Below, piece by piece: positions 1-64,000 of a stretch of DNA of 64,000 bases. Below the pieces are notes generated by a model, which saw only the letters and a list, made by a program, of their open reading frames with translations, had not been told where the DNA came from and did not search any database. Source of the stretch: Opitutaceae bacterium (lineage in GTDB: Bacteria > Verrucomicrobiota > Verrucomicrobiia > Opitutales > Opitutaceae). Location: positions 1-64,000 of the forward strand of contig PLTZ01000078.1 in NCBI GenBank assembly GCA_003164715.1, in the 5' to 3' direction. Both the position numbers and the translations under genes were made by a program. The stretch's first letter is position 1; the number at the start of each line of letters is the position of its first letter.

Positions 1-28
1 GTCCCCACTTCATGGTGGAGAGCCAGAT

Positions 29-113
29 TGGTGCCCAGGGGGGGGATCGAACCCCCACGCCTTTCGGCGGCAGATTTTGAGTCTGCTGCGTCTGCCAATT
101 CCGCCACCCGGGC
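29..113 (-). tRNA. tRNA-Leu (CAA)
   Basis: The reverse strand folds into a complete class II tRNA. The 5' acceptor strand GCCCGGG pairs with CCTGGGC, with one G-T pair. The anticodon stem GCAGA/TCTGC encloses the loop CTCAAAA, giving anticodon CAA. A short variable arm and the T-loop GTTCGATCC follow, and the 3' CCA is genome-encoded. It reads UUG leucine codons. The long variable arm is the leucine/serine hallmark, and the GCAGACTCAAAATCTGC core matches bacterial leucine tRNAs. Confidence 0.97.
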
Positions 114-220
114 GCTCGAGGAGCGAATCCGAGGGGAACGGCCACGTTGTGGCAAGTCATCTGTGGCCTCTCGCGAGGTCTCCGTTGACACGGCGGCGGG
201 CTCCAATCTGCTCTTGGGCG

Positions 221-973
221 ATGCCCGACTTCAGAGTCCACTGCCTGCCCTCCGTCACCGATCCCAAGGAAATCACGCTTTCCCCTGAGGAATCCCACCA
301 CCTGGTGGCCGTCAACCGGGCCGCGCAGGGCTCCACCGTGGTCGCGTTCGACGGCCGGGGCGCCGAGTGGATCTGCGAGCTTGCGGACGCCGACAAGCGC
401 GTCGCGCGCCTCAAGGTGAGGTTCGCCCAGAGGGCGAAGCCGATGCCGTGGCGGATCACACTCGGCCAGGCGCTTCCGCTGGGCGGCGCCATGGATTCCA
501 TCGTGCGCAAGGCCACGGAGATCGGGGTGTCCGTCATTGTTCCGCTTGAGAGCGAGCGCACCCAGGTTCACCTGGACGGTGACCGCTCGGACCGGAAGAT
601 CGAGAAATGGCAGACCGCGGCGCTCGAGGCCGCCAAGCAGTGCGGCAACCCGTGGCTGCCCGAGATAGGGCCCGTGACCGCGGCCGGGGCGTTCATGGAG
701 GCGGCGAAGGGCTACGACCTGAAGCTGATCGCGAGCCTGCAGCCCGGGGCGAAGTCGCTCCGTTCGGTGCTCGCGCAGTTTCGCGCCGCGAACAACCGCG
801 CCCCGCTTAACGTCCTCTGGCTCATCGGGCCCGAGGGCGACTTCACCCCCGCGGAGATGACCCGCTCCAGGGCGCGCGGGTTCGAGCCCATCACGCTAGG
901 GCCGCTTGTCCTGCGGTGCGAAACGGCCGCGGTGTACGCGCTGAGCGTCCTCAGCTACGAGCTGAGCGGCTGA
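221..973 (+). CDS. rsmE: 16S rRNA (uracil-1498-N3)-methyltransferase RsmE
   Basis: This SPOUT-class methyltransferase modifies U1498 of 16S rRNA in the cytoplasm using S-adenosylmethionine. The 250-residue product has the family's usual length. It shows the N-terminal PUA-like part, the internal KATEIGVS motif, and the knotted SAM-binding C-terminus with IGPEGDFTPAE followed by LGPLVLRCETA. An in-frame start at 77 would lie inside the tRNA gene, so the ATG at 221 directly before MPDFRVH is chosen. The gene ends 10 bases from the convergent KAS III gene, so there is no room for a separate terminator. Confidence 0.93.
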   Translation: MPDFRVHCLPSVTDPKEITLSPEESHHLVAVNRAAQGSTVVAFDGRGAEWICELADADKRVARLKVRFAQRAKPMPWRITLGQALPLGGAMDSIVRKATEIGVSVIVPLESERTQVHLDGDRSDRKIEKWQTAALEAAKQCGNPWLPEIGPVTAAGAFMEAAKGYDLKLIASLQPGAKSLRSVLAQFRAANNRAPLNVLWLIGPEGDFTPAEMTRSRARGFEPITLGPLVLRCETAAVYALSVLSYELSG

Positions 974-983
974 CCGACCCTCG

Positions 984-1991
984 TCACCAGACCAGGAGTC
1001 CGCCGGCGAACGTGAGCCCCGCGCCGACGCTGCAGAAGATGATCCGGTCGCCCTCGGCGAAGATCCCCTCCTCCGCGGCCCAGCCGAGCGCCATCGAGAC
1101 GCTCGCCCCGCTCGTGTTGCCGTACTTCGCGATCGTCACCACGAACTTCTCGTAGGGGATGCCGACGCGCTTGCTGACCGCCTTCAGGATGCGCGCGTTG
1201 GCCTGGTGCGGCACGACCCATGCGATGTCGCCGGCCGTCAGGCGCTCGCGCCTGAGCGTCTCCTCGATCTGCTCGGCGAAGCCGACGACCGCGTGCTTGA
1301 AGACCGCGACCCCGTCCATCTGGATGTAGAAGTGGTGGAGGTCGCCCTTCGCGTCCGGCCACGGTATCCGCGCCCCGCCGCCCGTTCGCTGGATGGCGGC
1401 GAATTGCGACGCGTCGCCCGAGATCCCCATGCGGTGCAGCCGATGGCCGCCCGGCGCCTTCGTTAGGATCGCCGCGCCCGCGCCGTCCCCGAAGAGGAAC
1501 GCCGTCTCGTGGTCCAGGGGGTTCGTGATGCGCGAGAGAAGCTCGGCCGTGACGACAATCACGTTGCGGGCGGACCCGCCGAGGATCAGCGAGCGGCCGA
1601 CCTCGAGCGCGTACAGCCATCCGGAGCACGCGGCGTTCAGGTCGAAGGCGGCGGCCCTCGGGATCCCCAATAGGGCCGCGAGCGCGGCGGCCATCGACGG
1701 AACCGGCTGGTCCGGGATGATCGTCGCCATGATGATCATGTCGATCTTCTCCACCGGCATCGCGGCCTGCGCGAGCGCGTGCGACACGGCCACCGCCGCG
1801 AGCGAGGTCGCGCTCTCGTCGTCGTCCGCGTAGCGCCGCTCCTTGATTCCCGTCAGGCGGACGATCTCGTCCTCCGTGCGGTTGGGAAATGCCTTCAGGA
1901 TCTCGCTGTTCGCCCGGATGTTCTTCGGCACGGCGAACCCCACTCCTGCTATGCAGACGGTTTCGGCGGCGGAGGTCTGCGGCGGCGTCAT
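984..1991 (-). CDS. 3-oxoacyl-ACP synthase III family enzyme (KAS III, FabH-like)
   Basis: This thiolase-fold condensing enzyme would join an acyl thioester to malonyl-ACP to start fatty-acid or related acyl-chain synthesis. The 335 residues carry the complete KAS III triad: Cys122 in NAACSGW, His262 in PHQAN and Asn292 in YGNTSGAS. The start overlaps the stop of the upstream lipoyl/E3-binding gene by 4 bases, so the two are translationally coupled. That partner is unusual for a housekeeping fabH and suggests that the acyl donor may come from a lipoyl-bound 2-oxoacid dehydrogenase product; this is inference. It could be the primary FabH or a paralogue for branched or specialised starters; the sequence alone does not decide. 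Confidence 0.88.
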   Translation of the reverse strand: MTPPQTSAAETVCIAGVGFAVPKNIRANSEILKAFPNRTEDEIVRLTGIKERRYADDDESATSLAAVAVSHALAQAAMPVEKIDMIIMATIIPDQPVPSMAAALAALLGIPRAAAFDLNAACSGWLYALEVGRSLILGGSARNVIVVTAELLSRITNPLDHETAFLFGDGAGAAILTKAPGGHRLHRMGISGDASQFAAIQRTGGGARIPWPDAKGDLHHFYIQMDGVAVFKHAVVGFAEQIEETLRRERLTAGDIAWVVPHQANARILKAVSKRVGIPYEKFVVTIAKYGNTSGASVSMALGWAAEEGIFAEGDRIIFCSVGAGLTFAGGLLVW

Positions 1992-2455
1992 GTGCGGTGC
2001 TTCTGCACGTAGCGCTCGACGTCGTCACCCGAGACGCGCCCGCCGGGGCCGGTCGCCTCGATGTCGGTGATCTTAGCGGGGTCAAGCCCCGCCTCCTTTG
2101 CGAGCTTGGTCGCCCGCGGCGTCCACACGGCCGGGGCGCCGCCCGCCTCGGGGGCGGACGGCGCGGCCTTAAGGCCCGCGGCGCTCTTCAGGTGGACGAG
2201 GCTCTCGTCGGACGTCTCGATCTGCAGGAAGGCGGCGCCTGAGGCTAGGGCGTCGCCCGGCTGGGCGTGGATCGCCCGGATCGTGCCCTCGCAGGGGGAC
2301 TCGAATTCGAAGATCGACTTGTCGCTCTCGAGCTCGCCTATCCTCTCGCCCTTGGCCACGCGGGACCCGGGTTTGACTGAGAGTTTCACGACGGTCAGCT
2401 CGTTTACCGTCGCGCCCATGGAAGGCATGGGCACGTCGATCAGAAAGGTATCCAT
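1988..2455 (-). CDS. stand-alone lipoyl domain plus E3-binding domain protein
   Basis: The 155-residue protein has an N-terminal lipoyl domain (about residues 1-80) with the lipoylated lysine expected at Lys46 in ESDKSIFEF. An Ala/Pro-rich linker (about 90-110) follows, then a peripheral E3-binding domain (111-150, WTPRATKLAKEAGLDP). It stops there: the roughly 230-residue catalytic acyltransferase core of a normal E2 is absent, and downstream DNA is immediately the KAS III gene. The aspartate before the lysine favours lipoyl over biotinyl attachment. The ATG at 2455 begins the conserved domain; an upstream TTG at 2503 is in frame but adds only unconserved residues. It may be an acyl carrier or scaffold that recruits dihydrolipoamide dehydrogenase, feeding the coupled condensing enzyme (inferred). 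Confidence 0.82.
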   Translation of the reverse strand: MDTFLIDVPMPSMGATVNELTVVKLSVKPGSRVAKGERIGELESDKSIFEFESPCEGTIRAIHAQPGDALASGAAFLQIETSDESLVHLKSAAGLKAAPSAPEAGGAPAVWTPRATKLAKEAGLDPAKITDIEATGPGGRVSGDDVERYVQKHRT

Positions 2456-2546
2456 CAGGGTTTTGTGGGCTCCAATCGTGGGAGGCGCGGCGAGCGCGGT
2501 CAACCCCGCAGCCTGTCCCGGGGCCCAAAGGCCAGCGGCCGGGCCA

Positions 2547-5011
<2,465 letters not shown>

Positions 5012-5185
5012 CTACCCGAGCAGAAGCCACAGCACGGCGAGGACCGCCGACAGCACGATCCCCGCGATGAGAATCCACAGCGCGGCCTTCAGCAGCTTGA
5101 CCAGGAGCCAGAGCGCCGCGCCTGCCGCAACCGCCGCACAGGCAACGACGAACCAATGGGGATACTCGGCCAGGGATTTGAACAT
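5012..5185 (-). CDS. small membrane protein of unknown function
   Basis: This short reading frame of 57 codons has two clear hydrophobic segments, roughly residues 11-32 (FVVACAAVAAGAALWLLVKL) and 33-55. They are separated by one lysine-containing turn, so a hairpin in the inner membrane is expected. It starts about 60 bases upstream of pyrG in the same direction and could lead that operon. An in-frame ATG at 5215 would add ten residues. The bias toward hydrophobic codons over the full length supports a real gene, but no family is recognised. Confidence 0.5.
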   Translation of the reverse strand: MFKSLAEYPHWFVVACAAVAAGAALWLLVKLLKAALWILIAGIVLSAVLAVLWLLLG

Positions 5186-5262
5186 GCCAGAGGTTGGCAT
5201 TGCCGGGCGGCCCACGCAAAATGATTTGCCGAGCGGGGCCCGCGACCTCCAACTCGTACCCG

Positions 5263-5661
5263 ATGGAAGACAGGAACTTGACGTCCAAGCCCCAGCTTCT
5301 CGCGTGGCTCCTGTGCGACGGCGTGCACATCGACCCGACTTCCGGCAAGCACACGATCCTCGGCGTCTTCTCGAACATCATCGCGAAGCGCTTCCCCGTC
5401 GTCCATCCGCACATGGTCTGGTTCATGACGCTGACGGACGTCGCGGCGGGCAGCCACAAGATGAAGATCTCGATGGGGCTCGACCCGACGAACCCCAAGC
5501 TCCTGATCGAGCGCCCCTTCGAGTCCCAGGGCCCTCTCGTCCGGATCAACCTGATCAATGAGATACGTAACCTGACCTTCGAGCGCGCCGGCGAGTACTC
5601 GATCCTGATCGAGATCGACGACGAGCCGCTCCTGGCGACCAGCCTCATGGTCGCGTCCTAA
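5263..5661 (+). CDS. DUF6941-type conserved hypothetical protein
   Basis: The 132-residue soluble protein begins MEDRNLTSKPQLLAWLLCDG and contains the pattern D-G-V-H-I-D-x-x-S-G-K-x-x-I-L-G-V-F, which I associate with the DUF6941 family of unknown function; this assignment is from memory of the family. The fold appears beta-rich with no signal peptide or membrane segment. The ATG at 5263 is preferred over one at 5194 because conservation begins there. It lies 8 bases upstream of the PfkB kinase gene and is probably co-transcribed with it. Confidence 0.75.
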   Translation: MEDRNLTSKPQLLAWLLCDGVHIDPTSGKHTILGVFSNIIAKRFPVVHPHMVWFMTLTDVAAGSHKMKISMGLDPTNPKLLIERPFESQGPLVRINLINEIRNLTFERAGEYSILIEIDDEPLLATSLMVAS

Positions 5662-5669
5662 ACGCCCCG

Positions 5670-6668
5670 ATGAGCGCAACCGCGCCCGAATTCGAGCTCG
5701 CCGGGGTCGGCTCCCCGATCATGGACCTCGTGGCCCAGGTGCCCGATTCCTTCCTGGCGAACATCTCCGGCGACAAAGGCGGCATGGTCCTTGTGGACGA
5801 CGCCGAGATGGGCCGGATCCTTTCGCTCCTCGAGACCCCGACGGAGGCGACGACGGGCGGCTCCGCCGCAAACGCCACGTTCAACGCCGCCCGCCTCGGC
5901 CTGAAGACGGCTTTCATTGGGAAGCTCGGCAACGACCGCGTGGCGCGCAACTACATCGAGCGCTTCAGGTCGGCCGGGGTCGACGTCTCGCGCTTCAAGC
6001 ACGGAACCGTGGCCAACGCGCGCTGCCTCGCGCTCGTGACCCCGGACGCCCAGAGGACCATGCGGACGAACCTCGGCGCCGCGATGACCCTCTCGCCCGC
6101 GGAGATCTCGCCGGCGGACTTCCGCGGCGTGCGCCACGCGCACATCGAGGGGTACCTCGTGTTTAACCACGCCCTCTGCGAGGCCGTGCTCGGGGCGGCC
6201 CGCGCCGCGGGCTGCACGATCAGCCTCGACCTGTCGTCGTTCGAGGTCGTCAACGCCTCCCGGAACTGGATGTTCGCGCAGTTCGGCCGCGGGATCGATG
6301 TCGTCTTCGCGAACGAGGATGAGATCCGCGCCCTCTTTCCCGCCCACCGGGGCGGCCACGACGCGCTGGCGCGGGAACTCTCAGGCCACGGCGTCACTGC
6401 CGCGGTGAAGATGGGGCGCGAGGGCGCATGGATCGCAAGGGGCCGCGAGCTCCACCGGATCGCCCCGGTTATCGCGCCCACCGTGGTCGACACGAACGGC
6501 GCCGGCGATGCGTGGGCGGCCGGCTTCCTTTACGGCTACCTTCGGGGGCTTCCCCTTGAACGGTGCGGGGCCATCGCCTCCGCACTCGGCTCCGAGACGG
6601 TCCGGCACCTGGGTCCCTTGATCCCGGAATCGGCATGGGCCGAAGCTTGGAAACGTGCCCTGAGTTGA
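5670..6668 (+). CDS. PfkB-family carbohydrate/nucleoside kinase
   Basis: This ribokinase-fold kinase transfers phosphate from ATP to a sugar or nucleoside hydroxyl. It has 332 residues. The N-terminal signature GGSAANATFNAARLG lies around residues 63-77. The C-terminal anion-hole motif DTNGAGDAW contains the catalytic base Asp280. FAN-ED (about 213-217) matches the conserved N-E pair of the family. The overall pattern (GVGSPIMDLVAQVPD at the start) resembles the adenosine kinase-like subgroup, but substrate cannot be fixed from sequence. It ends just before an AT-rich intergenic stretch. Confidence 0.88.
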   Translation: MSATAPEFELAGVGSPIMDLVAQVPDSFLANISGDKGGMVLVDDAEMGRILSLLETPTEATTGGSAANATFNAARLGLKTAFIGKLGNDRVARNYIERFRSAGVDVSRFKHGTVANARCLALVTPDAQRTMRTNLGAAMTLSPAEISPADFRGVRHAHIEGYLVFNHALCEAVLGAARAAGCTISLDLSSFEVVNASRNWMFAQFGRGIDVVFANEDEIRALFPAHRGGHDALARELSGHGVTAAVKMGREGAWIARGRELHRIAPVIAPTVVDTNGAGDAWAAGFLYGYLRGLPLERCGAIASALGSETVRHLGPLIPESAWAEAWKRALS

Positions 6669-6702
6669 CGGTTTAATCAGGGCTTCCCCGGCTCTTGTTA
6701 GT

Positions 6703-6727
6703 ATATTAACCCATTTGGGGTTAATAT
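6703..6727. promoter_or_regulatory. AT-rich inverted repeat downstream of the kinase gene
   Basis: A perfect 10-base inverted repeat (ATATTAACCC / GGGTTAATAT) with a 5-base loop sits in the 119-base AT-rich gap before the exporter operon. It could be an operator or a hairpin ending the upstream transcript; there is no long T-run, so an operator role is at least as likely. Confidence 0.5.
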
Positions 6728-6761
6728 TATACATTAGTTAACGAAATTATCGTCGACAGAT

Positions 6762-6785
6762 TACTCTGCTTAATAGAGTACTCTG
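6762..6785. promoter_or_regulatory. operator-like TACTCT/AGAGTA repeat cluster before the exporter operon
   Basis: TACTCT (6762-6767) is followed after 7 bases by AGAGTACTCT (6775-6784), itself a perfect 10-base palindrome, so three half-sites sit within 24 bases. The cluster ends 2 bases before the ATG at 6788, a position suited to repression. The winged-helix regulator encoded two genes downstream is the obvious candidate ligand (inferred). Confidence 0.5.
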
Positions 6786-6787
6786 TT

Positions 6788-7348
6788 ATGAATATTTCGC
6801 CAGAGGAAGCGGAGAAGGCGCTCCTGGAGATCGAGGCCTCGCGCGTTGCGATGCGCGGCGCAATCCGGTCCCACCGCGGCCACCTTTTCCTGTGGCTGTG
6901 GGGCTTCGTCTGGATGGCGATGTCGGCCCTCTACTGGATCGACGGACACCGGTTCCTATGGGAAATCGTGGCGTTCGCGGCCGCGGGCATCGTCGGCTCG
7001 TTCGTGATCGGCATCGTCCAAGACCGACAGATCCGAAGCAGGTTCGACCGGCGGTTCGCCGCCGTGTGCGCGACGCTCCTCGTCTTCGGCTACGGGGTGT
7101 GGCCGGTCCTTTTCGGCGGGTTCGCGTCACACAAGGCAGCCTTCGGCTACTTCAGCCTCCTGTGGATGCAGCTCTACATTGTCGCCGGAATCTGGTTCGA
7201 CATCTACCTGCTGTGGGTCGGGCTCGCGGTGACCGCGCTGATTGTCGCCGGGTTCCTCCTGGCTCCCGGGTTCTTCTGGGCCTTCACCCTCCTGTGCGGC
7301 GCGGTTCTCGTCGGCAGCGGATTCTACGTCCGCTATTTCTGGCGGTAA
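6788..7348 (+). CDS. integral membrane protein, first gene of an ABC exporter operon
   Basis: The protein has 186 residues. A charged N-terminal helix (MNISPEEAEKALLEIEASR) is followed by about five hydrophobic segments, around residues 30-50, 58-76, 92-112, 118-138 and 145-182, with basic loops. No catalytic motif is visible and no specific family is recognised. Small membrane proteins of this type often accompany a PadR/HTH_34-type regulator and an ABC-2 exporter, as here. It is 6 bases upstream of the regulator gene and shares the AT-rich control region. A sensory or accessory role in export is a guess from context. Confidence 0.75.
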   Translation: MNISPEEAEKALLEIEASRVAMRGAIRSHRGHLFLWLWGFVWMAMSALYWIDGHRFLWEIVAFAAAGIVGSFVIGIVQDRQIRSRFDRRFAAVCATLLVFGYGVWPVLFGGFASHKAAFGYFSLLWMQLYIVAGIWFDIYLLWVGLAVTALIVAGFLLAPGFFWAFTLLCGAVLVGSGFYVRYFWR

Positions 7349-7354
7349 CGTTTC

Positions 7355-7648
7355 ATGGACCAGCTCGATTATACCATTCACCAGCCGGCCCGGCTCCAGA
7401 TCATGTCGGCGCTCTGCCAGCTATCGGAGAGGGAACGCGTGGACTTCACCTACCTAAAGGATCATCTCGGGCTCACCGACGGAAACCTCGGGGCGCATCT
7501 TGCGACGCTCGAGGGCCGCGGCTACATCGCCGTCGACAAGGAGTTTGTCGCGCGCCGGCCGAAGACTTTTGTCGCCGTGACCCCCGCGGGCCGCCAGGCG
7601 TTCGCGGGACACGTCGCCGCCCTCCAGCTGCTGCTCGCTCCCAAATGA
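7355..7648 (+). CDS. winged-helix transcriptional regulator (HTH_34 type)
   Basis: The 97-residue protein is a single winged helix-turn-helix domain. The N-terminus IHQPARLQIMSALCQL is typical of small ArsR/MarR-like regulators, the recognition region is LKDHLGLTDGNLGAHLATLEGRGYI (about residues 31-55), and the wing contains RRPKTFVAVTPAGRQAF. No effector domain or metal-binding cysteine cluster is seen. Its stop overlaps the next start (ATGA at 7645). It probably autoregulates the operon through the palindromic half-sites upstream of 6788 (inferred). Confidence 0.87.
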   Translation: MDQLDYTIHQPARLQIMSALCQLSERERVDFTYLKDHLGLTDGNLGAHLATLEGRGYIAVDKEFVARRPKTFVAVTPAGRQAFAGHVAALQLLLAPK

Positions 7649-8580
7649 ACCCCAAGCCCCCCCTCCTCTGCGCAACGGGCGTCGTCAAGCGTTTCGGGGC
7701 GGTCACCGCCCTTGACGGCGTGTCCCTCGACATCGCCCCCGGGGAGTTCTTCGGGCTCCTCGGCCCCAACGGCGCCGGCAAGTCGACCTTCATGTCGCTC
7801 GTCTGCGGCCTTCGCTCCCTCGACGCCGGGAGCCTGACCGTCGACGCGGCCGGGGCCGCGGCGGGATCGGCGCAGGCCCGGCGGTCGCTCGGACTCGTGC
7901 CGCAGCACATCGCCCTCTACACGGACCTGAGCGCGGAGCGCAACCTGCGGATCTTCGGCGAGCTCTACGGGCTGCGCGGCTCCGCGCTCGCCGAGCGCGT
8001 GGACCACGCGCTCGACGCCGTGCAGCTCGCCGACCGCAGGAAGGACCGGGTGAGCGAGTTCTCGGGCGGCATGCAGCGCCGCTTGAACCTGGCCGCCGCC
8101 CTCCTCCACCGCCCGAAGCTGCTCCTGTGCGACGAGCCGACCGTCGGCGTCGACCCCCAGTCCCGAAACGCGATCTTCGACTACCTGACGCAGCTCAACC
8201 GCGGCGGCCTCACCGTCATCTACTCCACGCACTACATGGAGGAGGCGACGCGCCTCTGTTCGCGGATAGGCATCATCGACCACGGGAGGATCCTGGCGCT
8301 CGGCACGCTTGACGAGCTCCTCGCCCGGCTGCCATTCGAGGAGGAGGTCCGCTTCCCGTCGAGCCCGGAGACCAACGCCCTCTCGGCCGAGCTCGCGGCG
8401 AACGGCGAGGTCGCGACCGTGGACGGCGTCCACCGGTTCAGGCCGCGGCCCGGGTACGCGATGAGCGCCTTCTACGCCCTCACTGAGAGGCACGCCCTGG
8501 CGCCGAGGCTCTTCACGAGCCAGCGGCCCACCCTCGAGGCCCTCTTCCTTCACCTCACCGGCCGCGTCCTTCGCGAATAA
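7645..8580 (+). CDS. ABC-2 type exporter, ATP-binding subunit
   Basis: This is a 311-residue ABC ATPase with Walker A GPNGAGKST (about 40-48), Q-loop QHIALYTD, signature FSGGMQRRL (139-147), Walker B LLLCDEPTVGVD (159-170) and H-loop STHYMEE. The C-terminal extension of about 90 residues, ending with a ...LEALFLHLTGR element, is typical of DrrA/CcmA-like drug, lipid or polysaccharide exporters. It is followed without a gap by the permease gene. Substrate is unknown; linkage to a dedicated regulator suggests an inducible efflux or stress pump. Confidence 0.92.
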   Translation: MNPKPPLLCATGVVKRFGAVTALDGVSLDIAPGEFFGLLGPNGAGKSTFMSLVCGLRSLDAGSLTVDAAGAAAGSAQARRSLGLVPQHIALYTDLSAERNLRIFGELYGLRGSALAERVDHALDAVQLADRRKDRVSEFSGGMQRRLNLAAALLHRPKLLLCDEPTVGVDPQSRNAIFDYLTQLNRGGLTVIYSTHYMEEATRLCSRIGIIDHGRILALGTLDELLARLPFEEEVRFPSSPETNALSAELAANGEVATVDGVHRFRPRPGYAMSAFYALTERHALAPRLFTSQRPTLEALFLHLTGRVLRE

Positions 8581-9927
8581 ATGCACCCAATCATCGTACT
8601 CCTGCGCAAGGACTTCGCCCATTTCCTGAACGACAGAACCGCCATCGCGCTCACGTTCATCGTCCCCTTCGCGATGATCTACCTGTTCGGTCAGATCTTC
8701 CACGTGAACTCGACCAACCCCGGACCCTCCGGGATACCGGTCGCCGTGGTCAACCAGAGCGACAACCCGGCCGCGGCCACGCTGGTCGACGCCCTCAAGG
8801 CGGAGAAGTCCTTCAGGATCCTCACCACGTACGTGAACCCCGACAAGACCACCCGGCCCCTGGCCGAGGAGGACCTGCGGCCGCTCATGCGGACCGACGA
8901 GTTCAGGTTCGCGCTGGTCATCCCCAAGGACCTCGTCCGCACGGACGACATCGGCGTCCACCTGAAGATCTACTCGAACCCGAGGAACGAGATCGAGTCC
9001 GAGACCGTGAACGGCCTCCTTCAGAAGACGCTGTTCTCCAATGTCCCCGAGCTCCTCGGGCAGTCGATGCAGGCGCGCGCGAGGGCCTATCTGGGCGACA
9101 CGCGCCTCAACCAGTTCAACACGTCGGTGGCCTCGGCGGTTTCCGACGCCTTCGGGGGCGACCGCGACCGCATCCTGCAGAGCATGGAGAAGGGGAATTT
9201 CGGGCTAAGGCGCCTCGATTTGGACAGCGGGGCGCCGGACGACTCGACCAAAACCATGCGCGACGCCCTTTCCAGGATCGTGAAGGTGGACAACATCCAG
9301 GTCGTCGGGAACGACGTCAAGTCGCCCGCGGCGACCCAGCTCGTCGGCGGGTGGGCGATCCAGTTCCTGCTCTTCGCGCTGACGGCGTCGGCCACGGCTC
9401 TCTTCAGCGAGAAGCAGCACGGCATCTTCGACCGCGTGCTCTCGGCCCCGGTCACCCGGGGAGACATCCTCTGGAGCAAGTTCCTGTACGGCATCTGCCT
9501 CGGACTCATCCAGCTCATGGTCCTGTTCCTCGCGGGGGAGCTCCTTTACGGGATAGATATCGCGGGCCAGGCCGTGAACCTGGTCATCGTCTGCGTGTTC
9601 GCGGCGGCCGCCTGCACGTCGTTCGGCATGCTGATCGCCGCGGTCTCGCCCACGCCGGACTCCGCCCGCGGCCTCGCCACCTTCGCCATCCTGCTGATGT
9701 CGGCCATCGGCGGCGCGTGGTTCCCGGTGAGCTTCATGCCGGAGTTGATCCAGAGGTTCAGCAAGCTGACCCTGGTCTACTGGTCGATCGAGGGGTTCAG
9801 CCAGGTGCTCTGGGCCCGCGCCACGCTGGTCGAGATCCTTCCGATCCTCGGCTACCTGACGCTGATGACGGCGATCGTCATGGGCTTCTCGGTGTGGCGC
9901 TTCAGGAGGGGGAGGATCTTCGAATGA
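8581..9927 (+). CDS. ABC-2 type exporter, permease subunit
   Basis: The 448 residues match the YhgE/Pip-like or LptF-free ABC-2 layout. One N-terminal membrane helix (about 18-38) precedes a large extracytoplasmic domain (about 40-255). Five to six membrane helices follow (about 258-278, 300-320, 335-360, 365-390, 415-438). Typical ABC-2 features are ALFSEKQHGIFDRVLSAPVTRGDILWSKF before the second helix and MSAIGGAWFP near the end. The ATG follows directly after the ATPase stop (TAA-ATG), so the two subunits are made together. Confidence 0.9.
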   Translation: MHPIIVLLRKDFAHFLNDRTAIALTFIVPFAMIYLFGQIFHVNSTNPGPSGIPVAVVNQSDNPAAATLVDALKAEKSFRILTTYVNPDKTTRPLAEEDLRPLMRTDEFRFALVIPKDLVRTDDIGVHLKIYSNPRNEIESETVNGLLQKTLFSNVPELLGQSMQARARAYLGDTRLNQFNTSVASAVSDAFGGDRDRILQSMEKGNFGLRRLDLDSGAPDDSTKTMRDALSRIVKVDNIQVVGNDVKSPAATQLVGGWAIQFLLFALTASATALFSEKQHGIFDRVLSAPVTRGDILWSKFLYGICLGLIQLMVLFLAGELLYGIDIAGQAVNLVIVCVFAAAACTSFGMLIAAVSPTPDSARGLATFAILLMSAIGGAWFPVSFMPELIQRFSKLTLVYWSIEGFSQVLWARATLVEILPILGYLTLMTAIVMGFSVWRFRRGRIFE

Positions 9928-9990
9928 CGCCCCGGGGCCCAAAATTCCTTTGCCCAAGGGCCCCGGCGTAGGCGACGATGACCAGCTCCC

Positions 9991-11265
9991 ATGCCCGAGG
10001 ACCTCAAGAAGCTTGTCACCGACATCGCCGTGCGCGCCCGCGCGGCCTCACTCGCGCTCGCGGTCTCGCCGGCAGCCGCCCGCAACGCTGCGCTCACGGA
10101 CCTCGCGGCCAGGATCGAACGGTCGCGCGACGCCCTCCTGGCCGCCAACCAACGGGACCTTGCCTCGGCCGAGGCGAACGGCCTCACGGCCTCGCAGGTC
10201 GACCGGCTGACGCTCACGGGCGAGCGCCTCGGCCACCTGGCCGAGTCCGTCCGGCAGGTCGCGGCGCTTCCCGACCCCCTGGGCGAGGTGCTTGAGGAGA
10301 CGACGCGCCCGAACGGCCTCAGGCTGCGCAAGGTGCGGGTCCCGATCGGCGTCATCGGCGTCATCTTCGAGGCGCGCCCGAACGTGACCGTGGACTGCGC
10401 CGTCCTGTGCCTGAAGAGCGGCAACGCGGCGATCCTTCGCGGCGGAAGCGAGATCTTCGAGACGAACAAGGCGCTGGCCGCCCTCGTCTGCGAGTCGCTC
10501 GCATCCGCGGGGCTCCCCCACGACGCGGTCCAGCTCGTCCCGACGACGGACCGGGCCGCCCTGGACGTGCTCCTCAGGCTCGACACGCTCGTCCACTGCA
10601 TCATCCCGCGGGGCGGCGAGGGGCTCATCCGCTTCGTCGCCGAGAACAGCACGATCCCCGTGATCAAGCACTACGCGGGCGTCTGCTTCGTGTACCTCGA
10701 CCGGTCCGCGGATCCGGCCATGGCGGAGTCGATCGTCGTCAACGCGAAGACCCAGAGGCCCGGGGTCTGCAACGCGGCCGAGCAGCTGCTCGTCCACCGT
10801 GGCGCCGCGGCGGCGCTCCTGCCCCGGGTGGGCGCGGCCCTGGCCGCCAGGGGCGTGGCGCTGCGCTGCGACCCGGCCGCCGCGTCGCTTCTCGCGGCCG
10901 CGGGCGTCGCGACCGAGCCGGCGAACGCCGAAGACTTCAGAGCGGAGTTCCTCGACCTGGTCATCGCGGTCCGGATCGTGGACTCGCTCGAGGAGGCCGT
11001 CGCGGTCATCAACCGCGACGGGTCCGCGCACAGCGACGCCATCGTCACCGCCGACCGCGCGGCCGCCGAGAAGTTCATGGCGGGCGTGGACAGCGCCGCC
11101 GTGTTCTGGAACGCGAGCACGAGGTTCAACGACGGCTTCGAGTTCGGGTTCGGCGCCGAGATCGGGATCAGCACAGACCGCCTCCACGCCCGCGGACCCA
11201 TGGGGCTGCGCGAGCTCTGCAGCTACAAGTGGATGGTGACGGGGACCGGGCAGGTCCGGGCGTAG
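9991..11265 (+). CDS. proA: glutamate-5-semialdehyde dehydrogenase (gamma-glutamyl phosphate reductase)
   Basis: ProA reduces gamma-glutamyl phosphate to glutamate-5-semialdehyde with NADPH, the second step of proline synthesis. The 424-residue protein is full length. Motifs include GVIGVIFEARPNVT (about 121-134), LKSGNAAILRGGSE, the active-site Cys260 in TQRPGVCNAAE, and the C-terminal ISTDRLHARGPMGLREL. It stands alone between the exporter operon and a secreted protein; proB is not in the window. Confidence 0.96.
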   Translation: MPEDLKKLVTDIAVRARAASLALAVSPAAARNAALTDLAARIERSRDALLAANQRDLASAEANGLTASQVDRLTLTGERLGHLAESVRQVAALPDPLGEVLEETTRPNGLRLRKVRVPIGVIGVIFEARPNVTVDCAVLCLKSGNAAILRGGSEIFETNKALAALVCESLASAGLPHDAVQLVPTTDRAALDVLLRLDTLVHCIIPRGGEGLIRFVAENSTIPVIKHYAGVCFVYLDRSADPAMAESIVVNAKTQRPGVCNAAEQLLVHRGAAAALLPRVGAALAARGVALRCDPAAASLLAAAGVATEPANAEDFRAEFLDLVIAVRIVDSLEEAVAVINRDGSAHSDAIVTADRAAAEKFMAGVDSAAVFWNASTRFNDGFEFGFGAEIGISTDRLHARGPMGLRELCSYKWMVTGTGQVRA

Positions 11266-11279
11266 GTTCTGGCCCCTCC

Positions 11280-11305
11280 CGCGCGCCTCTTACCGCCGGC
11301 GCGCG
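11280..11305 (+). terminator. possible hairpin downstream of proA
   Basis: CGCGCGCC (11280-11287) can pair with GGCGCGCG (11298-11305) across a 10-base loop, 15 bases after the proA stop. There is no T-run, so termination is uncertain; a hairpin in GC-rich DNA can also arise by chance. Confidence 0.3.
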
Positions 11306-11360
11306 CTATGGATAGGGTTTGCGTGGAACCATTACCCACGGTAGGTTTCTGCTGAGAGAT

Positions 11361-12068
11361 ATGACGAATCGCGCACCCAAGATCCTGCTCGCCTTCATGG
11401 TGGCCGCGGGGGTCGCCTCGGCCCAGAGCGCGGCGACCGCGCCGTCGCCCGCCGCGGGCCCGGGCGCGGAGGTCTCGCCGGCCGCCGGGACCGAGACAAG
11501 CGACGCGTCGAGCATCGTGCTGGCCCAGAAGCCGGCGGCGTTCCCGCTCGCCCAACCCGCCGACTCGGACGGCGTCACCCGGTCCGTTTCGCCCGGAGTC
11601 GCAGCCGCGCTCGCGCAGGGGATGGGCAAATTCAGCCCCCCGACGCCCACGCCGACGCCGGTCGCGGAGCCTCAGGACCTCCGGGACATCGACAAGCCGA
11701 GGAACGAGATCAAGCGCCTGCCCAGTTACATCGTGCGCGAATCCCGCCCCCCCATCTTCCGGGAGCGCGACCTCAACACGACCGCCGGCCAGATCGACCT
11801 CTCGTTCAAGAGCCACCCGGGCCTGCTGTTCGGCAACCTCTTCGGCCTGAACTCCGGCCTCGCGTACGACATGTACCTCGACGACCAGCGCCAGCAGAAC
11901 ATCGACGAGCTCACCGACATCGCCCACGCCGTGTCGCGCGGGGACCCGAAGTCGGGGGCCTATATCCTTGAGCAGACGCAGGGCGCGTACATGCGCACTG
12001 ATGACGCCGTCAATTACTTCGGCGGCCCCATCTCCGGCGGAGGCACAATGGGGGGCGCGGGTAAGTGA
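11361..12068 (+). CDS. secreted or lipid-free periplasmic protein of unknown function
   Basis: The 235-residue product starts with a Sec-type signal peptide (APKILLAFMVAAGVASAQSA, cleavage expected after about residue 22). An Ala/Pro/Thr-rich low-complexity segment with a TPTPTP stretch follows, then a folded-looking part (about 100-215) with SYIVRESRPPIFRERDL and SHPGLLFGNLFGLNSGLAYDMYLDDQ split over two stretches, and a glycine-rich tail. The ATG at 11361 is preceded by GAGAGAT. The end overlaps birA by 4 bases (GTGA), so expression is coupled although a functional link is not obvious. No family recognised. Confidence 0.72.
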   Translation: MTNRAPKILLAFMVAAGVASAQSAATAPSPAAGPGAEVSPAAGTETSDASSIVLAQKPAAFPLAQPADSDGVTRSVSPGVAAALAQGMGKFSPPTPTPTPVAEPQDLRDIDKPRNEIKRLPSYIVRESRPPIFRERDLNTTAGQIDLSFKSHPGLLFGNLFGLNSGLAYDMYLDDQRQQNIDELTDIAHAVSRGDPKSGAYILEQTQGAYMRTDDAVNYFGGPISGGGTMGGAGK

Positions 12069-13048
12069 CCGAGACGCTGATCCTGCGCGAACTGCTTGCG
12101 GCCGAGCCGGGCTGGGTTTCCGGCGGCGCGATAGCGGCCAAGATCGGCGTCAGCCGCGTGTCCGTCTGGCACCAGATGGAGAAGCTGCGCGCCCAGGGCT
12201 TCGAGTTCGAGGCGCTGCCGGCGCGCGGCTACCGCCTCTCGGGCCGCCCGAGGATGCTCCACGCGGGCCTCGTGGAGGCCCAGCTCAAGGTCCGCCGCAA
12301 GGCGTTCTCGCTCATGATCCTGGACGATGTCGACAGCACGAACGACGAGTGCGCCCGCCAGCTCGCGGCGGGCCGCGCAACGCCGTTCGCCGTGCTGGCG
12401 CGGCGCCAGAGCCGCGGCCGCGGCCGGTTCGGCCGGGTGTGGCACAGCGAGGCAAACGGCAACCTCTATTCGAGCTTCGCGTTCCGGCCGAGGATCGCGC
12501 CGGAGCGGATGCAAACCTTCACGCTCTGGATGGGGGTGACCGTCTGCGAGCTCGTGTCCAAGTTCCTGCCCGTCCCGCCCCGCATCAAGTGGCCTAACGA
12601 CATCGTCTTCGACGGGAGGAAGGCCGGCGGGATGCTGACCGAGGCGCGCGTCGACGCCGACCAGATCCAGGACCTGGTCTTCGGGCTTGGCCTCAACGTG
12701 AACAGCCCCCCCTCCGTCTGGCCGTCGGACCTCGGCCGGCGGGCCGTCTCGCTCTCGGAGGTCGCGGGAGCCCCGGTCGACCTGAACCGCCTGACCGCCG
12801 CCCTGATCGGGCGCGTGCTCCTGGCCTACGAGCGCTTCATCGAGGGCGAGCACGTCGGGACCTTCGCCGAGCTCTGGAACAAGCACGACGTCCTGCGGGG
12901 CCGCGAGGTGACCCTCGTGCAGGGCGGCCGCAGGCGGCGGGGCCGGGTCCTTGGGGTCGACGACGTGGGCTCGCTGCTCCTGCGCGACGACCACGGGCGC
13001 ACGCGCGGGTTCCGGGCGGGAGAGGTGACAATCGAGAAGGGCGGCTAG
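12065..13048 (+). CDS. birA: biotin--[acetyl-CoA-carboxylase] ligase with N-terminal DNA-binding domain
   Basis: BirA activates biotin with ATP and attaches it to the biotin carboxyl carrier protein. This is the two-domain form that can also repress biotin genes. The 327 residues show a winged HTH at the N-terminus (about 18-48, SGGAIAAKIGVSRVSVWHQM), the ligase core with ATP/biotin motif GRGRFGRVW (118-126), KWPND (175-179) and GRKAGGML with Lys186, and a C-terminal SH3-like domain (about 275-325). The GTG start overlaps the upstream stop. The presence of the HTH implies biotin-responsive regulation of targets outside this window. Confidence 0.93.
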   Translation: MTETLILRELLAAEPGWVSGGAIAAKIGVSRVSVWHQMEKLRAQGFEFEALPARGYRLSGRPRMLHAGLVEAQLKVRRKAFSLMILDDVDSTNDECARQLAAGRATPFAVLARRQSRGRGRFGRVWHSEANGNLYSSFAFRPRIAPERMQTFTLWMGVTVCELVSKFLPVPPRIKWPNDIVFDGRKAGGMLTEARVDADQIQDLVFGLGLNVNSPPSVWPSDLGRRAVSLSEVAGAPVDLNRLTAALIGRVLLAYERFIEGEHVGTFAELWNKHDVLRGREVTLVQGGRRRRGRVLGVDDVGSLLLRDDHGRTRGFRAGEVTIEKGG

Positions 13049-13074
13049 GGCCGCCGCGGCGCGCTCCCACAGGC

Positions 13075-14079
13075 ATGAACACGACCCCCACAGAGCAGGC
13101 GATAGAGGTGTCCCACCTGGTGAAGAGCTACGCGGGCGTGAAGGCCGTCAACGACATCAGCTTCACGGTGCCCCGGGGCGAGATCATCGGGTTTTTGGGC
13201 CCGAACGGCGCGGGCAAGTCGACCACGATGCGCATCCTCACCGGCTACCTTCCGGCGACCTCCGGGCAGGTCTCGATCTGCGGCTTCCCGGTCGCGTCGG
13301 AGGCCGACGCCGTCAAGCGGCGCGTGGGCTACATGCCGGAGAACAACCCGCTCCCCGACGAGATGCGCGTGAGCGAATACCTGTACTTCCGGGGCCGGCT
13401 CAAGGAGGTCCCGCGCCGCAAGCTCGGCTCCAGGATCGACGAGGTCCTCGAGCTGTGCGACTTGAAGCGCGTCCGCCACAAGATCATCGGCAAGCTCTCG
13501 AAGGGGTTCCGCCAGCGCGTCGGCATCGCCGAGTCGGTCCTCGCGGAGCCCCCCGTGATCATCATGGACGAGCCGACGATCGGGCTCGATCCGCACCAGA
13601 TCCTCATCGTCAGGGACCTGATCGCCAGCCTGCGCGGGCGCATGACGGTCCTCATCTCGAGCCACATCCTCCCGGAGATCGAGATGACCTGCGACCGGGT
13701 CCTCATCATCAACCAGGGCCGGATCGTGGCCCAGGGGACGCCGGCCGACCTGCGCCGCGAGGTGCTCGGGAAGTCGGCCTACGAGATCGAGGCCGCGGGC
13801 GACCTGGGGGCGCTCCCGTTCCTGCTCGGGTCGATCGACCCGGGCCTGTCCGTTGCCTCGGAGGGTCCCGCTGACGCCCTGGGCTTCCGCACGATCCGGC
13901 TGACGACCCTCAACCTTGATGACGCCGGGGAGGCGATCCTCAGGGCCTGCCTGTCAGAGGGGCTGCGGGTGCGTGCGCTCAGCCGGGAGCACCCCACCCT
14001 CGAGGACGTGTTCCTCGCGGCGACGCGCCGCAGCTGGGACGCCGTGGCGGAGGATCCCTCGAAAGGCGGATCCAAATGA
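13075..14079 (+). CDS. Gld-like ABC transporter, ATP-binding subunit (GldA type)
   Basis: The 334-residue ABC ATPase has Walker A LGPNGAGKST (41-50), a signature reading LSKGFRQRVG (141-150; consensus would be LSGGQ, a variant usual in the GldA group) and Walker B VIIMDEPTIGLDP (161-173). The C-terminal region of about 100 residues ends with HPTLEDVFLAATRR. It overlaps the permease gene by 4 bases. Together with the next three genes it matches the gliding-motility-like ABC set found in Bacteroidetes, Verrucomicrobia and other phyla. In non-gliding bacteria its role is unproven, so gliding should not be assumed. Confidence 0.88.
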   Translation: MNTTPTEQAIEVSHLVKSYAGVKAVNDISFTVPRGEIIGFLGPNGAGKSTTMRILTGYLPATSGQVSICGFPVASEADAVKRRVGYMPENNPLPDEMRVSEYLYFRGRLKEVPRRKLGSRIDEVLELCDLKRVRHKIIGKLSKGFRQRVGIAESVLAEPPVIIMDEPTIGLDPHQILIVRDLIASLRGRMTVLISSHILPEIEMTCDRVLIINQGRIVAQGTPADLRREVLGKSAYEIEAAGDLGALPFLLGSIDPGLSVASEGPADALGFRTIRLTTLNLDDAGEAILRACLSEGLRVRALSREHPTLEDVFLAATRRSWDAVAEDPSKGGSK

Positions 14080-14837
14080 GGCACTTCTTCACCATCCTCG
14101 GGCACGAGGTCCGCATGCTGCTCGTCAGCCCGAGCACCTACATCGCCGCCGTTGCCTTCTTCCTGCTGATGGGCTTCACCTTCACGACGATCCTCGAGCA
14201 GTACAGCACGGCGCCCCAGGACCTCTCGCCCGCGTCCGTCTTCTTCAACTACTACTGGTTCCCGGTGATCTTCATGGTCCCGCTGCTCACCATGAAGTGC
14301 CTGGCGGAGGAGCGCCGCCTCGGCACGATCGAGACCCTCCTCACCTCCCCCGTCACCACGGTGGAGGTGGTGCTCGGCAAGTACGCCGCCGCGTACCTCC
14401 TGTACCTGATCTTCTGGGCGTCCTCCTCGGGGTTCTTCTACATCCTGCGGCGCTTCGCGGGCGACGCCCACCTGATCGACCCCGGCCCCATCCTCGGCGG
14501 CTACCTCTTCATCACCGTCTCCGGCCTGTTCTTCATCGCGATCGGCGTCTTCGCGAGCTCGCTCTCGCGCAACCAGTCCGTGGCGGGGATCATCTGCGTG
14601 GTGCTCCTTGTGGGGATCATACTCGGGGGCCAGTACCTCGCCAACGCGCCGTGGCTCGACCGCGAGGCCCTGCTGCCCCTCAAGGAGGCGGTGGCCTACG
14701 CCCAGATCGCCCAGCACCGCGAGGACTTCACCCGGGGCGTCGTGGACATGCGCGAGCTGCTCTTCTACCTGAGCGGCACGGTGCTCGCGCTCATCTTCAG
14801 CATCCTGAGCGTCGAGGCGAAGCTGCTGCACAGCTAG
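14076..14837 (+). CDS. Gld-like ABC transporter, permease subunit (GldF type)
   Basis: This is a 253-residue permease with about six membrane helices (around 20-42, 62-80, 105-128, 145-167, 172-193, 225-247). MKCLAEERRLGTIETLLTSPVT lies between helices 2 and 3, which is the standard cytoplasmic coupling segment of ABC-2 permeases. ATG at 14076 overlaps the ATPase stop. The product is expected to form the membrane channel for the ATPase encoded just upstream and to work with the GldG-like subunit downstream. Confidence 0.88.
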   Translation: MRHFFTILGHEVRMLLVSPSTYIAAVAFFLLMGFTFTTILEQYSTAPQDLSPASVFFNYYWFPVIFMVPLLTMKCLAEERRLGTIETLLTSPVTTVEVVLGKYAAAYLLYLIFWASSSGFFYILRRFAGDAHLIDPGPILGGYLFITVSGLFFIAIGVFASSLSRNQSVAGIICVVLLVGIILGGQYLANAPWLDREALLPLKEAVAYAQIAQHREDFTRGVVDMRELLFYLSGTVLALIFSILSVEAKLLHS

Positions 14838-14858
14838 CGCCAAACCCCCTTTGCCCAC

Positions 14859-16334
14859 GTGATTGACAGCTTCAGAGCGGCCCGATGGATCCGAACCCTC
14901 AACCTGGTCCTCCAGGCCGTGCTGTTCCTGACGTTCGTCGGCGGCCTGAACTTCCTGGCCCGCAGCCACTCGTGGCGGTACGACCTCACCCGCTACCGGC
15001 GGTTCTCGCTCACCGCCGAGTCCCTCGCCTACGTCCACGAGCTTTCCCTGCCCGTGCACATCGTCGTCACCTCGAACGGCGAGCAGGCGGACGACCCGCA
15101 GGTCAAGGGGCTGCTAAGGGAGTACGTCTACGCGACGGAGGCCAACCCGGCGGGCCGGATCACGGTCGAGTACGTCGACCTCTACCAGGACCGGCGCAAG
15201 ACCGAGAAGTACGGGATCCAGGATCCCGGCATGGTGCTGCTCGTCTGCGGCGACAAGCGGCGCGTCCTCACGCCCTCCAACCTGTACCGGGTCGAGAACA
15301 AGACCGTGAAGGACTTCATCGGCGAGCAGGCCGTGACGGCCGCGATCCTCGACGTCTCGAACCCCGACCGGAAGAAGATCTATTTCCTCGTGGGCCACGG
15401 CGAGCTGCGGCCCGACGACGTCGACCCCGCCCGGGGCCTTTCGATGGCGCGCGACCAGCTGCGCCTGCGCAACTATGACGTCGAGACGCTCGACATCGTC
15501 ACGGCGCGCAAGGTCCCCTCCGACGCGGCCCTCCTCGTGAGCGTCTCCCCGCAGGATCCGTTCAACGCCTACGACCAGGAGCTGCTCCGCCAGTACCTGG
15601 GGGCCGGGGCGGGCCGGCTCATCCTCTTCCTCGCGCCGAACTCGCACCCCGGGCTTAACGACCTGATGATCGACGACTGGGGCATCCTGGTCGACGACGA
15701 CATGATCCTCGACCTGGCCTCCGACAGCCTGACCGAGGACGGCGACCTCATCATCCGGGCGTACTCGCCCCACCCGATCACCCAGATCCTGGTCGACTAC
15801 AAGAAGGAGCTTCGGATCGGCCTGGCGCGCAGCGTCAGGCCCCTGCCGGGGCGCCCCGCCGCCGGCGGGCTCACGGTCGTGACGCTCGCGGCGACCTCGA
15901 CCTCGGCGTGGGGCGAGGTTGGCTACGCCCAGCGCGGCATCCAGACGACGTTCACGCCCGGGGTCGACATCAAGGGCATGCCGCAGATGGAGCCCCCGAA
16001 CCGCCTCGGCGTCGCCGTCGCCTCGGAGCGCGTCCCCGTCCGCGGCGACCTTCCCTCCAGCATCCCGGGCGGCAAGCTGGTCGTCGTTGGGACAGGGGAC
16101 ATGATCTCCAACGCGCGGATAACGAACACCGGCGCCGAGGAGTTCTTCCTCGACGCCGTGAACTGGGCGGTGGGGCGCGACGTCGCGCTCAACGTACCCG
16201 CCCGCCCGATCGAACGCTTCTCGCTTTCGCTCAGCGCGGGCGAGCTCGCCCGCCTCCGCTACACCCTGATGCTCGCGCTGCCCGGCATTGCCGCGCTGCT
16301 CGGCATTGCCGTATACTGGGCCCGGCGAACCTAG
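14859..16334 (+). CDS. GldG-like extracytoplasmic subunit of the ABC system
   Basis: The 491-residue protein has one N-terminal membrane helix (about 14-33, LNLVLQAVLFLTFVGGLNFL), a large extracytoplasmic ABC-type uncharacterised transport domain, and a C-terminal helix (about 468-487) followed by basic residues. Family traits are the RYDLTRYRRFSLTAES opening, where GldG proteins usually read R-x-D-L-T-...-y-SLS, and the GHGE motif (about residues 184-187). The start is GTG, 22 bases after the permease stop. It is likely a periplasmic-facing partner of the permease; substrate unknown. Confidence 0.82.
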   Translation: MIDSFRAARWIRTLNLVLQAVLFLTFVGGLNFLARSHSWRYDLTRYRRFSLTAESLAYVHELSLPVHIVVTSNGEQADDPQVKGLLREYVYATEANPAGRITVEYVDLYQDRRKTEKYGIQDPGMVLLVCGDKRRVLTPSNLYRVENKTVKDFIGEQAVTAAILDVSNPDRKKIYFLVGHGELRPDDVDPARGLSMARDQLRLRNYDVETLDIVTARKVPSDAALLVSVSPQDPFNAYDQELLRQYLGAGAGRLILFLAPNSHPGLNDLMIDDWGILVDDDMILDLASDSLTEDGDLIIRAYSPHPITQILVDYKKELRIGLARSVRPLPGRPAAGGLTVVTLAATSTSAWGEVGYAQRGIQTTFTPGVDIKGMPQMEPPNRLGVAVASERVPVRGDLPSSIPGGKLVVVGTGDMISNARITNTGAEEFFLDAVNWAVGRDVALNVPARPIERFSLSLSAGELARLRYTLMLALPGIAALLGIAVYWARRT

Positions 16335-16365
16335 AAGCCGGCCGACCCATTCCCGACACTCCGAC

Positions 16366-18243
16366 ATGCGCTCCAAAGTCACCCTCGTCCTGCTGTTCCT
16401 GAACGTCGCGCTGTTCTTCTTCATCTTCTACTTTGAGCGGGACTGGCGGATCGAGCGGGCCTCCCAGGAGGCCCGGCGCAGGGTCCTCGGTCCGGAGGCC
16501 TCGAACATCCGGCGCCTTGAGGTTTCCGGGGCGGCGCCCGGCGCCAGCTTCAGCCTCGAGCGCAGGGGCGACGCGTGGTTCCTGACGCGGCCCGTCGAGT
16601 GGCCCGCGAACCCCAACGCGGTCAGCCGCATCCTGAACGAGCTCCAGTTCCTGGAGCACGTGACGAGCTTCAGCACGCGCGACCTGGAGAAGAACGGCCA
16701 GAAACTCGCCGACTACGGGCTGGACCAGCCCCGGCTGACGCTCTCCTTCACCTCCGGCGACGAGGGATCGGCCGGCCAGACGACGGTCCTGCGGATCGGC
16801 GACGCGCCGAAGGTCGGCGACCTCCTCTACCTCCTCTCGTCGGACGGGGAGAAGATCCACGTCGTCAGCCGGTCCCTGGCGGACAGCCTGTCGGTGCCCT
16901 TCGACCAGCTGCGCTCCGACCTGATCTTCACGATCCAGGTCTTCGAGGCCCAGTCGCTCAACCTCCAGACGGCGGCTCCGTCCAGCGTGAGGGTCAGGCT
17001 CGACCGCGACCGCCAGAGCGGCCGCTGGCTGTTCCGGACGCCGGTCAACGCGCGGGCGGGAAAGAACGCGACCGAGCTGGCCATCAACGCGCTCGACGCG
17101 CTCCGGATAAAGTCCTTCGTCCTGCAGAATCCGCCGGCGACCACGCCCTCGGCGGCGCCGCTCCTGCGGGTGACGATCGAGGGCAACAACCGGCACGAGA
17201 CCCTCTACGTGGGCGCCCGCTCGGGCGGCGACGACGACTACCTGGCCCAGCTGGAGGACCGCCGCGCCATCTTCACGGTCTCAATCCCGCCGCCGCTCAT
17301 GGAGACCCTGAAGAACGCCGCCGACGACCTGAGGGACCGCCACATCCTGGACTTTGACGCGGCCGCCGTCACGTCGATCGCGCTCTCGGCGCTTAACCAG
17401 CCCGAGCTTGCGCTCCAGCGCCTCGAGTCCGCGGCGCCGGGCCACGGGCCGGACTGGCAGATCATCCGCCGGGGCGGCGCCCAGGCGTCCCAGGCCCTGG
17501 CGGCGGACTCAGCGGCGGTGCAGCGGCTGCTCGACCAGCTGGAGACCCTGAGCGCGCTCCGGTTCCAGAGCGACGCGCCCACGAACGCCGACATCGAGGA
17601 CTGGGGCTTCAACCGGCCCGAGCGCGAGATCACGCTGACCCTCGGGGCCGCGCCCGCCACGCAGATGACCCTCCAGATCGGCCTGCCGACCAAGCGCGAG
17701 AACGTCGCCTACGCCCGGATCGCCGGCCTGCCAACCGTCTACGCCGTGGAGCCCGACATCCTGAAGGACACAAGCGCCTCGCCTCTGGCCTGGCGCGAGC
17801 GGCTGCTCAGCTCCCTTCCCGCGTCGGCCCGCATCACGTCGCTCACGCTCACCAACGCGGCCGACGGCACGGTCGTCTACTCGCGCAAGCTCGCGGACGG
17901 CGAGGCGTGGGACGGCGCCCTCGCGCAGGAGAGCGCCCCGCGCAGGGAGGCGATCACGACCCTCATCTCCCAGCTGCGCACCCTGCGCGCGGCGAGCTTC
18001 GTGGAGGAGGGCTTCCCGGACAAGGTGTTCGCGGCGGGCGAGGTGCGCTCGTGGAAGTACCGGCTTGACGCCTCGGTCTCGCTTCCGGGCGGGGCCGGCA
18101 CCTGGCAGGTGAACACCATGACCCTCTGGTTCACGGAGCGTACCGGAGGCTCCGAGCAGCTTGCGGGCTCGAAGGACTTCGGGGCGGTCTTCACGGTCGA
18201 GCAGCCGCTGCTTGATGCGCTCTTCCGGCTGACGCAGCCCTGA
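16366..18243 (+). CDS. DUF4340-containing membrane-anchored protein
   Basis: The 625-residue protein has a single N-terminal membrane anchor (about residues 5-22, LVLLFLNVALFFFIFYF) and a long soluble extracytoplasmic region with repeated DUF4340-like units: W-x-L-x-x-P-v-x-x-x-A-x...-L-N-x-L patterns near residues 65-95 and again further on. Family members are regularly found directly after GldG-like genes, as here, and have no known activity. The ATG at 16366 places the anchor at the extreme N-terminus; an upstream in-frame start adds 26 unconvincing residues. Probably part of the same membrane complex. Confidence 0.82.
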   Translation: MRSKVTLVLLFLNVALFFFIFYFERDWRIERASQEARRRVLGPEASNIRRLEVSGAAPGASFSLERRGDAWFLTRPVEWPANPNAVSRILNELQFLEHVTSFSTRDLEKNGQKLADYGLDQPRLTLSFTSGDEGSAGQTTVLRIGDAPKVGDLLYLLSSDGEKIHVVSRSLADSLSVPFDQLRSDLIFTIQVFEAQSLNLQTAAPSSVRVRLDRDRQSGRWLFRTPVNARAGKNATELAINALDALRIKSFVLQNPPATTPSAAPLLRVTIEGNNRHETLYVGARSGGDDDYLAQLEDRRAIFTVSIPPPLMETLKNAADDLRDRHILDFDAAAVTSIALSALNQPELALQRLESAAPGHGPDWQIIRRGGAQASQALAADSAAVQRLLDQLETLSALRFQSDAPTNADIEDWGFNRPEREITLTLGAAPATQMTLQIGLPTKRENVAYARIAGLPTVYAVEPDILKDTSASPLAWRERLLSSLPASARITSLTLTNAADGTVVYSRKLADGEAWDGALAQESAPRREAITTLISQLRTLRAASFVEEGFPDKVFAAGEVRSWKYRLDASVSLPGGAGTWQVNTMTLWFTERTGGSEQLAGSKDFGAVFTVEQPLLDALFRLTQP

Positions 18244-18251
18244 AAGAGAGG

Positions 18252-21038
18252 ATGCGCGACGGAATCCTAAGGCCCTGCATGGCGGGCGCCCGCATGTGCG
18301 CCTCCTGCCTCGCCACGTTCGCCGTGTGGACGGCGTGGCTCGCGCTCCTCTTGCTGTTCGCGTTCCAGGTCTACGTCGCCTCCGTGAACGAGCTCCAGAT
18401 CCCGCGGTTCCTGCTGCGCGCGATCGAGGACCATCTCGCGGAGTCAGGCGTGTCCGTCAGGTTCGGGCGCGCGACGTTCGACCCGTCCGGGCGCATCCTC
18501 CTGCAGAAGGCCCGCTTTAAGCTGGCGTCCTTCAGCGAGCCGGTTGTCACGGCCGACGCGATCTACATCCGGCTGGACCCGCTCGCGCTCCTCGAGCGGC
18601 GCTTCGAGGCGCGGGAGATCCGCGCCACGGGCGCGAACCTCTTCATCCCGGCCATGCTCTCCGCATCGGGCCGCGCCGAGAAGGTCGTCCGGGACCTGGA
18701 CGCGGGATTCTCGATCACCTCGAGGGGAGACGAGTTCTCGGTCGACTATTTGAACTGCCGGCTCGGCGACGTGTCCGTGTCGGCGCACGGGCAGATCAAT
18801 GCCGGCACCGTGGCCCGCAACGGCGCGCAGGCGGCGTCCCTCCCACTGCCCGAGTTCGTGTCGAAGAACTACGTGGCCCTCAGCCGGGAGTTCGCCCGGG
18901 CCGAAGTGGGGTTGGCGGGCCTGGACCGCGCCGTCGTTACGGCGCTCCTGACGCCGTCCGACACGAGGGGGGCGATCGTGAGCGCGGAGCTCTTCGCGGA
19001 GGGCCTGAGCGTCGCCGGCCCCGTGGCGGTCGAGGCCCGGCGGATCCACGCAGGATGCCGGCTCCCCCTCCTCGGAGGCGCGCCCCTCATGACCTCGGCG
19101 GTGGCCACCGCCGAGAGCATAAGCATCGGGCCGACGCTCGCCATGCGCGGCGTGCGCGTGCGGGCGCGCGGGATCCTGAAGGTCGACACAATGGCGTTTA
19201 GCCCGAGGCTCTTCGAATTGTCCGGCGGCTCCGTCTCATACGGGGCCGACTCGCTCGCGGCGCCGCTGGCGACCGTCATTCCCGGGAGCGGGCGCTCGGC
19301 CTCGGTCGAGGCCTCCGCGTCCCTTTTTGGCCGCCCGATATGGGCCCGGGGCGACGCCGACATGGCGTCCAAGGCCGCCGACTTCACCTTCGAGGGGTCG
19401 GTGGCGCCCGATGTGCTCGGCCCCATCTCGGACCACACCCACTTCGATATCCGGCGCTTTGTCGAATTGCACGAGCCTGTCGCGGCCTTCGGCCGGGTCC
19501 GCCTCCTGCCGGGCTGGAAGTTCGGGGGTGTGACGGCGCACGTGGACGCCCACGACTTCGTCGCCTACCACGTCAAGTTCGAGGGGGCGCGCGGCGCCGT
19601 GACCTTTGACGGGACCCGTCTGGCGGCGCGCGAGGCGACGGCCGAGAGCGGCGAGAACTACGCGTACGGATCCTACGAGCATAACTTCTCGACCAAGGAG
19701 TTCCGGTACCTGCTCAGCGGCAGGCTAAGGCCGCTCGACATCTCGGCGTGGTTCCTCGGCGACTGGTGGAACGGCATCTTCAAGCATTTCGAGTTTCCCG
19801 TCCAGCCGCCCGACGCGACGATCGACGTGCGCGGCCGCTATCTGAAGGGAAGGGTTTTCGCCGTGTACGGGTACGTCGACGCGACGAACCCCGTGGTCAA
19901 GGGCGTGCCCTTAGACTCGCTCCGGACGCTCCTGTTCGTCGACCAGTCGGCGTGCGACGGGCTCGAGGTCGAGCTCGCGAAGGGCGGCGGGAACGCCGAG
20001 GGATCGTTCAGGCTGGCGACCGTGCCCGCAACCGGCTCCTGGAGCGGCTTCGACATCGACGCGGCGTCGACGATGGACCCGGTGCCGCTCGCCTCGATGC
20101 TTCCCCCCGACGGCGCTGCGGCGGTCGCAGCGTTCGCATTCGACAAGCCGCCCGCAATCGCCCTCCGCGCCCACTTCGATGGGCCCTCGGCCGACGGCCC
20201 GCGGCACAAGGTCGTCCATGCGGACTTCCGCGCCGACGGGGGCTTCCGGGTCCACGGGGTCATATTCGAGAGGGGGTCGTTCAAGCTGGACGTCAGCGAC
20301 GACGAGATCGACGTCGCCGACGTCGACGCGGGCTTTGCCGGCGGCACCGTGGCCGGATCCGCCCACGTGAGCGGGACGGGCACGGACAGGCGCCTGCGCT
20401 TCAAGGCGTCGCTCTCGGGCGCGAGCCTGGGCCAGGCCGCCGCCGCGGCCGAAGGCTACGTTGTCGCCGGGCGCGCCCCGGGGAGTTCCACCGCGCTCGA
20501 CACGTTCGCAAAGGACAAGTCCGGGGTGCGCCTCGACCTCAACGCCTCCGCCCAGGGCCGCCCCGGGGAACTCGCCACCTTCGTGGGCGAAGGCAACGTC
20601 CAGATCCAGGGCTCGAACCTCGGCGAACTCTCGCTTCTCGGGGGCCTGTCGAAGATCCTCAAGTTTCCCGAGTTGCGCTTCACGCAGGCCCGGGCCTCGT
20701 TCAAGATCGAGAACGCGTCGCTCAACTTCCCCGAGCTAAGCGTCCTAGGGGCGAATTCGGCGATTCAGGCCAGGGGCACGTACGCGATCGACCGCCGCAA
20801 GCTCGACTTCTCGGCCACGATCTACCCGTTCATGGAGAGCAAGTCCCTGCTGCAGATCATCAACGCAATCTCCGCACCAATCTCGGCCGTGTTCCGCGTG
20901 AGGCTAACCGGCAGCGTCGACAAGCCCGCCTGGCGGCTCGCGTACAGCCCCCTCAACCTCCTGCGCGAGGGCGACGACAGGCCCGAAGCGCCTGACAAGT
21001 TGGCGCCCCCGGCCCCGCTGGCCAATCCCCCTCCCTGA
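18252..21038 (+). CDS. large AsmA-like membrane-anchored protein
   Basis: The 928-residue protein has an N-terminal membrane helix (about 22-45) followed by a long beta-rich region. Its opening (LRAIEDHLAESGVSVRFGRATFDPSG, split around residues 55-80) resembles AsmA/TamB-type proteins, and near the C-terminus (about 780-900) it carries an AsmA-like unit: GEGNVQIQGSNLGELSLLGGLSKIL and a terminal domain ending PAWRLAYSP. Such proteins bridge inner and outer membranes and are proposed to move or organise lipids. It starts 8 bases after the DUF4340 gene, so the Gld-like ABC set and an envelope-bridging protein appear to be one operon. The family call is by pattern only. Confidence 0.7.
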   Translation: MRDGILRPCMAGARMCASCLATFAVWTAWLALLLLFAFQVYVASVNELQIPRFLLRAIEDHLAESGVSVRFGRATFDPSGRILLQKARFKLASFSEPVVTADAIYIRLDPLALLERRFEAREIRATGANLFIPAMLSASGRAEKVVRDLDAGFSITSRGDEFSVDYLNCRLGDVSVSAHGQINAGTVARNGAQAASLPLPEFVSKNYVALSREFARAEVGLAGLDRAVVTALLTPSDTRGAIVSAELFAEGLSVAGPVAVEARRIHAGCRLPLLGGAPLMTSAVATAESISIGPTLAMRGVRVRARGILKVDTMAFSPRLFELSGGSVSYGADSLAAPLATVIPGSGRSASVEASASLFGRPIWARGDADMASKAADFTFEGSVAPDVLGPISDHTHFDIRRFVELHEPVAAFGRVRLLPGWKFGGVTAHVDAHDFVAYHVKFEGARGAVTFDGTRLAAREATAESGENYAYGSYEHNFSTKEFRYLLSGRLRPLDISAWFLGDWWNGIFKHFEFPVQPPDATIDVRGRYLKGRVFAVYGYVDATNPVVKGVPLDSLRTLLFVDQSACDGLEVELAKGGGNAEGSFRLATVPATGSWSGFDIDAASTMDPVPLASMLPPDGAAAVAAFAFDKPPAIALRAHFDGPSADGPRHKVVHADFRADGGFRVHGVIFERGSFKLDVSDDEIDVADVDAGFAGGTVAGSAHVSGTGTDRRLRFKASLSGASLGQAAAAAEGYVVAGRAPGSSTALDTFAKDKSGVRLDLNASAQGRPGELATFVGEGNVQIQGSNLGELSLLGGLSKILKFPELRFTQARASFKIENASLNFPELSVLGANSAIQARGTYAIDRRKLDFSATIYPFMESKSLLQIINAISAPISAVFRVRLTGSVDKPAWRLAYSPLNLLREGDDRPEAPDKLAPPAPLANPPP

Positions 21039-21052
21039 CAGCGGGTTGGCCC

Positions 21053-21068
21053 CCCCGTGAGGACGGGG
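21053..21068 (+). terminator. hairpin after the AsmA-like gene
   Basis: CCCCGT (21053-21058) pairs perfectly with ACGGGG (21063-21068) around the loop GAGG, 15 bases after the stop. No T-run follows, so this may be a weak or Rho-assisted end of the 13-21 kb operon. Confidence 0.4.
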
Positions 21069-21150
21069 ATTCACCGTAAAATTGCGTAACGTCCATGATC
21101 CGAAACACATTGCCCCGGCTAGGTCGAAACGCTTAATTCACCCGGGCCGC

Positions 21151-24100
21151 ATGGATCACGTCAACACATTGCCCCACCGAACCTGGAGCGAGCGGGCGTC
21201 GCTCGCGCTCGCGGGGGCTCTGATTCTGATTGGCCTCACGACGCCGCTGGGCTGGCTGCTGCACATCGACCGCCTGGTCATGCCGATCGAGCACAAGGCG
21301 CCGATCATGTTCAACGAGGGGCTCTGCTTCCTGGCGATCGGGATCGCCCTGCTCGGGCGCGAGTTCGGCTTGAGGAGGGCCGTCTGGGCGGGGTTGGTGC
21401 CGGCGGTGATTGGCGCCCTGACGGCGTTCGAGGGGTTCTCCGGCGCCGACCTCAAGATCGACGAGTTCTTCGTGCGGGACGCGCTCTTCATCGACACGAG
21501 CCAGCCCGGCCGCGGCTCGATCGTTGCGGCGGGCTGCGTCCTGGTCGCGGGGATGACGGTCTTCTGGAAGATCTGGGAAAGACGGGCGCGCGAGCGCCTC
21601 TTCGCCGAGGCGGTGGCCGGGTCCGTGCTCGCGTCAGTCGGGTTCTCGACCCTGCTCGGCTATGCCTTCGACCTGGCCGCGGTCTACAACTGGGGCACGA
21701 ACACGGCGACGTCGGCGGTCGCCGCCGCCGGGCTGCTGCTCACCGGCTCCGCGCTGCTGGTGCTGGCTTGGCGGGCGAGCATGAAGGAGGAGGGCGGGCC
21801 GCCCGCGTGGCTTCCCATGCCCGCGGTGATCGGCAGCCTCACCCTCACGCTGATCTTCTGGATCGGGCTGCAGGAGCGGGAGACGGCCTACCTCGAGGCG
21901 AAAACCTACAGCGAGATCGACCAGATTGCGTCCACGATCAAGTCCACGATCGACCAGCAGACCAACCTCCTCGACCGGCTTGCCCGAAGCGGGACCGACA
22001 ACCCCGACGCGAACGTCGTGGCCTGGCAGACGGACGCGGCCGCGCTATACGAAGACTCGAGGGACCTCGGCTGCATGTCGATCGCCCTCATCGACGCCGC
22101 CGGCACGAGGCGGGTGACCCGGTGGATCTACCCGACCCAGGACAACCTCGGGGCGATCGGGTACGACCACGCCTCGGATCGGAGGAGGCGCGAGGCCCTT
22201 GAGGCGGCACGGGCTAAGAACGCCCCGGAGATCTCCACGTTTGCGGACACGGGCGGAAAGAAGAGCCCGGGCTTCGTGATCTACTCGCCCATCGGCAGGA
22301 ACGGGAGCCCCAGCCACTACGTGGCCGCGGAGTACCTCTACGCCAGGTTCTTCGCGATGATCTTCAAGCAGCTCAAGCTCGCCGGCCACTACACCTTCGC
22401 GGTCACCGTCGGGGGCGCCCAGGTGTACAACTCGGCGCTGACGGACAGCGAGGGCAAGCTGCAGCCGAGCGAGGAGACGATCTCGAGCCTCTTCGGCCAG
22501 CGCATCAAGCTCCGCCTCACGCCCACCCCCGAGCTCGTTAGGGCGGACAAGCGGTACCTGCCCGAGATGGCGCTCGGCGGCGGCCTCGCGATCACGCTGC
22601 TGCTCGGTTTCATCCTGCACTTCGCGCGGCGCGCGCGCTCGGGCCAGTATCTGTCCGAGCTGTCCAACAAGAGGCTGGTGGCGGAGAACGAGGAGAGGCG
22701 CAGGATTGAGGCCCGGCTCAAGGTCTCCGACGAACGCCTGAGGCTAGCGCTCGACTCCACCCAGATCGGTATCCTCGAATGGAACGTCCCCAAGGGGCAC
22801 GTCTACTACAGCCCCGGCCTCTGGAGCCTCCTCGGCTACGAGCACGCGCGCATGCCGTCGACCCTCGAAGTGTGGCAGTCCCTCATCCACCCCGAGGACC
22901 TTCCGATGTACCGGAAGCGGACCGAGTCCCAGCTGAACGGCATCGCCTCGTTCATCGACCCGGAATACCGGGTTCGGGCGCGCAACGGGGACTGGCGCTG
23001 GGTCTATGTTCGGTCGAAGTCGGTCCTCGCGGGCCCGAACGGCCGGCCCACACGGATCATCGGCACCGTCCAGGACATCACCATCCGGCGCGAGTCCGAC
23101 CAGGCCCTGCGGGAAAGCCAGGCCGAGGCGCGCAAGCTCTCGCTCGTCGCGTCGAAGACGGACAACCTCGTCATCATCGGCTCCGCGGACGGCAAGATCG
23201 AATGGGTGAACAGCGCCTTCTGCAGGGTCATGGAGTACACGCTCGCGGAAGTCGTGGGCAAGGACCCGGGGCGCCTCCTGAGCGGCCCCGACACCGACGA
23301 CGCGCAGGCGGACCTGATCCGCGAAGAGATCGCCAAGGGAGTCGGCACGAACACGGAGATCGTCCAATACTCGAAGTCCGGCAGGAAGTACTACCTGCAC
23401 ATGGAGGTGCAGGTCGTCCGGAACCAGGCGGGCCAGGTCGAGAACTTCATCGCCATCGAGAACGACATCACGTCCCGGGTCGAGACCGAGAGCCAGCTGC
23501 GCAGGGCGAAGGCCGAGGCCGACTTCGCATCGCGCGCGAAGAGCGAGTTTCTGGCCTCGATGTCGCACGAGATCCGCACGCCGATGAACGGGGTGATCGG
23601 GATGACGAGCATCCTCATGGAGACCCCGCTCACGGGCGACCAGCGGGACTTCGTCAACACGATCCGCACCTCCGGCGAGGCCCTGCTGACGATCATCAAC
23701 GACATCCTCGACTTCTCCAAGATCGAGTCGGGGAAGATGGAGCTCGAGAAGGCACCGTTCGAGCTGGCGCTGTGCGTCGAGGAGGCGCTCGACCTGTTCG
23801 CGCCCACGGCAGCCTCCAAGCGCCTCGAGATCGGCTACCACGTCGAGCCCGACGTCCCGCCGTGGATCGTGGGCGACGTGACCCGCCTGCGCCAGATCAT
23901 CGTGAACCTGGTCAACAACGCCATAAAGTTCACGCCGACGGGCAGCATCTCCATCCAGGTCCGCAGGATTCCGCTCGACGCCTCCGTCCGGGCGACGCCG
24001 GCGGGCAGGATGCGCCTTGAGATCACGGTCCAGGACACGGGCATCGGCATCCCTCCCGACCGGATCGACCGGCTCTTCAAGGCGTTCAGCCAGGTGGACT

Positions 24101-25104
24101 CGTCGACGACGCGCAAGTACGGCGGCACGGGCCTCGGCCTGGCGATCTGCCAGAGGCTCTGCCAGCTGATGAACGGCGACATCCGCGTCGAGAGCACCCT
24201 CGGCAAGGGGTCGACCTTCACGATGGCCATCATGACGGACGCGGCGCAGCGCCCGGCGGAGGTGTCCGCCCCGCCCTTCGCGGGCCTCGATCTCAAGGGC
24301 GAGTTGGCGCTCTGCATCGAGGACAACCCGATCACGCGCGCCCGCCTGCGTACGCTGTTCGACTCGCTCGGCGCAACCTGCGTGTTCGCCAACGAGCCGG
24401 AGTCCGCGGTGGAGATCGCCTCGAACCTGCCGAACCCGCCGGCGATCGTGATCCTGGACCTGCCCGAGTTCGACAGCCAGCGGGCGCTCGACAAGACGGC
24501 GGAGATCAAGAGCTCGAGGATCGTCCTGTTCCGCCTCGGCCAGACGCCCCCTCCGGCGCCGAAGGACGGATTCCCGTATGCGACGGTCTCGAAGCCGATA
24601 AAGACGGTGTCGTTCCTGCAGGCCCTCTCGCTCCTGGGCAACCGCAGCGGCAGCGGCGGGATCGTGGTGCATGCAAGGCACGAGGACCGCCCGATCGCCG
24701 AGGAGATCCCCCTCACGGTGCTGCTAGCCGAGGATAATGCGGTCAACCAGAGGGTCGCGCTGCGGTTCCTCGAGCGGATGGGCTACAACGCCGACGCGGT
24801 GGGCAACGGCCTGGAGGTGCTGAAGGCGTTCCAGACCCGCAGCTACGACCTGGTGCTCATGGATCTGCAGATGCCCGAGATGGACGGCCTCGAGGCGAGC
24901 CGCCGGATCCGCAGGACCGTGCCCCCGGAGCGCCAGCCGAAGATCATCGCGCTGACGGCCAACGCGATGCAGGGAGACCGCGAGATATGCCTCGACGCGG
25001 GGATGGATGACTACATCTCAAAGCCCGTGAAGATGCACGAGATCGTCGCCGCCATCCGGCGCCAGTTCTCCAAGAGCAAGGTCGCGCCGACCATCACCGA
25101 GTGA
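21151..25104 (+). CDS. hybrid sensor histidine kinase with two receiver domains
   Basis: The 1317-residue protein, in order: about six N-terminal membrane helices (to about residue 240); a probable extracytoplasmic sensor (about 247-470) closed by another helix (about 475-493); PAS/PAC 1 (about 527-650, [19 protein letters not shown]); PAS/PAC 2 (about 665-780); HisKA with phospho-acceptor His806 in [12 protein letters not shown]; HATPase ([28 protein letters not shown]); receiver 1 (about 1052-1165); receiver 2 (about 1187-1305) with phospho-acceptor Asp1238 in [12 protein letters not shown] and conserved Lys in YISKPV. Receiver 1 keeps an Asp (ILDLPEF) and Lys but lacks the usual Thr/Ser. 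The ATG at 21151 is chosen because the hydrophobic region starts soon after. Its stop overlaps the convergent gene by 11 bases. Target unknown. Confidence 0.92.
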
Positions 25105-26290
25105 CGGAGGCCGCGAGCCCGGCGATTTCGCCGGCGCGCGTCTGATCGGCGGCGAGGTTCGTGAGTTCGAGGGGATCCCGGTCCAGGTCGAAGAAGAGCC
25201 ACGGCGAGCCGTCCTCTTTCAGGATGAGCTTGCGGGCGCGGGTGCGCACGCCGGCCCAGATGCGGTCGCACTGGTCGGGCAGGCGCACGACCGAGGGCAT
25301 CGAGATGCGCGCGGCCCCGGGCAGGCCGCTCGGCAGCCCTGTCGCGCCCGCGGCCCACGCCGCCGTCATCCGCGGAAGGTCAAGGAGCGAGACCGGCCGG
25401 TCGTCCCTGCCGGCCCCTCCGGGAATCCGCACCACAAGCGGCACCCGGACGCTCTCCTCGTGGGGCCAGCCCTTGCGGAAGAGCCCGTGGGAGCCGTGCA
25501 TGTCGCCGTGCACCGACGTCACGGCGACAATCGTGTCCCGCGGCAGGGCGCCGACAAGCCCGCCTATGGCGCGGTCGGTCGCCTCCACGTGGGCGTAGTA
25601 CCCCGAAAGGTCCGCCCGGCACCTCGCCTCGTCCGCGCCGCGTAGGGGAACGTTGCCGCGCAGGACGAGGCCCCCGGTGGGCCGGGCGCCCACCCCGGAG
25701 GCGGGCGCGCCGTAGGGCGGATGGGGCGGCTCGAGGCTGACGACCGCGAACCACGGCCGCTCGCACGCCCCGAGCATGGCGCGGGCCCTGCCGCACACGA
25801 CGTCGCTCTGGTAGCCCTCGAAGCGGGCGGGTTCCGGCAGCAGCGTCCCGTGGAGCCAGGGGTCATTGAGAAGAAACCCGCTCTCAAACCCCTCCCAGAA
25901 ATCGAATCCACCCCGGTACTGCGGCGCGACGACCGCGCGGGCGTGCTCATCGCCCGTCAGCCTGGCCCCGGGGTCGCGCACGGAGAGGTGCCATTTCCCG
26001 AAGAAGGCGGTCAGGTAGGAGCGCTCCCTCATCTCGTGGGCGATCGTCCGGGTACCGGGCGGGAGCGGGTCGAAGTATCCGCGCACCCCGTTGCCCGGCG
26101 ATTCCAGGCCGGTGAGCAGGGCGGCCCGCGCGAAGGGCCCGAAGGGATGCGGAGTCACGGCCTGCGTGAAGTCCACGCCCTCCGCGGCCAGGGCGTCCAA
26201 GCAGGGGGTCCGGGCGTTCGGGTCGCCGGAGTACCCGCACGCCTGCGCCCGCCACTGCGTGGTCACGATCCAAAGGATGTTCGGCGGCAT
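25094..26290 (-). CDS. sulfatase-fold protein lacking catalytic residues (probable pseudoenzyme)
   Basis: The 398 residues follow the sulfatase/alkaline phosphatase superfamily from end to end: PPNILWIVT, TPCLDALAAEGVDFTQA, ARAALLTG, GKWHL (98-102), PPHPPYG (about 189-194), HGDMHGSHGLFRKGWPHEESV. The chemistry is gone. The formylglycine motif C-x-P-x-R reads G-P-F-A-R with Gly51 at the cysteine position. The early metal Asp is Thr11 (IVTTQ for IVTDQ), and the DHG aspartate is Val260 (SVHG). Lys99, His101, His190 and Lys273 remain. A binding or scaffold role is likelier than hydrolysis. ATG at 26290 follows a nine-C run; a TTG at 26332 is in frame. It lies downstream of the stator-like pair on the same strand. 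Confidence 0.78.
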   Translation of the reverse strand: MPPNILWIVTTQWRAQACGYSGDPNARTPCLDALAAEGVDFTQAVTPHPFGPFARAALLTGLESPGNGVRGYFDPLPPGTRTIAHEMRERSYLTAFFGKWHLSVRDPGARLTGDEHARAVVAPQYRGGFDFWEGFESGFLLNDPWLHGTLLPEPARFEGYQSDVVCGRARAMLGACERPWFAVVSLEPPHPPYGAPASGVGARPTGGLVLRGNVPLRGADEARCRADLSGYYAHVEATDRAIGGLVGALPRDTIVAVTSVHGDMHGSHGLFRKGWPHEESVRVPLVVRIPGGAGRDDRPVSLLDLPRMTAAWAAGATGLPSGLPGAARISMPSVVRLPDQCDRIWAGVRTRARKLILKEDGSPWLFFDLDRDPLELTNLAADQTRAGEIAGLAASVTR

Positions 26291-26478
26291 GGGGGGGGGT
26301 CGCTCGGGGCCGGAGTTGAGATTGCGCCACAACCCAATTGGATACCGCGGCCTTGTGCAACCCAGCGTCCGGGAAACGCCTCAGTGGAGGCTCGGGCAGC
26401 GGCTGATCGCCCGGAGCGCGGTATTCGAGCGGACCCGGGAGGGGCGCCCCGGCGCCGGCTAGAGCGCCCGCCCCGCCG

Positions 26479-27870
26479 TCACTGCAGCTCCGGAGGCATC
26501 TGCAGGACGCGGGCGGCCAGGGAGTCCAGTAGGCTTCCCGTGCGCTGGACCGCCTTCGACTCCCCGGAGTAGATGGTCGCCAGGGGCGAGAAGTCCCTCA
26601 GCAGGACGCAGTAGTCGCCGTTCACCATGATGCCGAGAAGCTCTCCGTTCTCGCTGAAGACGAGGTCCCCCCTGGATGTCGCAAAGTCCCCGAAGAGGCG
26701 CTTCATCAGTCGGTTATCCACGCGCACATAGCCGTGGTGGGCCTCGTCGAGCTTGAACCCGAGCTCGCCGTAGCCCTTGCCGCCGCCGCTGATCAGGAGC
26801 GCTTGGGGGAACTTGAAGGGATCCGCGGCAAGGGGGTACACCTTGGCGCCCAGCGCGGCCACCTGCTGGGGATCGACGGGGATCACCACCACCCTCGGGT
26901 CCGCTTGGAGGAACTCGACTAGCGCCGCGGCGGACTTGTAATCCGGCGGCCGGTCAAACCTGACCGAGATCCGCTCCCAGTCCGAGCCAATCTCGCGCAG
27001 CGAGAACGGCGTGTCCTCCACCTCGATCAGGGCGTAGACCTGCTTGCCGTCCGTGGTGAACACGGTCTTCGCCTCCTTGTCGCGGGTGGTGGTGCCGAAG
27101 AGCCCCTTGCGGCTCGCGGCGAACGTCGTCTGCACTCGGTTCGCCAGGAAGTCGTTGAAGAGCACGTTCGCGGAGATCGGCCGGTTGTCCCGGATCTCCC
27201 TCGTGAGCTCGCCCGAGTTCTGCGCGAGCGCCCCCACCCCCTGTGCGAGCTGGTTGGTCGCCTGCTCGACCTTCGCGCGCTCCGTCCGCTCGGTCTGCAC
27301 CTGCGCCTCGAGCTCGGTGGCCTTGGCGGCGAGCTGCTCCTTCTCGTGCTCCCCGACCGCAACGGCCACGCTCAGGCTCTCGATCTGCTTCCTCGCCTCC
27401 GCCTGCTGCCGCTCCAGCGAGGCGAGCGCCTCCTTCTGGCGCTGGGCCTCGGTCTTCTTGTCCTCGAGCTCCCGCTGGAGCTGGGCGAGCTCGCTGCGCG
27501 TGAGCGAATTCTCCTGCGTCTCGGCCTGGTACTTGAGGTTGAGCTCGGTCTGCGACTTCTGCGTGTCGACCAGCTGGGCGGTGAGCTTCTGGCTCTCCGA
27601 CTGGAGCTGGCCGAGGCTGCGTTCGCGAGAGGCGAGTGTCGAATCGGAGGAGGCCAGCTTCTGCTCGAGCGCCTGGCGCGACAGCTGCTCCTCGACGAGC
27701 GACTGCCTCATCGCCTCGACCAGGTCCTGCTCCTTCGACACCGTGTTGGAGGAGATCTCGTTGACCGGTGGCTGCACCGGCCGCGAAGGAACCGCCCGCT
27801 CCCACCGCGTAAGCGCGATGAGGTTGAGGAAGAGGAAGTCGACGATGAACAGGAGGAGGGTCTTGTTCAT
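26479..27870 (-). CDS. MotB/ExbD-like anchored coiled-coil protein with degenerate trypsin-like C-terminal domain
   Basis: The 463-residue protein has a single membrane helix at the very N-terminus (residues 4-20) carrying an acidic residue, Asp11, in LLLFIVDFLFLNLIAL. This placement recalls the ion-carrying Asp of MotB, ExbD and ZorB. Residues about 45-220 form a long coiled coil rich in Glu, Gln, Lys. Residues about 235-440 are globular; FATSRGDLVFSENGELLGIMVN resembles the G-x-S-G-x-P-V-x-n-x-x-G-x-l-v-G-I strand pair of trypsin-fold proteins, without a recognisable full triad. The start overlaps the stop of the partner membrane gene (ATGA). Role as half of an ion-driven complex is inference from architecture and pairing. 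Confidence 0.72.
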   Translation of the reverse strand: MNKTLLLFIVDFLFLNLIALTRWERAVPSRPVQPPVNEISSNTVSKEQDLVEAMRQSLVEEQLSRQALEQKLASSDSTLASRERSLGQLQSESQKLTAQLVDTQKSQTELNLKYQAETQENSLTRSELAQLQRELEDKKTEAQRQKEALASLERQQAEARKQIESLSVAVAVGEHEKEQLAAKATELEAQVQTERTERAKVEQATNQLAQGVGALAQNSGELTREIRDNRPISANVLFNDFLANRVQTTFAASRKGLFGTTTRDKEAKTVFTTDGKQVYALIEVEDTPFSLREIGSDWERISVRFDRPPDYKSAAALVEFLQADPRVVVIPVDPQQVAALGAKVYPLAADPFKFPQALLISGGGKGYGELGFKLDEAHHGYVRVDNRLMKRLFGDFATSRGDLVFSENGELLGIMVNGDYCVLLRDFSPLATIYSGESKAVQRTGSLLDSLAARVLQMPPELQ

Positions 27871-29534
27871 AGGCCGGCGGTCGCGGCGGCGGGTCTCTGT
27901 CCCTCGAGGATCAGCCGGCGCCTGAAGCCGCGGACGTGCCGGATCTTCACCAGGGCGACGCAGATGATGCCGAAAAGGTTGGACGAGTACGCGGCCAGCA
28001 GGTTCGGCTCGATGACGCCGACCACCTGCAGGACGAGGGCCGCGGCGGTGCCCATCATCCCGACGTACAGGCCGCTGTCGAAGAGGTTCTCTTCGTTCTC
28101 CATGAGCCGGAGCTTCAGGAGGGGCGGGGCGTCCTGGATTTCGATCTCCCTGATCTTGCGGAGGCAGGCCATGTACATCGCGACCTGCAGGCCGGCGAAT
28201 ATGCCGATAGAGACGAGTGTGGAGGTTTCCATAGTGACCGGTGTTGAGGGTTGGGCGGTTTCAGTTCGGGTAGCCGCGGCCGCGAGCATCGGGATCACCA
28301 GGTGCACGCGGTATTCCGAGGCAGGGGCGGCCTTCAGCAGGAAGGGTTCGGTGGCGACGATCAGGAGCGCCGCCATCACGACGGCGAGGACCCCCGAGCG
28401 CACATGCTGGTGCGGGCCCGCCGAGGGTCCGCCCGCGGGCGACACGACCCAGAGGTCGAGGCCGCGCAGGAGCAGGTAGAGCCCGAGGATGTAGCCCGCA
28501 TACTTGAGGGAGAGCATGAACCGCGGGTGCTCGAGCACGAGCGCCGCCGCGGCGCCCATGGCGGGCCCGGGCGACCGGTTGACCGGCACCTCGCGCTGCA
28601 GGAGCAGGTTGACCGCGCCCTGTCCGTCGGTGAGCGCGAGGCGGAGGTCCTCGGAGCCGGCCCTGCCGTAGCGGATGAGGTACGAGGCGACCCTGTCCGC
28701 GGAGTTCGAGAGCAGCGCGGCGGAGTAGATGAAAGGCAGCTGGTCGGGCGCCACACGGCTTAGGTGCGCGTATTCCCCGACCGTGCGCACGCTCTGCGTC
28801 CTCCGGACGAGCTCGCAGAGCTGCGTCCAGTCTAGGCGGCGTCCGAGTGAAAGCAGGTCGATATAGAAGCCCTCGAGGTCGCCCAGCTCGCCGCGCTGGA
28901 CCGCAACCTCGGCGAGGGCGCGCACCTCGCGCTGGAGGGTCGGCGACAGGTGCTCGCCCTGGTAGAGGAGGCCCGTGAGGAGGATGAGGGCGTCCAGCGG
29001 CTGGCCGCCCGGGCGCGCCGCCGGGACAAACCTGCCGGTCTTCGCCACGTCGCGGGTCCTGAGGATCGCCTGGACGCCCACGGAGCCGGAGTTCGCCAGG
29101 TAGGAGCGGACGGTCTCGCGCGCGTGCTCCGGGATGAGGAAGGTCACGACCGGGGTGCTCGAGGTGCGCGCCGTCTTCTGGCGCAGGTTGAAGAGGGGAT
29201 CGAGGGCCGGGTCCCACCCGCCCCAGGCCGCGAGGGCGGGCTGCCGGGAGGTGAACTGGTCCAGGGCGCGCTCGAGGCCGGCCGCGCGCGGGTCGTCCAC
29301 GGCCTTGGCCGTCTCAAGGAGGAACCGGGCGGGCCCGATCTTCTCCGAGTCCACGAGGTCCCGCCCGAACGCGGCGACCGAGGGGGTTCCGTCGCCGGCG
29401 GAACGCAGCAGCCCCTTGCTGACGGATTTCAGGCTCACCGGCAGGAGCCACGCGAGCACCGCTACGACCGCGCCCACGAAGACGAGCGCGGGCGCGGATG
29501 CAGGGGTGTGCCGGGGGTCCTGGCTTGGGATCAT
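27867..29534 (-). CDS. multi-pass membrane protein with MotA/TolQ/ExbB-like C-terminal half
   Basis: The 555-residue protein has predicted membrane helices near 14-34, 341-358, 380-398, 438-458, 487-507 and 511-531, with a 300-residue helical soluble region between the first two. The last two helices read LYVGMMGTAAALVLQVVGV and AAYSSNLFGIICVALVK and end in a basic R-x-x-R-G-F-R-R-R segment. This parallels the G-x-x-G-T-v-x-g and A-l-x-T-t-x-x-G-l-x-v-A-i helices of the MotA/TolQ/ExbB channel family. The next gene encodes a one-helix protein with an intramembrane Asp, the expected partner. Conservative label: membrane protein of unknown function, possibly an ion channel subunit. Confidence 0.68.
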   Translation of the reverse strand: MIPSQDPRHTPASAPALVFVGAVVAVLAWLLPVSLKSVSKGLLRSAGDGTPSVAAFGRDLVDSEKIGPARFLLETAKAVDDPRAAGLERALDQFTSRQPALAAWGGWDPALDPLFNLRQKTARTSSTPVVTFLIPEHARETVRSYLANSGSVGVQAILRTRDVAKTGRFVPAARPGGQPLDALILLTGLLYQGEHLSPTLQREVRALAEVAVQRGELGDLEGFYIDLLSLGRRLDWTQLCELVRRTQSVRTVGEYAHLSRVAPDQLPFIYSAALLSNSADRVASYLIRYGRAGSEDLRLALTDGQGAVNLLLQREVPVNRSPGPAMGAAAALVLEHPRFMLSLKYAGYILGLYLLLRGLDLWVVSPAGGPSAGPHQHVRSGVLAVVMAALLIVATEPFLLKAAPASEYRVHLVIPMLAAAATRTETAQPSTPVTMETSTLVSIGIFAGLQVAMYMACLRKIREIEIQDAPPLLKLRLMENEENLFDSGLYVGMMGTAAALVLQVVGVIEPNLLAAYSSNLFGIICVALVKIRHVRGFRRRLILEGQRPAAATAGL

Positions 29535-29602
29535 TAGCTAATCGAAAGTATTGATTTGCGGGCCCGAATGCGGGCGACCACGCTGCGTATTCTCACCGAC
29601 CG
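29535..29602. promoter_or_regulatory. divergent promoter region between the stator-like pair and def
   Basis: This 68-base gap separates two divergent starts (ATG at 29534 on the minus strand and at 29603 on the plus strand) and must hold both promoters. It is locally AT-rich at its left end (AGCTAATCGAAAGTATTGATTT). No clear -35/-10 pair or operator can be defined by eye. Confidence 0.4.
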
Positions 29603-30181
29603 ATGTCCCTGGAAATTGTTCACTACAACGATCCAGTTTTGCGTAAGAAAGGCGAGAAAATCACCGCATTCGATGATGCGCTCGCCTTTCTTGCGGACCG
29701 GATGACCGAGGCCATGCACGAGGCGCACGGCATCGGCCTTGCCGCCCAGCAGGTCGGGCGCGCCCTCCAGCTCTTCGTGGTCGACCTGCGCGAGACGGAG
29801 GTGGAATTCGACTGGAAGATCGACGGGGCGAAGACGCCGCTCGAGCTCTTCATGCCGATGGTGGTCGCCAACCCCAAGGTCACCGTCGCTCGGAAGACCC
29901 CGACCGTATCCCTGGAAGAGGGCTGCCTGTCGTTCCCCGAGATCCGGGGCGATGTGGTGCGGGCCGAAGCGATTTCCGCGAAGTTCCAGGATGCGGCCGG
30001 GCTCCAGCACACCCTCGAGTGCACGGGGCTGTTCGCCCGGTGCATGCTCCACGAGGCCGACCACGTGAACGGCATCCTCTTCATCGACCGGATGGACAAG
30101 GTGGTGCGCGCCACGGTTGACGAGGCCGTCAAGGCGCTGGCGAAGAGCACCAAGGCCGCGCGCGCGGCCGCGACGAAATGA
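29603..30181 (+). CDS. def: peptide deformylase
   Basis: Def removes the formyl group from the N-terminal methionine of nascent proteins using a bound metal. The 192-residue protein has all three motifs: GIGLAAQQ (43-50), EEGCLSFP with metal ligand Cys108, and HEADH with His150, catalytic Glu151 and His154. The third motif reads CMLHEADHVNG where most enzymes have QHExDHLxG; the essential residues are kept. A short insertion around residues 65-84 lengthens the protein slightly. The stop overlaps the next start (ATGA at 30178). Confidence 0.94.
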   Translation: MSLEIVHYNDPVLRKKGEKITAFDDALAFLADRMTEAMHEAHGIGLAAQQVGRALQLFVVDLRETEVEFDWKIDGAKTPLELFMPMVVANPKVTVARKTPTVSLEEGCLSFPEIRGDVVRAEAISAKFQDAAGLQHTLECTGLFARCMLHEADHVNGILFIDRMDKVVRATVDEAVKALAKSTKAARAAATK

Positions 30182-30717
30182 GCATCGCGACCCGGACGGG
30201 GGACAAGGGCTCGACAGGCCTGCTCCACGGCCAGCGCGTGCCGAAGAACCATCCTCAGATCGAGGCGGTCGGCGCCTTCGACGAGCTCAACGTCGAGGTC
30301 GGGGCGGCCCGGCTCGCCTCCAGGAGCCCGGCGACGAGGAAACTCCTGGCGGGGGTCCAGGGCCTGCTGGTCGCCGTCATGGGCGAGATCGCCTGCGCGC
30401 AGGAGGACGCTTGCGCCCACGCCTCGTCCAAGTTCGCGCGGCTGTCCGAGGGGGACCTGCGCCGCCTCGACGAGTTCCTGGCGGCGCTGGAGTCTAAGGG
30501 CCTTCGCCTGGAGGGCTGGGCCACTCCCGGGGCAAACGCCGCCGCCGTCGCGTTCGACAGGGCCCGCGTCGCGGCCCGCCGGGCCGAGCGGCGGCTCGCC
30601 GCCCTCAGCGCCGCGGGACGGGCGGTGCGGCCGCTCGCGTTCCAGTGGATCAACCGGCTCTCCGACGTCCTCTGGCTGCTGGCCCGGGAGGCCGAAACGC
30701 GGGCGGGGACCCGGTGA
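30178..30717 (+). CDS. cob(I)yrinic acid a,c-diamide adenosyltransferase (PduO type)
   Basis: This ATP:corrinoid adenosyltransferase makes adenosylcobalamin from cob(I)alamin. The 179 residues have the ATP-binding N-terminus TRTGDKGSTGLL (5-16), EAVGAFDELN (29-38), the R-x-x-x-R-R-A-E motif (130-137) and NRLSDVLW (159-166), as in PduO/MMAB enzymes. It is translationally coupled to def, and the next gene on the strand encodes a DUF6580 membrane protein, which may be linked to corrinoid uptake. Confidence 0.92.
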   Translation: MSIATRTGDKGSTGLLHGQRVPKNHPQIEAVGAFDELNVEVGAARLASRSPATRKLLAGVQGLLVAVMGEIACAQEDACAHASSKFARLSEGDLRRLDEFLAALESKGLRLEGWATPGANAAAVAFDRARVAARRAERRLAALSAAGRAVRPLAFQWINRLSDVLWLLAREAETRAGTR

Positions 30718-30872
30718 TCCCCCCCGAGGCCGAGGCGGGCGCGGCGCACAGAAGCTCCACGGCTGCCGGCCAGTAGCGCCGCGAATGGCGGGGGACCGCG
30801 CCATTTTGGGACACCGCCGGCAACCGGGAACGCTTGAAATCGGCCGCGCTTCCACACAGATTTTCTTTTCCT

Positions 30873-31454
30873 ATGCCGTCCGCACTATTGGTTCTTGTCC
30901 TCGCCGCAGGGTGGCGCGTGTTCACGCTCTACGTTCCCGCGCTCAGCAATTTCTCGCCGGTGATGGCCCTCGCCTTCTGCGCGGGCGTCTACACGCGCAA
31001 TAGGTGGATGTGGCTGGCGCCGCTTGCCGCGCTCGTCGTCTCGGACCTGTACATCGACCACTACTACGCGACCGTCTACCACTACGAGTGGGGCGTGGGC
31101 GGCGCGGCGAGCCGGATCGTCTGCTTCATGGCCGCGATCGGGCTCGGAGTCGCCGTTTCCGGCAGGCGCAACTGGCTCAACCTCTTCGGCGGGGCGCTCG
31201 CCGGATCCGTCCTCTTCTACCTCGTGACGAACACGGTGTCCTGGTTCGGGGACCTCGGGTACGCCCACGACATGGCCGGCTGGTGGCAGGCGGTCACGGT
31301 GGGCCATCCCCAGTTTTTCCCGACGCTGTTCTTCTTCAGGAACACGCTCGTGAGCGACCTGCTCTTCACCGGGGGCTTCGCCCTCGCGATGGAGTACGCC
31401 TCCCTGCGGCGGGGCGACCACAGCCTCCTCGGGCTAAAGCAGGTCGGCCGCTAG
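30873..31454 (+). CDS. DUF6580-type integral membrane protein, putative transporter component
   Basis: The 193-residue protein has five to six hydrophobic segments (about 2-18, 25-40, 43-60, 82-100, 108-128, 160-180). Conserved-looking features are NFSPVMALAFCAGVYT near the N-terminus and NTVSWFGDLGYAHDMAGW before the last helices, a pattern I associate with DUF6580 (ECF S-component-like putative transporters). The ATG at 30873 precedes the first helix; an upstream TTG at 30834 is in frame. The 3' end overlaps the convergent phoH gene by 21 bases. The neighbouring adenosyltransferase suggests a corrinoid role (inferred). The 155 bases upstream contain GC-rich hairpins but no convincing riboswitch. 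Confidence 0.75.
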   Translation: MPSALLVLVLAAGWRVFTLYVPALSNFSPVMALAFCAGVYTRNRWMWLAPLAALVVSDLYIDHYYATVYHYEWGVGGAASRIVCFMAAIGLGVAVSGRRNWLNLFGGALAGSVLFYLVTNTVSWFGDLGYAHDMAGWWQAVTVGHPQFFPTLFFFRNTLVSDLLFTGGFALAMEYASLRRGDHSLLGLKQVGR

Positions 31455-32969
31455 CTCGGCGAGCTCCGAGCGCTCGCCCTTCTTCAGGGTGACGTGGGCC
31501 GCGATGGACTGCCCCTTCATCCGGTTGTGGCAGTAGACGAGGCCGTTGCTGCGCGAGTCGACGTAGGGATTGTCGATCTGCGCGGGATCACCGATGAGGA
31601 TGATCTTGGAGCCCTCGGAGATGCGCGTGATCACGGTCTTCACCTCGTGCGGCGTCAGCTGCTGCGCCTCGTCCAGGATGAAGAACCTCCTCGCGATCGA
31701 GCGGCCGCGGATGAAGCAGAGCGCCTCGATTTCGACCAGCCCGCTCTTCAGCAGCCGCTCGTAGGGCTTCGTCATCCCGAGGGTCCCGTGGTTCGCGTGG
31801 TTGCCGTTCAACGCCTGCGGCGGGCTCATCGAGGCCATCATGTTGTCGCGCTTCCAGCGCTTCTTCTTGGAGACCTTCTTTGACGCGAACTGCGGCTCCT
31901 TTGGCGGCTTGGAGGGGATGAGGACCTCGAGGGCGTCGTAGTAGGGCTGGAGCCACGGCTTCATCTTCTCGTCGAGCGTCCCGGGAAGGAACCCGATGTC
32001 CTTACCGAGCGCGATCACGGGGCGCGAGATGGAGACGCCGTCGTAGCGGGAGTTCTCGTCGAGCGTCTGGTGGAGCGCGCACGCGGTCGAGAGCAGCGTC
32101 TTGCCGGTGCCGGCCTTCCCGAAGCAGGTGAGCATGTGGATGCTGTCGTCGAGGAGCGCGTCCATCAGGAACTGCTGCTCCAGGTTGCGCGCGCGGATCG
32201 GGATCCCTCCGGGCGCCTTGACGAACTCCGGGATCTTCAGCCGCTGCACGACACTGTCCCCGTAGTAGCGCGCGGGCATCGTCTTGCCCTCGTCGGAGCG
32301 CAGGAGGACGTACTCGTTCTGGTAGAGCTGCCGCGCCGACTTCGCGTCGATCTCGAACTCGCCCTCGGAGCAGAAGCGCTGCAGCTCGTAGATCGAGAGC
32401 GGGATCTCGCGGTAGCTCGCCTCGTCGACGTCCTCCGGAACCTTGTCCGTCAGGTAATCCTCGGACTCGAGTCCGACCGCGCGGGCCTTCAGCTGCACGT
32501 TCACGTCCTTTGTGACGAGCACCGTCGGCGGCGGGAACCGCTCCTGGACGAAGAGGGCCGAGGCTATGATCCGGTTGTCCTGCTTCGAGAGGTCCGGAAG
32601 CACCGCCCGCAGCCGCTCCATCGCCGGGGAGTGCTTGCCGGGCTCCATCAGGTAGGGGTTGATGATGACCGAGAGGGTGCCCCCGTTCGGAAGCTCGACC
32701 CCCTCGTGCATGGAGCGCGAGTCGGGAAGCAGGTCCTGGAGGATCCGGTGCACGCGTCGGGCGTTTCGCCCGCGCTCCGTCGACTGCTCGGTCTTGATGG
32801 AATCGAGCTCCTCTAGGACCTCCACCGGGATGACCAGGTTGTTGTCCTGGAAATTGTAAATCGATTGCGGGTCGTGCAGGAGGACATTCGTATCCAGCAC
32901 GAACGTCTTTACCTTTGCCGTAACCCTTATCCGCGAGTTGGGGGCAGTGACCCCGCGCGTGTTATCCAT
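31434..32969 (-). CDS. PIN domain-PhoH family ATPase/ribonuclease-helicase protein
   Basis: The 511-residue protein fuses an N-terminal PIN domain (about 20-165; FVLDTNVLLHDP with Asp26, later Asp in SKQDNRI and VTKDVNVQ) to a C-terminal PhoH-like ATPase (about 260-511). The ATPase has Walker A GKAGTGKT (284-291) and Walker B FFILDEAQ (429-436), followed by GDPAQIDNP. Proteins of this PhoH2-like type cleave and unwind RNA in the cytoplasm. A lysine/arginine-rich insertion (about 364-374, KKVSKKKRWKR) lies between the two Walker motifs and may contact nucleic acid. The ATG at 32969 sits in a locally AT-rich promoter area. Confidence 0.92.
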   Translation of the reverse strand: MDNTRGVTAPNSRIRVTAKVKTFVLDTNVLLHDPQSIYNFQDNNLVIPVEVLEELDSIKTEQSTERGRNARRVHRILQDLLPDSRSMHEGVELPNGGTLSVIINPYLMEPGKHSPAMERLRAVLPDLSKQDNRIIASALFVQERFPPPTVLVTKDVNVQLKARAVGLESEDYLTDKVPEDVDEASYREIPLSIYELQRFCSEGEFEIDAKSARQLYQNEYVLLRSDEGKTMPARYYGDSVVQRLKIPEFVKAPGGIPIRARNLEQQFLMDALLDDSIHMLTCFGKAGTGKTLLSTACALHQTLDENSRYDGVSISRPVIALGKDIGFLPGTLDEKMKPWLQPYYDALEVLIPSKPPKEPQFASKKVSKKKRWKRDNMMASMSPPQALNGNHANHGTLGMTKPYERLLKSGLVEIEALCFIRGRSIARRFFILDEAQQLTPHEVKTVITRISEGSKIILIGDPAQIDNPYVDSRSNGLVYCHNRMKGQSIAAHVTLKKGERSELAELAADLL

Positions 32970-33057
32970 TTATAAGGTTGGGAGTATCCTGTGAATAAGT
33001 GAGCACATACCCACCCCTATGTCCATCGAAGAATAAGGCTTGTTGTGTTACAAACAA

Positions 33058-33071
33058 GGGCAGGCCTGCCC
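33058..33071. promoter_or_regulatory. 14-base perfect palindrome upstream of phoH
   Basis: GGGCAGGCCTGCCC is a perfect palindrome, about 90 bases upstream of the phoH ATG and 115 bases beyond the end of the FG-GAP gene. It has no loop, so a protein-binding site is likelier than a hairpin. The rest of the 216-base gap (32970-33185) shows no gene. Confidence 0.35.
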
Positions 33072-33185
33072 CTTAGAGACACTTGCTAGGCCATTGCAAC
33101 CCCAATGTGCCCGCCGGTCTGGACCCTTGGCTCATGTGCGCAGTCCCGGCTTGCAAGGGTGGCTTTTGGTGCGCTTTAGCGCGGC

Positions 33186-36100
33186 TTATGCAGACGAAGC
33201 GGAGAGGGTCAGGGTCGCCGACCCCGGCGAAAAGCCGTGCTGCGTTTCGGCGCCCGAGGGCCACCGCACGCGGATGCGCCGAGGGGGATTGCGCTCGCTC
33301 CAGCCAAAAAAGCACGCGGCCGCGGACTGCGAACAGTAGCCCGAGCCGGCGTACACCTCGCCCACCTGGAGGGAACCGTCGCCGAGCTCGACCGCGATGC
33401 GGGCACCGGCGGCCGTCGGGTTGCCGGGCGCGCCGCGGAGCCTGACGCAGAGCGAATGGCGGCCGGCGACTGCGTTGTTCCGAAAGGCGAGCGTCGTGCT
33501 GTTGTTGCGGGTGACGAGGAAGTCGGGCCAGCCGTCATGGTCCAGGTCGACCACCGCGAGGGCCTTGGCGTCGCCGGGCACGACCAGGTTGCTTTCAGCC
33601 GCCGGGACGGGCGTGAATCCGCCGCGGCCGTCGCCGCGCAGCAGCTGGCCGAGACCCCCGTCGAAGCGGCCGACGCTCGGGATCGGCGCGTAGGAGTTCT
33701 GCACGGCGTAAATGTCGGCGCGGCCGTCGCCGTCAAAATCCCCGGCGGCCAGTCCCTGAAACGGCGAGAGCTGCGCCATCCGGGGAAGGGGCTCGAAGCG
33801 GTACGTGCCGTCGGACTGGCTGAGGAACACCCCGCTCCGGAACTCCGTGGCGGCAAGACGCTGAGCCGCCGCGAGCTTATCCTCGCCCAGGATCTCCCCG
33901 AGCGTCGCCCGGGCGTAATAGTCGTTGCGCTGATAGCGCCTCAGGACCTGGGGAATCGAGGCCCCGAGATCCCGGCGGGTGCGCCGCGGATAGATCCGGT
34001 CCCCCTCGTAGTACGCCTCAACGAGCTGGCGGTCGCCGTCGCCCTTGAAATCCCCGTAGTAGATCAGCGCGGGATGCTCCCGGGTCGCGCCGTACGGCGT
34101 GTTGAGGCCCACGTTGCCGACCACGTAGTCCATCCTGCCGTCGCCGTTGAAATCGGCGGCGGCGATGGAGGTCCACCATCCCACGCCGGCCGCGGAGAAG
34201 CCCGCCCGGTCGCTCCAGTCCTCGAGGCGCCTGCCGCGGTCGTTGTGGAAATACCTCACCGCGCCCCATTCGAGCGCCAGCAGGAGGTCGGGCCAGCCGT
34301 CCCCATCGACGTCGCTCCACAGTGCGCCGGTCACCATGCCGACCTCCCGAAGCGCGGGCGCCACCTGCTCGGTGACATCGTCAAACCTGCCGCCGCGGTT
34401 GGCCCACAGTGCGCTCCTGGGGGCCGTCGGGTACTGGCCCGGCACGACGCGTCCGCCGAGAAAGAGGCCGAGGCGGCCGCTGCGGTCGAAGTCGGCGGCG
34501 GCCGCGGCGCCGGCGCTCACCGGAAACGGGGGAAGCGCGCCCGCGGGAGCCGGCCTGAAGCCGCCCCGGCTGTCGTTCAGGAAGAGCCTCGGCTGGTAGT
34601 CGGCCGAGTCGGCGGGAAGGATGCTGCCGGCCTTTGTCACCAGCAGGTCTGAGGCCCCGTCGCCGTCGGCGTCAAAGAGGAGGACGGGCCCGTCGTTGAG
34701 CGTTTCCCCGGTGGACGGCAGGCCGGAGCCGCGGCCCGTGAACCCCGCCACGCCCGCGATGAGGATCCGCGCGGGATCCGTGGGCGTGCCCCCGAGCACG
34801 GCGTCGTCCCTCCCGTCGCCGTTCAGGTCGCCGACCGCGAGCGCAGGACCCCTCCTGTTCAGGCGCACCGGCAGGAGCGGCTGCTGGACCAGCTCGTCGA
34901 CCTGGGTCTCACGGGAGAGGAGCGAGAAGCCGGCCGCGAAGCTCGCGTCCGAGAACTGACCCGGGGAGGCCTCCCTGGGCGGCGCCGGCGAAACGGGAGC
35001 GGAGGGTTCGGTGACCGTGAACCGCCGGTCGGCGGGCAGGTCCGAGAAACTCTGGACGTGCCCGCTCGGCCACGAGACGACCAGGCGCCTGATCCTCGTT
35101 TCCCCCCCGAGGCCGAAGTGCAGGACCGGCTCGGAGCTGGAAAGGACGCCGCGGGCGAGCACGAGCGCGCGGACCTGCGAGCCCGAATCCGTTTCGACGC
35201 GCACGGTCGAGCCGACGCCGAACCGGTTCGAACGCGTTCCGCGCAGCGCGACGAGGACGCTGTGACCCGCATCCGCGTCGTTTCGCATGAGCGTGACCCC
35301 CCCCTCGTAGTTCGCATACACCAGGTCGAGGTTGCCGTCGCCGTCCAAGTCGCCGAACGCCGAGCCGAAGCTGATGCCCCTTTGGTCCAGCCCCCAGGCG
35401 GCGCTGACGTCCTCGAAGCGCAGGTCCCCCATGTTCCGGAACGCGAGGTGCTGCTCGACAAGCGGCGGGCTCGCCTTGTCGATGCGCACCTTCTCGCTGA
35501 GGGTCTCCGCGAGCTCCTTGCGCGCGTTCAGGTCCGCGTTGTGCAGCTCGCGGTTCATCCCGTTGGTCACGAAGAGGTCCAGCCGGCCGTCGTTGTCCAG
35601 GTCCTCAAGGCGCGGCGACCAGGTCCAGTCGGTCGCGGAGAGGCCCGCGAGGCACGCCGCCTCCAGGCAGCGGCCCTTCCCCGTGTTGATGAAGAGCGCG
35701 TTTCGCATGTACTGAGGGGCGGCCGCCGAGTCGTCGGGAGGGTCCGTGAGCAGGGCTCGCGTCAGGGCCATCCCCCGCTGGTCCTTCTGATGGGTGGTCG
35801 GCGCCATCTCGGCGACAAACAGGTCGATCAGCCCGTCGTTGTTCACGTCGCCCTGGTCCGAGCCCATCGAGGAATAGGTCGTGTGCGGCACCACCGCATC
35901 GAGGGTGTCGGTGAAAGTCCCGTCGCGGTTGTTGTGATAGAGCTTGTCCGGCGTCGCGAAATCGTTCGCCACGTAGAGGTCCGGCCAGCCGTCCCCGTCG
36001 TAGTCCCACCACGCGGCGGAATGCCCCTGGGCCTCCCCGCTGATCCCTGCCCGCGCGGTCACGTCGGTGAACGTGCCGTCGCCGTTGTTGTGGAAGAGGT

Positions 36101-36821
36101 AGTCGCTCTGGCCGTTCGGGCGGCTGGAGTCCAGGATGTTGGTCTGGATGAAGACGTCCAGGAAGCCGTCGCGGTCATAGTCGCAGAAGGCCGCCATGAC
36201 GGACGCGTCGGTGACCGCGAGCCCCCGGGCCTGGGCCTCCTCCTTGAACGTGCCGTCGCCCTGGTTGATGTAGAGGAGGTTCGGGGCCCCGTAACGGCAG
36301 ACGTAGATGTCGAGGAGCCCGTTGTTGTCCACGTCCACGAACGTCGCGCCCTGCTTCCAAATCCCCGCCGCCTTCCCCTTGTCGCCGACCCCGGCCCGCT
36401 CCGTCACGTCCTCGAACCTCCAATTGCCCAGGTTGCGGAACAGCCGGCAGCTCCTGGTCTTGCTCACGACGAAGATGTCCGGCCGCCCGTCCCCGTCGTA
36501 GTCGCCGATCGCGATTCCCGTGCCGAGCTCGCCGTTCTCTATCTCGTAGTTGAGGGCCCCCCACATCCTCGGGTCGTCATAGGGGTTCTCCGTGACCACC
36601 CCGGTCTCCTGCGGCGAGAGCAGCTTGAACATCGTCGGGCCCAGGCGGCCCCGGCGCGGGGCCAGGGGCTGCTCTGCGATCGAGCCCCCGGACCCGGGCG
36701 CCCCCGCTTGCGGCGACGCACCGGCCGCAGCCGGCGCGAGCCCTCCGAGGAGGGATAAGGGCCGGCCCATGAGCACAACCCCGCCGGCCGCGACGGTCCT
36801 TATGAATCGCTTGCGGTTCAC
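33186..36821 (-). CDS. large exported FG-GAP/VCBS repeat protein with two UnbV/ASPIC domains
   Basis: The 1211-residue protein opens with a Tat-like or Sec export signal (MNRKRFIRTVAAGGVVLMG). It then carries two tandem arrays of FG-GAP/VCBS beta-propeller units recognised by D-x-D-x-D-G-x-x-D repeats (GDYDGDGRPDIFV, DYDRDGFLDVF, DYDGDGWPDLYV, DLDGDGNLDLV, DFNGDGRMDYVV and others), which bind calcium. Each array ends in a UnbV/ASPIC domain (about 519-605 and 1120-1205, both with VSWPSG or VRWPSG). The architecture is thus duplicated: propeller-ASPIC, propeller-ASPIC. Family members are cell-surface or secreted adhesion-like proteins with unknown ligands. GTG start at 36821 begins the export signal. 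Confidence 0.87.
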   Translation of the reverse strand: MNRKRFIRTVAAGGVVLMGRPLSLLGGLAPAAAGASPQAGAPGSGGSIAEQPLAPRRGRLGPTMFKLLSPQETGVVTENPYDDPRMWGALNYEIENGELGTGIAIGDYDGDGRPDIFVVSKTRSCRLFRNLGNWRFEDVTERAGVGDKGKAAGIWKQGATFVDVDNNGLLDIYVCRYGAPNLLYINQGDGTFKEEAQARGLAVTDASVMAAFCDYDRDGFLDVFIQTNILDSSRPNGQSDYLFHNNGDGTFTDVTARAGISGEAQGHSAAWWDYDGDGWPDLYVANDFATPDKLYHNNRDGTFTDTLDAVVPHTTYSSMGSDQGDVNNDGLIDLFVAEMAPTTHQKDQRGMALTRALLTDPPDDSAAAPQYMRNALFINTGKGRCLEAACLAGLSATDWTWSPRLEDLDNDGRLDLFVTNGMNRELHNADLNARKELAETLSEKVRIDKASPPLVEQHLAFRNMGDLRFEDVSAAWGLDQRGISFGSAFGDLDGDGNLDLVYANYEGGVTLMRNDADAGHSVLVALRGTRSNRFGVGSTVRVETDSGSQVRALVLARGVLSSSEPVLHFGLGGETRIRRLVVSWPSGHVQSFSDLPADRRFTVTEPSAPVSPAPPREASPGQFSDASFAAGFSLLSRETQVDELVQQPLLPVRLNRRGPALAVGDLNGDGRDDAVLGGTPTDPARILIAGVAGFTGRGSGLPSTGETLNDGPVLLFDADGDGASDLLVTKAGSILPADSADYQPRLFLNDSRGGFRPAPAGALPPFPVSAGAAAAADFDRSGRLGLFLGGRVVPGQYPTAPRSALWANRGGRFDDVTEQVAPALREVGMVTGALWSDVDGDGWPDLLLALEWGAVRYFHNDRGRRLEDWSDRAGFSAAGVGWWTSIAAADFNGDGRMDYVVGNVGLNTPYGATREHPALIYYGDFKGDGDRQLVEAYYEGDRIYPRRTRRDLGASIPQVLRRYQRNDYYARATLGEILGEDKLAAAQRLAATEFRSGVFLSQSDGTYRFEPLPRMAQLSPFQGLAAGDFDGDGRADIYAVQNSYAPIPSVGRFDGGLGQLLRGDGRGGFTPVPAAESNLVVPGDAKALAVVDLDHDGWPDFLVTRNNSTTLAFRNNAVAGRHSLCVRLRGAPGNPTAAGARIAVELGDGSLQVGEVYAGSGYCSQSAAACFFGWSERNPPRRIRVRWPSGAETQHGFSPGSATLTLSASSA

Positions 36822-37262
36822 TGGGGTTCAACGCCTGCGCGCGCAGGTCCCGCTGGCCACGGGTGTCTGCGCTGCGCCGGCCACTTCGGGCTGTGGCTGA
36901 GAGATTTTATCGCCTTAGGAGACTTCAGTGCCCTCTGCAGGACAATGAAGAATCGCTCGCCTGGAAAGCCGAGGAAATCCCATCCGCAGGGGGCCCGCAA
37001 AGCGAACGGCGCGACGCCAAATTCGCAATATAATCATCATTAATATGTTGCGATTCAAACCAGTTTCGAGACTCCGGCTTCCTCACAACGAAGCCCGCCC
37101 CGGCGGACGCCTCTTTCGAAAAAGGGAGCCTGGGGCCCGCGGAATTTCGCTTTCAAGCAGGCGAGCCTCCTTGCCAAGCTCTCGGGCTTGCCCGGATACC
37201 CGTTGCATTTCCCAATCCGTGAACCCGAGAAATCCAGACCCGCGGCCAGCGCCCATGCGCCC
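36822..37262. other. 441-base divergent intergenic region with an AT-rich imperfect palindrome
   Basis: No convincing gene is seen; reading frames here are proline/arginine-rich noise. At 37023-37053 a ten-base inverted repeat TCGCAATATA / TATGTTGCGA (one G-T mismatch, 11-base spacer) lies in the only AT-rich island of the region. It separates the minus-strand FG-GAP gene from the plus-strand membrane protein gene, so it probably contains both promoters and may be a regulator site. Confidence 0.5.
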
Positions 37263-39677
37263 ATGAGCATTCTCACTCGGCTCTCCTCCCGGGCCTGGGT
37301 CCTGGCCCCGGCCTGCGCCCTCGCGTTCGTCCTTTGGGCGGACGGCGTGAGGCTGCGGCATGTCGAGGCCGTCTCGAGCCTCGCCGCGGAGGAGGCCCGG
37401 ATCGACCCCTCTTCGCCGACGGGCTATGCCGAGGGCAAGCGGTGGCTCGTCGCGCCGGAGCACCACAACCCGACCTACCAGTGGGTCGAGGAGACCCAGT
37501 TGATGCTGGCCCACGGGGACTGGCGCGTGCGCAGCGTCGACTATGAGAACGCTCCGTTCGGGCGGGAGGTGCACGTCGCCTCGCCCTACCGGTGGTGGCT
37601 CGTCGGGGTCGCCTGGGTCCAGCACGCCCTAACCCGGCAGCCGCTCGGATGGTGCTTGGAGCGGGCCGTCCTTTACGCCGACCCGCTCCTGCACGTGCTG
37701 CTCCTGGCCACGGGGACGATCTTCGTGGCCGCGCGTTTCGGGGGCTTCTGCGCGGCGCTCTTCGCAGTCGGCCTGGCCGCCCTCTTCCCGCTCGCGTCGG
37801 CGTTTCTTCCGGGCATCGCGGACGACTTCGGGCTGGTGCAGGTCTGCTCGCTCTGGAGCGTGCTGCTGCTCGCGGCCGGGACCACCGCCGGCCGGCGGGC
37901 CGCCGGCTGGTACTTCGCGGCCGGAGCCGCCGGCGGCTGCGGGCTTTGGCTGAGCGCCATGGGAGAGGCGCCGATCATCGCGGGGATCGCGGCGGGCGGC
38001 GGGCTCGCGGCGCTGGTGACGCGAGGGGGCCCGGCGGAACCCGCGGCGGAGTTTCCACCCCCTTTGCCTTGGAGGGCCTGGGCGTTCGGTGGAGCGATCG
38101 CGAGCCTGCTCGGCTACCTAGTCGAGTACTTTCCCCGCCACATGGGGCTTCAGCTACGGGTCAACTATCCGCTGTACGGGCTGGCGTGGCTCGGGCTTGG
38201 CGAACTGCTCTGGCGGTTCGCGTCCTGGACGCGGGGTGAGAGGCCGCGCGGCCTGAGGGGCGCGGGCGTCCTCGTTCTTTCCGCGGCCGCCGTCGTCTCG
38301 CTACCCGTCGCCGCGTGGCGCTCTGGAGTCCGCCTCTTCCTGGCGGACGACCTGCTCTCGTCCAAGCTCACGAACCTGCCCGACCCCGCACCGGGCGGCC
38401 TGCCGGCGTGGCTAGGCGGTGCAAGCGCCGCGGCCTGCCTGCCGCTCCTATTGCTCGGTCCGGCGGCATGGTTCCTCCTTCGCAAGCGGTCGGGCGCGGC
38501 GAACCGCATGGCGATCGCCATCGCCCTGGGGCCGGTCCTGGCCGCCCTCGCGCTCTCGGTCCGCCTGCCCCGCTGGTGGGCCTCGCTCGACGCCGTGCTG
38601 CTCGTGCTGCTGGTGGCGGCCGCGGCGGCCGTGCCCACCGCGGCCCGTGCCCTGCGGATCCGCTGGCTGGGGTCCGCGCTTCTGGCCGCCGTTCTCGCGT
38701 CCGGTCTGGCGCGTCTCCTGCCCGCGCTGGGCTCCGGCGGGATGAGCGGGCTCCGGCTCACCCACGCCGAGGTCGAGGGCCTTTACGAGCGCTTCCTCGC
38801 TCACTGGATCGCGGACCATGCGGGGCCCGACGGCGCGACCGTCCTCGCGCCCCCGTTTCGCACCTCGAGCTTCTGCTTCTTCGGGGGACTGCGCGGGCTC
38901 GCCACCCAGAATTGGGAGAACGGCGACGGCATGTCGGCCACGTTCCACATCGTCACCGCGATGCGGCAGGGCGAGTCGCTCTCGGGCATCAGCCGGCGCG
39001 GGGTCACCCACATCGTGCTCCTGCCGTGGGACACGGAATTCGAGGACTTCGCGCGCCTGAGGCTGAAGGACCCGGCGGCCTCCTTCGTCTACGCCCTGCA
39101 CAACACCAACGGCGCCGGCTTCAGCTGGCTGCGCGCGCGGCCCTGCGAGCTGCCGCCGGTCGCCGGCCTCGAGGGGCAGCCGGTGATGGTGCTCGAGGTG
39201 ACGCAGGAGACCGATCCCGCCACCCGGCAGGGCCGCTACGTCGAATACCTGCTTGAGACGCACCAGCCAGGGCAGGCCGCCCTCGCGGGCCGGGCGCTCC
39301 TGCGCTACCCCGGGGACCTCGGGTCGCTCGCGGCCCAGGCGCAGCTGGCAATGGCGAGCGGCGACAACGGGGCCTTCGCGAGGGCCCTCGCGTCAATCGT
39401 GTCGAGCCTCTCCGGCCGCGCCGACCGGAGCCTCGCCTGGGACAGGCGGGTGAGCCTCGCGGTTGTGCTGGCGATCGGCGGACGGAGCGATCTCTCGCGG
39501 CCACAGGTGATTCGCTGTTTCCGCGAGGCAGACGGGGCGCGCCTTCGCTTCCTGACGACGGAATCGCTCTACCATCTCCTTCTGCTCGGCAAGCGCGCCG
39601 GCGCGGAGTTTTCGGACCCGGCCCTGGGCGCGCTCGCGCTCCGGCTGCTGCCGGCCCCGCTTCGCGCACGCCTTTGA
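37263..39677 (+). CDS. large multi-pass membrane protein, GT-C glycosyltransferase-like
   Basis: The 804-residue protein has about twelve membrane helices in the first 500 residues followed by a soluble C-terminal part (about 500-804) with helical-repeat character at its end. The first loop (NPTYQWVEETQLMLAHGDWRV ... GREVHVASPYRWWL) follows the spacing of the first extracytoplasmic loop in STT3/PglB and other GT-C enzymes, and GIADDFGLVQV may correspond to the second acidic motif. The usual first-loop Asp is Asn here. A lipid-linked sugar transferase or oligosaccharyltransferase relative is possible, unproven. The ATG at 37263 is preferred; one at 37188 adds 25 residues. Confidence 0.62.
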   Translation: MSILTRLSSRAWVLAPACALAFVLWADGVRLRHVEAVSSLAAEEARIDPSSPTGYAEGKRWLVAPEHHNPTYQWVEETQLMLAHGDWRVRSVDYENAPFGREVHVASPYRWWLVGVAWVQHALTRQPLGWCLERAVLYADPLLHVLLLATGTIFVAARFGGFCAALFAVGLAALFPLASAFLPGIADDFGLVQVCSLWSVLLLAAGTTAGRRAAGWYFAAGAAGGCGLWLSAMGEAPIIAGIAAGGGLAALVTRGGPAEPAAEFPPPLPWRAWAFGGAIASLLGYLVEYFPRHMGLQLRVNYPLYGLAWLGLGELLWRFASWTRGERPRGLRGAGVLVLSAAAVVSLPVAAWRSGVRLFLADDLLSSKLTNLPDPAPGGLPAWLGGASAAACLPLLLLGPAAWFLLRKRSGAANRMAIAIALGPVLAALALSVRLPRWWASLDAVLLVLLVAAAAAVPTAARALRIRWLGSALLAAVLASGLARLLPALGSGGMSGLRLTHAEVEGLYERFLAHWIADHAGPDGATVLAPPFRTSSFCFFGGLRGLATQNWENGDGMSATFHIVTAMRQGESLSGISRRGVTHIVLLPWDTEFEDFARLRLKDPAASFVYALHNTNGAGFSWLRARPCELPPVAGLEGQPVMVLEVTQETDPATRQGRYVEYLLETHQPGQAALAGRALLRYPGDLGSLAAQAQLAMASGDNGAFARALASIVSSLSGRADRSLAWDRRVSLAVVLAIGGRSDLSRPQVIRCFREADGARLRFLTTESLYHLLLLGKRAGAEFSDPALGALALRLLPAPLRARL

Positions 39678-39706
39678 TCGGGCGGCGTGCGCCCTCCGGT
39701 TCCAAG

Positions 39707-40846
39707 CTAGGCCGTGGCCACCTCGGTGCGCCTGCCGCCCTGCGCCGCCGACTTGTAGATCGCCTCGATGATCGCCATGTGGTCGCGCCCCATCTCGCCC
39801 GGGATCGGCGTCTCGCGGCCGGTAAGGATGCAGGACGTGAAGTCGTCCATCTGAAGGGCCTGCTGGGGCACCGGCGCGAACTCAAGCGGGCCCCGCGAGG
39901 TCCGGGTCGCAAGCCCGCGGTAGCCGTAGGCGGGATCGAGCCGGATCCACCCCTTCTCGCCCTGGGCGAAGAAGAAGTTGCCGCCCCGGTTGTAGCTCGA
40001 CGACGCCTCGCAGGTCACGCCGCCCGGGAATTCCATCGTCCACTCGATCGTCTCCTCGACCTCGTTGAAGAGCTCGGGCCGGGTCTTCGGCAGTTCGCGC
40101 GCCGTGACCGCGACCGGCTGGGCCATCGCCGCGCGGCAGGCGGCCTGGATCACGTAGATGCCGACATCCATGAGGGGGCCTCCCCCGGAGAGCGCCCTCT
40201 CGATCCTCCAGGCCTTCTGCCTGAAGTACCAGCTGTCCTCTCCCGAGAGCTTGGTCAGGCTCCCAAAGTCCTTCTCGCGGGCGAGCCGGTCGAGCTCGAT
40301 GTGGTTCGGGTCGAACTTAAGCCGGTAGCTGATCGACAGCTTCACGTTCGCCCTACGGCAAGCCGCGATCATGGCGTCGCAGTCGGCGACGCTGTTCGCC
40401 ATCGGCTTCTCGCAGATCACGTGCTTGCCCGCCTCGGCCACGCGGATGGCGTCCCTGGCGTGCAGCCCGTTGGGGGTCACCACGTAGACGATGTCGATGT
40501 CCGGATTGCCGGCGATCTCGTGGACCGCGTCGTATTTCCAGACGTTCTTCTCGGGGAACCCATACTGGCGGCTCCAGCTCAAGCCCTTTTCGCGGGACCT
40601 CGTGATGGCGCCCGCGAACCGGCAGAGCTTCGTCTTCCTGAGGGCCGGCCCCAGCTCGCCCCGCGAGTAGAGCCCGAGGCCCATGAGGGCGACGCCGACC
40701 TTCCTCTCGCCGCCCTTCGTCGCCTCCGCGAGCTCGGCGGCCAGGCTGCCGGCGGCTCCGCTTCCGAGAAACGCGGCGCCAAGGGTCATGTTGCGGACAA
40801 ACGCGCGGCGTGAGTACGCGGAGTCATGGGAATTGCGGGCGTTCAT
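39707..40846 (-). CDS. Tat-exported Gfo/Idh/MocA family oxidoreductase
   Basis: The 379-residue NAD(P)-dependent oxidoreductase is of the glucose-fructose oxidoreductase type. The N-terminus has a twin-arginine signal, SRRAFVRNM (12-20), then a hydrophobic stretch and an Ala-rich cleavage region, so it acts in the periplasm with its cofactor inserted before export. The Rossmann domain begins VGVALMGLGLYSRG (50-63), and the EKPMA motif with catalytic-site Lys147 is at 146-150. The C-terminal domain has the GGPLMDVGIYVI pattern of GFOR relatives. It depends on the Tat system, whose tatC is at 57 kb. Sugar substrate unknown. Confidence 0.9.
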   Translation of the reverse strand: MNARNSHDSAYSRRAFVRNMTLGAAFLGSGAAGSLAAELAEATKGGERKVGVALMGLGLYSRGELGPALRKTKLCRFAGAITRSREKGLSWSRQYGFPEKNVWKYDAVHEIAGNPDIDIVYVVTPNGLHARDAIRVAEAGKHVICEKPMANSVADCDAMIAACRRANVKLSISYRLKFDPNHIELDRLAREKDFGSLTKLSGEDSWYFRQKAWRIERALSGGGPLMDVGIYVIQAACRAAMAQPVAVTARELPKTRPELFNEVEETIEWTMEFPGGVTCEASSSYNRGGNFFFAQGEKGWIRLDPAYGYRGLATRTSRGPLEFAPVPQQALQMDDFTSCILTGRETPIPGEMGRDHMAIIEAIYKSAAQGGRRTEVATA

Positions 40847-40933
40847 GGCGTGCGGGGGTTGGGGCCGGGGACAATGCGTCTCCGGAGACAGGGATTAGCG
40901 AAAGGGAGATTCCGAAAGGGGCAAGCACCGTAG

Positions 40934-41530
40934 TCATCCGGGGCGCACCCCCGCCTCGAGCCTCGCCAGCTCGCCCGCAATGTGGTCCATCAGCGGCCGG
41001 TGTCCCGGGAGCATGGAGTGGAAGGGGCACCAGAGCACCCGCTCGTGCGCCGAGGCGATCCGCGAACTGCGCGACGGCACGACCATGAGGTCGAACGGGG
41101 TCCGGTAGGTAAAGACGGGCAGTCCGCGCAGCGCGCCCGCGCCGGCCTCCAGGTCGCGCAGGAACGCGCTGCCCGGGCGCATCTGGCGCACTCCGACCCC
41201 GCCGTGGAGATAGGCGCTTATCGTGCCGCGGTGGGGCCCCGCTATCGAGAAAAACGCCCGCGCCGACCCGGCGTCGAGCCGGGCCTGAAGGTAGTGCCGG
41301 GCGACGATCGCGCCCATGCTAAAGCCGACGAGCGCCACGGGCGCCCCGCGGGGGACGTTGGCCCGGATGAACGACGCGAGCTTGCCCGACAGGTCCTCCA
41401 TCCCGAGGCCCCCGTCCCTCGGGCGCAGGGTCGGCGCGTGGCAGAGGTGCCCGCGGGCCTCGAGGTCGAGCCAGAGCCGGCGGAAAAGCCGGCCCGTGTC
41501 GCCGAAGCCGTGGACCAGGACGACGTTCAT
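40934..41530 (-). CDS. alpha/beta hydrolase (lipase/esterase-like)
   Basis: The 198-residue protein has the alpha/beta hydrolase core: oxyanion segment VLVHGFGDTG (4-13), nucleophile elbow GFSMGA with Ser71, an Asp candidate in TPFDLMVV (about 146-153) and a late His in CPFHSMLPGH (about 168-177). There is no signal peptide, so it is probably cytoplasmic. Size and HG-FGD opening resemble short triacylglycerol lipase/PGAP1-like hydrolases. It lies 12 bases beyond the end of the acetyltransferase gene on the same strand, so it may be the last gene of that small operon. Confidence 0.82.
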   Translation of the reverse strand: MNVVLVHGFGDTGRLFRRLWLDLEARGHLCHAPTLRPRDGGLGMEDLSGKLASFIRANVPRGAPVALVGFSMGAIVARHYLQARLDAGSARAFFSIAGPHRGTISAYLHGGVGVRQMRPGSAFLRDLEAGAGALRGLPVFTYRTPFDLMVVPSRSSRIASAHERVLWCPFHSMLPGHRPLMDHIAGELARLEAGVRPG

Positions 41531-41542
41531 CCGGGCCCGCGC

Positions 41543-42091
41543 CTACCCCCCGGCCTCCTCGCGCAGGATGCTGAACAGGTCCATGTCGTGGAACCCGTCG
41601 TGGCGGAGGTGCGAACGCCGGAGCCTCCCCTCGCGCGCCATGCCGAGCTTCTCGAGGACCCGGCGCGACGCGGCGTTGCCCGGCATGCACGTCGCCTCCA
41701 CCCGGTTCAGGCCGTAATGCTCAAAAGAATACCTGAGCACCAGCCGCGCGGCCTCGGTCGCGATTCCCCGCCCCCAGCGGCCCCTCGCCACGTTGAACGC
41801 GAGCTCCGCCCGCCGGTGGTGCCTGCTAAGGGAGTGAAGGAAGACGATCCCCTCCAGGCGCTCGCCCCCCCGCGGGAGGATCGCCCAGCTCAGGATGTCG
41901 GGCCCCGTGAGCATCTTGAGGAAGCTGCGCGTCTGCTCCTCCGAACCGTGGGGCGGCCAGAGTGTGTAGCGGGCGACCTCGGGGTCCGAGGCGTACGCGA
42001 AGACCGACGGCGCGTCGTCGCTGCGCAGCGCGCGCAGTGTCAGCGTGTCGGATTCCAGGACAGGCGAGGTGGCCTCGAACGGGTCGCTCAT
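41543..42091 (-). CDS. GNAT-family N-acetyltransferase (RimJ/RimL type)
   Basis: The 182-residue protein has the RimJ-like order: LTLRALRSDDAPSVFAYASDPEV at the N-terminus, beta-4 AELAFNVARGRWGRGIATEA with the acetyl-CoA P-loop R-G-x-G-x-A, then YGLNRVEATCMPGNAASRRVLEKLGM, the hallmark end of this group. It transfers acetyl from acetyl-CoA to an amino group of a protein or small molecule. Start at 42091 overlaps the upstream VOC gene by 4 bases. Confidence 0.88.
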   Translation of the reverse strand: MSDPFEATSPVLESDTLTLRALRSDDAPSVFAYASDPEVARYTLWPPHGSEEQTRSFLKMLTGPDILSWAILPRGGERLEGIVFLHSLSRHHRRAELAFNVARGRWGRGIATEAARLVLRYSFEHYGLNRVEATCMPGNAASRRVLEKLGMAREGRLRRSHLRHDGFHDMDLFSILREEAGG

Positions 42092-42495
42092 GCTTTCTGG
42101 TGGCCCGTGCCGGGCATGAGGAGGTCCCACTTGTTCCCGTAGAGGTCCTCGAAGACGGCGACCGTGCCGTACGCCTCGGTCCTCGGCTCCTCGTTGAACC
42201 TCACGCCGCGGGACCTCATCCGGCGGTAGTCGCGCCAGAAGTCGTCCGTGCGCAGGAAGAGGAACACGCGGCCCCCGGCCTGGCGTCCCACGGCCGCCCG
42301 CTCCGCCCGGTTCTTTGCCCTGGCCAGCAGCAGGCGCGCACCCCCCGGGCCCGGCGGCGAAACCACGACCCACCGCTTCCCTGCGCCGAGCGGCGTGTCC
42401 TCGACCACGCGAAAGCGGAGCACCCCGGCGTAGAAGCCCAGGGCCTTGTCGTAGTCCCGCACGAGGACGCAGACGCAGCCGATCGACTGCTTCAT
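42088..42495 (-). CDS. VOC (glyoxalase/bleomycin-resistance) superfamily protein
   Basis: The 135-residue single VOC domain has two beta-alpha-beta-beta-beta units: CVCVLVRDYDKALGFYAGVLRF at the start and DFWRDYRRMRSRGVRF ... VAVFEDLYGNKWDLLMP at the end, the latter matching the common F-x-D-P-x-G-N-x-w-x-L motif. The expected metal ligand Glu is in VFEDLYGN. Function could be binding or a small-molecule lyase/isomerase step. It is coupled by ATGA overlaps to both neighbours. Confidence 0.87.
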   Translation of the reverse strand: MKQSIGCVCVLVRDYDKALGFYAGVLRFRVVEDTPLGAGKRWVVVSPPGPGGARLLLARAKNRAERAAVGRQAGGRVFLFLRTDDFWRDYRRMRSRGVRFNEEPRTEAYGTVAVFEDLYGNKWDLLMPGTGHQKA

Positions 42496-43049
42496 GCCCC
42501 GGGCGCCTCCCCGCGGGCCATCCGCTCAAGCGCAGTCACGGTCTGCCAGTTCCGGGTCGTTGCGCGGGCGGAGAGCTTCCGCTCGAAGAAGGTGTTGTTG
42601 ATCCTCGTGACTCCGTATCCCAGCGGACAATACAAATAGACGACGTCCCCCGCCACGCCCGCCGCCTCGCCCCGCGCTAGCGGAAGCTCGACCCCATCGA
42701 GCGAGGGCGTGGCGCCCGGCCGGACGAGGAACGTAACGTGGAGGAACCTGGGATCGATCCCGGGCCGGCCGAGGAACGGGTTCGCCCCGGCCACGGCCGT
42801 CATCGCTTTCGCGGAGAGGACCGCGGCGGCCACGTCGTAGCCGCAGTCGCGCAGGATCCTGCGCTCGAGCGCGGGTCCGTGTCGGTCGGCGCCCGAGGCC
42901 GCCGCCTCGAAGACCGCGTTGCCGCTCTGCAGGTAGGTGCGGACGTTTCGGAAGCCCAAGGCCTCGTGGAGGGCCCTGAGCTTGTCCATCCTCAGCGGCC
43001 GGCTTCCCGCGACATTGATCCCGCGCATCATCGACACAAAGGTGGCCAT
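42492..43049 (-). CDS. DUF1697 family protein
   Basis: The 185-residue protein begins MATFVSMMRGINVAGSRPL and contains LGFRNVRTYLQSGNAVF and, near the end, NNTFFERKLSARATTRNWQTV, the signature regions of DUF1697, a widespread soluble family of unknown function. The ATG at 43049 coincides with the conserved start; longer readings in frame are unconserved. It is first of a four-gene, mostly overlapping run: DUF1697, VOC, GNAT, hydrolase. Confidence 0.9.
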   Translation of the reverse strand: MATFVSMMRGINVAGSRPLRMDKLRALHEALGFRNVRTYLQSGNAVFEAAASGADRHGPALERRILRDCGYDVAAAVLSAKAMTAVAGANPFLGRPGIDPRFLHVTFLVRPGATPSLDGVELPLARGEAAGVAGDVVYLYCPLGYGVTRINNTFFERKLSARATTRNWQTVTALERMARGEAPGA

Positions 43050-43211
43050 GGCGTGGCGCGATTGAGGCGAAAAGCCCCCCGTCCGGCGAGGCCCAACCGC
43101 CAGCGATGGGCCCTGCCTGGTTGCGGGTTGAGGAAGTGCGGCGAACGGCCCTGCGCCCCGCGTCCGCGCTATGACACGATTCCCCTTGGAGGGACTTGTA
43201 ATACACCGTCT

Positions 43212-43217
43212 TATTAT
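43212..43217 (+). promoter_or_regulatory. possible -10 element for the sulfate-assimilation operon
   Basis: TATTAT lies 22 bases before the leader-peptide start in the only AT-rich part of the 190-base gap 43050-43239. A matching -35 at normal spacing is not obvious (TTGGAG at 43186-43191 is 20 bases away), so this is tentative. The rest of the gap shows no gene. Confidence 0.3.
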
Positions 43218-43239
43218 GCACATTAACCCTCCGCTCTTG

Positions 43240-43311
43240 ATGAAACTGGCCTACGCCATGGCAAAAGCAGCCGACGCACCCTGCGTTTGTGATTGCTGCT
43301 GCCCATTTTAG
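43240..43311 (+). CDS. Cys-rich leader peptide of the sulfate-assimilation operon
   Basis: A 23-codon reading frame ends in CVCDCCCPF, with five cysteines in residues 15-21, including three TGC codons in a row. Its TAG stop is separated from the cysH ATG by only three bases (ATA), and cysH has no visible Shine-Dalgarno sequence, so the two are probably translationally coupled. Within the frame a perfect hairpin ACGCA-CCC-TGCGT (43274-43286) lies just before the cysteine codons. The placement in front of a cysteine-producing pathway fits a leader whose ribosomes slow when Cys-tRNA is scarce. Poly-Cys upstream frames with such a role are known in mycobacteria; in this lineage I infer it. A second in-frame ATG is at 43258. 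Confidence 0.72.
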   Translation: MKLAYAMAKAADAPCVCDCCCPF

Positions 43312-43314
43312 ATA

Positions 43315-44037
43315 ATGCCGACTGCGGAAATCCTCTCTGCCGCGGTTGATCCAGCCGCGGTGGACCGGAGGCTATCCGGGCTGCCGGCCGGCGAACGAAT
43401 CGCCTGGGCCTTCGCACAGTTCGGGGACGCGCTCGTCCTCAGCACGAGCTTCGGGGCCCAGGCCGCCGTGATGCTCCACCTGGCGACGCGGATCGCTCCG
43501 AACATACCGGTCGTGTTCGTCGACACCGGCTACCTCTTCCCGGAGACCTACGCCTTCGCCGACCAGCTCACCGCGAGACTGAAGATCAATCTCAAGGTGT
43601 ACCGGGCGGTCGAGTCGCCGGCCTGGATCGAGGCCCGCCACGGGAGGCTCTGGGAGAAGGGGGCGGAGGGCCTGTCCGCCTACAACCAGATCACGAAGGT
43701 TGAGCCGATGCAGCGGGCGCTTTCCGAGCTCGGGGCGCGCGCGTGGCTCGCCGGGTTGAGGCGGGTGCAGTCGAGCACGCGCGAGCACCTCCCCGTCGCC
43801 GCCAGCCAGGACGGGCGCACCAAGCTCCATCCGATCGTGGACTGGACGGACCGCGATGTGCACCGGTACCTGACCGAAAACGACCTGCCCTATCACCCGC
43901 TCTGGGAGAAGGGCTACGTCTCGATCGGCGACATCCACACGACCCGGCCGCTCACGGCGGAGATGACGCCCGAAGAGACCCGCTTCTTCGGCATCAGGCG
44001 TGAATGCGGGCTACACGACCCCGCCGCGAACATCTGA
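43315..44037 (+). CDS. cysH: phosphoadenylyl-sulfate reductase
   Basis: CysH reduces PAPS to sulfite with electrons from thioredoxin. The 240-residue protein has the adenine nucleotide alpha-hydrolase fold: LSTSFGAQAAVMLHL (about 43-57), FVDTGYLFPETYAF and LHPIVDWTDRDV, and the catalytic Cys231 in RRECGLHDP near the C-terminus. The two Cys pairs that bind the 4Fe-4S cluster in APS reductases are missing, so PAPS is the expected substrate. That agrees with the APS kinase domain in cysNC downstream. It follows the Cys-rich leader after three bases. Confidence 0.93.
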   Translation: MPTAEILSAAVDPAAVDRRLSGLPAGERIAWAFAQFGDALVLSTSFGAQAAVMLHLATRIAPNIPVVFVDTGYLFPETYAFADQLTARLKINLKVYRAVESPAWIEARHGRLWEKGAEGLSAYNQITKVEPMQRALSELGARAWLAGLRRVQSSTREHLPVAASQDGRTKLHPIVDWTDRDVHRYLTENDLPYHPLWEKGYVSIGDIHTTRPLTAEMTPEETRFFGIRRECGLHDPAANI

Positions 44038-44050
44038 AGAGGCCTCCGCG

Positions 44051-44854
44051 ATGACCCACCTAGACGAACTCGAGTCCCAGAGCATCTACCTCATGCGCGA
44101 GGCCTACCACGCCTTCAAGAAGCCCGCGATGCTCTGGTCCATGGGCAAGGACTCGAACGTGCTCCTGTGGCTCGCGAAGAAGGCGTTCTGCGGCCACATC
44201 CCGCTGCCGGTCGTCCACATCGACACGACGTACGAGTTCCCCGAGATGCTCGAATTCCGCGCATGGGCGCAGAAGCATTACGGCTTCGAACTCACGGTCT
44301 GGACCAACTTCGAGGCGCGCGCGCGCGGGATAGGCTACGAGACGACGGACCCGGTCACGGTGACCCACGAGTTGAAGACGGTGGCGCTCCAGCAGTGCCT
44401 GGCCGCCAACGGCTATGACGCGCTCATCACGGGCATAAGGCGCGACGAGGACTCGACCCGCGCCAAGGAGCGCTACTTCTCGCCGCGCAACGCGGAGTTC
44501 GAGTGGGACTACAAGGACCAGCCGCCCGAGTTCTGGAACCACTTCACGACCGAGTCGGGCCCGGGCGAGCACGTGCGCGTGCAGCCTCTCCTCGACTGGA
44601 CCGAGATCGACATCTGGCGCTACCTCGACCGCGAGAAGGTGCCGCTGCCGGGAATGTACTTCTCGCGCAACGGGCAGCGCTACCGCTCGCTCGGGTGCAT
44701 GCCGATCTCGAAGCCCGTCAAGAGCGACGCCAGGACGATCGACGCCATCATCGAGGAGCTGAAGGTGACGAAGGTGTCCGAGCGCGCCGGACGCGCGCAG
44801 GACCACCACGAGCGCAACGCCATGCAGAAGCTCCGGGCCAAGGGCTTCATGTGA
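44051..44854 (+). CDS. cysD: sulfate adenylyltransferase subunit 2
   Basis: CysD is the ATP-pyrophosphatase subunit that makes adenylyl sulfate from ATP and sulfate, driven by GTP hydrolysis in CysN. The 267 residues have the PP-loop SMGKDSNVLLWL (30-41), HIDTTYEFPEM, GIRRDEDSTRAKER and the C-terminal H-x-E-R-N-A-M-Q-K-L-R-A-K-G-F. The ATG at 44051 aligns with other CysD proteins; an upstream in-frame start at 44000 lies inside cysH. It ends adjacent to cysNC with a GTGA overlap possible. Confidence 0.95.
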   Translation: MTHLDELESQSIYLMREAYHAFKKPAMLWSMGKDSNVLLWLAKKAFCGHIPLPVVHIDTTYEFPEMLEFRAWAQKHYGFELTVWTNFEARARGIGYETTDPVTVTHELKTVALQQCLAANGYDALITGIRRDEDSTRAKERYFSPRNAEFEWDYKDQPPEFWNHFTTESGPGEHVRVQPLLDWTEIDIWRYLDREKVPLPGMYFSRNGQRYRSLGCMPISKPVKSDARTIDAIIEELKVTKVSERAGRAQDHHERNAMQKLRAKGFM

Positions 44855-44862
44855 CTTCAAGG

Positions 44863-46812
44863 ATGAACGCACCTCCGGACACCGCCCCCACGCCCAAGGC
44901 CGCAGCACCCGGGGCGCCCGCCGCCCCCGCAGCCCGGCCGTCGCAGTCGGACCACCTCCAGCTGGTCGTCGTGGGCCACGTCGACCACGGGAAGTCGACG
45001 CTCATCGGCAGGCTTCTCTTCGACACCCATTCCGTGCCCGACGGGAAGGCGGAGCGGATCGAGGCCGCCTGCAAGGCCGAGGGGATGGAGTTCGAGTACG
45101 CGTTCCTCCTGGACGCGCTCCTCGAGGAGCAGGCGCAGAACATCACGATGGACACGACCCGGGTGCCCTTCCGCACCGAGCGCCGACCGTTCACGATCAT
45201 CGACGCCCCAGGCCACAAGGAATTCCTGAAGAACATGATCACCGGGGCCGCGAGCGCCGACGCCGCGGTGCTGCTCGTCGACGCGCAGGAGGGGCTGCGC
45301 GAGCAGACCCGCCGGCACTGCTTCCTGCTCTCGCTGCTCGGGCTGCGGCAGATCGTCGTGGCCGTCAATAAGATGGACCTGGTCGACTACCGCCCGGACG
45401 TCTTCGACGCGATCCGCACCGAGCTCTCCGAGTTCCTCGCCAAGCTGGGCATCGAGCCGGCGCACTTCATCCCGATTTCGGCCAAGCACGGCGAGGGGCT
45501 GCTCCGGGGCAGCGGCCGGATGGCCTGGTACCGCGGGCCGACGCTGCTCGACGTCCTCGAGAGGTTCCGGGCCAATCCCCCGGCCTCGGGAGGACCGCTG
45601 CGGCTTTCCGTCCAAGACGTCTACCGCTTCGACTCCCGCCGGATCATCGCCGGGCTCATCGAGTCAGGCAGCGTCTCGGTCGGGGACGCGATCGAGTTCG
45701 TGCCCGGCGGCAAGCGAAGCCGGGTCAGGTCGATCGAGACCTGGCCCCAGTCGGACCCGCCCCGGGCCGGCCCCGTCGGCTCCGGCAGCGAGGTTGCGCT
45801 CACGCTCGAGGACGAGCTGTTCGTCGAGCGCGGCCAGATCGGCGCCCCGCTCGGCGACAAGCCCTATGAGGCCCGCACGTTCACGGCGCGGGTCTTCTGG
45901 ATACACGACACGCCGCTGCGTTCGGGGGAGTTGATCCCGCTCAAGCTCGGGACGCAGCAGGCCGAGGCCCGCGTGCTCGGCATCCAGCGCACGCTGGACG
46001 CCGTGACGCTCGAGAGCGGCACCGGCACGACGGGCGAGGTCAAGGTGCATGAGGTGGCGGAGATCCGCCTTCGCGTCCGCAAGCCGATCGCCTTCGACGT
46101 CGGCGGAAAGGTGCCGGCGCTCGGCCGCTTCGTCCTGATGCGGGGCCGCCGGATCGGCGGGGGCGGCGTCATTGACTCCGTTGTCGACGAGCCGACGGCC
46201 ACGCTGGGCAAGGGCCCCGTGAGCCGCGCCGCCATCCTCGGGCACCGGGGCTGCATCATCTGGATGACGGGGCTCTCGGGCTCCGGGAAGTCGACGCTCG
46301 CCCAGGCCCTGGAGCAGCGCCTCCTGACTTCGGGCATCCTGTCCGCCGTCCTGGACGGCGACGTGCTGCGCACGGGGCTCAGCCGCAACCTCGGCTTCAC
46401 GCCGGATGACCGCAGCGAGAACCTTCGCCGGGCGACCGAGCTGGCGATCCACCTCGCCGACGCCGGCGTCGTGGTCATCGCGGCGCTCATCTCGCCGTAC
46501 CGCCTGGACCGGGCCATGGCCGCCGAGCGGGCCAAGGAGAAGGGAATCCCGTTCGCCGAGATCTACATCAACGCCCCCCTCGCCGAGTGCGAGCGGCGCG
46601 ACCCAAAGCAGCTCTACAGGAAGGCGCGCGCCGGCCAGATCCTGCAGTTCACCGGGATCGATTCCCCCTACGAGGCCCCGCTTGCTCCCGACCTCGAGCT
46701 GAGGACGGACCGGGAATCCGTGGGCGATTCGATCGAAAAGCTGACGCAGGCGGCGCTGAGCCTCGCCCGGCCCCAGGAGCAGGCCCTGGACGGAGCCGGT
46801 GCCGACATATGA
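44863..46812 (+). CDS. cysNC: bifunctional sulfate adenylyltransferase subunit 1/adenylylsulfate kinase
   Basis: The 649-residue protein is a fusion: an EF-Tu-like GTPase (CysN) with G1 GHVDHGKST (38-46), DAPGH and NKMD followed by two beta-barrel domains, then an APS kinase (CysC) from about residue 460 with P-loop GLSGSGKST (470-478), DGDVLRTGLSRNLGF and the ISPYR motif containing the phospho-acceptor Ser. It activates sulfate to APS and then PAPS. A 25-residue Ala/Pro-rich N-terminal extension precedes the GTPase. Start: ATG at 44863, with GTG at 44851 overlapping the cysD stop as an alternative. Its end overlaps the methyltransferase gene by 4 bases. Confidence 0.94.
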   Translation: MNAPPDTAPTPKAAAPGAPAAPAARPSQSDHLQLVVVGHVDHGKSTLIGRLLFDTHSVPDGKAERIEAACKAEGMEFEYAFLLDALLEEQAQNITMDTTRVPFRTERRPFTIIDAPGHKEFLKNMITGAASADAAVLLVDAQEGLREQTRRHCFLLSLLGLRQIVVAVNKMDLVDYRPDVFDAIRTELSEFLAKLGIEPAHFIPISAKHGEGLLRGSGRMAWYRGPTLLDVLERFRANPPASGGPLRLSVQDVYRFDSRRIIAGLIESGSVSVGDAIEFVPGGKRSRVRSIETWPQSDPPRAGPVGSGSEVALTLEDELFVERGQIGAPLGDKPYEARTFTARVFWIHDTPLRSGELIPLKLGTQQAEARVLGIQRTLDAVTLESGTGTTGEVKVHEVAEIRLRVRKPIAFDVGGKVPALGRFVLMRGRRIGGGGVIDSVVDEPTATLGKGPVSRAAILGHRGCIIWMTGLSGSGKSTLAQALEQRLLTSGILSAVLDGDVLRTGLSRNLGFTPDDRSENLRRATELAIHLADAGVVVIAALISPYRLDRAMAAERAKEKGIPFAEIYINAPLAECERRDPKQLYRKARAGQILQFTGIDSPYEAPLAPDLELRTDRESVGDSIEKLTQAALSLARPQEQALDGAGADI

Positions 46813-47582
46813 ACCCCGGAACGGTATATCTGGTCGGCGCGGGGCCCGGGGACCCGGAGCTCATCACGCTCAAGGCGCGCCGCGTCCTCGCCGAGGCCGA
46901 CGCCGTGGTGTACGACCACCTGGTCGACGCGGCGCTCCTCGAACTCGCGCCGCCGGGATGCGAGCGTATCTTCGCCGGCAAGAAGGGCGGCCAGGTCTGC
47001 CGGCCCCAGGACGAGATCGACGGGATGCTCGTGCGGCTGGCCCTCGAGGGGAAGAGCGTCGTCCGCCTGAAGGGCGGGGACCCCTTCATCTTCGGACGGG
47101 GCGGCGAGGAGGCGTCCGCGCTTGCGGCCGCGGGAATCCCCTTTGAGATCGTGCCCGGGGTCACCGCGGCGCTCGCCGCGGCCGCCTACGCGGGCATCCC
47201 CCTCACCCACCGGCTGCACAGCTCCGCCGTCGTGTTCCTGACCGGCCACGAGGACCCGGCCAAGGCGGACGCGACAGTGCATTGGGAGGACTACGCCCGA
47301 CTGAAGGCCACGCTCTGCGTCTACATGGGCGTAAGGAAACTGCCGGTGATCGCCCGCCGCCTCGAGGCCGGCGGCATGGCGCCGTCGACCCCGGCTGCGA
47401 TCGTGGAGTCGGCCACCACCGAGGCCCACCGGAGGATCCTCGGGACCCTGGGGACGATAGCCAATCTCGCCGCCCGCGAGGACGTCCAGGCGCCCGCGCT
47501 GCTCATCATCGGCGAGGTCGCGGCCTTCGCCGAGTCGCTCTCCTGGTTCGAAAACGCAGCGCGCCTCTCCGCGGCACGATGA
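46809..47582 (+). CDS. cobA: uroporphyrinogen-III C-methyltransferase
   Basis: SUMT methylates uroporphyrinogen III at C2 and C7 to precorrin-2, the branch point to siroheme and cobalamin. The 257-residue single-domain enzyme has VYLVGAGPGDPELITLKA (5-22), VVYDHLVD, LKGGDPFIFGRGGEEA, VPGVTAALAAAAYAGIPLTHR and a C-terminal LLIIGEV. The ATG at 46809 overlaps the cysNC stop. In this operon its product serves the siroheme of the sulfite reductase encoded two genes downstream. There is no fused dehydrogenase/chelatase (CysG) domain. Confidence 0.94.
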   Translation: MNPGTVYLVGAGPGDPELITLKARRVLAEADAVVYDHLVDAALLELAPPGCERIFAGKKGGQVCRPQDEIDGMLVRLALEGKSVVRLKGGDPFIFGRGGEEASALAAAGIPFEIVPGVTAALAAAAYAGIPLTHRLHSSAVVFLTGHEDPAKADATVHWEDYARLKATLCVYMGVRKLPVIARRLEAGGMAPSTPAAIVESATTEAHRRILGTLGTIANLAAREDVQAPALLIIGEVAAFAESLSWFENAARLSAAR

Positions 47583-48400
47583 AGACCGCCCTCATCGACA
47601 ACGGATCGCTCGAGCCCGCGGCCCACGCCTGCCTGCGGGCGGCGGCGGCGGCCATCGGCGCGCGGGCGGGAACCCGCGTCGACGCGGTCTCGTGGAGGCA
47701 CAGCGGCCGCATTCCGGCCGTCGCACTGGAAGGAGGCCCGGCATGGACGCTCGCGCGCTGGATCCGCGCCCGGGTGGCGGCGGGAGAGCGCGAGTACCTT
47801 TTCATCCCGTTCTTCATCAGCCCGCAGGGCACGATCGGCAGCTCGATTCGCCGGGATCTTGACCGCCTGCGGGAGACCGAGGGGGGCTTCGACTATGCGT
47901 TCACGGAGGGGCTCCCCACGGACTCGGCCCTGCCGGCGATCGTCGCAGACCGCATCCGGGAGTCGGCGTCGCGCCTCGGGCTACCGAGGCCCCCGGTCGT
48001 CGTGGTCGACCACGGCGGGCCGTCGCCCGCCTCCGCCGAGGTACGCAACCAGGTCGCGGACCGCGTCCGCGCCGAGCTTGGCGGCGCGATCGGCCCCCTC
48101 CTCGCGACCTCGATGGAATCCCCGGACGGCCCGGACTTCGCCTTCAACCGCCCGCTCCTCTGCGAGGCGCTCGCGCGGCCCGGGTTCGACTCGGGCGACG
48201 TCTTGATCGCCCCGCTCTTCCTCTCGCCCGGCCGGCACGCGGGGCCCGGGGGCGACCTCGTGCGGATCGCCCGCGGGGCCGAGGTGCGCGCGCCGCGGCT
48301 TCGCTGCCATTTCACCGATCTAGTGGGGTCGCACCCCCTCGCCCTTGAGACCCTCGCTGGCTCCCTTTCCCGGGTGCTGCGCGTCGCCACCCAGCCATGA
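47579..48400 (+). CDS. CbiX/SirB-like sirohydrochlorin chelatase
   Basis: The 273-residue protein contains two related CbiX-type halves. The N-terminal half begins TALIDNGSLEPAAHA and reads FIPFFISPQGTIG further on. The C-terminal half begins VVVDHGGPSPASAEV (the H-G-x-x-x-P/S metal-site loop) and has LIAPLFLSPGRHAGPGGDL. Such enzymes insert Fe or Co into sirohydrochlorin. The first half has Asn where the second has His, so perhaps only one half is catalytic. ATGA overlaps on both sides embed it between the methyltransferase and the sulfite reductase, which points to iron insertion for siroheme. No separate precorrin-2 dehydrogenase gene is seen nearby. Confidence 0.82.
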   Translation: MKTALIDNGSLEPAAHACLRAAAAAIGARAGTRVDAVSWRHSGRIPAVALEGGPAWTLARWIRARVAAGEREYLFIPFFISPQGTIGSSIRRDLDRLRETEGGFDYAFTEGLPTDSALPAIVADRIRESASRLGLPRPPVVVVDHGGPSPASAEVRNQVADRVRAELGGAIGPLLATSMESPDGPDFAFNRPLLCEALARPGFDSGDVLIAPLFLSPGRHAGPGGDLVRIARGAEVRAPRLRCHFTDLVGSHPLALETLAGSLSRVLRVATQP

Positions 48401-50133
48401 GCAACGAACCCCAGACCGCGTCGCCGCCGCTCCACAAGAACGAGCAGATCAAGGCTGAGAGCCGTTTCCTGAGGGGCCACATCCGCGAGGACCTCGAGGA
48501 CCCGTCGTCCGGGACTATTTCTGAAGACAGCGCCCAGCTCACCAAGTTTCACGGGGTCTATCCGCAGGACGACCGCGACCAGAGGGTCCAGCGGCGCCGG
48601 GAGGGCAAGGATAAGGCCTACATCTTCATGGCGAGGGTGCGCGTGCCCGGAGGAGTCTGCACGCCCCAGCAGTGGCTCGCGATGGATGCGGTCTCGGACG
48701 CTTACGGGAACGGGACGCTCAAGATCACGAACCGCCAGTCCTTCCAGCTCCACGGGGTCATCAAGAGCAACCTGCGCGCGGCGATCCGCGAGGTGAACCG
48801 CGCCCTCCTCGACACGCTCGCCGCGTGCGGCGACGTGAACCGCAACGTGATGTGCAACCCCAACCCGCACCTCTCCGCGCTCCACGCCGAGACGCTCGGG
48901 ATCGCAAGGGCCGTCGCGGAGCGCCTGCTGCCGCGGACAAGGGCCTACCACGAGCTCTGGATCGAGGACACCCTTGTCGCCGGGGGCGAGCCCCCCGAGG
49001 ACGAGGAGCCCCTGTACGGCAGGACGTACCTTCCGAGGAAGTTCAAGATCGTGTTCGCCGTCCCGCCGAGCAACGACGTGGATGTGTTCGCCCACGACCT
49101 CGGCTTCATCGCGATCACGGACGAGGCGGGCCGGCTGGCCGGCTTCGACGTGACGGTCGGGGGCGGCATGGGAATGACGCACGGCCAGGCCGAGACCTAC
49201 CCCAGGCTGGCGGACGTGCTCGGGTTCTGCCGCCCCGACCAGGTGGTCGACGTCGCCGAGAAAATCGTGACGGTGCAGCGCGACTTCGGCGACCGGACCG
49301 ACCGCAAGCACGCGCGCTTCAAGTACACGGTTGCGGACCGCGGGCTCGCCTGGATCCGCGCCGAGGTTGAGCGGCGGCTCGGATGGGAGCTCGGCTCGCC
49401 CCGGCGCTTCGAGTTCACCGGCACCGGCGACCGCTACGGCTGGACGGAGGGCCCGAACGGCGACGCCCATTTCACGCTCTTCATCGAGAACGGCCGCGTG
49501 AAGGGGCCTACAAAGACGGCGCTCCGGGAAATCGCGAAGGTCCATAAGGGCGATTTCCGGTTGACGCCGAACCAGCACCTCATGATCGCGAGCGTCGCCA
49601 CGGCGGACAGGCCGCGGATCGGCGCCCTGTTGCGGGAGCACGTCCTCGACGGCGCGCACCGCGCCTCGGGGCTCCGGCTGAACGCCATGGCCTGCGTCGC
49701 CCTGCCCACGTGCGGGCTCGCCCTGGCCGAGAGCGAGCGCTACCTGCCGGACCTTGTGACGGAGCTCGAGGCGGAGGTCGAGGCGGCGGGACTTCGCGAC
49801 GACGCGATTGTCATCCGGATGACGGGCTGCCCCAACGGATGCGGACGGCCCTTCCTCGCCGAGATCGGCTTCGTCGGCAAGGCGCCGGGAAAATACAACG
49901 TCTACCTCGGCGCCGCCTTCAACGGGACCCGGATGAACGCCCTCTACAAGCCCTCGGTTGCCGCCGCAGAGATCGTGCCGCTTGTGCGACCGATGCTCAG
50001 GCGCTACGCCATGGAGCGGATCCCCGGCGAGCGGTTCGGGGACTTCGCGATCCGCATGGGCTGGGTGACCCCCACCGGGGCGCCCGCGGACTTCCACGCC
50101 CAGGTGGCGATAAGCGACACGGCGGATCTTTGA
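48397..50133 (+). CDS. cysI: sulfite reductase hemoprotein (beta) subunit
   Basis: The enzyme reduces sulfite to sulfide with six electrons at a siroheme coupled to a 4Fe-4S cluster. The 578-residue protein has two ferredoxin-like half-domains and the cluster ligands Cys433 and Cys439 (ACVALPTCG) and Cys478 and Cys482 (GCPNGCG); the last bridges to siroheme. LKITNRQSFQLHG and the N-x-N-R-N-V-M-type segment (DVNRNVMCNPNP) are sulfite reductase features. No flavoprotein subunit CysJ is in the operon, so the donor may be ferredoxin or a CysJ elsewhere. It closes the operon and is followed by a strong terminator. Confidence 0.93.
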   Translation: MSNEPQTASPPLHKNEQIKAESRFLRGHIREDLEDPSSGTISEDSAQLTKFHGVYPQDDRDQRVQRRREGKDKAYIFMARVRVPGGVCTPQQWLAMDAVSDAYGNGTLKITNRQSFQLHGVIKSNLRAAIREVNRALLDTLAACGDVNRNVMCNPNPHLSALHAETLGIARAVAERLLPRTRAYHELWIEDTLVAGGEPPEDEEPLYGRTYLPRKFKIVFAVPPSNDVDVFAHDLGFIAITDEAGRLAGFDVTVGGGMGMTHGQAETYPRLADVLGFCRPDQVVDVAEKIVTVQRDFGDRTDRKHARFKYTVADRGLAWIRAEVERRLGWELGSPRRFEFTGTGDRYGWTEGPNGDAHFTLFIENGRVKGPTKTALREIAKVHKGDFRLTPNQHLMIASVATADRPRIGALLREHVLDGAHRASGLRLNAMACVALPTCGLALAESERYLPDLVTELEAEVEAAGLRDDAIVIRMTGCPNGCGRPFLAEIGFVGKAPGKYNVYLGAAFNGTRMNALYKPSVAAAEIVPLVRPMLRRYAMERIPGERFGDFAIRMGWVTPTGAPADFHAQVAISDTADL

Positions 50134-50153
50134 GCGGCCGGATCCTCCAAATG

Positions 50154-50184
50154 AAACGGGCCGCCTACCCCAGGCGGCCCGTTT
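50154..50184 (+). terminator. strong hairpin terminator of the cys operon
   Basis: AAACGGGCCGCCT (50154-50166) pairs perfectly over 13 bases with AGGCGGCCCGTTT (50172-50184) around the loop ACCCC, 20 bases after the cysI stop. The A-start/T-end arms make it bidirectional in form, and it may also stop the minus-strand transcript arriving from 50360. Confidence 0.88.
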
Positions 50185-50359
50185 ACTGTGCTGACTTACC
50201 CTGTTTTACCCTAAGCGACGTGTTCCAGCTCTGAGTTTGGACACATCCGCTTCAGTCACGGCAGACGGGCCGCCGGGGCAAATGGTTTCACGCGTCCTGC
50301 ATATAATTCACATTCCATTTACGGATATTGACTTAGGACGCCCGATGGCCGCGCGACCG

Positions 50360-50677
50360 TCAGGGCCCTCCCCCGGGTCCGGCGTGGGCCGGCTTCCTCG
50401 GTCTCGGCTCGGTCCAGAGCCTCACCAGAAGCTCCGCAAGGTTCTTCATGCTCGTTCGCTTCAGGCCGTAGGCCCGGGCCGCGGCGACAAAGACCGGGGC
50501 CACCGCGCTCCTTTCCTCGTAGTAGCGCCAGAGCTCCGCATCGATCCTGGCCACGGCCCCGTGGACCTCGGCCGACGCCGCCACAATGGTCCGAACCTTG
50601 TGCTGAAGATGCTGTCTCTCGTCCTTGTGACCTTGAACGTAATCGTACAGAACCTGCTCGCTCCTGTTGAGACTCAT
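50360..50677 (-). CDS. small hypothetical protein
   Basis: The 105-residue soluble protein is predicted mainly helical (MSLNRSEQVLYDYVQGHKDERQ ... RTSMKNLAELLVRLW) with a basic, proline-rich C-terminal tail (EPRPRKPAHAGPGG). There is no signal peptide or membrane helix. It starts opposite an AT-rich promoter-like stretch (about 50690-50720) shared with the divergent gene at 50800. Amino-acid composition is normal for a protein, unlike most antisense frames here, but no family is recognised. The 175 bases between its end and the cys terminator hold nothing I can identify. Confidence 0.55.
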   Translation of the reverse strand: MSLNRSEQVLYDYVQGHKDERQHLQHKVRTIVAASAEVHGAVARIDAELWRYYEERSAVAPVFVAAARAYGLKRTSMKNLAELLVRLWTEPRPRKPAHAGPGGGP

Positions 50678-50799
50678 ACGGGCAACGTGCTGCAGCTATT
50701 GTAAAAAACAACCGTAAAACCCACGGCCAGCATGGCATTGCATTTGCTGTCCATTCGTGGTTAACCTCTTACCCAGTAGACGTAACAATTCCCCAACTC

Positions 50800-51612
50800 A
50801 TGTGGCAAAAACTCAAAGAGCAATTACCTGCCATCATTCTTACCGCCATTCTGATTTCCGGCGCGGCGTTCTGGCTGCATACGCAGACTGTTTCGGAGAT
50901 GACCGCAAAGGAGGAGGCGGACCTGGTCCCGCTTCGTGAGCAGAACGAGGCCCTGAAGGCGTCCTCAGAGGAGAACCGGCGCACGATCGAGGCGACCAAC
51001 AAGCTGCTCAAGGACGCGATTTCGAAGCGCGAGGCGGATATGTTCCGCACGGACGAGGAGATCCAGAAGCTCAACGGCGAGCGGATGGACGCCCTCGCGG
51101 AGGCGATTGCGAAGAAGGTACAGCCGTACAACCCCCTCCCGAAGAGCCCGGAGGAGGCCGAGAAGATGCAGAACGAGCAGGTCGACAAGGTCTCCTCGAG
51201 GCTGCAACTGAAGATCCAGCCGATCCTAACCGAGATGGCCAAGGACCAGAACCTCACGCGCGCGTCGATCGAGAAGTACACCCAGCGGATCTCGGACCAG
51301 GTGGGGACCGCCCTCACGGCGGAGATGGCCCGCAACCAGAAGCTCAACAACAATCTCCAGGAGACGCAGGCCGCCGCAGACGACGCCCTCAAGCTGAGCC
51401 ATGAGCTGACCGCCCTTTACCTGAGCACGTTCAAGGACGAGGGCATCGTCACCCGGCTCCTCATGCTGCCGGCCAACGTGGTCAAGGACGCCGCAAACTT
51501 CAGCATCATTACCAGCAGCGATCGCAAGAAGGTCGAGCAGGACCTGGTCAACAAGGAGAACGATATCGAGAAGCGGCTCTCCGACCTGCAGGCGCAGGCC
51601 CCGAAGAGCTGA
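50800..51612 (+). CDS. membrane-anchored coiled-coil protein of unknown function
   Basis: The 270-residue protein has one N-terminal membrane helix (about 9-28, LPAIILTAILISGAAFWLH), a long charged helical region with heptad character (about 35-215: LREQNEALKASSEENRRTIE, KEEADL) and a short second hydrophobic or amphipathic segment (about 205-225). The C-terminus is again helical and charged. Orientation is probably N-in with the coiled coil outside the inner membrane. An AT-rich stretch upstream serves as promoter. No family recognised; it resembles scaffold or spacer proteins. Confidence 0.72.
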   Translation: MWQKLKEQLPAIILTAILISGAAFWLHTQTVSEMTAKEEADLVPLREQNEALKASSEENRRTIEATNKLLKDAISKREADMFRTDEEIQKLNGERMDALAEAIAKKVQPYNPLPKSPEEAEKMQNEQVDKVSSRLQLKIQPILTEMAKDQNLTRASIEKYTQRISDQVGTALTAEMARNQKLNNNLQETQAAADDALKLSHELTALYLSTFKDEGIVTRLLMLPANVVKDAANFSIITSSDRKKVEQDLVNKENDIEKRLSDLQAQAPKS

Positions 51613-51631
51613 CGGCAGGCGCCCGCCTTCC

Positions 51632-53035
51632 TTAGGCCGGCCGCACGCGGGTCGGTAGGAGCGCCGCGTCCTGCATGCCGTGGATGATCTTCTTGTCGGG
51701 AGGGCAGAACGTCGCGAGCGCGCCGGACAGGCGCGCCTTCCCCTCGACCACGAAATAGTAGGGGCATAGCCGCAGGCGGCCGTCCACCTCGCCCGCCTCG
51801 TGCGGGGCCTCGGCGCCGTAGAGGCTGTGCCACATCCGGCGCGGCTTGCGGTAGGCCTGAAGGACGTGGAGGTTCGCCGGGGCGAGCGCCAGCGCGCGCT
51901 CGACGCCCTCCTGCCACTGCTCGCGCGAGCAGTCGCTGCCGAGGACGACGCTCCTCGCCCCCCACGCGTTCTCGTGGAATCCACTGATCTTGATGATCAG
52001 GTCGCGCTCCTTCTGCGACGCCGCGATCAGGTCGCGCCAGTCGCCCAGCGCCCGCCCGCCCGCCCTGGGCCCGTCGAGGACGGCGCCCGGCGGCAGCGGC
52101 GCCGGGTCCATGATCCAGGTGGGCGGTATCAGCGCCCGGAGGAGCTTCAGCGGCCGGGGGCCGAGGGCCTCCTTCCAGTAGTCCTGGAGCAGGTGATGGT
52201 GGAAGAGGCCGAACGCGAGCTTCTCCTCCTGGAACGAGCGCATCGGCGGGGCGACCGCGACGTCGCCGGATTCCCAGGCATCGAAGATGAAGGGGGCGGC
52301 CTTGATGCTCGGCAGGTCGAACAGCTCGAAGAAACGGTAGACGACGTCGATCTTCTCCGGATTGCCCTCGACGTCGAAGAAAAGGGCCCCCCCAAGCGGG
52401 AAAAGGTCCTCGGGCCTCATGCAGAACACCCGCTGGCCGGCGACCTGCAGCTGATGGGCGATCCACTCCATCTCGGGCCTGTAGGTCGCCGCCTCCTCGC
52501 TGACGACGAGCGCGACGAGGGGGTTGCGGGTCTCGGGCCTCAGGGCCGCAAGCGAGGCGTGGAAGTTCCGGATCATCGCGTCGTCCGCCCCGATAATCCC
52601 CTCCGTCGCGCGGTAGAGGCGGTTCAGGAACCCCGTCAGGCCTATCCCGCCCGGCACCGAGTCGAGTTCCGTCATCACAAAGCCTTCGTCCGTCAGCAGC
52701 AGGTCCGGGCGGAGCACCGTCGGGAACATCCCTCGGGTCTTCGGGCTGCGGGCGTGCGCGATGAGGGCCGGCGGCTTGCCCCGCTCGAGGTAGTCGGCGA
52801 CCCACGGGGCCGTGAGCGGCTTGTTGCGCAGCAGGTTCCTGCCGGCCACGGACTTGAGGTAGAGCGTCTCAAGCGCCTGGTGGAACTCGAGGCATGCGGC
52901 GCCTATCGCCTCCAGTTCCTGCGCCTGCGCGGGAAGGATCGGCCACGCCTCCTGCGAGAGGCGCCACGTCTTGTCCTCGAAGAGGGGCTGGGCGGCGAAG
53001 GCGGCCTTGAGCGTGTCGTACTTGAGCTTGTGCAT
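51632..53035 (-). CDS. ATP-grasp-like protein (circularly permuted type)
   Basis: The 467-residue soluble protein contains RPDLLLTDEGFVMTELDSVPGGIGLT (split around residues 110-135), matching the pattern R-x-D-l-...-E-x-N/D-x-x-P-S/G-G-x-x-x of circularly permuted ATP-grasp and glutathionylspermidine synthase-like proteins. A later IIKISGFHENAWGARSVVLG (about 345-365) may be the ATP-binding strand pair with its lysine. Such enzymes form amide bonds on carboxylated substrates using ATP. The gene begins 10 bases after the prfB stop on the same strand and is probably co-transcribed with it. The superfamily call is by pattern; substrate unknown. Confidence 0.58.
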   Translation of the reverse strand: MHKLKYDTLKAAFAAQPLFEDKTWRLSQEAWPILPAQAQELEAIGAACLEFHQALETLYLKSVAGRNLLRNKPLTAPWVADYLERGKPPALIAHARSPKTRGMFPTVLRPDLLLTDEGFVMTELDSVPGGIGLTGFLNRLYRATEGIIGADDAMIRNFHASLAALRPETRNPLVALVVSEEAATYRPEMEWIAHQLQVAGQRVFCMRPEDLFPLGGALFFDVEGNPEKIDVVYRFFELFDLPSIKAAPFIFDAWESGDVAVAPPMRSFQEEKLAFGLFHHHLLQDYWKEALGPRPLKLLRALIPPTWIMDPAPLPPGAVLDGPRAGGRALGDWRDLIAASQKERDLIIKISGFHENAWGARSVVLGSDCSREQWQEGVERALALAPANLHVLQAYRKPRRMWHSLYGAEAPHEAGEVDGRLRLCPYYFVVEGKARLSGALATFCPPDKKIIHGMQDAALLPTRVRPA

Positions 53036-53045
53036 GACGGCCTTG

Positions 53046-54189
53046 TCAGTCGTCGATCTGGATGTCCTTGTTGCGGTGCCTCGGGCTCCCGGCGCGCAGC
53101 CACGCCGTGATGAACTTGTCCAGCTCGCCGTCGAGGACGCCCTGCGTGTCGCTCGTGCTGTAGCCCGTGCGCAGGTCCTTGACCATCTGGTAGGGCTGCA
53201 GGACGTAGCTGCGGATCTGGCTGCCCCACCCGATCTCGCCCTTCTCCCCGTAGAACCGCTCCATCTCGCTGCGCTGCTCGTCGAGCCGCTTTTCGTAGAG
53301 CCTCGCCTTCAGGACGCTCATTGCGCTCGCGCGGTTCTTGATCTGCGAGCGCTCGTTCTGGCAGACGACGACGATCCCGCTCGGGATGTGCGTGACGCGC
53401 ACCGCGGAGTCCGTGGTATTGACGCCCTGACCGCCCTTCCCCGACGAGCGGTAGACGTCGACGCGCAGGTCGCTCTCCGGGATCGCGATGTCGATGTCCT
53501 CGGTGATCTCGGCGATCACGTCCACCGCGCAGAACGAGGTGTGCCTCCTCTTGTTCGAGTCGAACGGGCTGATGCGGACCAGGCGGTGGACGCCGCGCTC
53601 CGCCTTGGCGTAGCCGTAGGCGTTCTCGCCCTTCAGGAAGAGTGTCGCCTTGGTGATGCCCGCCTGGTCGCCCGCCTGGACGTCCTGGACCTCGATCTCG
53701 AAGCCCCTGCGCTCGGCCCACCGGTTGTACATGCGGAAGAGCATGTCGGCCCAGTCGCAGGACTCGGTCCCCCCCGCCCCCGCCTGGATGGAGAGGAACG
53801 CGTTGTTCCGGTCGAACTGGCCTGTCAGGAAGGACGCGATCTCGAGCTTGTCGAGCTCGTCCCCCATGGCCGCGACCGACCCCAGGAGCTCCCGCTCGTG
53901 AACCTCGCGCTCGCCGGCGTCCGAGAGCCCAAGGAGCTCGAGCATCACGTCGGTGTCGTCGACCTTCTTCTGGAACGCGATGACGGGCAGGATGGCCCGC
54001 TTGAGCGAGTTCAGCTTGGCGATGTGCTTCTGGGCGCGCTCGTTGTTGTCCCAGAACGCGGGCGCGCCCATCTCCGCCTCCATCGCCTCTATCTCACGGC
54101 GCTTTTGATCGACGTCAAAGAAACCTCCACAGGTGGCCTGCGCGCTTCTTGATGCTCTCGATCTGGTTAAGCGTCTCGGTGGGAATCAT
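53046..54189 (-). CDS. prfB: peptide chain release factor 2, expressed by programmed +1 frameshift
   Basis: RF2 releases peptides at UGA and UAA codons. Translation starts at the ATG at 54189, runs 24 codons to an in-frame TGA (54115-54117), and must shift +1 at CTT-TGA-C to continue from GAC (54114-54116) to the end at 53046. The full product is about 380 residues. The main part has the stop-recognition motif SPF ([15 protein letters not shown]) of RF2 and the catalytic GGQ in [16 protein letters not shown]. Reading only the second frame from its first ATG (54083) would miss about 35 N-terminal residues. The shift makes RF2 level self-regulating. Confidence 0.95.
54114..54128 (-). promoter_or_regulatory. 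prfB +1 programmed frameshift site
   Basis: On the minus strand the site reads GGAGGTTTCTTTGAC: an internal Shine-Dalgarno GGAGG (54124-54128), a 3-base spacer, the slippery CTT (54118-54120), the premature TGA and a C after it. Spacing and bases match the classic bacterial RF2 shift site. Low RF2 slows termination at TGA and favours the shift. Confidence 0.95.
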
Positions 54190-54319
54190 GATGAAGGGCC
54201 GAATAAAGCGCGGACCCGCCTCGACCGCAAGCGGACAAGCGGGCCGATGACGGGATCGCCGGGCCGCTTGCGGCCCCCGGGAGACCGTGCGATGCTACGG
54301 CGTCCCTGAAATCCATCCA

Positions 54320-55315
54320 ATGATGATCGAACGCACACTGGGCAGGCGCGGGCTGCGGGTCTCGGCGATCGGGCTCGGCTGCATGGGCATGAGCGAGTTC
54401 TACGGCCCGTCGCAGATGGACGACGGGGAGTCGGTCCGCGTCATCCACAGGTACCTCGACCTTGGCGGCAATTTCCTGGACACGGCCGACATGTACGGGG
54501 TCGGCCTCAACGAGGCGCTCGTCGGGCGGGCGATCGCGGATCGCCGCGACAAGGTGGTGCTTGCGACCAAGTTCGGGAACGTCCGCGGGCCGAAAGGCGA
54601 GTTCCTCGGCGTCCGCGGCGACGCCGCGTACGTGAGGGAGTGCTGCGAGGCGAGCCTCACCCGGCTCGGGGTCGACGTGATCGACCTCTATTACCAGCAC
54701 CGCGTCGACCCCGGGGTCCCGATCGAGGAGACGGTCGGGGCGATGGCCGGGCTGGTGAAGGAGGGCAAGGTGCGCCACCTCGGCATGTCCGAGGCGGCGC
54801 CCGACACCTTGAGGCGGGCCGCGGCCATCCACCCGATCGCGGCCCTGCAGACGGAGTATTCGCTCTGGAGCCGCGATCCGGAGGACGAGATCCTTAGGAC
54901 CGTCCGCGAGCTCGGCATCGGCTTTGTCGCCTACAGCCCGCTTGGACGGGGCTTCCTGACCGGGCGGTTCCGCAAGCCCGAGGATCTGCCGGCGGGCGAC
55001 TACCGTCGCAACTCGCCGCGCTTCCAGGGCGAGAACTTCCAGAGGAACCTGGACCTCGTGGCGAGCGTCGAGGAGCTGGCCAGGTCCAGGCGGTGCACGC
55101 CGGGCCAGCTCGCGCTTGCCTGGGTCCTCGCTCAGGGCTTGGACGTCGTTCCGATACCCGGCACCAAGCAGATGCGCTACCTGGAGGAGAACCTCAAGGC
55201 GCTGGACGTGCACCTCTCTCAGGGCGACCTCTCCCGCATCGACGGCGTGCTTCCGGCAGGGTCCACTTCGGGGGACCGCTACCCGGCGCAAAGCATGCCG
55301 GCCGTCAACCGGTAG
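54320..55315 (+). CDS. aldo/keto reductase
   Basis: The 331-residue NADPH-dependent (beta/alpha)8-barrel oxidoreductase has all four catalytic residues: Asp54 and Tyr59 in DTADMYG, Lys84 in LATKFG and His127 in YYQHRVD. The cofactor region near the C-terminus reads [20 protein letters not shown], the AKR13-like pattern of YajO/Tas-related enzymes. The ATG pair at 54320/54323 begins the conserved [15 protein letters not shown]; longer in-frame starts lack conservation. It ends 2 bases from the convergent antiporter gene. Confidence 0.93.
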
Positions 55316-55317
55316 CG

Positions 55318-56934
55318 TCACTCCTCCGGCGGCGGCGCCGACCCGACCAGGAGGGACTCCTCGTGGTCGAGGAGCTGCTGCAGCGGCCGGTAGACGTCGT
55401 CGATGATCGCGCCGCCCCGCCAGAGCTTGTCCAGCGCAAGGCGCTCCGCCTTGAGGGCGGCCATGCGGTAGTGGTGCCCCGCGTGCCTGCGCCGGCGGGC
55501 GCTCCGCTGTGTCTCGCCCTCAGCGGTCAGGACCGAAAGCCGCTGCTCGTACTCCGCGATCACGAGGCCGAGCGCCGCGTTCTGGTCCTCCGACGTCGCC
55601 GAGGGTTCCAGGTCCCTGAGCGCAGCCAGGCCCTCCTCGACCGCCGTCATGCGCGCAAGGCGTTCCTCCTTCGGGCGGTCCGCATCTTCTCCGATGCCGA
55701 GCGCCCGGATGAGCGCCTCGAGGGTCGTGCCCTGGATGGCGAGCGTCGCCGCAATCACCCCGAACGCCAGGAAGATGACGATGTCGCGGCCCGGGAACGG
55801 CGAGCCGTCGGGCAGGAGGAGCGGGATTGACAGCGCCGCGGCGAGGGTGACCGTGCCGCGCATCCCGGCCCAGCCGACCACGAAGACCGCCGCCGGGCGG
55901 GACGGCGTCTCCCTCGCGCGGACGCTCGACAGCAGGAAGGGCAGGTACGTGCCCGGGTAGACCCAGATCATGCGCGCGGCCATCGCCGTGCCCGCGACGG
56001 CCGCCGTCAGGGCCAGGAGCCGGGGCGCCGAGAACTGGTGGGTCACGGCCGAGAAGAGGCTCGGGAACTGAAGCCCCAGGAGCACAAAGGCGATGCCGTT
56101 CATCCAGAAGATGACCAGCGACCAGACGCCGAACGCGGCCTGACGCGTCTCGGCGTCCATGCGGACCGGGTCCCGCCAGCCCGAGTAGAGGCCCGCGGCG
56201 ACGATGGAGAGGACGCCGGACACGCCCAAGTGCTCCGCCAGGAGGTAGGCGGCGTAGGGCGTCATGAGGGAGAGCGTGATCTCAACCGGGGTGGCGCCGA
56301 CCCGCAGGCTGCGCAGGAGGTCGCGCAGCCGGCCGACCCCGTAGCCGACCGCGAGCCCGACCGCGAAGCCGCCGAGGGAGAGGAGCGAGAACTCGAGCAG
56401 CATCCGGCCGGGCGAGAAGCCGCCCGCCAGGACGGCCGCCAGGGCGAACTTGAACGCCACAAGCCCCGTCGCGTCGTTCATGAGGCTCTCGCCGTTCAGG
56501 ATCGTCGTCATCCGCGCGGGCACCCTCAGGTCCTCCGTGACCGAGCTGACGGCAACCGCGTCGGTCGGCGAGACGACGGCGCCGAGCGCGAACGCCATCG
56601 CCAGCGGCAGGCCCGGCACGAGCCAGTGCGCCACGAGGCCCACGGCCACCGTCGTGAACGTGACCAGCCCGACCGCCAGCATGAGGATCGGCCGCTTGGC
56701 GCGCAGGAGCTCGCGGATCGGCATCAGCCAGCCGTCCGAGAAGAGGAGCGGCGGCAGGAAGCAGAGGAAGAAGAACTGCGGGTCCAGCTGGAAGCGCGGA
56801 AGCCACGGCAGGAAGGCGGCCCCCACCCCGCCCAGCAGGTACGTGATGAGCGGAGGCCAAGGCAGCCAGCGCCCGAGGACGCTCAGGCCCGCGACCAGCA
56901 GGAGAAGGAGGAGGGCGTGCTCGAAGTCCGTCAT
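55318..56934 (-). CDS. CPA1-family cation/proton antiporter
   Basis: The 538-residue protein has about twelve membrane helices (to about residue 410), then a cytoplasmic helical tail of about 130 residues. Signature elements are FFFLCFLPPLLFSDGW, ALGAVVSPTDAVAVSS (helix 4), ILNGESLMNDATGLVAFK with the ion-binding N-D pair, and GWAGMRGTVTLAAALSIP. It exchanges Na+ or K+ for H+ across the inner membrane. ATG at 56934 starts MTDFEHALLLLLLV; longer frames reach into tatC and are spurious. Confidence 0.92.
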   Translation of the reverse strand: MTDFEHALLLLLLVAGLSVLGRWLPWPPLITYLLGGVGAAFLPWLPRFQLDPQFFFLCFLPPLLFSDGWLMPIRELLRAKRPILMLAVGLVTFTTVAVGLVAHWLVPGLPLAMAFALGAVVSPTDAVAVSSVTEDLRVPARMTTILNGESLMNDATGLVAFKFALAAVLAGGFSPGRMLLEFSLLSLGGFAVGLAVGYGVGRLRDLLRSLRVGATPVEITLSLMTPYAAYLLAEHLGVSGVLSIVAAGLYSGWRDPVRMDAETRQAAFGVWSLVIFWMNGIAFVLLGLQFPSLFSAVTHQFSAPRLLALTAAVAGTAMAARMIWVYPGTYLPFLLSSVRARETPSRPAAVFVVGWAGMRGTVTLAAALSIPLLLPDGSPFPGRDIVIFLAFGVIAATLAIQGTTLEALIRALGIGEDADRPKEERLARMTAVEEGLAALRDLEPSATSEDQNAALGLVIAEYEQRLSVLTAEGETQRSARRRRHAGHHYRMAALKAERLALDKLWRGGAIIDDVYRPLQQLLDHEESLLVGSAPPPEE

Positions 56935-56969
56935 GGCGCGCGCCTCGAACGTCCCCTCAGTGCCCCAGC

Positions 56970-57959
56970 CTATGCCGGGGTCGCGCCCTCTGCCTTGCGC
57001 TTCTTTCGCTCCCAGTACCAGGCGATCCAGATGCAGACCTCGTAGAGCAGGTAGAGCGGGATCGCCATCGCCACCTGGGTCACCACCTCGGGGGTCGTCA
57101 GCACCGCGCCGAGGATCAGCGAGAGCACGGCGACGTGCCGCCGGAACTTGGTGAGGTGGGCGTGGGTGAGGACGCCGATCTTCACGAGGAACAGGACGAC
57201 CAGCGGGAACTGGAACCCGAGGCCCATCCCGAAGATGAACTTGCAGACGAAGTTGATGTACTCCTCGGCGCGCCAGTCGGACGCGGAGAACCCGAGGACC
57301 CGGGAGTACTGCACCGCGGCCCGCAGCGCCACCGGCAGGAGCACGAAGTAGGTGGACAGGACGCCCGCGACGAACAGGGCGGCCGACCAGCCGAGCCAGC
57401 TGAAGATCACGCTGCGCTCCTTCAGATTGAGCGCCGGCAGGATGAATCCCCCCATGAAGTAGATCCAGAAGGGCGACGAGACCGCGAGCGCCGCAAAGAG
57501 GGCGACGTGGAACGCCACCATGAACGACTCGGCGGGGCTGAAGTTGTGGAGCCGGATGTCGATCAGGTCGGCGCCGGCGCCGGCGGGCTCCATTGTGAGC
57601 GTGGCGACCTGCTCCTTGCCCATCGGCGCCGCGCCGATCCGGAACACGACGTTCGGGGCGTCGCCCGGGGGGAGCCCCGGGAACTGTTCCCGGGTGACCA
57701 CGAAGGGGCCAATCTTCGTGTCGCCGATCTGGAGCGTCACGGTCGGCTTCGGCTTCTCGAAGAGGTGCATGTGCCGCAGCGGGCCCATCAGCACGGCCAC
57801 GATCCAGGGGCTCGCGAACAGGCACACGACCAGGGCGATCGCGATCGAGATCGCCGAGCGGATGAGCGCGTCCCGCAGGTCGTTCAGGTGGCCCCAGAAC
57901 GACTTCTTGGGGCCCGTCTCCTCCGCCTCGGCCGGCACCGCTGGATTATCTTCGGCCAC
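56970..57959 (-). CDS. tatC: Sec-independent protein translocase TatC with enlarged first periplasmic loop
   Basis: TatC binds twin-arginine signal peptides and nucleates export of folded proteins. The 329-residue protein keeps the family core: KSFWGHLNDLRDALIRSA (about 19-36), SPAESFMVAFHVALFAALAVSSPFWIYFMGGFILPAL with N-L-K-E-R-S, GMGLGFQFPLVVLFLVKIG and the last two helices with LTTPEVVTQVAMAIPLYLLYE. Between helix 1 and helix 2 is an insertion of about 70 residues (about 66-137) predicted beta-rich, where E. coli has only about a dozen. Total length thus exceeds the usual 240-270. tatA/B are not in the window. A Tat substrate is encoded at 39.7-40.8 kb. Confidence 0.94.
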   Translation of the reverse strand: MAEDNPAVPAEAEETGPKKSFWGHLNDLRDALIRSAISIAIALVVCLFASPWIVAVLMGPLRHMHLFEKPKPTVTLQIGDTKIGPFVVTREQFPGLPPGDAPNVVFRIGAAPMGKEQVATLTMEPAGAGADLIDIRLHNFSPAESFMVAFHVALFAALAVSSPFWIYFMGGFILPALNLKERSVIFSWLGWSAALFVAGVLSTYFVLLPVALRAAVQYSRVLGFSASDWRAEEYINFVCKFIFGMGLGFQFPLVVLFLVKIGVLTHAHLTKFRRHVAVLSLILGAVLTTPEVVTQVAMAIPLYLLYEVCIWIAWYWERKKRKAEGATPA

Positions 57960-57971
57960 GGGTCGGCTGGG

Positions 57972-58910
57972 CTAAAGGCGCAGGCTCCCCGATTTCTTCT
58001 CCTCCAGGAAGGCCTGGTAGGTCGCGCTGATCCCGTCGCGCAGGGCGATGCTGGACCTCCAGCCCAGGGCCGACAGCTTGGAGACGTCGAGGAGCTTGCG
58101 CGGCGTGCCGTCGGGCTTCGACGCATCCCACCTCACCTTGCCCCTGAAGCCGGTCACCTCGGCCACGATCTCCGTCAGCTCCCGGATCGTGACGTCCGTC
58201 CCCGTGCCCACGTTGACCCAGTCGGGCGGGTTCGCCTGGCCGAGCAGGAAGGCGCAGGCGTCGGCCAGGTCATCCACGTGCAGGAATTCCCGCCGGGGCG
58301 TGCCCGAGCCCCACGCGACCACCTCGCGCGTCCTCGACTCCCGCGCCTCGTGGAAGCGCCGGACGAGCGCCGGCAGCACGTGGGAGTTCTCCGGGTGGTA
58401 GTTGTCCCCCGGGCCGTAGAGGTTGGTCGGCATCGCGGAGTGGTACACCACCCCGTACTGCTTGCGGTAGTACTGGCAGAGCTTGAGCCCCGCGATCTTG
58501 GCGACCGCGTAGGCCTCGTTCGTGGGCTCGAGCGGGCCCGTGAGCAGGCACTCCTCGGCCATCGGCTGCGCGGCGTGCTTGGGGTAGATGCAGGAGCTCC
58601 CGAGGAAGAGCAGGCGCTCCACCCCGGCGGACCAGGCGCCGTGGATCGTGCCAGACGCGATGGCCAGGTTCACGTGGAGGAATTGCGCGGGATACGCGCT
58701 GTTCGCGTGGATGCCCCCGACCTTCGCGGCGGCGACCACCACGGCGTCGGGCTTCTCGGCAGCGAGGAACGCCGTGACCGCGGACTGGCTCGTCAGGTCG
58801 AGCTGGGTGCGGTCCCTAAGGATGAGCGTGAACCCGGGTTCCTTCTGGAACCGGCGCACGAGCGCCGAGCCCACCATCCCGCGGTGTCCTGCGATGAAGA
58901 GCTTGGTCAC
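57972..58910 (-). CDS. fcl: GDP-L-fucose synthase
   Basis: Fcl epimerises and reduces GDP-4-keto-6-deoxymannose to GDP-L-fucose with NADPH. The 312-residue SDR-fold protein has GHRGMVGSA (8-16), the catalytic Ser in LGSSCIYPK, Tyr and Lys in [10 protein letters not shown] (Y-x-x-x-K), and [22 protein letters not shown], all typical of GMER enzymes. Its start overlaps the gmd stop (ATGA), so substrate and enzyme are made together. The product feeds surface polysaccharide. Confidence 0.95.
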
Positions 58911-59923
58911 GGGCGCGGAAGCTTTGCGATCTGTGACTCGCGCTTCGCCAGATCGAGGTCGTGGTCCACCATGATCTTGACCAGCTCCTTGAACCGGACC
59001 GTCGGCCTCCAGCCAAGCTGCCGGGCCGCCTTGGCAGGGTCCCCAATCAGGAGGTCGACCTCGGCCGGGCGCTCATAGCGCGGGTCGTGCCTCACGTACC
59101 GCTGCCAGTCGAGGCCGAGGAGCCCGAACGCCTCCGCGCAGAAGTCCTTCACGCTGTGGGTCTCATTCGTTGCGACCACGTAGTCGTCCGGGTGCTCCTG
59201 CTGGAGCATGATCCACATCATCTCGACATACTCCTTTGCGTAGCCCCAGTCCCTCTGCGCGTCCAGGTTGCCGAGGTAGAGCGATTCCTGCAGCCCCACC
59301 TTGATCCGGGTCGCGGCCCTCGTGATCTTGCGGGTGACGAAGGTCTCGCCGCGGCGCGGGGACTCGTGGTTGAAGAGGATCCCGTTGCTCGCGTGGATCC
59401 CGTAGCTTTCGCGGTAGTTGACCGTGAGGAAATACGCATAGGCCTTCGCGCAGCCGTACGGGGAGCGCGGCCAGAAGGGGGTCTTCTCGGTCTGCGGCAC
59501 CTGCTGGACCTTGCCGAACATCTCCGAGGAGGACGCCTGGTAGTACCGGACCCTCTTCACGAGGTCGGCCTCGCGGATCGCCTCCAGGATCCTCTGGGCG
59601 CCCAGGGCGTCGACGTCGCCGGTGTATTCGGGGATGTCGAACGACACGCGGACGTGGGACTGCGCGCCCAGGTTGTAGATCTCGTCGGGCTGCAGCTCGT
59701 AGAGGAGCTTCACCATCTGCACCGAGTCGGCAAGGTCCCCGTAGTGCAGGAACAGCCGCACGCCGTTCACGTGGGGGTCGCTGTACAGGTGGTCGATCCG
59801 GCTTGTGTTGAAGGTCGACGCCCTGCGGATGATTCCGTGCACCTCGTAGCCCTTCTCAAGAAGGAGTTCGGCGAGATAGGAGCCGTCCTGGCCCGTGATT
59901 CCGGTGATGAGGGCTTTCTTCAT
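58907..59923 (-). CDS. gmd: GDP-mannose 4,6-dehydratase
   Basis: Gmd converts GDP-D-mannose to GDP-4-keto-6-deoxy-D-mannose. The 338 residues include [21 protein letters not shown] (7-27, nucleotide-binding), [13 protein letters not shown], the catalytic Ser/Glu region [11 protein letters not shown] with Tyr-x-x-x-Lys in [11 protein letters not shown], and [17 protein letters not shown]. It is directly upstream of fcl with a 4-base overlap, forming the two-step GDP-fucose pathway. Confidence 0.96.
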
Positions 59924-59975
59924 TGACCTTTAAGTTAAGGGGATGCGCCACCCGTCGGGCAAGCCCACAGACGGT

Positions 59976-59991
59976 GGCGGCAGGCGCCGCC
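59976..59991 (-). terminator. hairpin after the FMN reductase gene
   Basis: GGCGGC (59976-59981) pairs with GCCGCC (59986-59991) around AGGC, 3 bases beyond the end of the minus-strand reductase gene and upstream of gmd. It could end the valS-reductase transcript; no T-run follows. Confidence 0.35.
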
Positions 59992-59994
59992 CCT

Positions 59995-60561
59995 TCACTG
60001 CGACAGGCGGGCGCAGACCTGGGCAAGCTTCGCCATGAGCGCCTCCACGGCCTTCTGCACACGGTACTCCACGAGGCGCCCGTCGGCGCCGAATCCCCGG
60101 GCGGCGTTGGAAAGGAAGGACTGCCCGGGCACGACGTGGCAGCCCAGCTTCAGGAGAAGCTGCTGCGCCATCTGGAGGGACCGGACGGCGCCGAGGGGCC
60201 CCGGCGACGCCGAGATGACGGCGGCCGCCTTGCCCTCGAACGGGTTCGAGTCGGCGCGGCTGCACCAGTCGATCGTGTTCTTGAGAAGCGGGGTGATCAT
60301 CGAGTTGTACTCGGGGGAAGCGACCAGGAGGCCCTGGTGCGCGCCGATCAGCTCAATCAGCTTAACCGCGTTCGCCGGCAGTCCCTGCGCTTCCTCCAGG
60401 TCCCCGTGGTAGAGGGGCAGGCTGAGCTCGTTCAGGTCCGCCACGGTCACCTCGCAGCCGGCCCCCTTAAGGGCCTCGACCGCGACGGCGAGAAACTTGC
60501 GGTTGAGTGACTCGCGCCGCGCGCTGCCGGCAAAGGCCAGGATCTTGGGTGGGGCGGCCAC
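59995..60561 (-). CDS. NADPH-dependent FMN reductase family protein
   Basis: The 188-residue flavodoxin-like quinone/FMN reductase has FAGSARRESLNRKFLAVA (9-26, FMN phosphate-binding G-S-x-R-x-x-S-x-N), SLPLYHGDLE, and VASPEYNSMITPLLKNTIDWCSR (about 80-102), the family signature. It probably uses NAD(P)H to reduce FMN, quinones or other acceptors in the cytoplasm. It lies 15 bases after valS on the same strand. Confidence 0.92.
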   Translation of the reverse strand: MAAPPKILAFAGSARRESLNRKFLAVAVEALKGAGCEVTVADLNELSLPLYHGDLEEAQGLPANAVKLIELIGAHQGLLVASPEYNSMITPLLKNTIDWCSRADSNPFEGKAAAVISASPGPLGAVRSLQMAQQLLLKLGCHVVPGQSFLSNAARGFGADGRLVEYRVQKAVEALMAKLAQVCARLSQ

Positions 60562-60576
60562 AGGGGGCGGCGGGTC

Positions 60577-63309
<2,733 letters not shown>

Positions 63310-63413
63310 GAAGGCGCGCTAGCAAATCCGTTGCCCCGGCGGCAGGCAAGTCCGTGGTGAGCGCCATCGGGGATTGAATCCGGACGCGCGTGCCCTTCAA
63401 TGGGCCCCTTAAG

Positions 63414-64000
63414 ATGCCCAAAACCCTTGATGAGCAGGCGCGCTCCCAACTCGTCTTCACGCGGGAGACGAGCGGCGCCGACCGGATTGCCGCCTGCAAG
63501 GGGTTCCTGATGGAGGCCATGGCCGACCTGCGCGCCCGGCACGAGCAGGGCGCCTCGGGCCTCGAGGTCGAGCACGGCCGATCGGCCATCATCGACGCCC
63601 TAATCTCGCGGCTGTTCGACCACGCGATCGCGCTCTACGCGAGCACCAAGGGCCCGACGCCGGCGGCGGTCTCGATGCTGGCGCTGGGGGGGTACGGCCG
63701 CAGCGAGCTGGCGCCCTTGAGCGACGTCGACGTCATGTTCCTCTACCCCACCAAGTCGAGGCCCGCGGTCGTCGAGCCCTTCCAGGCGCACCTCACCCAG
63801 GAGGTCCTCTACCCGCTCTGGGACTGCGGGCTCAAGGTCGGCCACTCCACGCGCAAGGTCGACGAGGTGTTCGCCCAGGCCGAGAAGGAGATCCAGACGA
63901 TGACCTCGCTCCTCGAGTCGCGGTACGTCGCCGGCTCCGCCGCGCTCTGCGACTCCTTCCTGCAGGCGTACCGGACCTTCTACACGTCGGACGACCCCAA
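63414..64000 (+). CDS. glnD: [Protein-PII] uridylyltransferase, N-terminal part (runs off the window)
   Basis: The open frame continues past the window end; 195 codons are visible. The nucleotidyltransferase motif GGYGRSELAPLSDVDVMFL (92-110) with the two metal-binding aspartates is the GlnD hallmark, followed by DCGLKVGHSTRKVDE. GlnD adds and removes UMP on PII proteins in response to glutamine, controlling nitrogen assimilation. ATG at 63414 is chosen; GTG at 63390 is in frame and possible. It is divergent from valS with a 104-base gap holding the promoters. Confidence 0.9.
   Translation, partial: MPKTLDEQARSQLVFTRETSGADRIAACKGFLMEAMADLRARHEQGASGLEVEHGRSAIIDALISRLFDHAIALYASTKGPTPAAVSMLALGGYGRSELAPLSDVDVMFLYPTKSRPAVVEPFQAHLTQEVLYPLWDCGLKVGHSTRKVDEVFAQAEKEIQTMTSLLESRYVAGSAALCDSFLQAYRTFYTSDDP

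Follow-up and report, generated by a model that had tools for sequence, protein, structure and literature searches.

A pair of overlapping genes in a 64,000-nucleotide stretch of an Opitutaceae genome (contig PLTZ01000078.1; the whole stretch is referred to here as the window) raises the question of whether Verrucomicrobiota possess an ion-driven membrane motor outside the named families. To our knowledge only a handful of families of 5:2 ion-driven motors are known, and a reading of the window made without database searches (the sequence-only reading) had taken the pair for a possible ion-driven stator unlike the Mot, Exb/Tol and Zorya systems. According to recent work, more trans-envelope systems of the 5:2 motor type are still to be discovered (PMC12204202). 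The two open reading frames, A (555 aa) and B (463 aa), lie on the minus strand with an overlap of 4 bp, as had been stated (Table 1). They are flanked by a sulfatase gene (25094-26332) and by a gene resembling peptide deformylase (29603-30181; named by eye), neither of which gives a hint to the function of the pair. A PF01618 profile search of the host genome recovered six ordinary MotA/ExbB proteins, and A was not among them.

Table 1. Features of the A-B locus, in window coordinates; residue numbers are those of the encoded protein
Feature	Residues	Coordinates	Strand	Basis
Gene A, channel/ring-like subunit, 555 aa		27867..29534	-	ORF
A TM1	13-30	29445..29498	-	AF2 helix
A helical soluble domain, probably periplasmic	31-336	28527..29444	-	AF2 and architecture comparison
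A TM2, long form only	337-364	28443..28526	-	AF2
A TM3, long form only	374-395	28350..28415	-	AF2
A TM4, contains Gln450	437-466	28137..28226	-	AF2 and conservation
A TM5	487-504	28023..28076	-	AF2
A motif part 1, GMMGT (family GLxGT)	492-496	28047..28061	-	Motif specificity test
A TM6, long C-terminal helix	512-546	27897..28001	-	AF2
A motif part 2, AYSSNLFGI (family AYxSTLxGI)	515-523	27966..27992	-	Motif specificity test
Gene B, shaft-like subunit, 463 aa		26479..27870	-	ORF
B single membrane helix	3-20	27811..27864	-	AF2 and hydropathy
B Asp11 codon, proposed ion-binding acid	11	27838..27840	-	Invariance
B coiled coil	51-198	27277..27720	-	AF2
B chymotrypsin-fold domain	246-434	26569..27135	-	Foldseek, VIA, residue conservation

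A and B are a conserved pair throughout the Verrucomicrobiota, single-copy where surveyed. A survey of 288 genomes from across the phylum found relatives of A in 96 and direct matches to B in 38, the lower figure reflecting the fast divergence of B. At all 59 distant loci that were read, the gene following A encoded a B-like protein with an Asp-bearing N-terminal membrane helix, and in the 14 distant examples compared its C-terminal domain aligned with that of the window B. The two genes were adjacent at 65 of the best 80 loci (mostly Opitutales) from a genome-collection scan that gave 376 relatives. Of the remaining 15, ten have an lpxA-like gene after A, three are from Cerasicoccus and two are single cases; B is encoded elsewhere in 14 of these 15 genomes and the last is a fragmentary record whose contig ends just after A. 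The loci beside an lpxA-like gene, which occur in several lineages, were therefore rejected as a break in the pairing, B being present elsewhere in those genomes. Within 200 genomes of the window's own family, A was detected in 157, against 155 for B. Two genomes seemed at first to have A alone: the contig of one runs out at the start of B, and in the other A carries in-frame stops and B is gone from between the same flanking genes, so that inspection left 156 genomes with both genes, 43 with neither and one with A without B (Fisher P 4e-43, phylogeny ignored). With both exceptions explained, co-occurrence is complete in this sample, and A-B appears to be a chromosomal pair, widespread in the family.

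The AF2 model of B comprises an N-terminal membrane helix, a disordered segment (residues 24-50), a long single helix, a short helical pair and an all-beta domain. Asp11 lies inside the membrane helix, as the sequence-only reading had proposed, and its conservation, which had been offered there as a check, held without exception: all 183 B N-termini read, which represent 97 distinct sequences and span very divergent lineages, have Asp at position 11, 179 of them tallied automatically and four after start-codon correction, the true starts MNKTLLLILCDF, MSRSILIIITDF and VNRAILIVICDF carrying the Asp. It is the sole invariant charged residue within the helix, and position 3 is Lys, Arg or His in nearly all sequences, which favours an N-in orientation. 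The window B matched no Pfam family, and among the families listed for its relatives there were only coiled-coil types and no ExbD or MotB match; a PDB sequence search with B likewise returned coiled coils only.

For the window A the AF2 model (mean pLDDT 87.5, pTM 0.81) has six predicted membrane helices and not four. The soluble domain of some 300 residues that had been placed between helices 1 and 2 is borne out by the model; it is entirely helical and probably lies in the periplasm. It is an elaboration of the Opitutales and of family f20, where A is 550-600 aa long, and is absent from the other lineages read. In the remaining non-Opitutales families read, A is a protein of about 180 aa with four helices, and the long form differs from it by the helical domain after helix 1 and by an additional helical hairpin. 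Judged from hydropathy and Lys/Arg counts, short A is a minimal four-helix protein with a predicted N-in/C-in topology like that of MotA. Conservation across 108 A sequences is concentrated in the last three helices: Gln450, Leu489, Tyr490, Gly492, Gly495, Tyr516 and Gly522 are invariant, position 519 is Thr or Asn in all 108, Ser518 is found in 104 and Thr496 in 100, and Asp486 is nearly invariant. Between its ring helices A has a cytoplasmic loop of 20 residues in the window and of about 27 on average in the short form, far below the length seen in MotA or ExbB.

The case for a relationship between A and the MotA/TolQ/ExbB proteins turns on the last two helices, which bear the two-part signature GxxGT...Axx[ST][TN]xxG of those proteins; the motifs noticed from the sequence were confirmed, GMMGT at residues 492-496 and SSNLFGIICVAL at 517-528. 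Of 108 A proteins 94 carried the signature, as did 34 of 50 MotA/ExbB proteins; it was absent from all 364 other membrane ORFs, and all 213 matches in 7,323 open segments were to A or MotA/ExbB proteins, figures that measure specificity and not unbiased discovery, since the pattern was defined after both families had been seen. The resemblance extends to longer stretches, LPLYVGLFGTV and AYSSTLIGI of A recalling APLLGLLGTV and ALLTTISGL of ExbB/TolQ-type sequences. In profile-profile comparison by hhalign the motifs of A and MotA/ExbB fell in register (P 0.0036), with a probability of only 3.7%, and MotA/ExbB proteins made up 28 of the top 45 matches against a base rate of 11%, far above other membrane ORFs; a larger profile of 108 A sequences brought no improvement (P 0.016, one helix aligned). 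PF01618 was not among the families listed at E values up to 10 for 55 short A proteins, though tolQ (E 0.066, two members) and exbB2 (E 2, four members) were, and no MotA/ExbB protein was among the matches listed for an HMM of the A core against scored candidates from 12 genomes. A PDB sequence search with the A core gave FtsX at E 1.6 and nothing else. Foldseek and VIA searches with the whole A model listed weak and mixed matches (best Z 7.9), no MotA/ExbB among them, and were uninformative because one large model served as the query. No family in Pfam, NCBIfam, PADLOC or PHROGs covered A or B, the matches being coiled-coil noise only. With HMM-level tests negative and profile-profile scores weak, homology of A to MotA/ExbB is likely, though unproven.

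The coiled coil of B runs for about 148 residues, somewhat less than the 170 first estimated, and would reach about 22 nm if straight (0.15 nm per residue). The globular domain that had been recognised beyond it is an all-beta chymotrypsin fold in the AF2 model. It matches DegP/HtrA (Foldseek E 2e-6), and VIA found the chymotrypsin double barrel with Z of about 11 over 150-175 residues against many different trypsin-fold proteases. Whilst the fold is thus that of the HtrA/Deg trypsin-like proteases, the positions of the catalytic His and Ser, unlike theirs, are not conserved. In a hand alignment the window has Glu at the putative catalytic His position, where 33 of 50 sequences have His, the residue aligned with the catalytic Ser is mostly Arg or another residue (mostly Arg in Opitutales), and distant B proteins are without both; a GD[FL]...G...G stretch around the nucleophile position is common to the distant proteins. 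An active protease was rejected on these non-conserved positions, and the domain is read as an inactive binding head, a feature found in none of the known motors compared.

One lineage adds a possible partner. At eight of nine sampled loci in family f16, B is followed directly by a gene whose product begins with a Ser/Thr kinase domain, continues through a membrane helix and ends in an FGE-sulfatase domain. FGE-domain matches number one to five per f16 genome and this is the sole match in three of eight, so few that the linkage of kinase and B is far from chance. No kinase adjoins the pair in the window or in the non-f16 lineages examined. The inactive FGE fold of PorK/GldK, partners of the PorLM/GldLM motor, is a docking hub (PMC12421860), and the parallel with the f16 domain is suggestive only.

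Taken together these observations make it probable that A and B constitute an inner-membrane, PMF-driven motor of the 5:2 type, working in the manner of MotAB and ExbBD. What was observed is the pairing and co-occurrence of the genes, the invariance of Asp11, the motif, the topology of short A given by hydropathy and charge, and the predicted folds; the pentamer:dimer stoichiometry, ion flux, rotation, periplasmic load and partner are inferred by analogy with the 5:2 motors on which the mechanism is modelled (PMC9389320). Several A subunits would form a ring, the last two helices of each lining a pore that encloses the N-terminal helices of two dimerised B subunits, with Asp11 of B facing a Thr/Ser belt of TM5 and TM6 (T496/S518/T519). 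Protonation and deprotonation of Asp11, or the binding of Na+, would step the A ring relative to B, and torque or pull would be carried along the periplasmic coiled coil, which is long enough to span much of the periplasm, to the inactive protease-fold head, whose binding partner would be located at either the cell wall or the outer membrane; in f16 the kinase encoded next door, through its FGE-fold domain, is a plausible candidate for that partner. As to the original proposal of an ion-driven stator pair, it is strengthened by the invariance of Asp11, by a motif that A has in common only with MotA/ExbB, by the MotA-like form of short A, by the near-perfect co-occurrence and by the decay of A where B was lost, but A has neither the HMM-level match nor the cytoplasmic domain of a MotA/ExbB protein.

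The same proteins might instead form a static membrane complex, a receptor or scaffold in which the protease-fold head detects something in the periplasm and, in f16, reports to the kinase, Asp11 serving helix packing or assembly against polar residues of A. A head without catalytic residues, a kinase adjoining the pair in f16, invariant polar residues in A that could pair with Asp11 (Gln450, Tyr490, Tyr516) and the lack of an HMM-level relationship of A to motors would all suit such a complex. It is nonetheless unlikely, for it leaves unexplained both a motif common only to A and MotA/ExbB and a sole invariant acid placed where MotB and ExbD have theirs, and beyond f16 no kinase stands beside the pair, either in the window or in the other lineages examined. 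Quite improbable is the reading that PMF drives an ion channel or secondary transporter, the entering ions powering solute or lipid transport with B as a regulatory plug; the conserved acid, the small polar residues lining the pore and the extra TM2/TM3 and large soluble domain of long A are compatible with it, but the minimal A of four short helices offers no plausible substrate pathway, and one would expect a long coiled-coil shaft in a force transducer and not in a plug.

If the pair is such a 5:2-type motor, it is useful to ask how far it departs from those already named. With MotAB, ExbBD and TolQR (PF01618 together with PF02472 or MotB) it shares adjacent genes, a polytopic partner with GxxGT...AxxTTxxG in the last two helices and, in B, a single N-terminal helix with an invariant Asp as in MotB, ExbD and TolR, and short A has the four helices and N-in/C-in topology of MotA. 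It differs in that A falls below PF01618 detection and has a loop of only 20-27 residues in place of the known torque or condensed cytoplasmic domains, and in that the head of B is a trypsin fold, no OmpA-like or ExbD/TolR domain having been found. Another parallel is offered by the TPH-vWA transducers, systems predicted in Verrucomicrobia among others, in which a transpore helix with a conserved Asp and a periplasmic head is proposed to rotate directly inside the ring (PMC12204202). B likewise joins a single Asp-bearing transpore helix to a periplasmic globular head, but the TPH-vWA systems have a recognisable TolQ homologue and a vWA head, whereas A, without a PF01618 match, cannot be recognised as a TolQ protein, and the trypsin-fold head of B stands on a coiled coil. 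ZorAB resembles the pair in using MotA/MotB-like logic in a non-flagellar system, but is a patchy defence system, whereas about three quarters of the genomes in the family have A-B. The PADLOC models of ZorA and ZorB gave no match for A and a single ZorA3 match to a relative of B, within the coiled coil, and kinship with Zorya was rejected, there being no PADLOC match beyond coiled-coil noise. The earlier claim of a system unlike Mot, Exb/Tol and Zorya thus stands for the sequence families and for the periplasmic domain of B but not for the proposed working principle, which is already known.

GldL has two helices and itself carries the key acid, whereas the acid of A-B lies in the shaft B and the FGE link is confined to one family and fused to a kinase. 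The GldLM/PorLM motor is nevertheless similar in being a motor-type pair, without obvious sequence homology to MotAB (PMC9389320), that is associated with an FGE-fold protein. No Gld/Por models were among the Pfam and NCBIfam matches listed for A, B and their relatives. That A-B is itself a Gld/PorLM-like motor, B driving an FGE-fold envelope docking protein as PorM drives the PorK ring, is very improbable, since the FGE protein that would recommend it (directly after the pair at eight of nine f16 loci, the only such match in three genomes, and reminiscent of the docking hub beside PorLM; PMC12421860) is fused to a Ser/Thr kinase and does not adjoin the pair in the window's family, and B ends in a trypsin fold and not in PorM-like domains.

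A bolder version of the 5:2-type motor, which we put forward only tentatively, would make A-B an independently evolved or extremely reduced class of PMF motor found phylum-wide, with a ring subunit of about 180 aa and almost no cytoplasmic domain, a coiled-coil shaft with a repurposed protease fold and, in some families, wiring to a kinase through an FGE docking domain; motor output would then be linked to intracellular signalling. Were the pair a motor of any kind, it would combine a minimal ring of MotA type with an unusual shaft, overlooked by family models, and would open to test the smallest size at which a ring subunit can harvest an ion gradient, and whether shafts recruit inactive enzyme folds (trypsin here, FGE in PorK/GldK) as docking heads. 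The pair is spread through most of one family and across a phylum with poorly known envelope biology; named relatives from the collection scan include Cerasicoccus, Coraliomargarita, Candidatus Didemnitutus and Puniceicoccaceae, which fits an Opitutales-type genome.

The order A-B-kinase, in which the ring-like membrane subunit (A) and the shaft-like subunit (B) are followed by a kinase-TM-FGE-sulfatase fusion, is conserved at eight loci in related genomes, and in three of the eight genomes with this order the fusion protein is the only FGE-domain match. The long form of A also occurs outside Opitutales, in the Verrucomicrobiota family f20, where B at all three loci starts MRP[AS]LLVIIMDFLVSS; this long architecture is either ancestral or had two separate origins.

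Decay of A goes together with loss of B in one genome, in which A contains in-frame stops, B is missing and the flanking genes are deformylase-like and sulfatase genes, as in the window.

Loci of A, B and neighbouring genes
Feature	Loci	Remark
Kinase-TM-FGE-sulfatase fusion	L067, L068, L070, L071, L072, L079, L081, L082	directly 3' of B
Long A, family f20	L069, L078, L083	562-601 aa
Decaying A, B absent	L288:2063-4108 (G370:C8)	
A + lpxA-like gene	L161, L167, L169, L172, L173, L176, L181, L184, L187, L190	A end ~6350 in most
Ordinary MotA/ExbB-family proteins	L167:10506(-), L173:10686(-)	

In ten Opitutales lineages, several of them apparently host-associated, B lies elsewhere in the genome and A adjoins a putative lpxA-like gene, the gap between the two ranging from -16 to +10 bp; a putative pdxA-like gene often comes next, and both labels were given by reading the sequence. 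In two of these genomes a few kb separate ordinary MotA/ExbB-family proteins from A and the lpxA-like gene.

Follow-up and report, generated by a model that had tools for sequence, protein, structure and literature searches.

An open reading frame of 23 codons, with cysteine codons crowded toward its stop, lies directly before cysH in the sulfate-assimilation operon of an Opitutaceae bacterium, and its conservation as a Cys-codon leader within one CysH clade is well supported. We consider it probable that the leader peptide senses Cys-tRNA and governs the operon via translation of cysH, opening cysH when cysteine is low. The window (the whole stretch of 64,000 nucleotides analyzed here) comes from a genome of 3.79 Mb. 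The nearest named relatives of this genome are metagenome-assembled Opitutaceae, several of which are palsa isolates and others apparently lake isolates, judging by isolate names.

Leaders of this kind are already known in Mycobacterium, Propionibacterium, Bifidobacterium, and Rhodobacterales. Leader peptides with runs of Cys close to the stop were predicted before the cys operons of Mycobacterium and Propionibacterium acnes (Seliverstov 2005, PMC1262725) and before cbs of Bifidobacterium longum (PMC1262725). Ribosome profiling backs the mycobacterial leaders (Shell 2015, PMC4633059), which the preliminary description had also mentioned. The mycobacterial polycysteine leaders are reported as cysteine responsive (Canestrari 2020, as cited in PMC13236596 and PMC9031893), with attenuation that depends on ribosome speed at the Cys codons. 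The upstream frame of cysS in Rhodobacterales combines two Cys codons with a terminator (PMC8632094). We found no report in the open-access papers searched of a Cys-codon leader in Verrucomicrobiota; thus, the kind of leader is known, and what is new is the lineage, together with a candidate element inside the cysH coding sequence.

The leader runs from ATG 43240 to TAG 43311 on the + strand, with a gap of 3 nt between its stop and the cysH ATG (43315). Cysteine occupies residues 15, 17, 19, 20, and 21 of the peptide, five of seven consecutive positions, and the Cys codons lie ∼13 to 33 nt upstream of the cysH AUG. The frame, its cysteine count, and its distance from cysH are exactly as first described, and, as had also been remarked, no Shine-Dalgarno sequence is visible before cysH. 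None is visible upstream of the leader either, which is compatible with leaderless or near-leaderless transcription. Only 5 of 401,742 stop-free seven-codon windows held at least five Cys codons in a set of related sequence that itself contains the leaders. A perfect hairpin (ACGCA-CCC-TGCGT, 43274 to 43286) had been placed before the Cys codons; the hairpin is real, but it encloses the first of them, and we rejected it as a conserved structure because it is not clearly retained among relatives. The features of the leader region are as follows:

43240 to 43311, + strand: leader ORF, encoding MKLAYAMAKAADAPCVCDCCCPF and then the stop; frame and position are kept in 14 of 14 clade loci, with pN/pS as further evidence.
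43282 to 43302, + strand: Cys codon cluster CVCDCCC, codons 15 to 21, read from the sequence; Cys codons are near the stop in all 14 leaders.
43171 to 43204, + strand: DNA blocks TGACAC (43172 to 43177) and CTTGTNA (43195 to 43201), invariant and at fixed spacing in the eight gap-free loci of the genus.

A coding signal that may point to translation of the frame comes from substitution ratios, taken with no significance test from eight gap-free sequences of the genus. From 43240 onward, pN/pS was 0.66 in the leader frame versus 0.88 and 0.89 in the other frames, and it was 0.53 in the first ten codons. The preceding 69 nt, which are open back to ATG 43171 and open in most relatives, showed no coding signal by this measure (0.83 versus 0.96 and 0.87). 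These ratios favor 43240 as the probable start. A longer leader beginning at ATG 43171 or 43216 was rejected, both because this upstream coding signal is lacking and because some relatives have a break or a shift in the reading frame there. The invariant TGACAC and CTTGTNA blocks look like a promoter or operator.

The leader precedes a cysH-first operon that extends ∼6.9 kb through cysI and whose genes were assigned with NCBIfam and Pfam:

43315 to 44037, + strand: cysH, phosphoadenylyl-sulfate reductase (NCBIfam).
44051 to 44854, + strand: cysD, sulfate adenylyltransferase subunit (NCBIfam).
44932 to 46812, + strand: cysNC, sulfate adenylyltransferase subunit 1/adenylylsulfate kinase, start approximate (NCBIfam).
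46812 to 47582, + strand: uroporphyrinogen-III C-methyltransferase of the siroheme branch, start approximate (NCBIfam, Pfam).
47282 to 48400, + strand: CbiX-like frame, true start probably nearer 47580 (weak match to Pfam CbiX).
48397 to 50133, + strand: cysI, sulfite reductase hemoprotein (NCBIfam).

These assignments, and those of cysH, cysD, cysNC, and cysI by NCBIfam in particular, bear out the earlier view that the operon yields sulfide for cysteine.

To locate CysH, we searched 57 relatives and subsequently 252 genomes of the family, as well as the GTDB contig collection. Within the genus of the window, 11 of 13 genomes (the window's own included) have the leader-type cysH, and the leader is present in all 11, with its stop 3 to 4 nt from cysH. 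Two members of the genus, G001 and G012, have no cysH and carry one or two additional cysK/cysM-like genes, which suggests that they use another sulfur source. Outside the genus there are three leader loci, of which g47, a second genus, holds two and g7 holds one (G128), with gaps of 2 to 3 nt; the full range of 2 to 4 nt includes two loci at which start positions were adjusted by 3 and 6 nt.

All 14 loci, which belong to a single CysH clade, have a short frame with 2 to 6 Cys codons near its stop. The leader C-termini are CVCDCCCPF, SCACARCRLN, RARCCLY, PACACCPLP, RCCCPLH, CETCACCCPN, RACCRLP, RVCCLLQ, GVCVCCCPQ, CLPGFCCCPN, CAACACCCSD, DCVCCCFD, WVCCCVF, and RACCCCFD. Three of these leaders have two Cys only, adjacent each time, and SCACARCRLN has three, none adjacent. 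The preliminary description had pointed to homologous loci as the place where the idea could fail, through loss of the frame or its Cys codons. Neither was lost: before every cysH of the clade, the frame stands at its usual position and has no fewer than two Cys codons close to the stop. The other leader residues drift, and indels within the leader preserve the reading frame. In a maximum likelihood tree of CysH, the 14 leader-bearing proteins form one clade (support, 100/93), separate from other CysH of Opitutaceae. Such a topology fits a leader that arose once, within this CysH lineage, although a tree of the enzyme cannot show this by itself.

No Cys leader precedes cysH in the other genera of the family and order that we examined, and none was found at 70 other named loci, including those of Verrucomicrobiales, Ectothiorhodospira, Paraglaciecola, and Dyella; a few of the 70 have Cys-containing frames, but at unrelated positions. 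The proposal of a Cys-sensing leader stands as the best reading of a conserved frame and its Cys codons, but for one CysH clade only, as most Opitutales lack it. Within the genome, a search for tandem Cys codons followed by a stop and an ATG returned only two matches, the leader among them, and a reversed control returned more, so we rejected a genome-wide set of Cys leaders. None was seen at cysK or cysE; the cysE part of this check is weak, since cysE was viewed from its domain match rather than from the start of the gene, and a small number of loci were short. The two leaders tested had no HMM match among NCBIfam leader-peptide families. The sole match to the Rfam 15 covariance models was at chance level, outside the element, and far below the gathering score, and a known riboswitch was rejected accordingly. 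There is no terminator-like site within 43080 to 43480; given this and the interval of 3 nt between leader and cysH, we also rejected classical transcription attenuation.

Conservation at the nucleotide level is instead found farther downstream, within cysH itself, where the preliminary description had missed it. Synonymous-site constraint across the 14 genes is strongest at one place:

43321 to 43362, + strand: cysH codons 3 to 16, synonymous-constraint peak, first in rank among 231 windows and without a counterpart in the control clade.

Same-codon identity there is 0.257 above expectation, compared with 0.074 in the best non-overlapping window, and the constrained bases are ACTGCGGA, CCCGCGGTTGA, and GCCGCGG. 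We regard this constraint as a solid observation. No peak occurs at the 5' end of 17 leaderless cysH genes, for which the best value was 0.103 near codon 168; this control is suggestive rather than strict because 2 of the 17 were read from an internal ATG and because the N-termini vary so much that few codons can be compared there.

Unguided RNAalifold predictions for the 14 sequences pair the last Cys codons (YUGCUGC) with cysH +43 to +49 and, in a second helix, cysH +7 to +13 with +26 to +32. An alternative helix would join cysH +26 to +33 with +39 to +46. Four segments are involved:

43293 to 43299, + strand: segment 1, UUGCUGC (codons of Cys19 and Cys20), complementary to 43357 to 43363 in the RNAalifold consensus.
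43321 to 43327, + strand: segment 2, ACUGCGG, predicted to pair with segment 3.
43340 to 43347, + strand: segment 3, CCGCGGUU, predicted to pair with segment 2 or segment 4.
43353 to 43363, + strand: segment 4, AGCCGCGGUGG, of which 43353 to 43360 may pair with segment 3 or 43357 to 43363 with segment 1.

The arrangement 1:4 plus 2:3 and the arrangement 3:4 are mutually exclusive, and the Cys codons take part only in 1:4. Across the 14 sequences, pairing is retained in 94.9% of cells and drops when one side is slid; many of the predicted base pairs are invariant, however, and shuffled controls matched the observed levels of both pairing and covariation. The stability of the hairpins is ordinary compared with synonymous codon resampling. 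Local energies of the named helices prefer 1:4 plus 2:3 to 3:4 in 11 of 14 sequences, whereas full-length ensembles prefer the 3:4 hairpin in most sequences with the Cys codons masked or free, and masking them did not consistently open the cysH start. Because covariation does not exceed shuffles and the fold energies are ambiguous, we put forward the RNA switch as a hypothesis and only infer the direction of control. In several members of the genus, though not at all loci, leader codons 4 to 6 (GCCUCCG) are also complementary to CGGAGGC in cysH codons 18 to 20 (43366 to 43374), a possible long-range closing helix.

As proposed, plentiful Cys-tRNA would let the ribosome leave the leader quickly, and the cysH start, flanked by helices 1:4 and 2:3, would then initiate poorly. 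With Cys-tRNA scarce, the ribosome would dwell at the Cys codons and leave segment 4 free to pair with segment 3. Formation of 3:4 would then open segment 2, which adjoins the cysH AUG, and coupled ribosomes would begin cysH, such that a shortage of cysteine raises sulfide production. Besides the covariation and energy results, two further points count against such a Cys-sensing switch. Three leaders retain just two Cys codons, and the Cys codons are so near the AUG that initiation at cysH might be obstructed by the stalled ribosome, which may itself need to advance and reinitiate. More tentatively, and with the odds somewhat against it, the whole may be a Cys-tRNA translational switch that arose in one Verrucomicrobiota CysH lineage, with its platform inside the cysH coding sequence, Cys codons that pair with codons 15 to 17, and a lineage-specific N-terminal extension of CysH whose main role is to carry the RNA switch.

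The alternative that survives best, although we think it unlikely, is that the leader only delivers ribosomes: a leaderless or near-leaderless short ORF would load ribosomes for reinitiation at cysH, and the Cys codons of that ORF would have no part in sensing cysteine. That cysH has no Shine-Dalgarno sequence and that the leader stops 2 to 4 nt from the ATG at all loci both speak for delivery, which nevertheless leaves unexplained why every leader has Cys codons near its stop amid drifting neighbors.

Rather less plausible is control of the opposite sign, in which cysH falls at low cysteine because stalling at the Cys codons either leaves a ribosome over the cysH start or uncouples transcription and brings on Rho termination. 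At ∼13 to 33 nt from the AUG, the Cys codons are within reach of a stalled ribosome, and Rho has been proposed for the terminator-less mycobacterial leaders (PMC1262725). However, a cell short of cysteine would have little physiological reason to shut down the pathway that makes it, and in the mycobacterial precedent, as described in PMC13236596 and PMC9031893, stalling frees the downstream gene from sequestration.

We give similarly little credence to the idea that the leader acts as a nascent Cys-rich peptide responding to a metal, to sulfide, or to redox state, and not to Cys-tRNA. Copper-responsive Cys-rich leader peptides have been described, and the C-termini here contain CxC and CCC motifs; yet the leaders have anywhere from 2 to 6 Cys, variably spaced and forming no constant binding motif, as suits codon sensing, and the downstream operon yields sulfide for cysteine. 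Finally, a chance ORF whose conserved nucleotides are a DNA or RNA signal only would agree with the just moderately low pN/pS of 0.66 but is very improbable, since indels do not disrupt the frame, and 14 divergent loci agree in its presence, its position, and its Cys codons.

The preferred reading, a Cys-tRNA-sensing leader, has its closest parallel in the polycysteine short ORFs of mycobacteria, which likewise have a run of Cys codons near the stop, lie directly before sulfur or cysteine genes, and lack a terminator. The leader described here differs in belonging to another phylum and preceding a cysH-first operon, in having its candidate platform within the cysH coding sequence with no Shine-Dalgarno sequence to sequester, and in being the one such leader found in its genome, compared with six mycobacterial ORFs. 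Leaderless transcription is a feature of the mycobacterial ORFs and is a possibility for the present leader. The uORFC-8-2 motif of cysS in Rhodobacterales (PMC8632094) is also a conserved upstream frame with tandem Cys codons able to sit in a stem, but its target is a cysteinyl-tRNA synthetase and an intrinsic terminator closes it, whereas the present leader precedes cysH and has none. In the LEU element before leuA of Actinobacteria (PMC1262725), a run of regulatory codons similarly base-pairs with sequence at the site where the structural gene is initiated, although through Leu codons, a pseudoknot, and a Shine-Dalgarno partner, and with no homology to this leader. Classical trp-type attenuators also carry regulatory codons in a leader peptide and form RNA pairings that exclude one another; unlike them, the present leader has neither a terminator nor a spacer to the gene. 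Cys-codon leaders are thereby extended beyond Actinobacteria and Alphaproteobacteria to one Verrucomicrobiota CysH clade, which suggests that they arise repeatedly where sulfate assimilation must track the supply of Cys-tRNA. The locus is also a compact and testable case of a regulatory RNA that may extend into the beginning of the very protein it controls.

The leader is not a simple replacement for a transcription-factor site, a notion we rejected because leader-bearing CysH and the CysH of other Opitutaceae are separate lineages. Some leaderless genera of the family have a near-perfect palindrome, TTTACTTAGGACATGTCCTAAGTA, at one place per genome just upstream of cysH (G016:C1:3998391-3998414, G028:C93:42716-42739, and G036:C106:125578-125601; loci L020, L022, and L025). 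It looks like a transcription-factor operator, and no match with three or fewer mismatches occurs in the nine leader-bearing genomes searched. With a different cysH lineage in other genera and this operator-like palindrome in some of them, sulfate assimilation appears to be controlled differently within the one family, Opitutaceae. The leader-type cysH of G128 (L033/L079; leader ending WVCCCVF) lies on a 19-kb contig, and other members of g7 have a distant cysH; its presence there reflects either horizontal transfer or a misbinned contig. At g47-type loci (L034), a palindrome-like GCAAACGCGTTTGC stands beside TATGACA upstream of the leader and is a possible operator.
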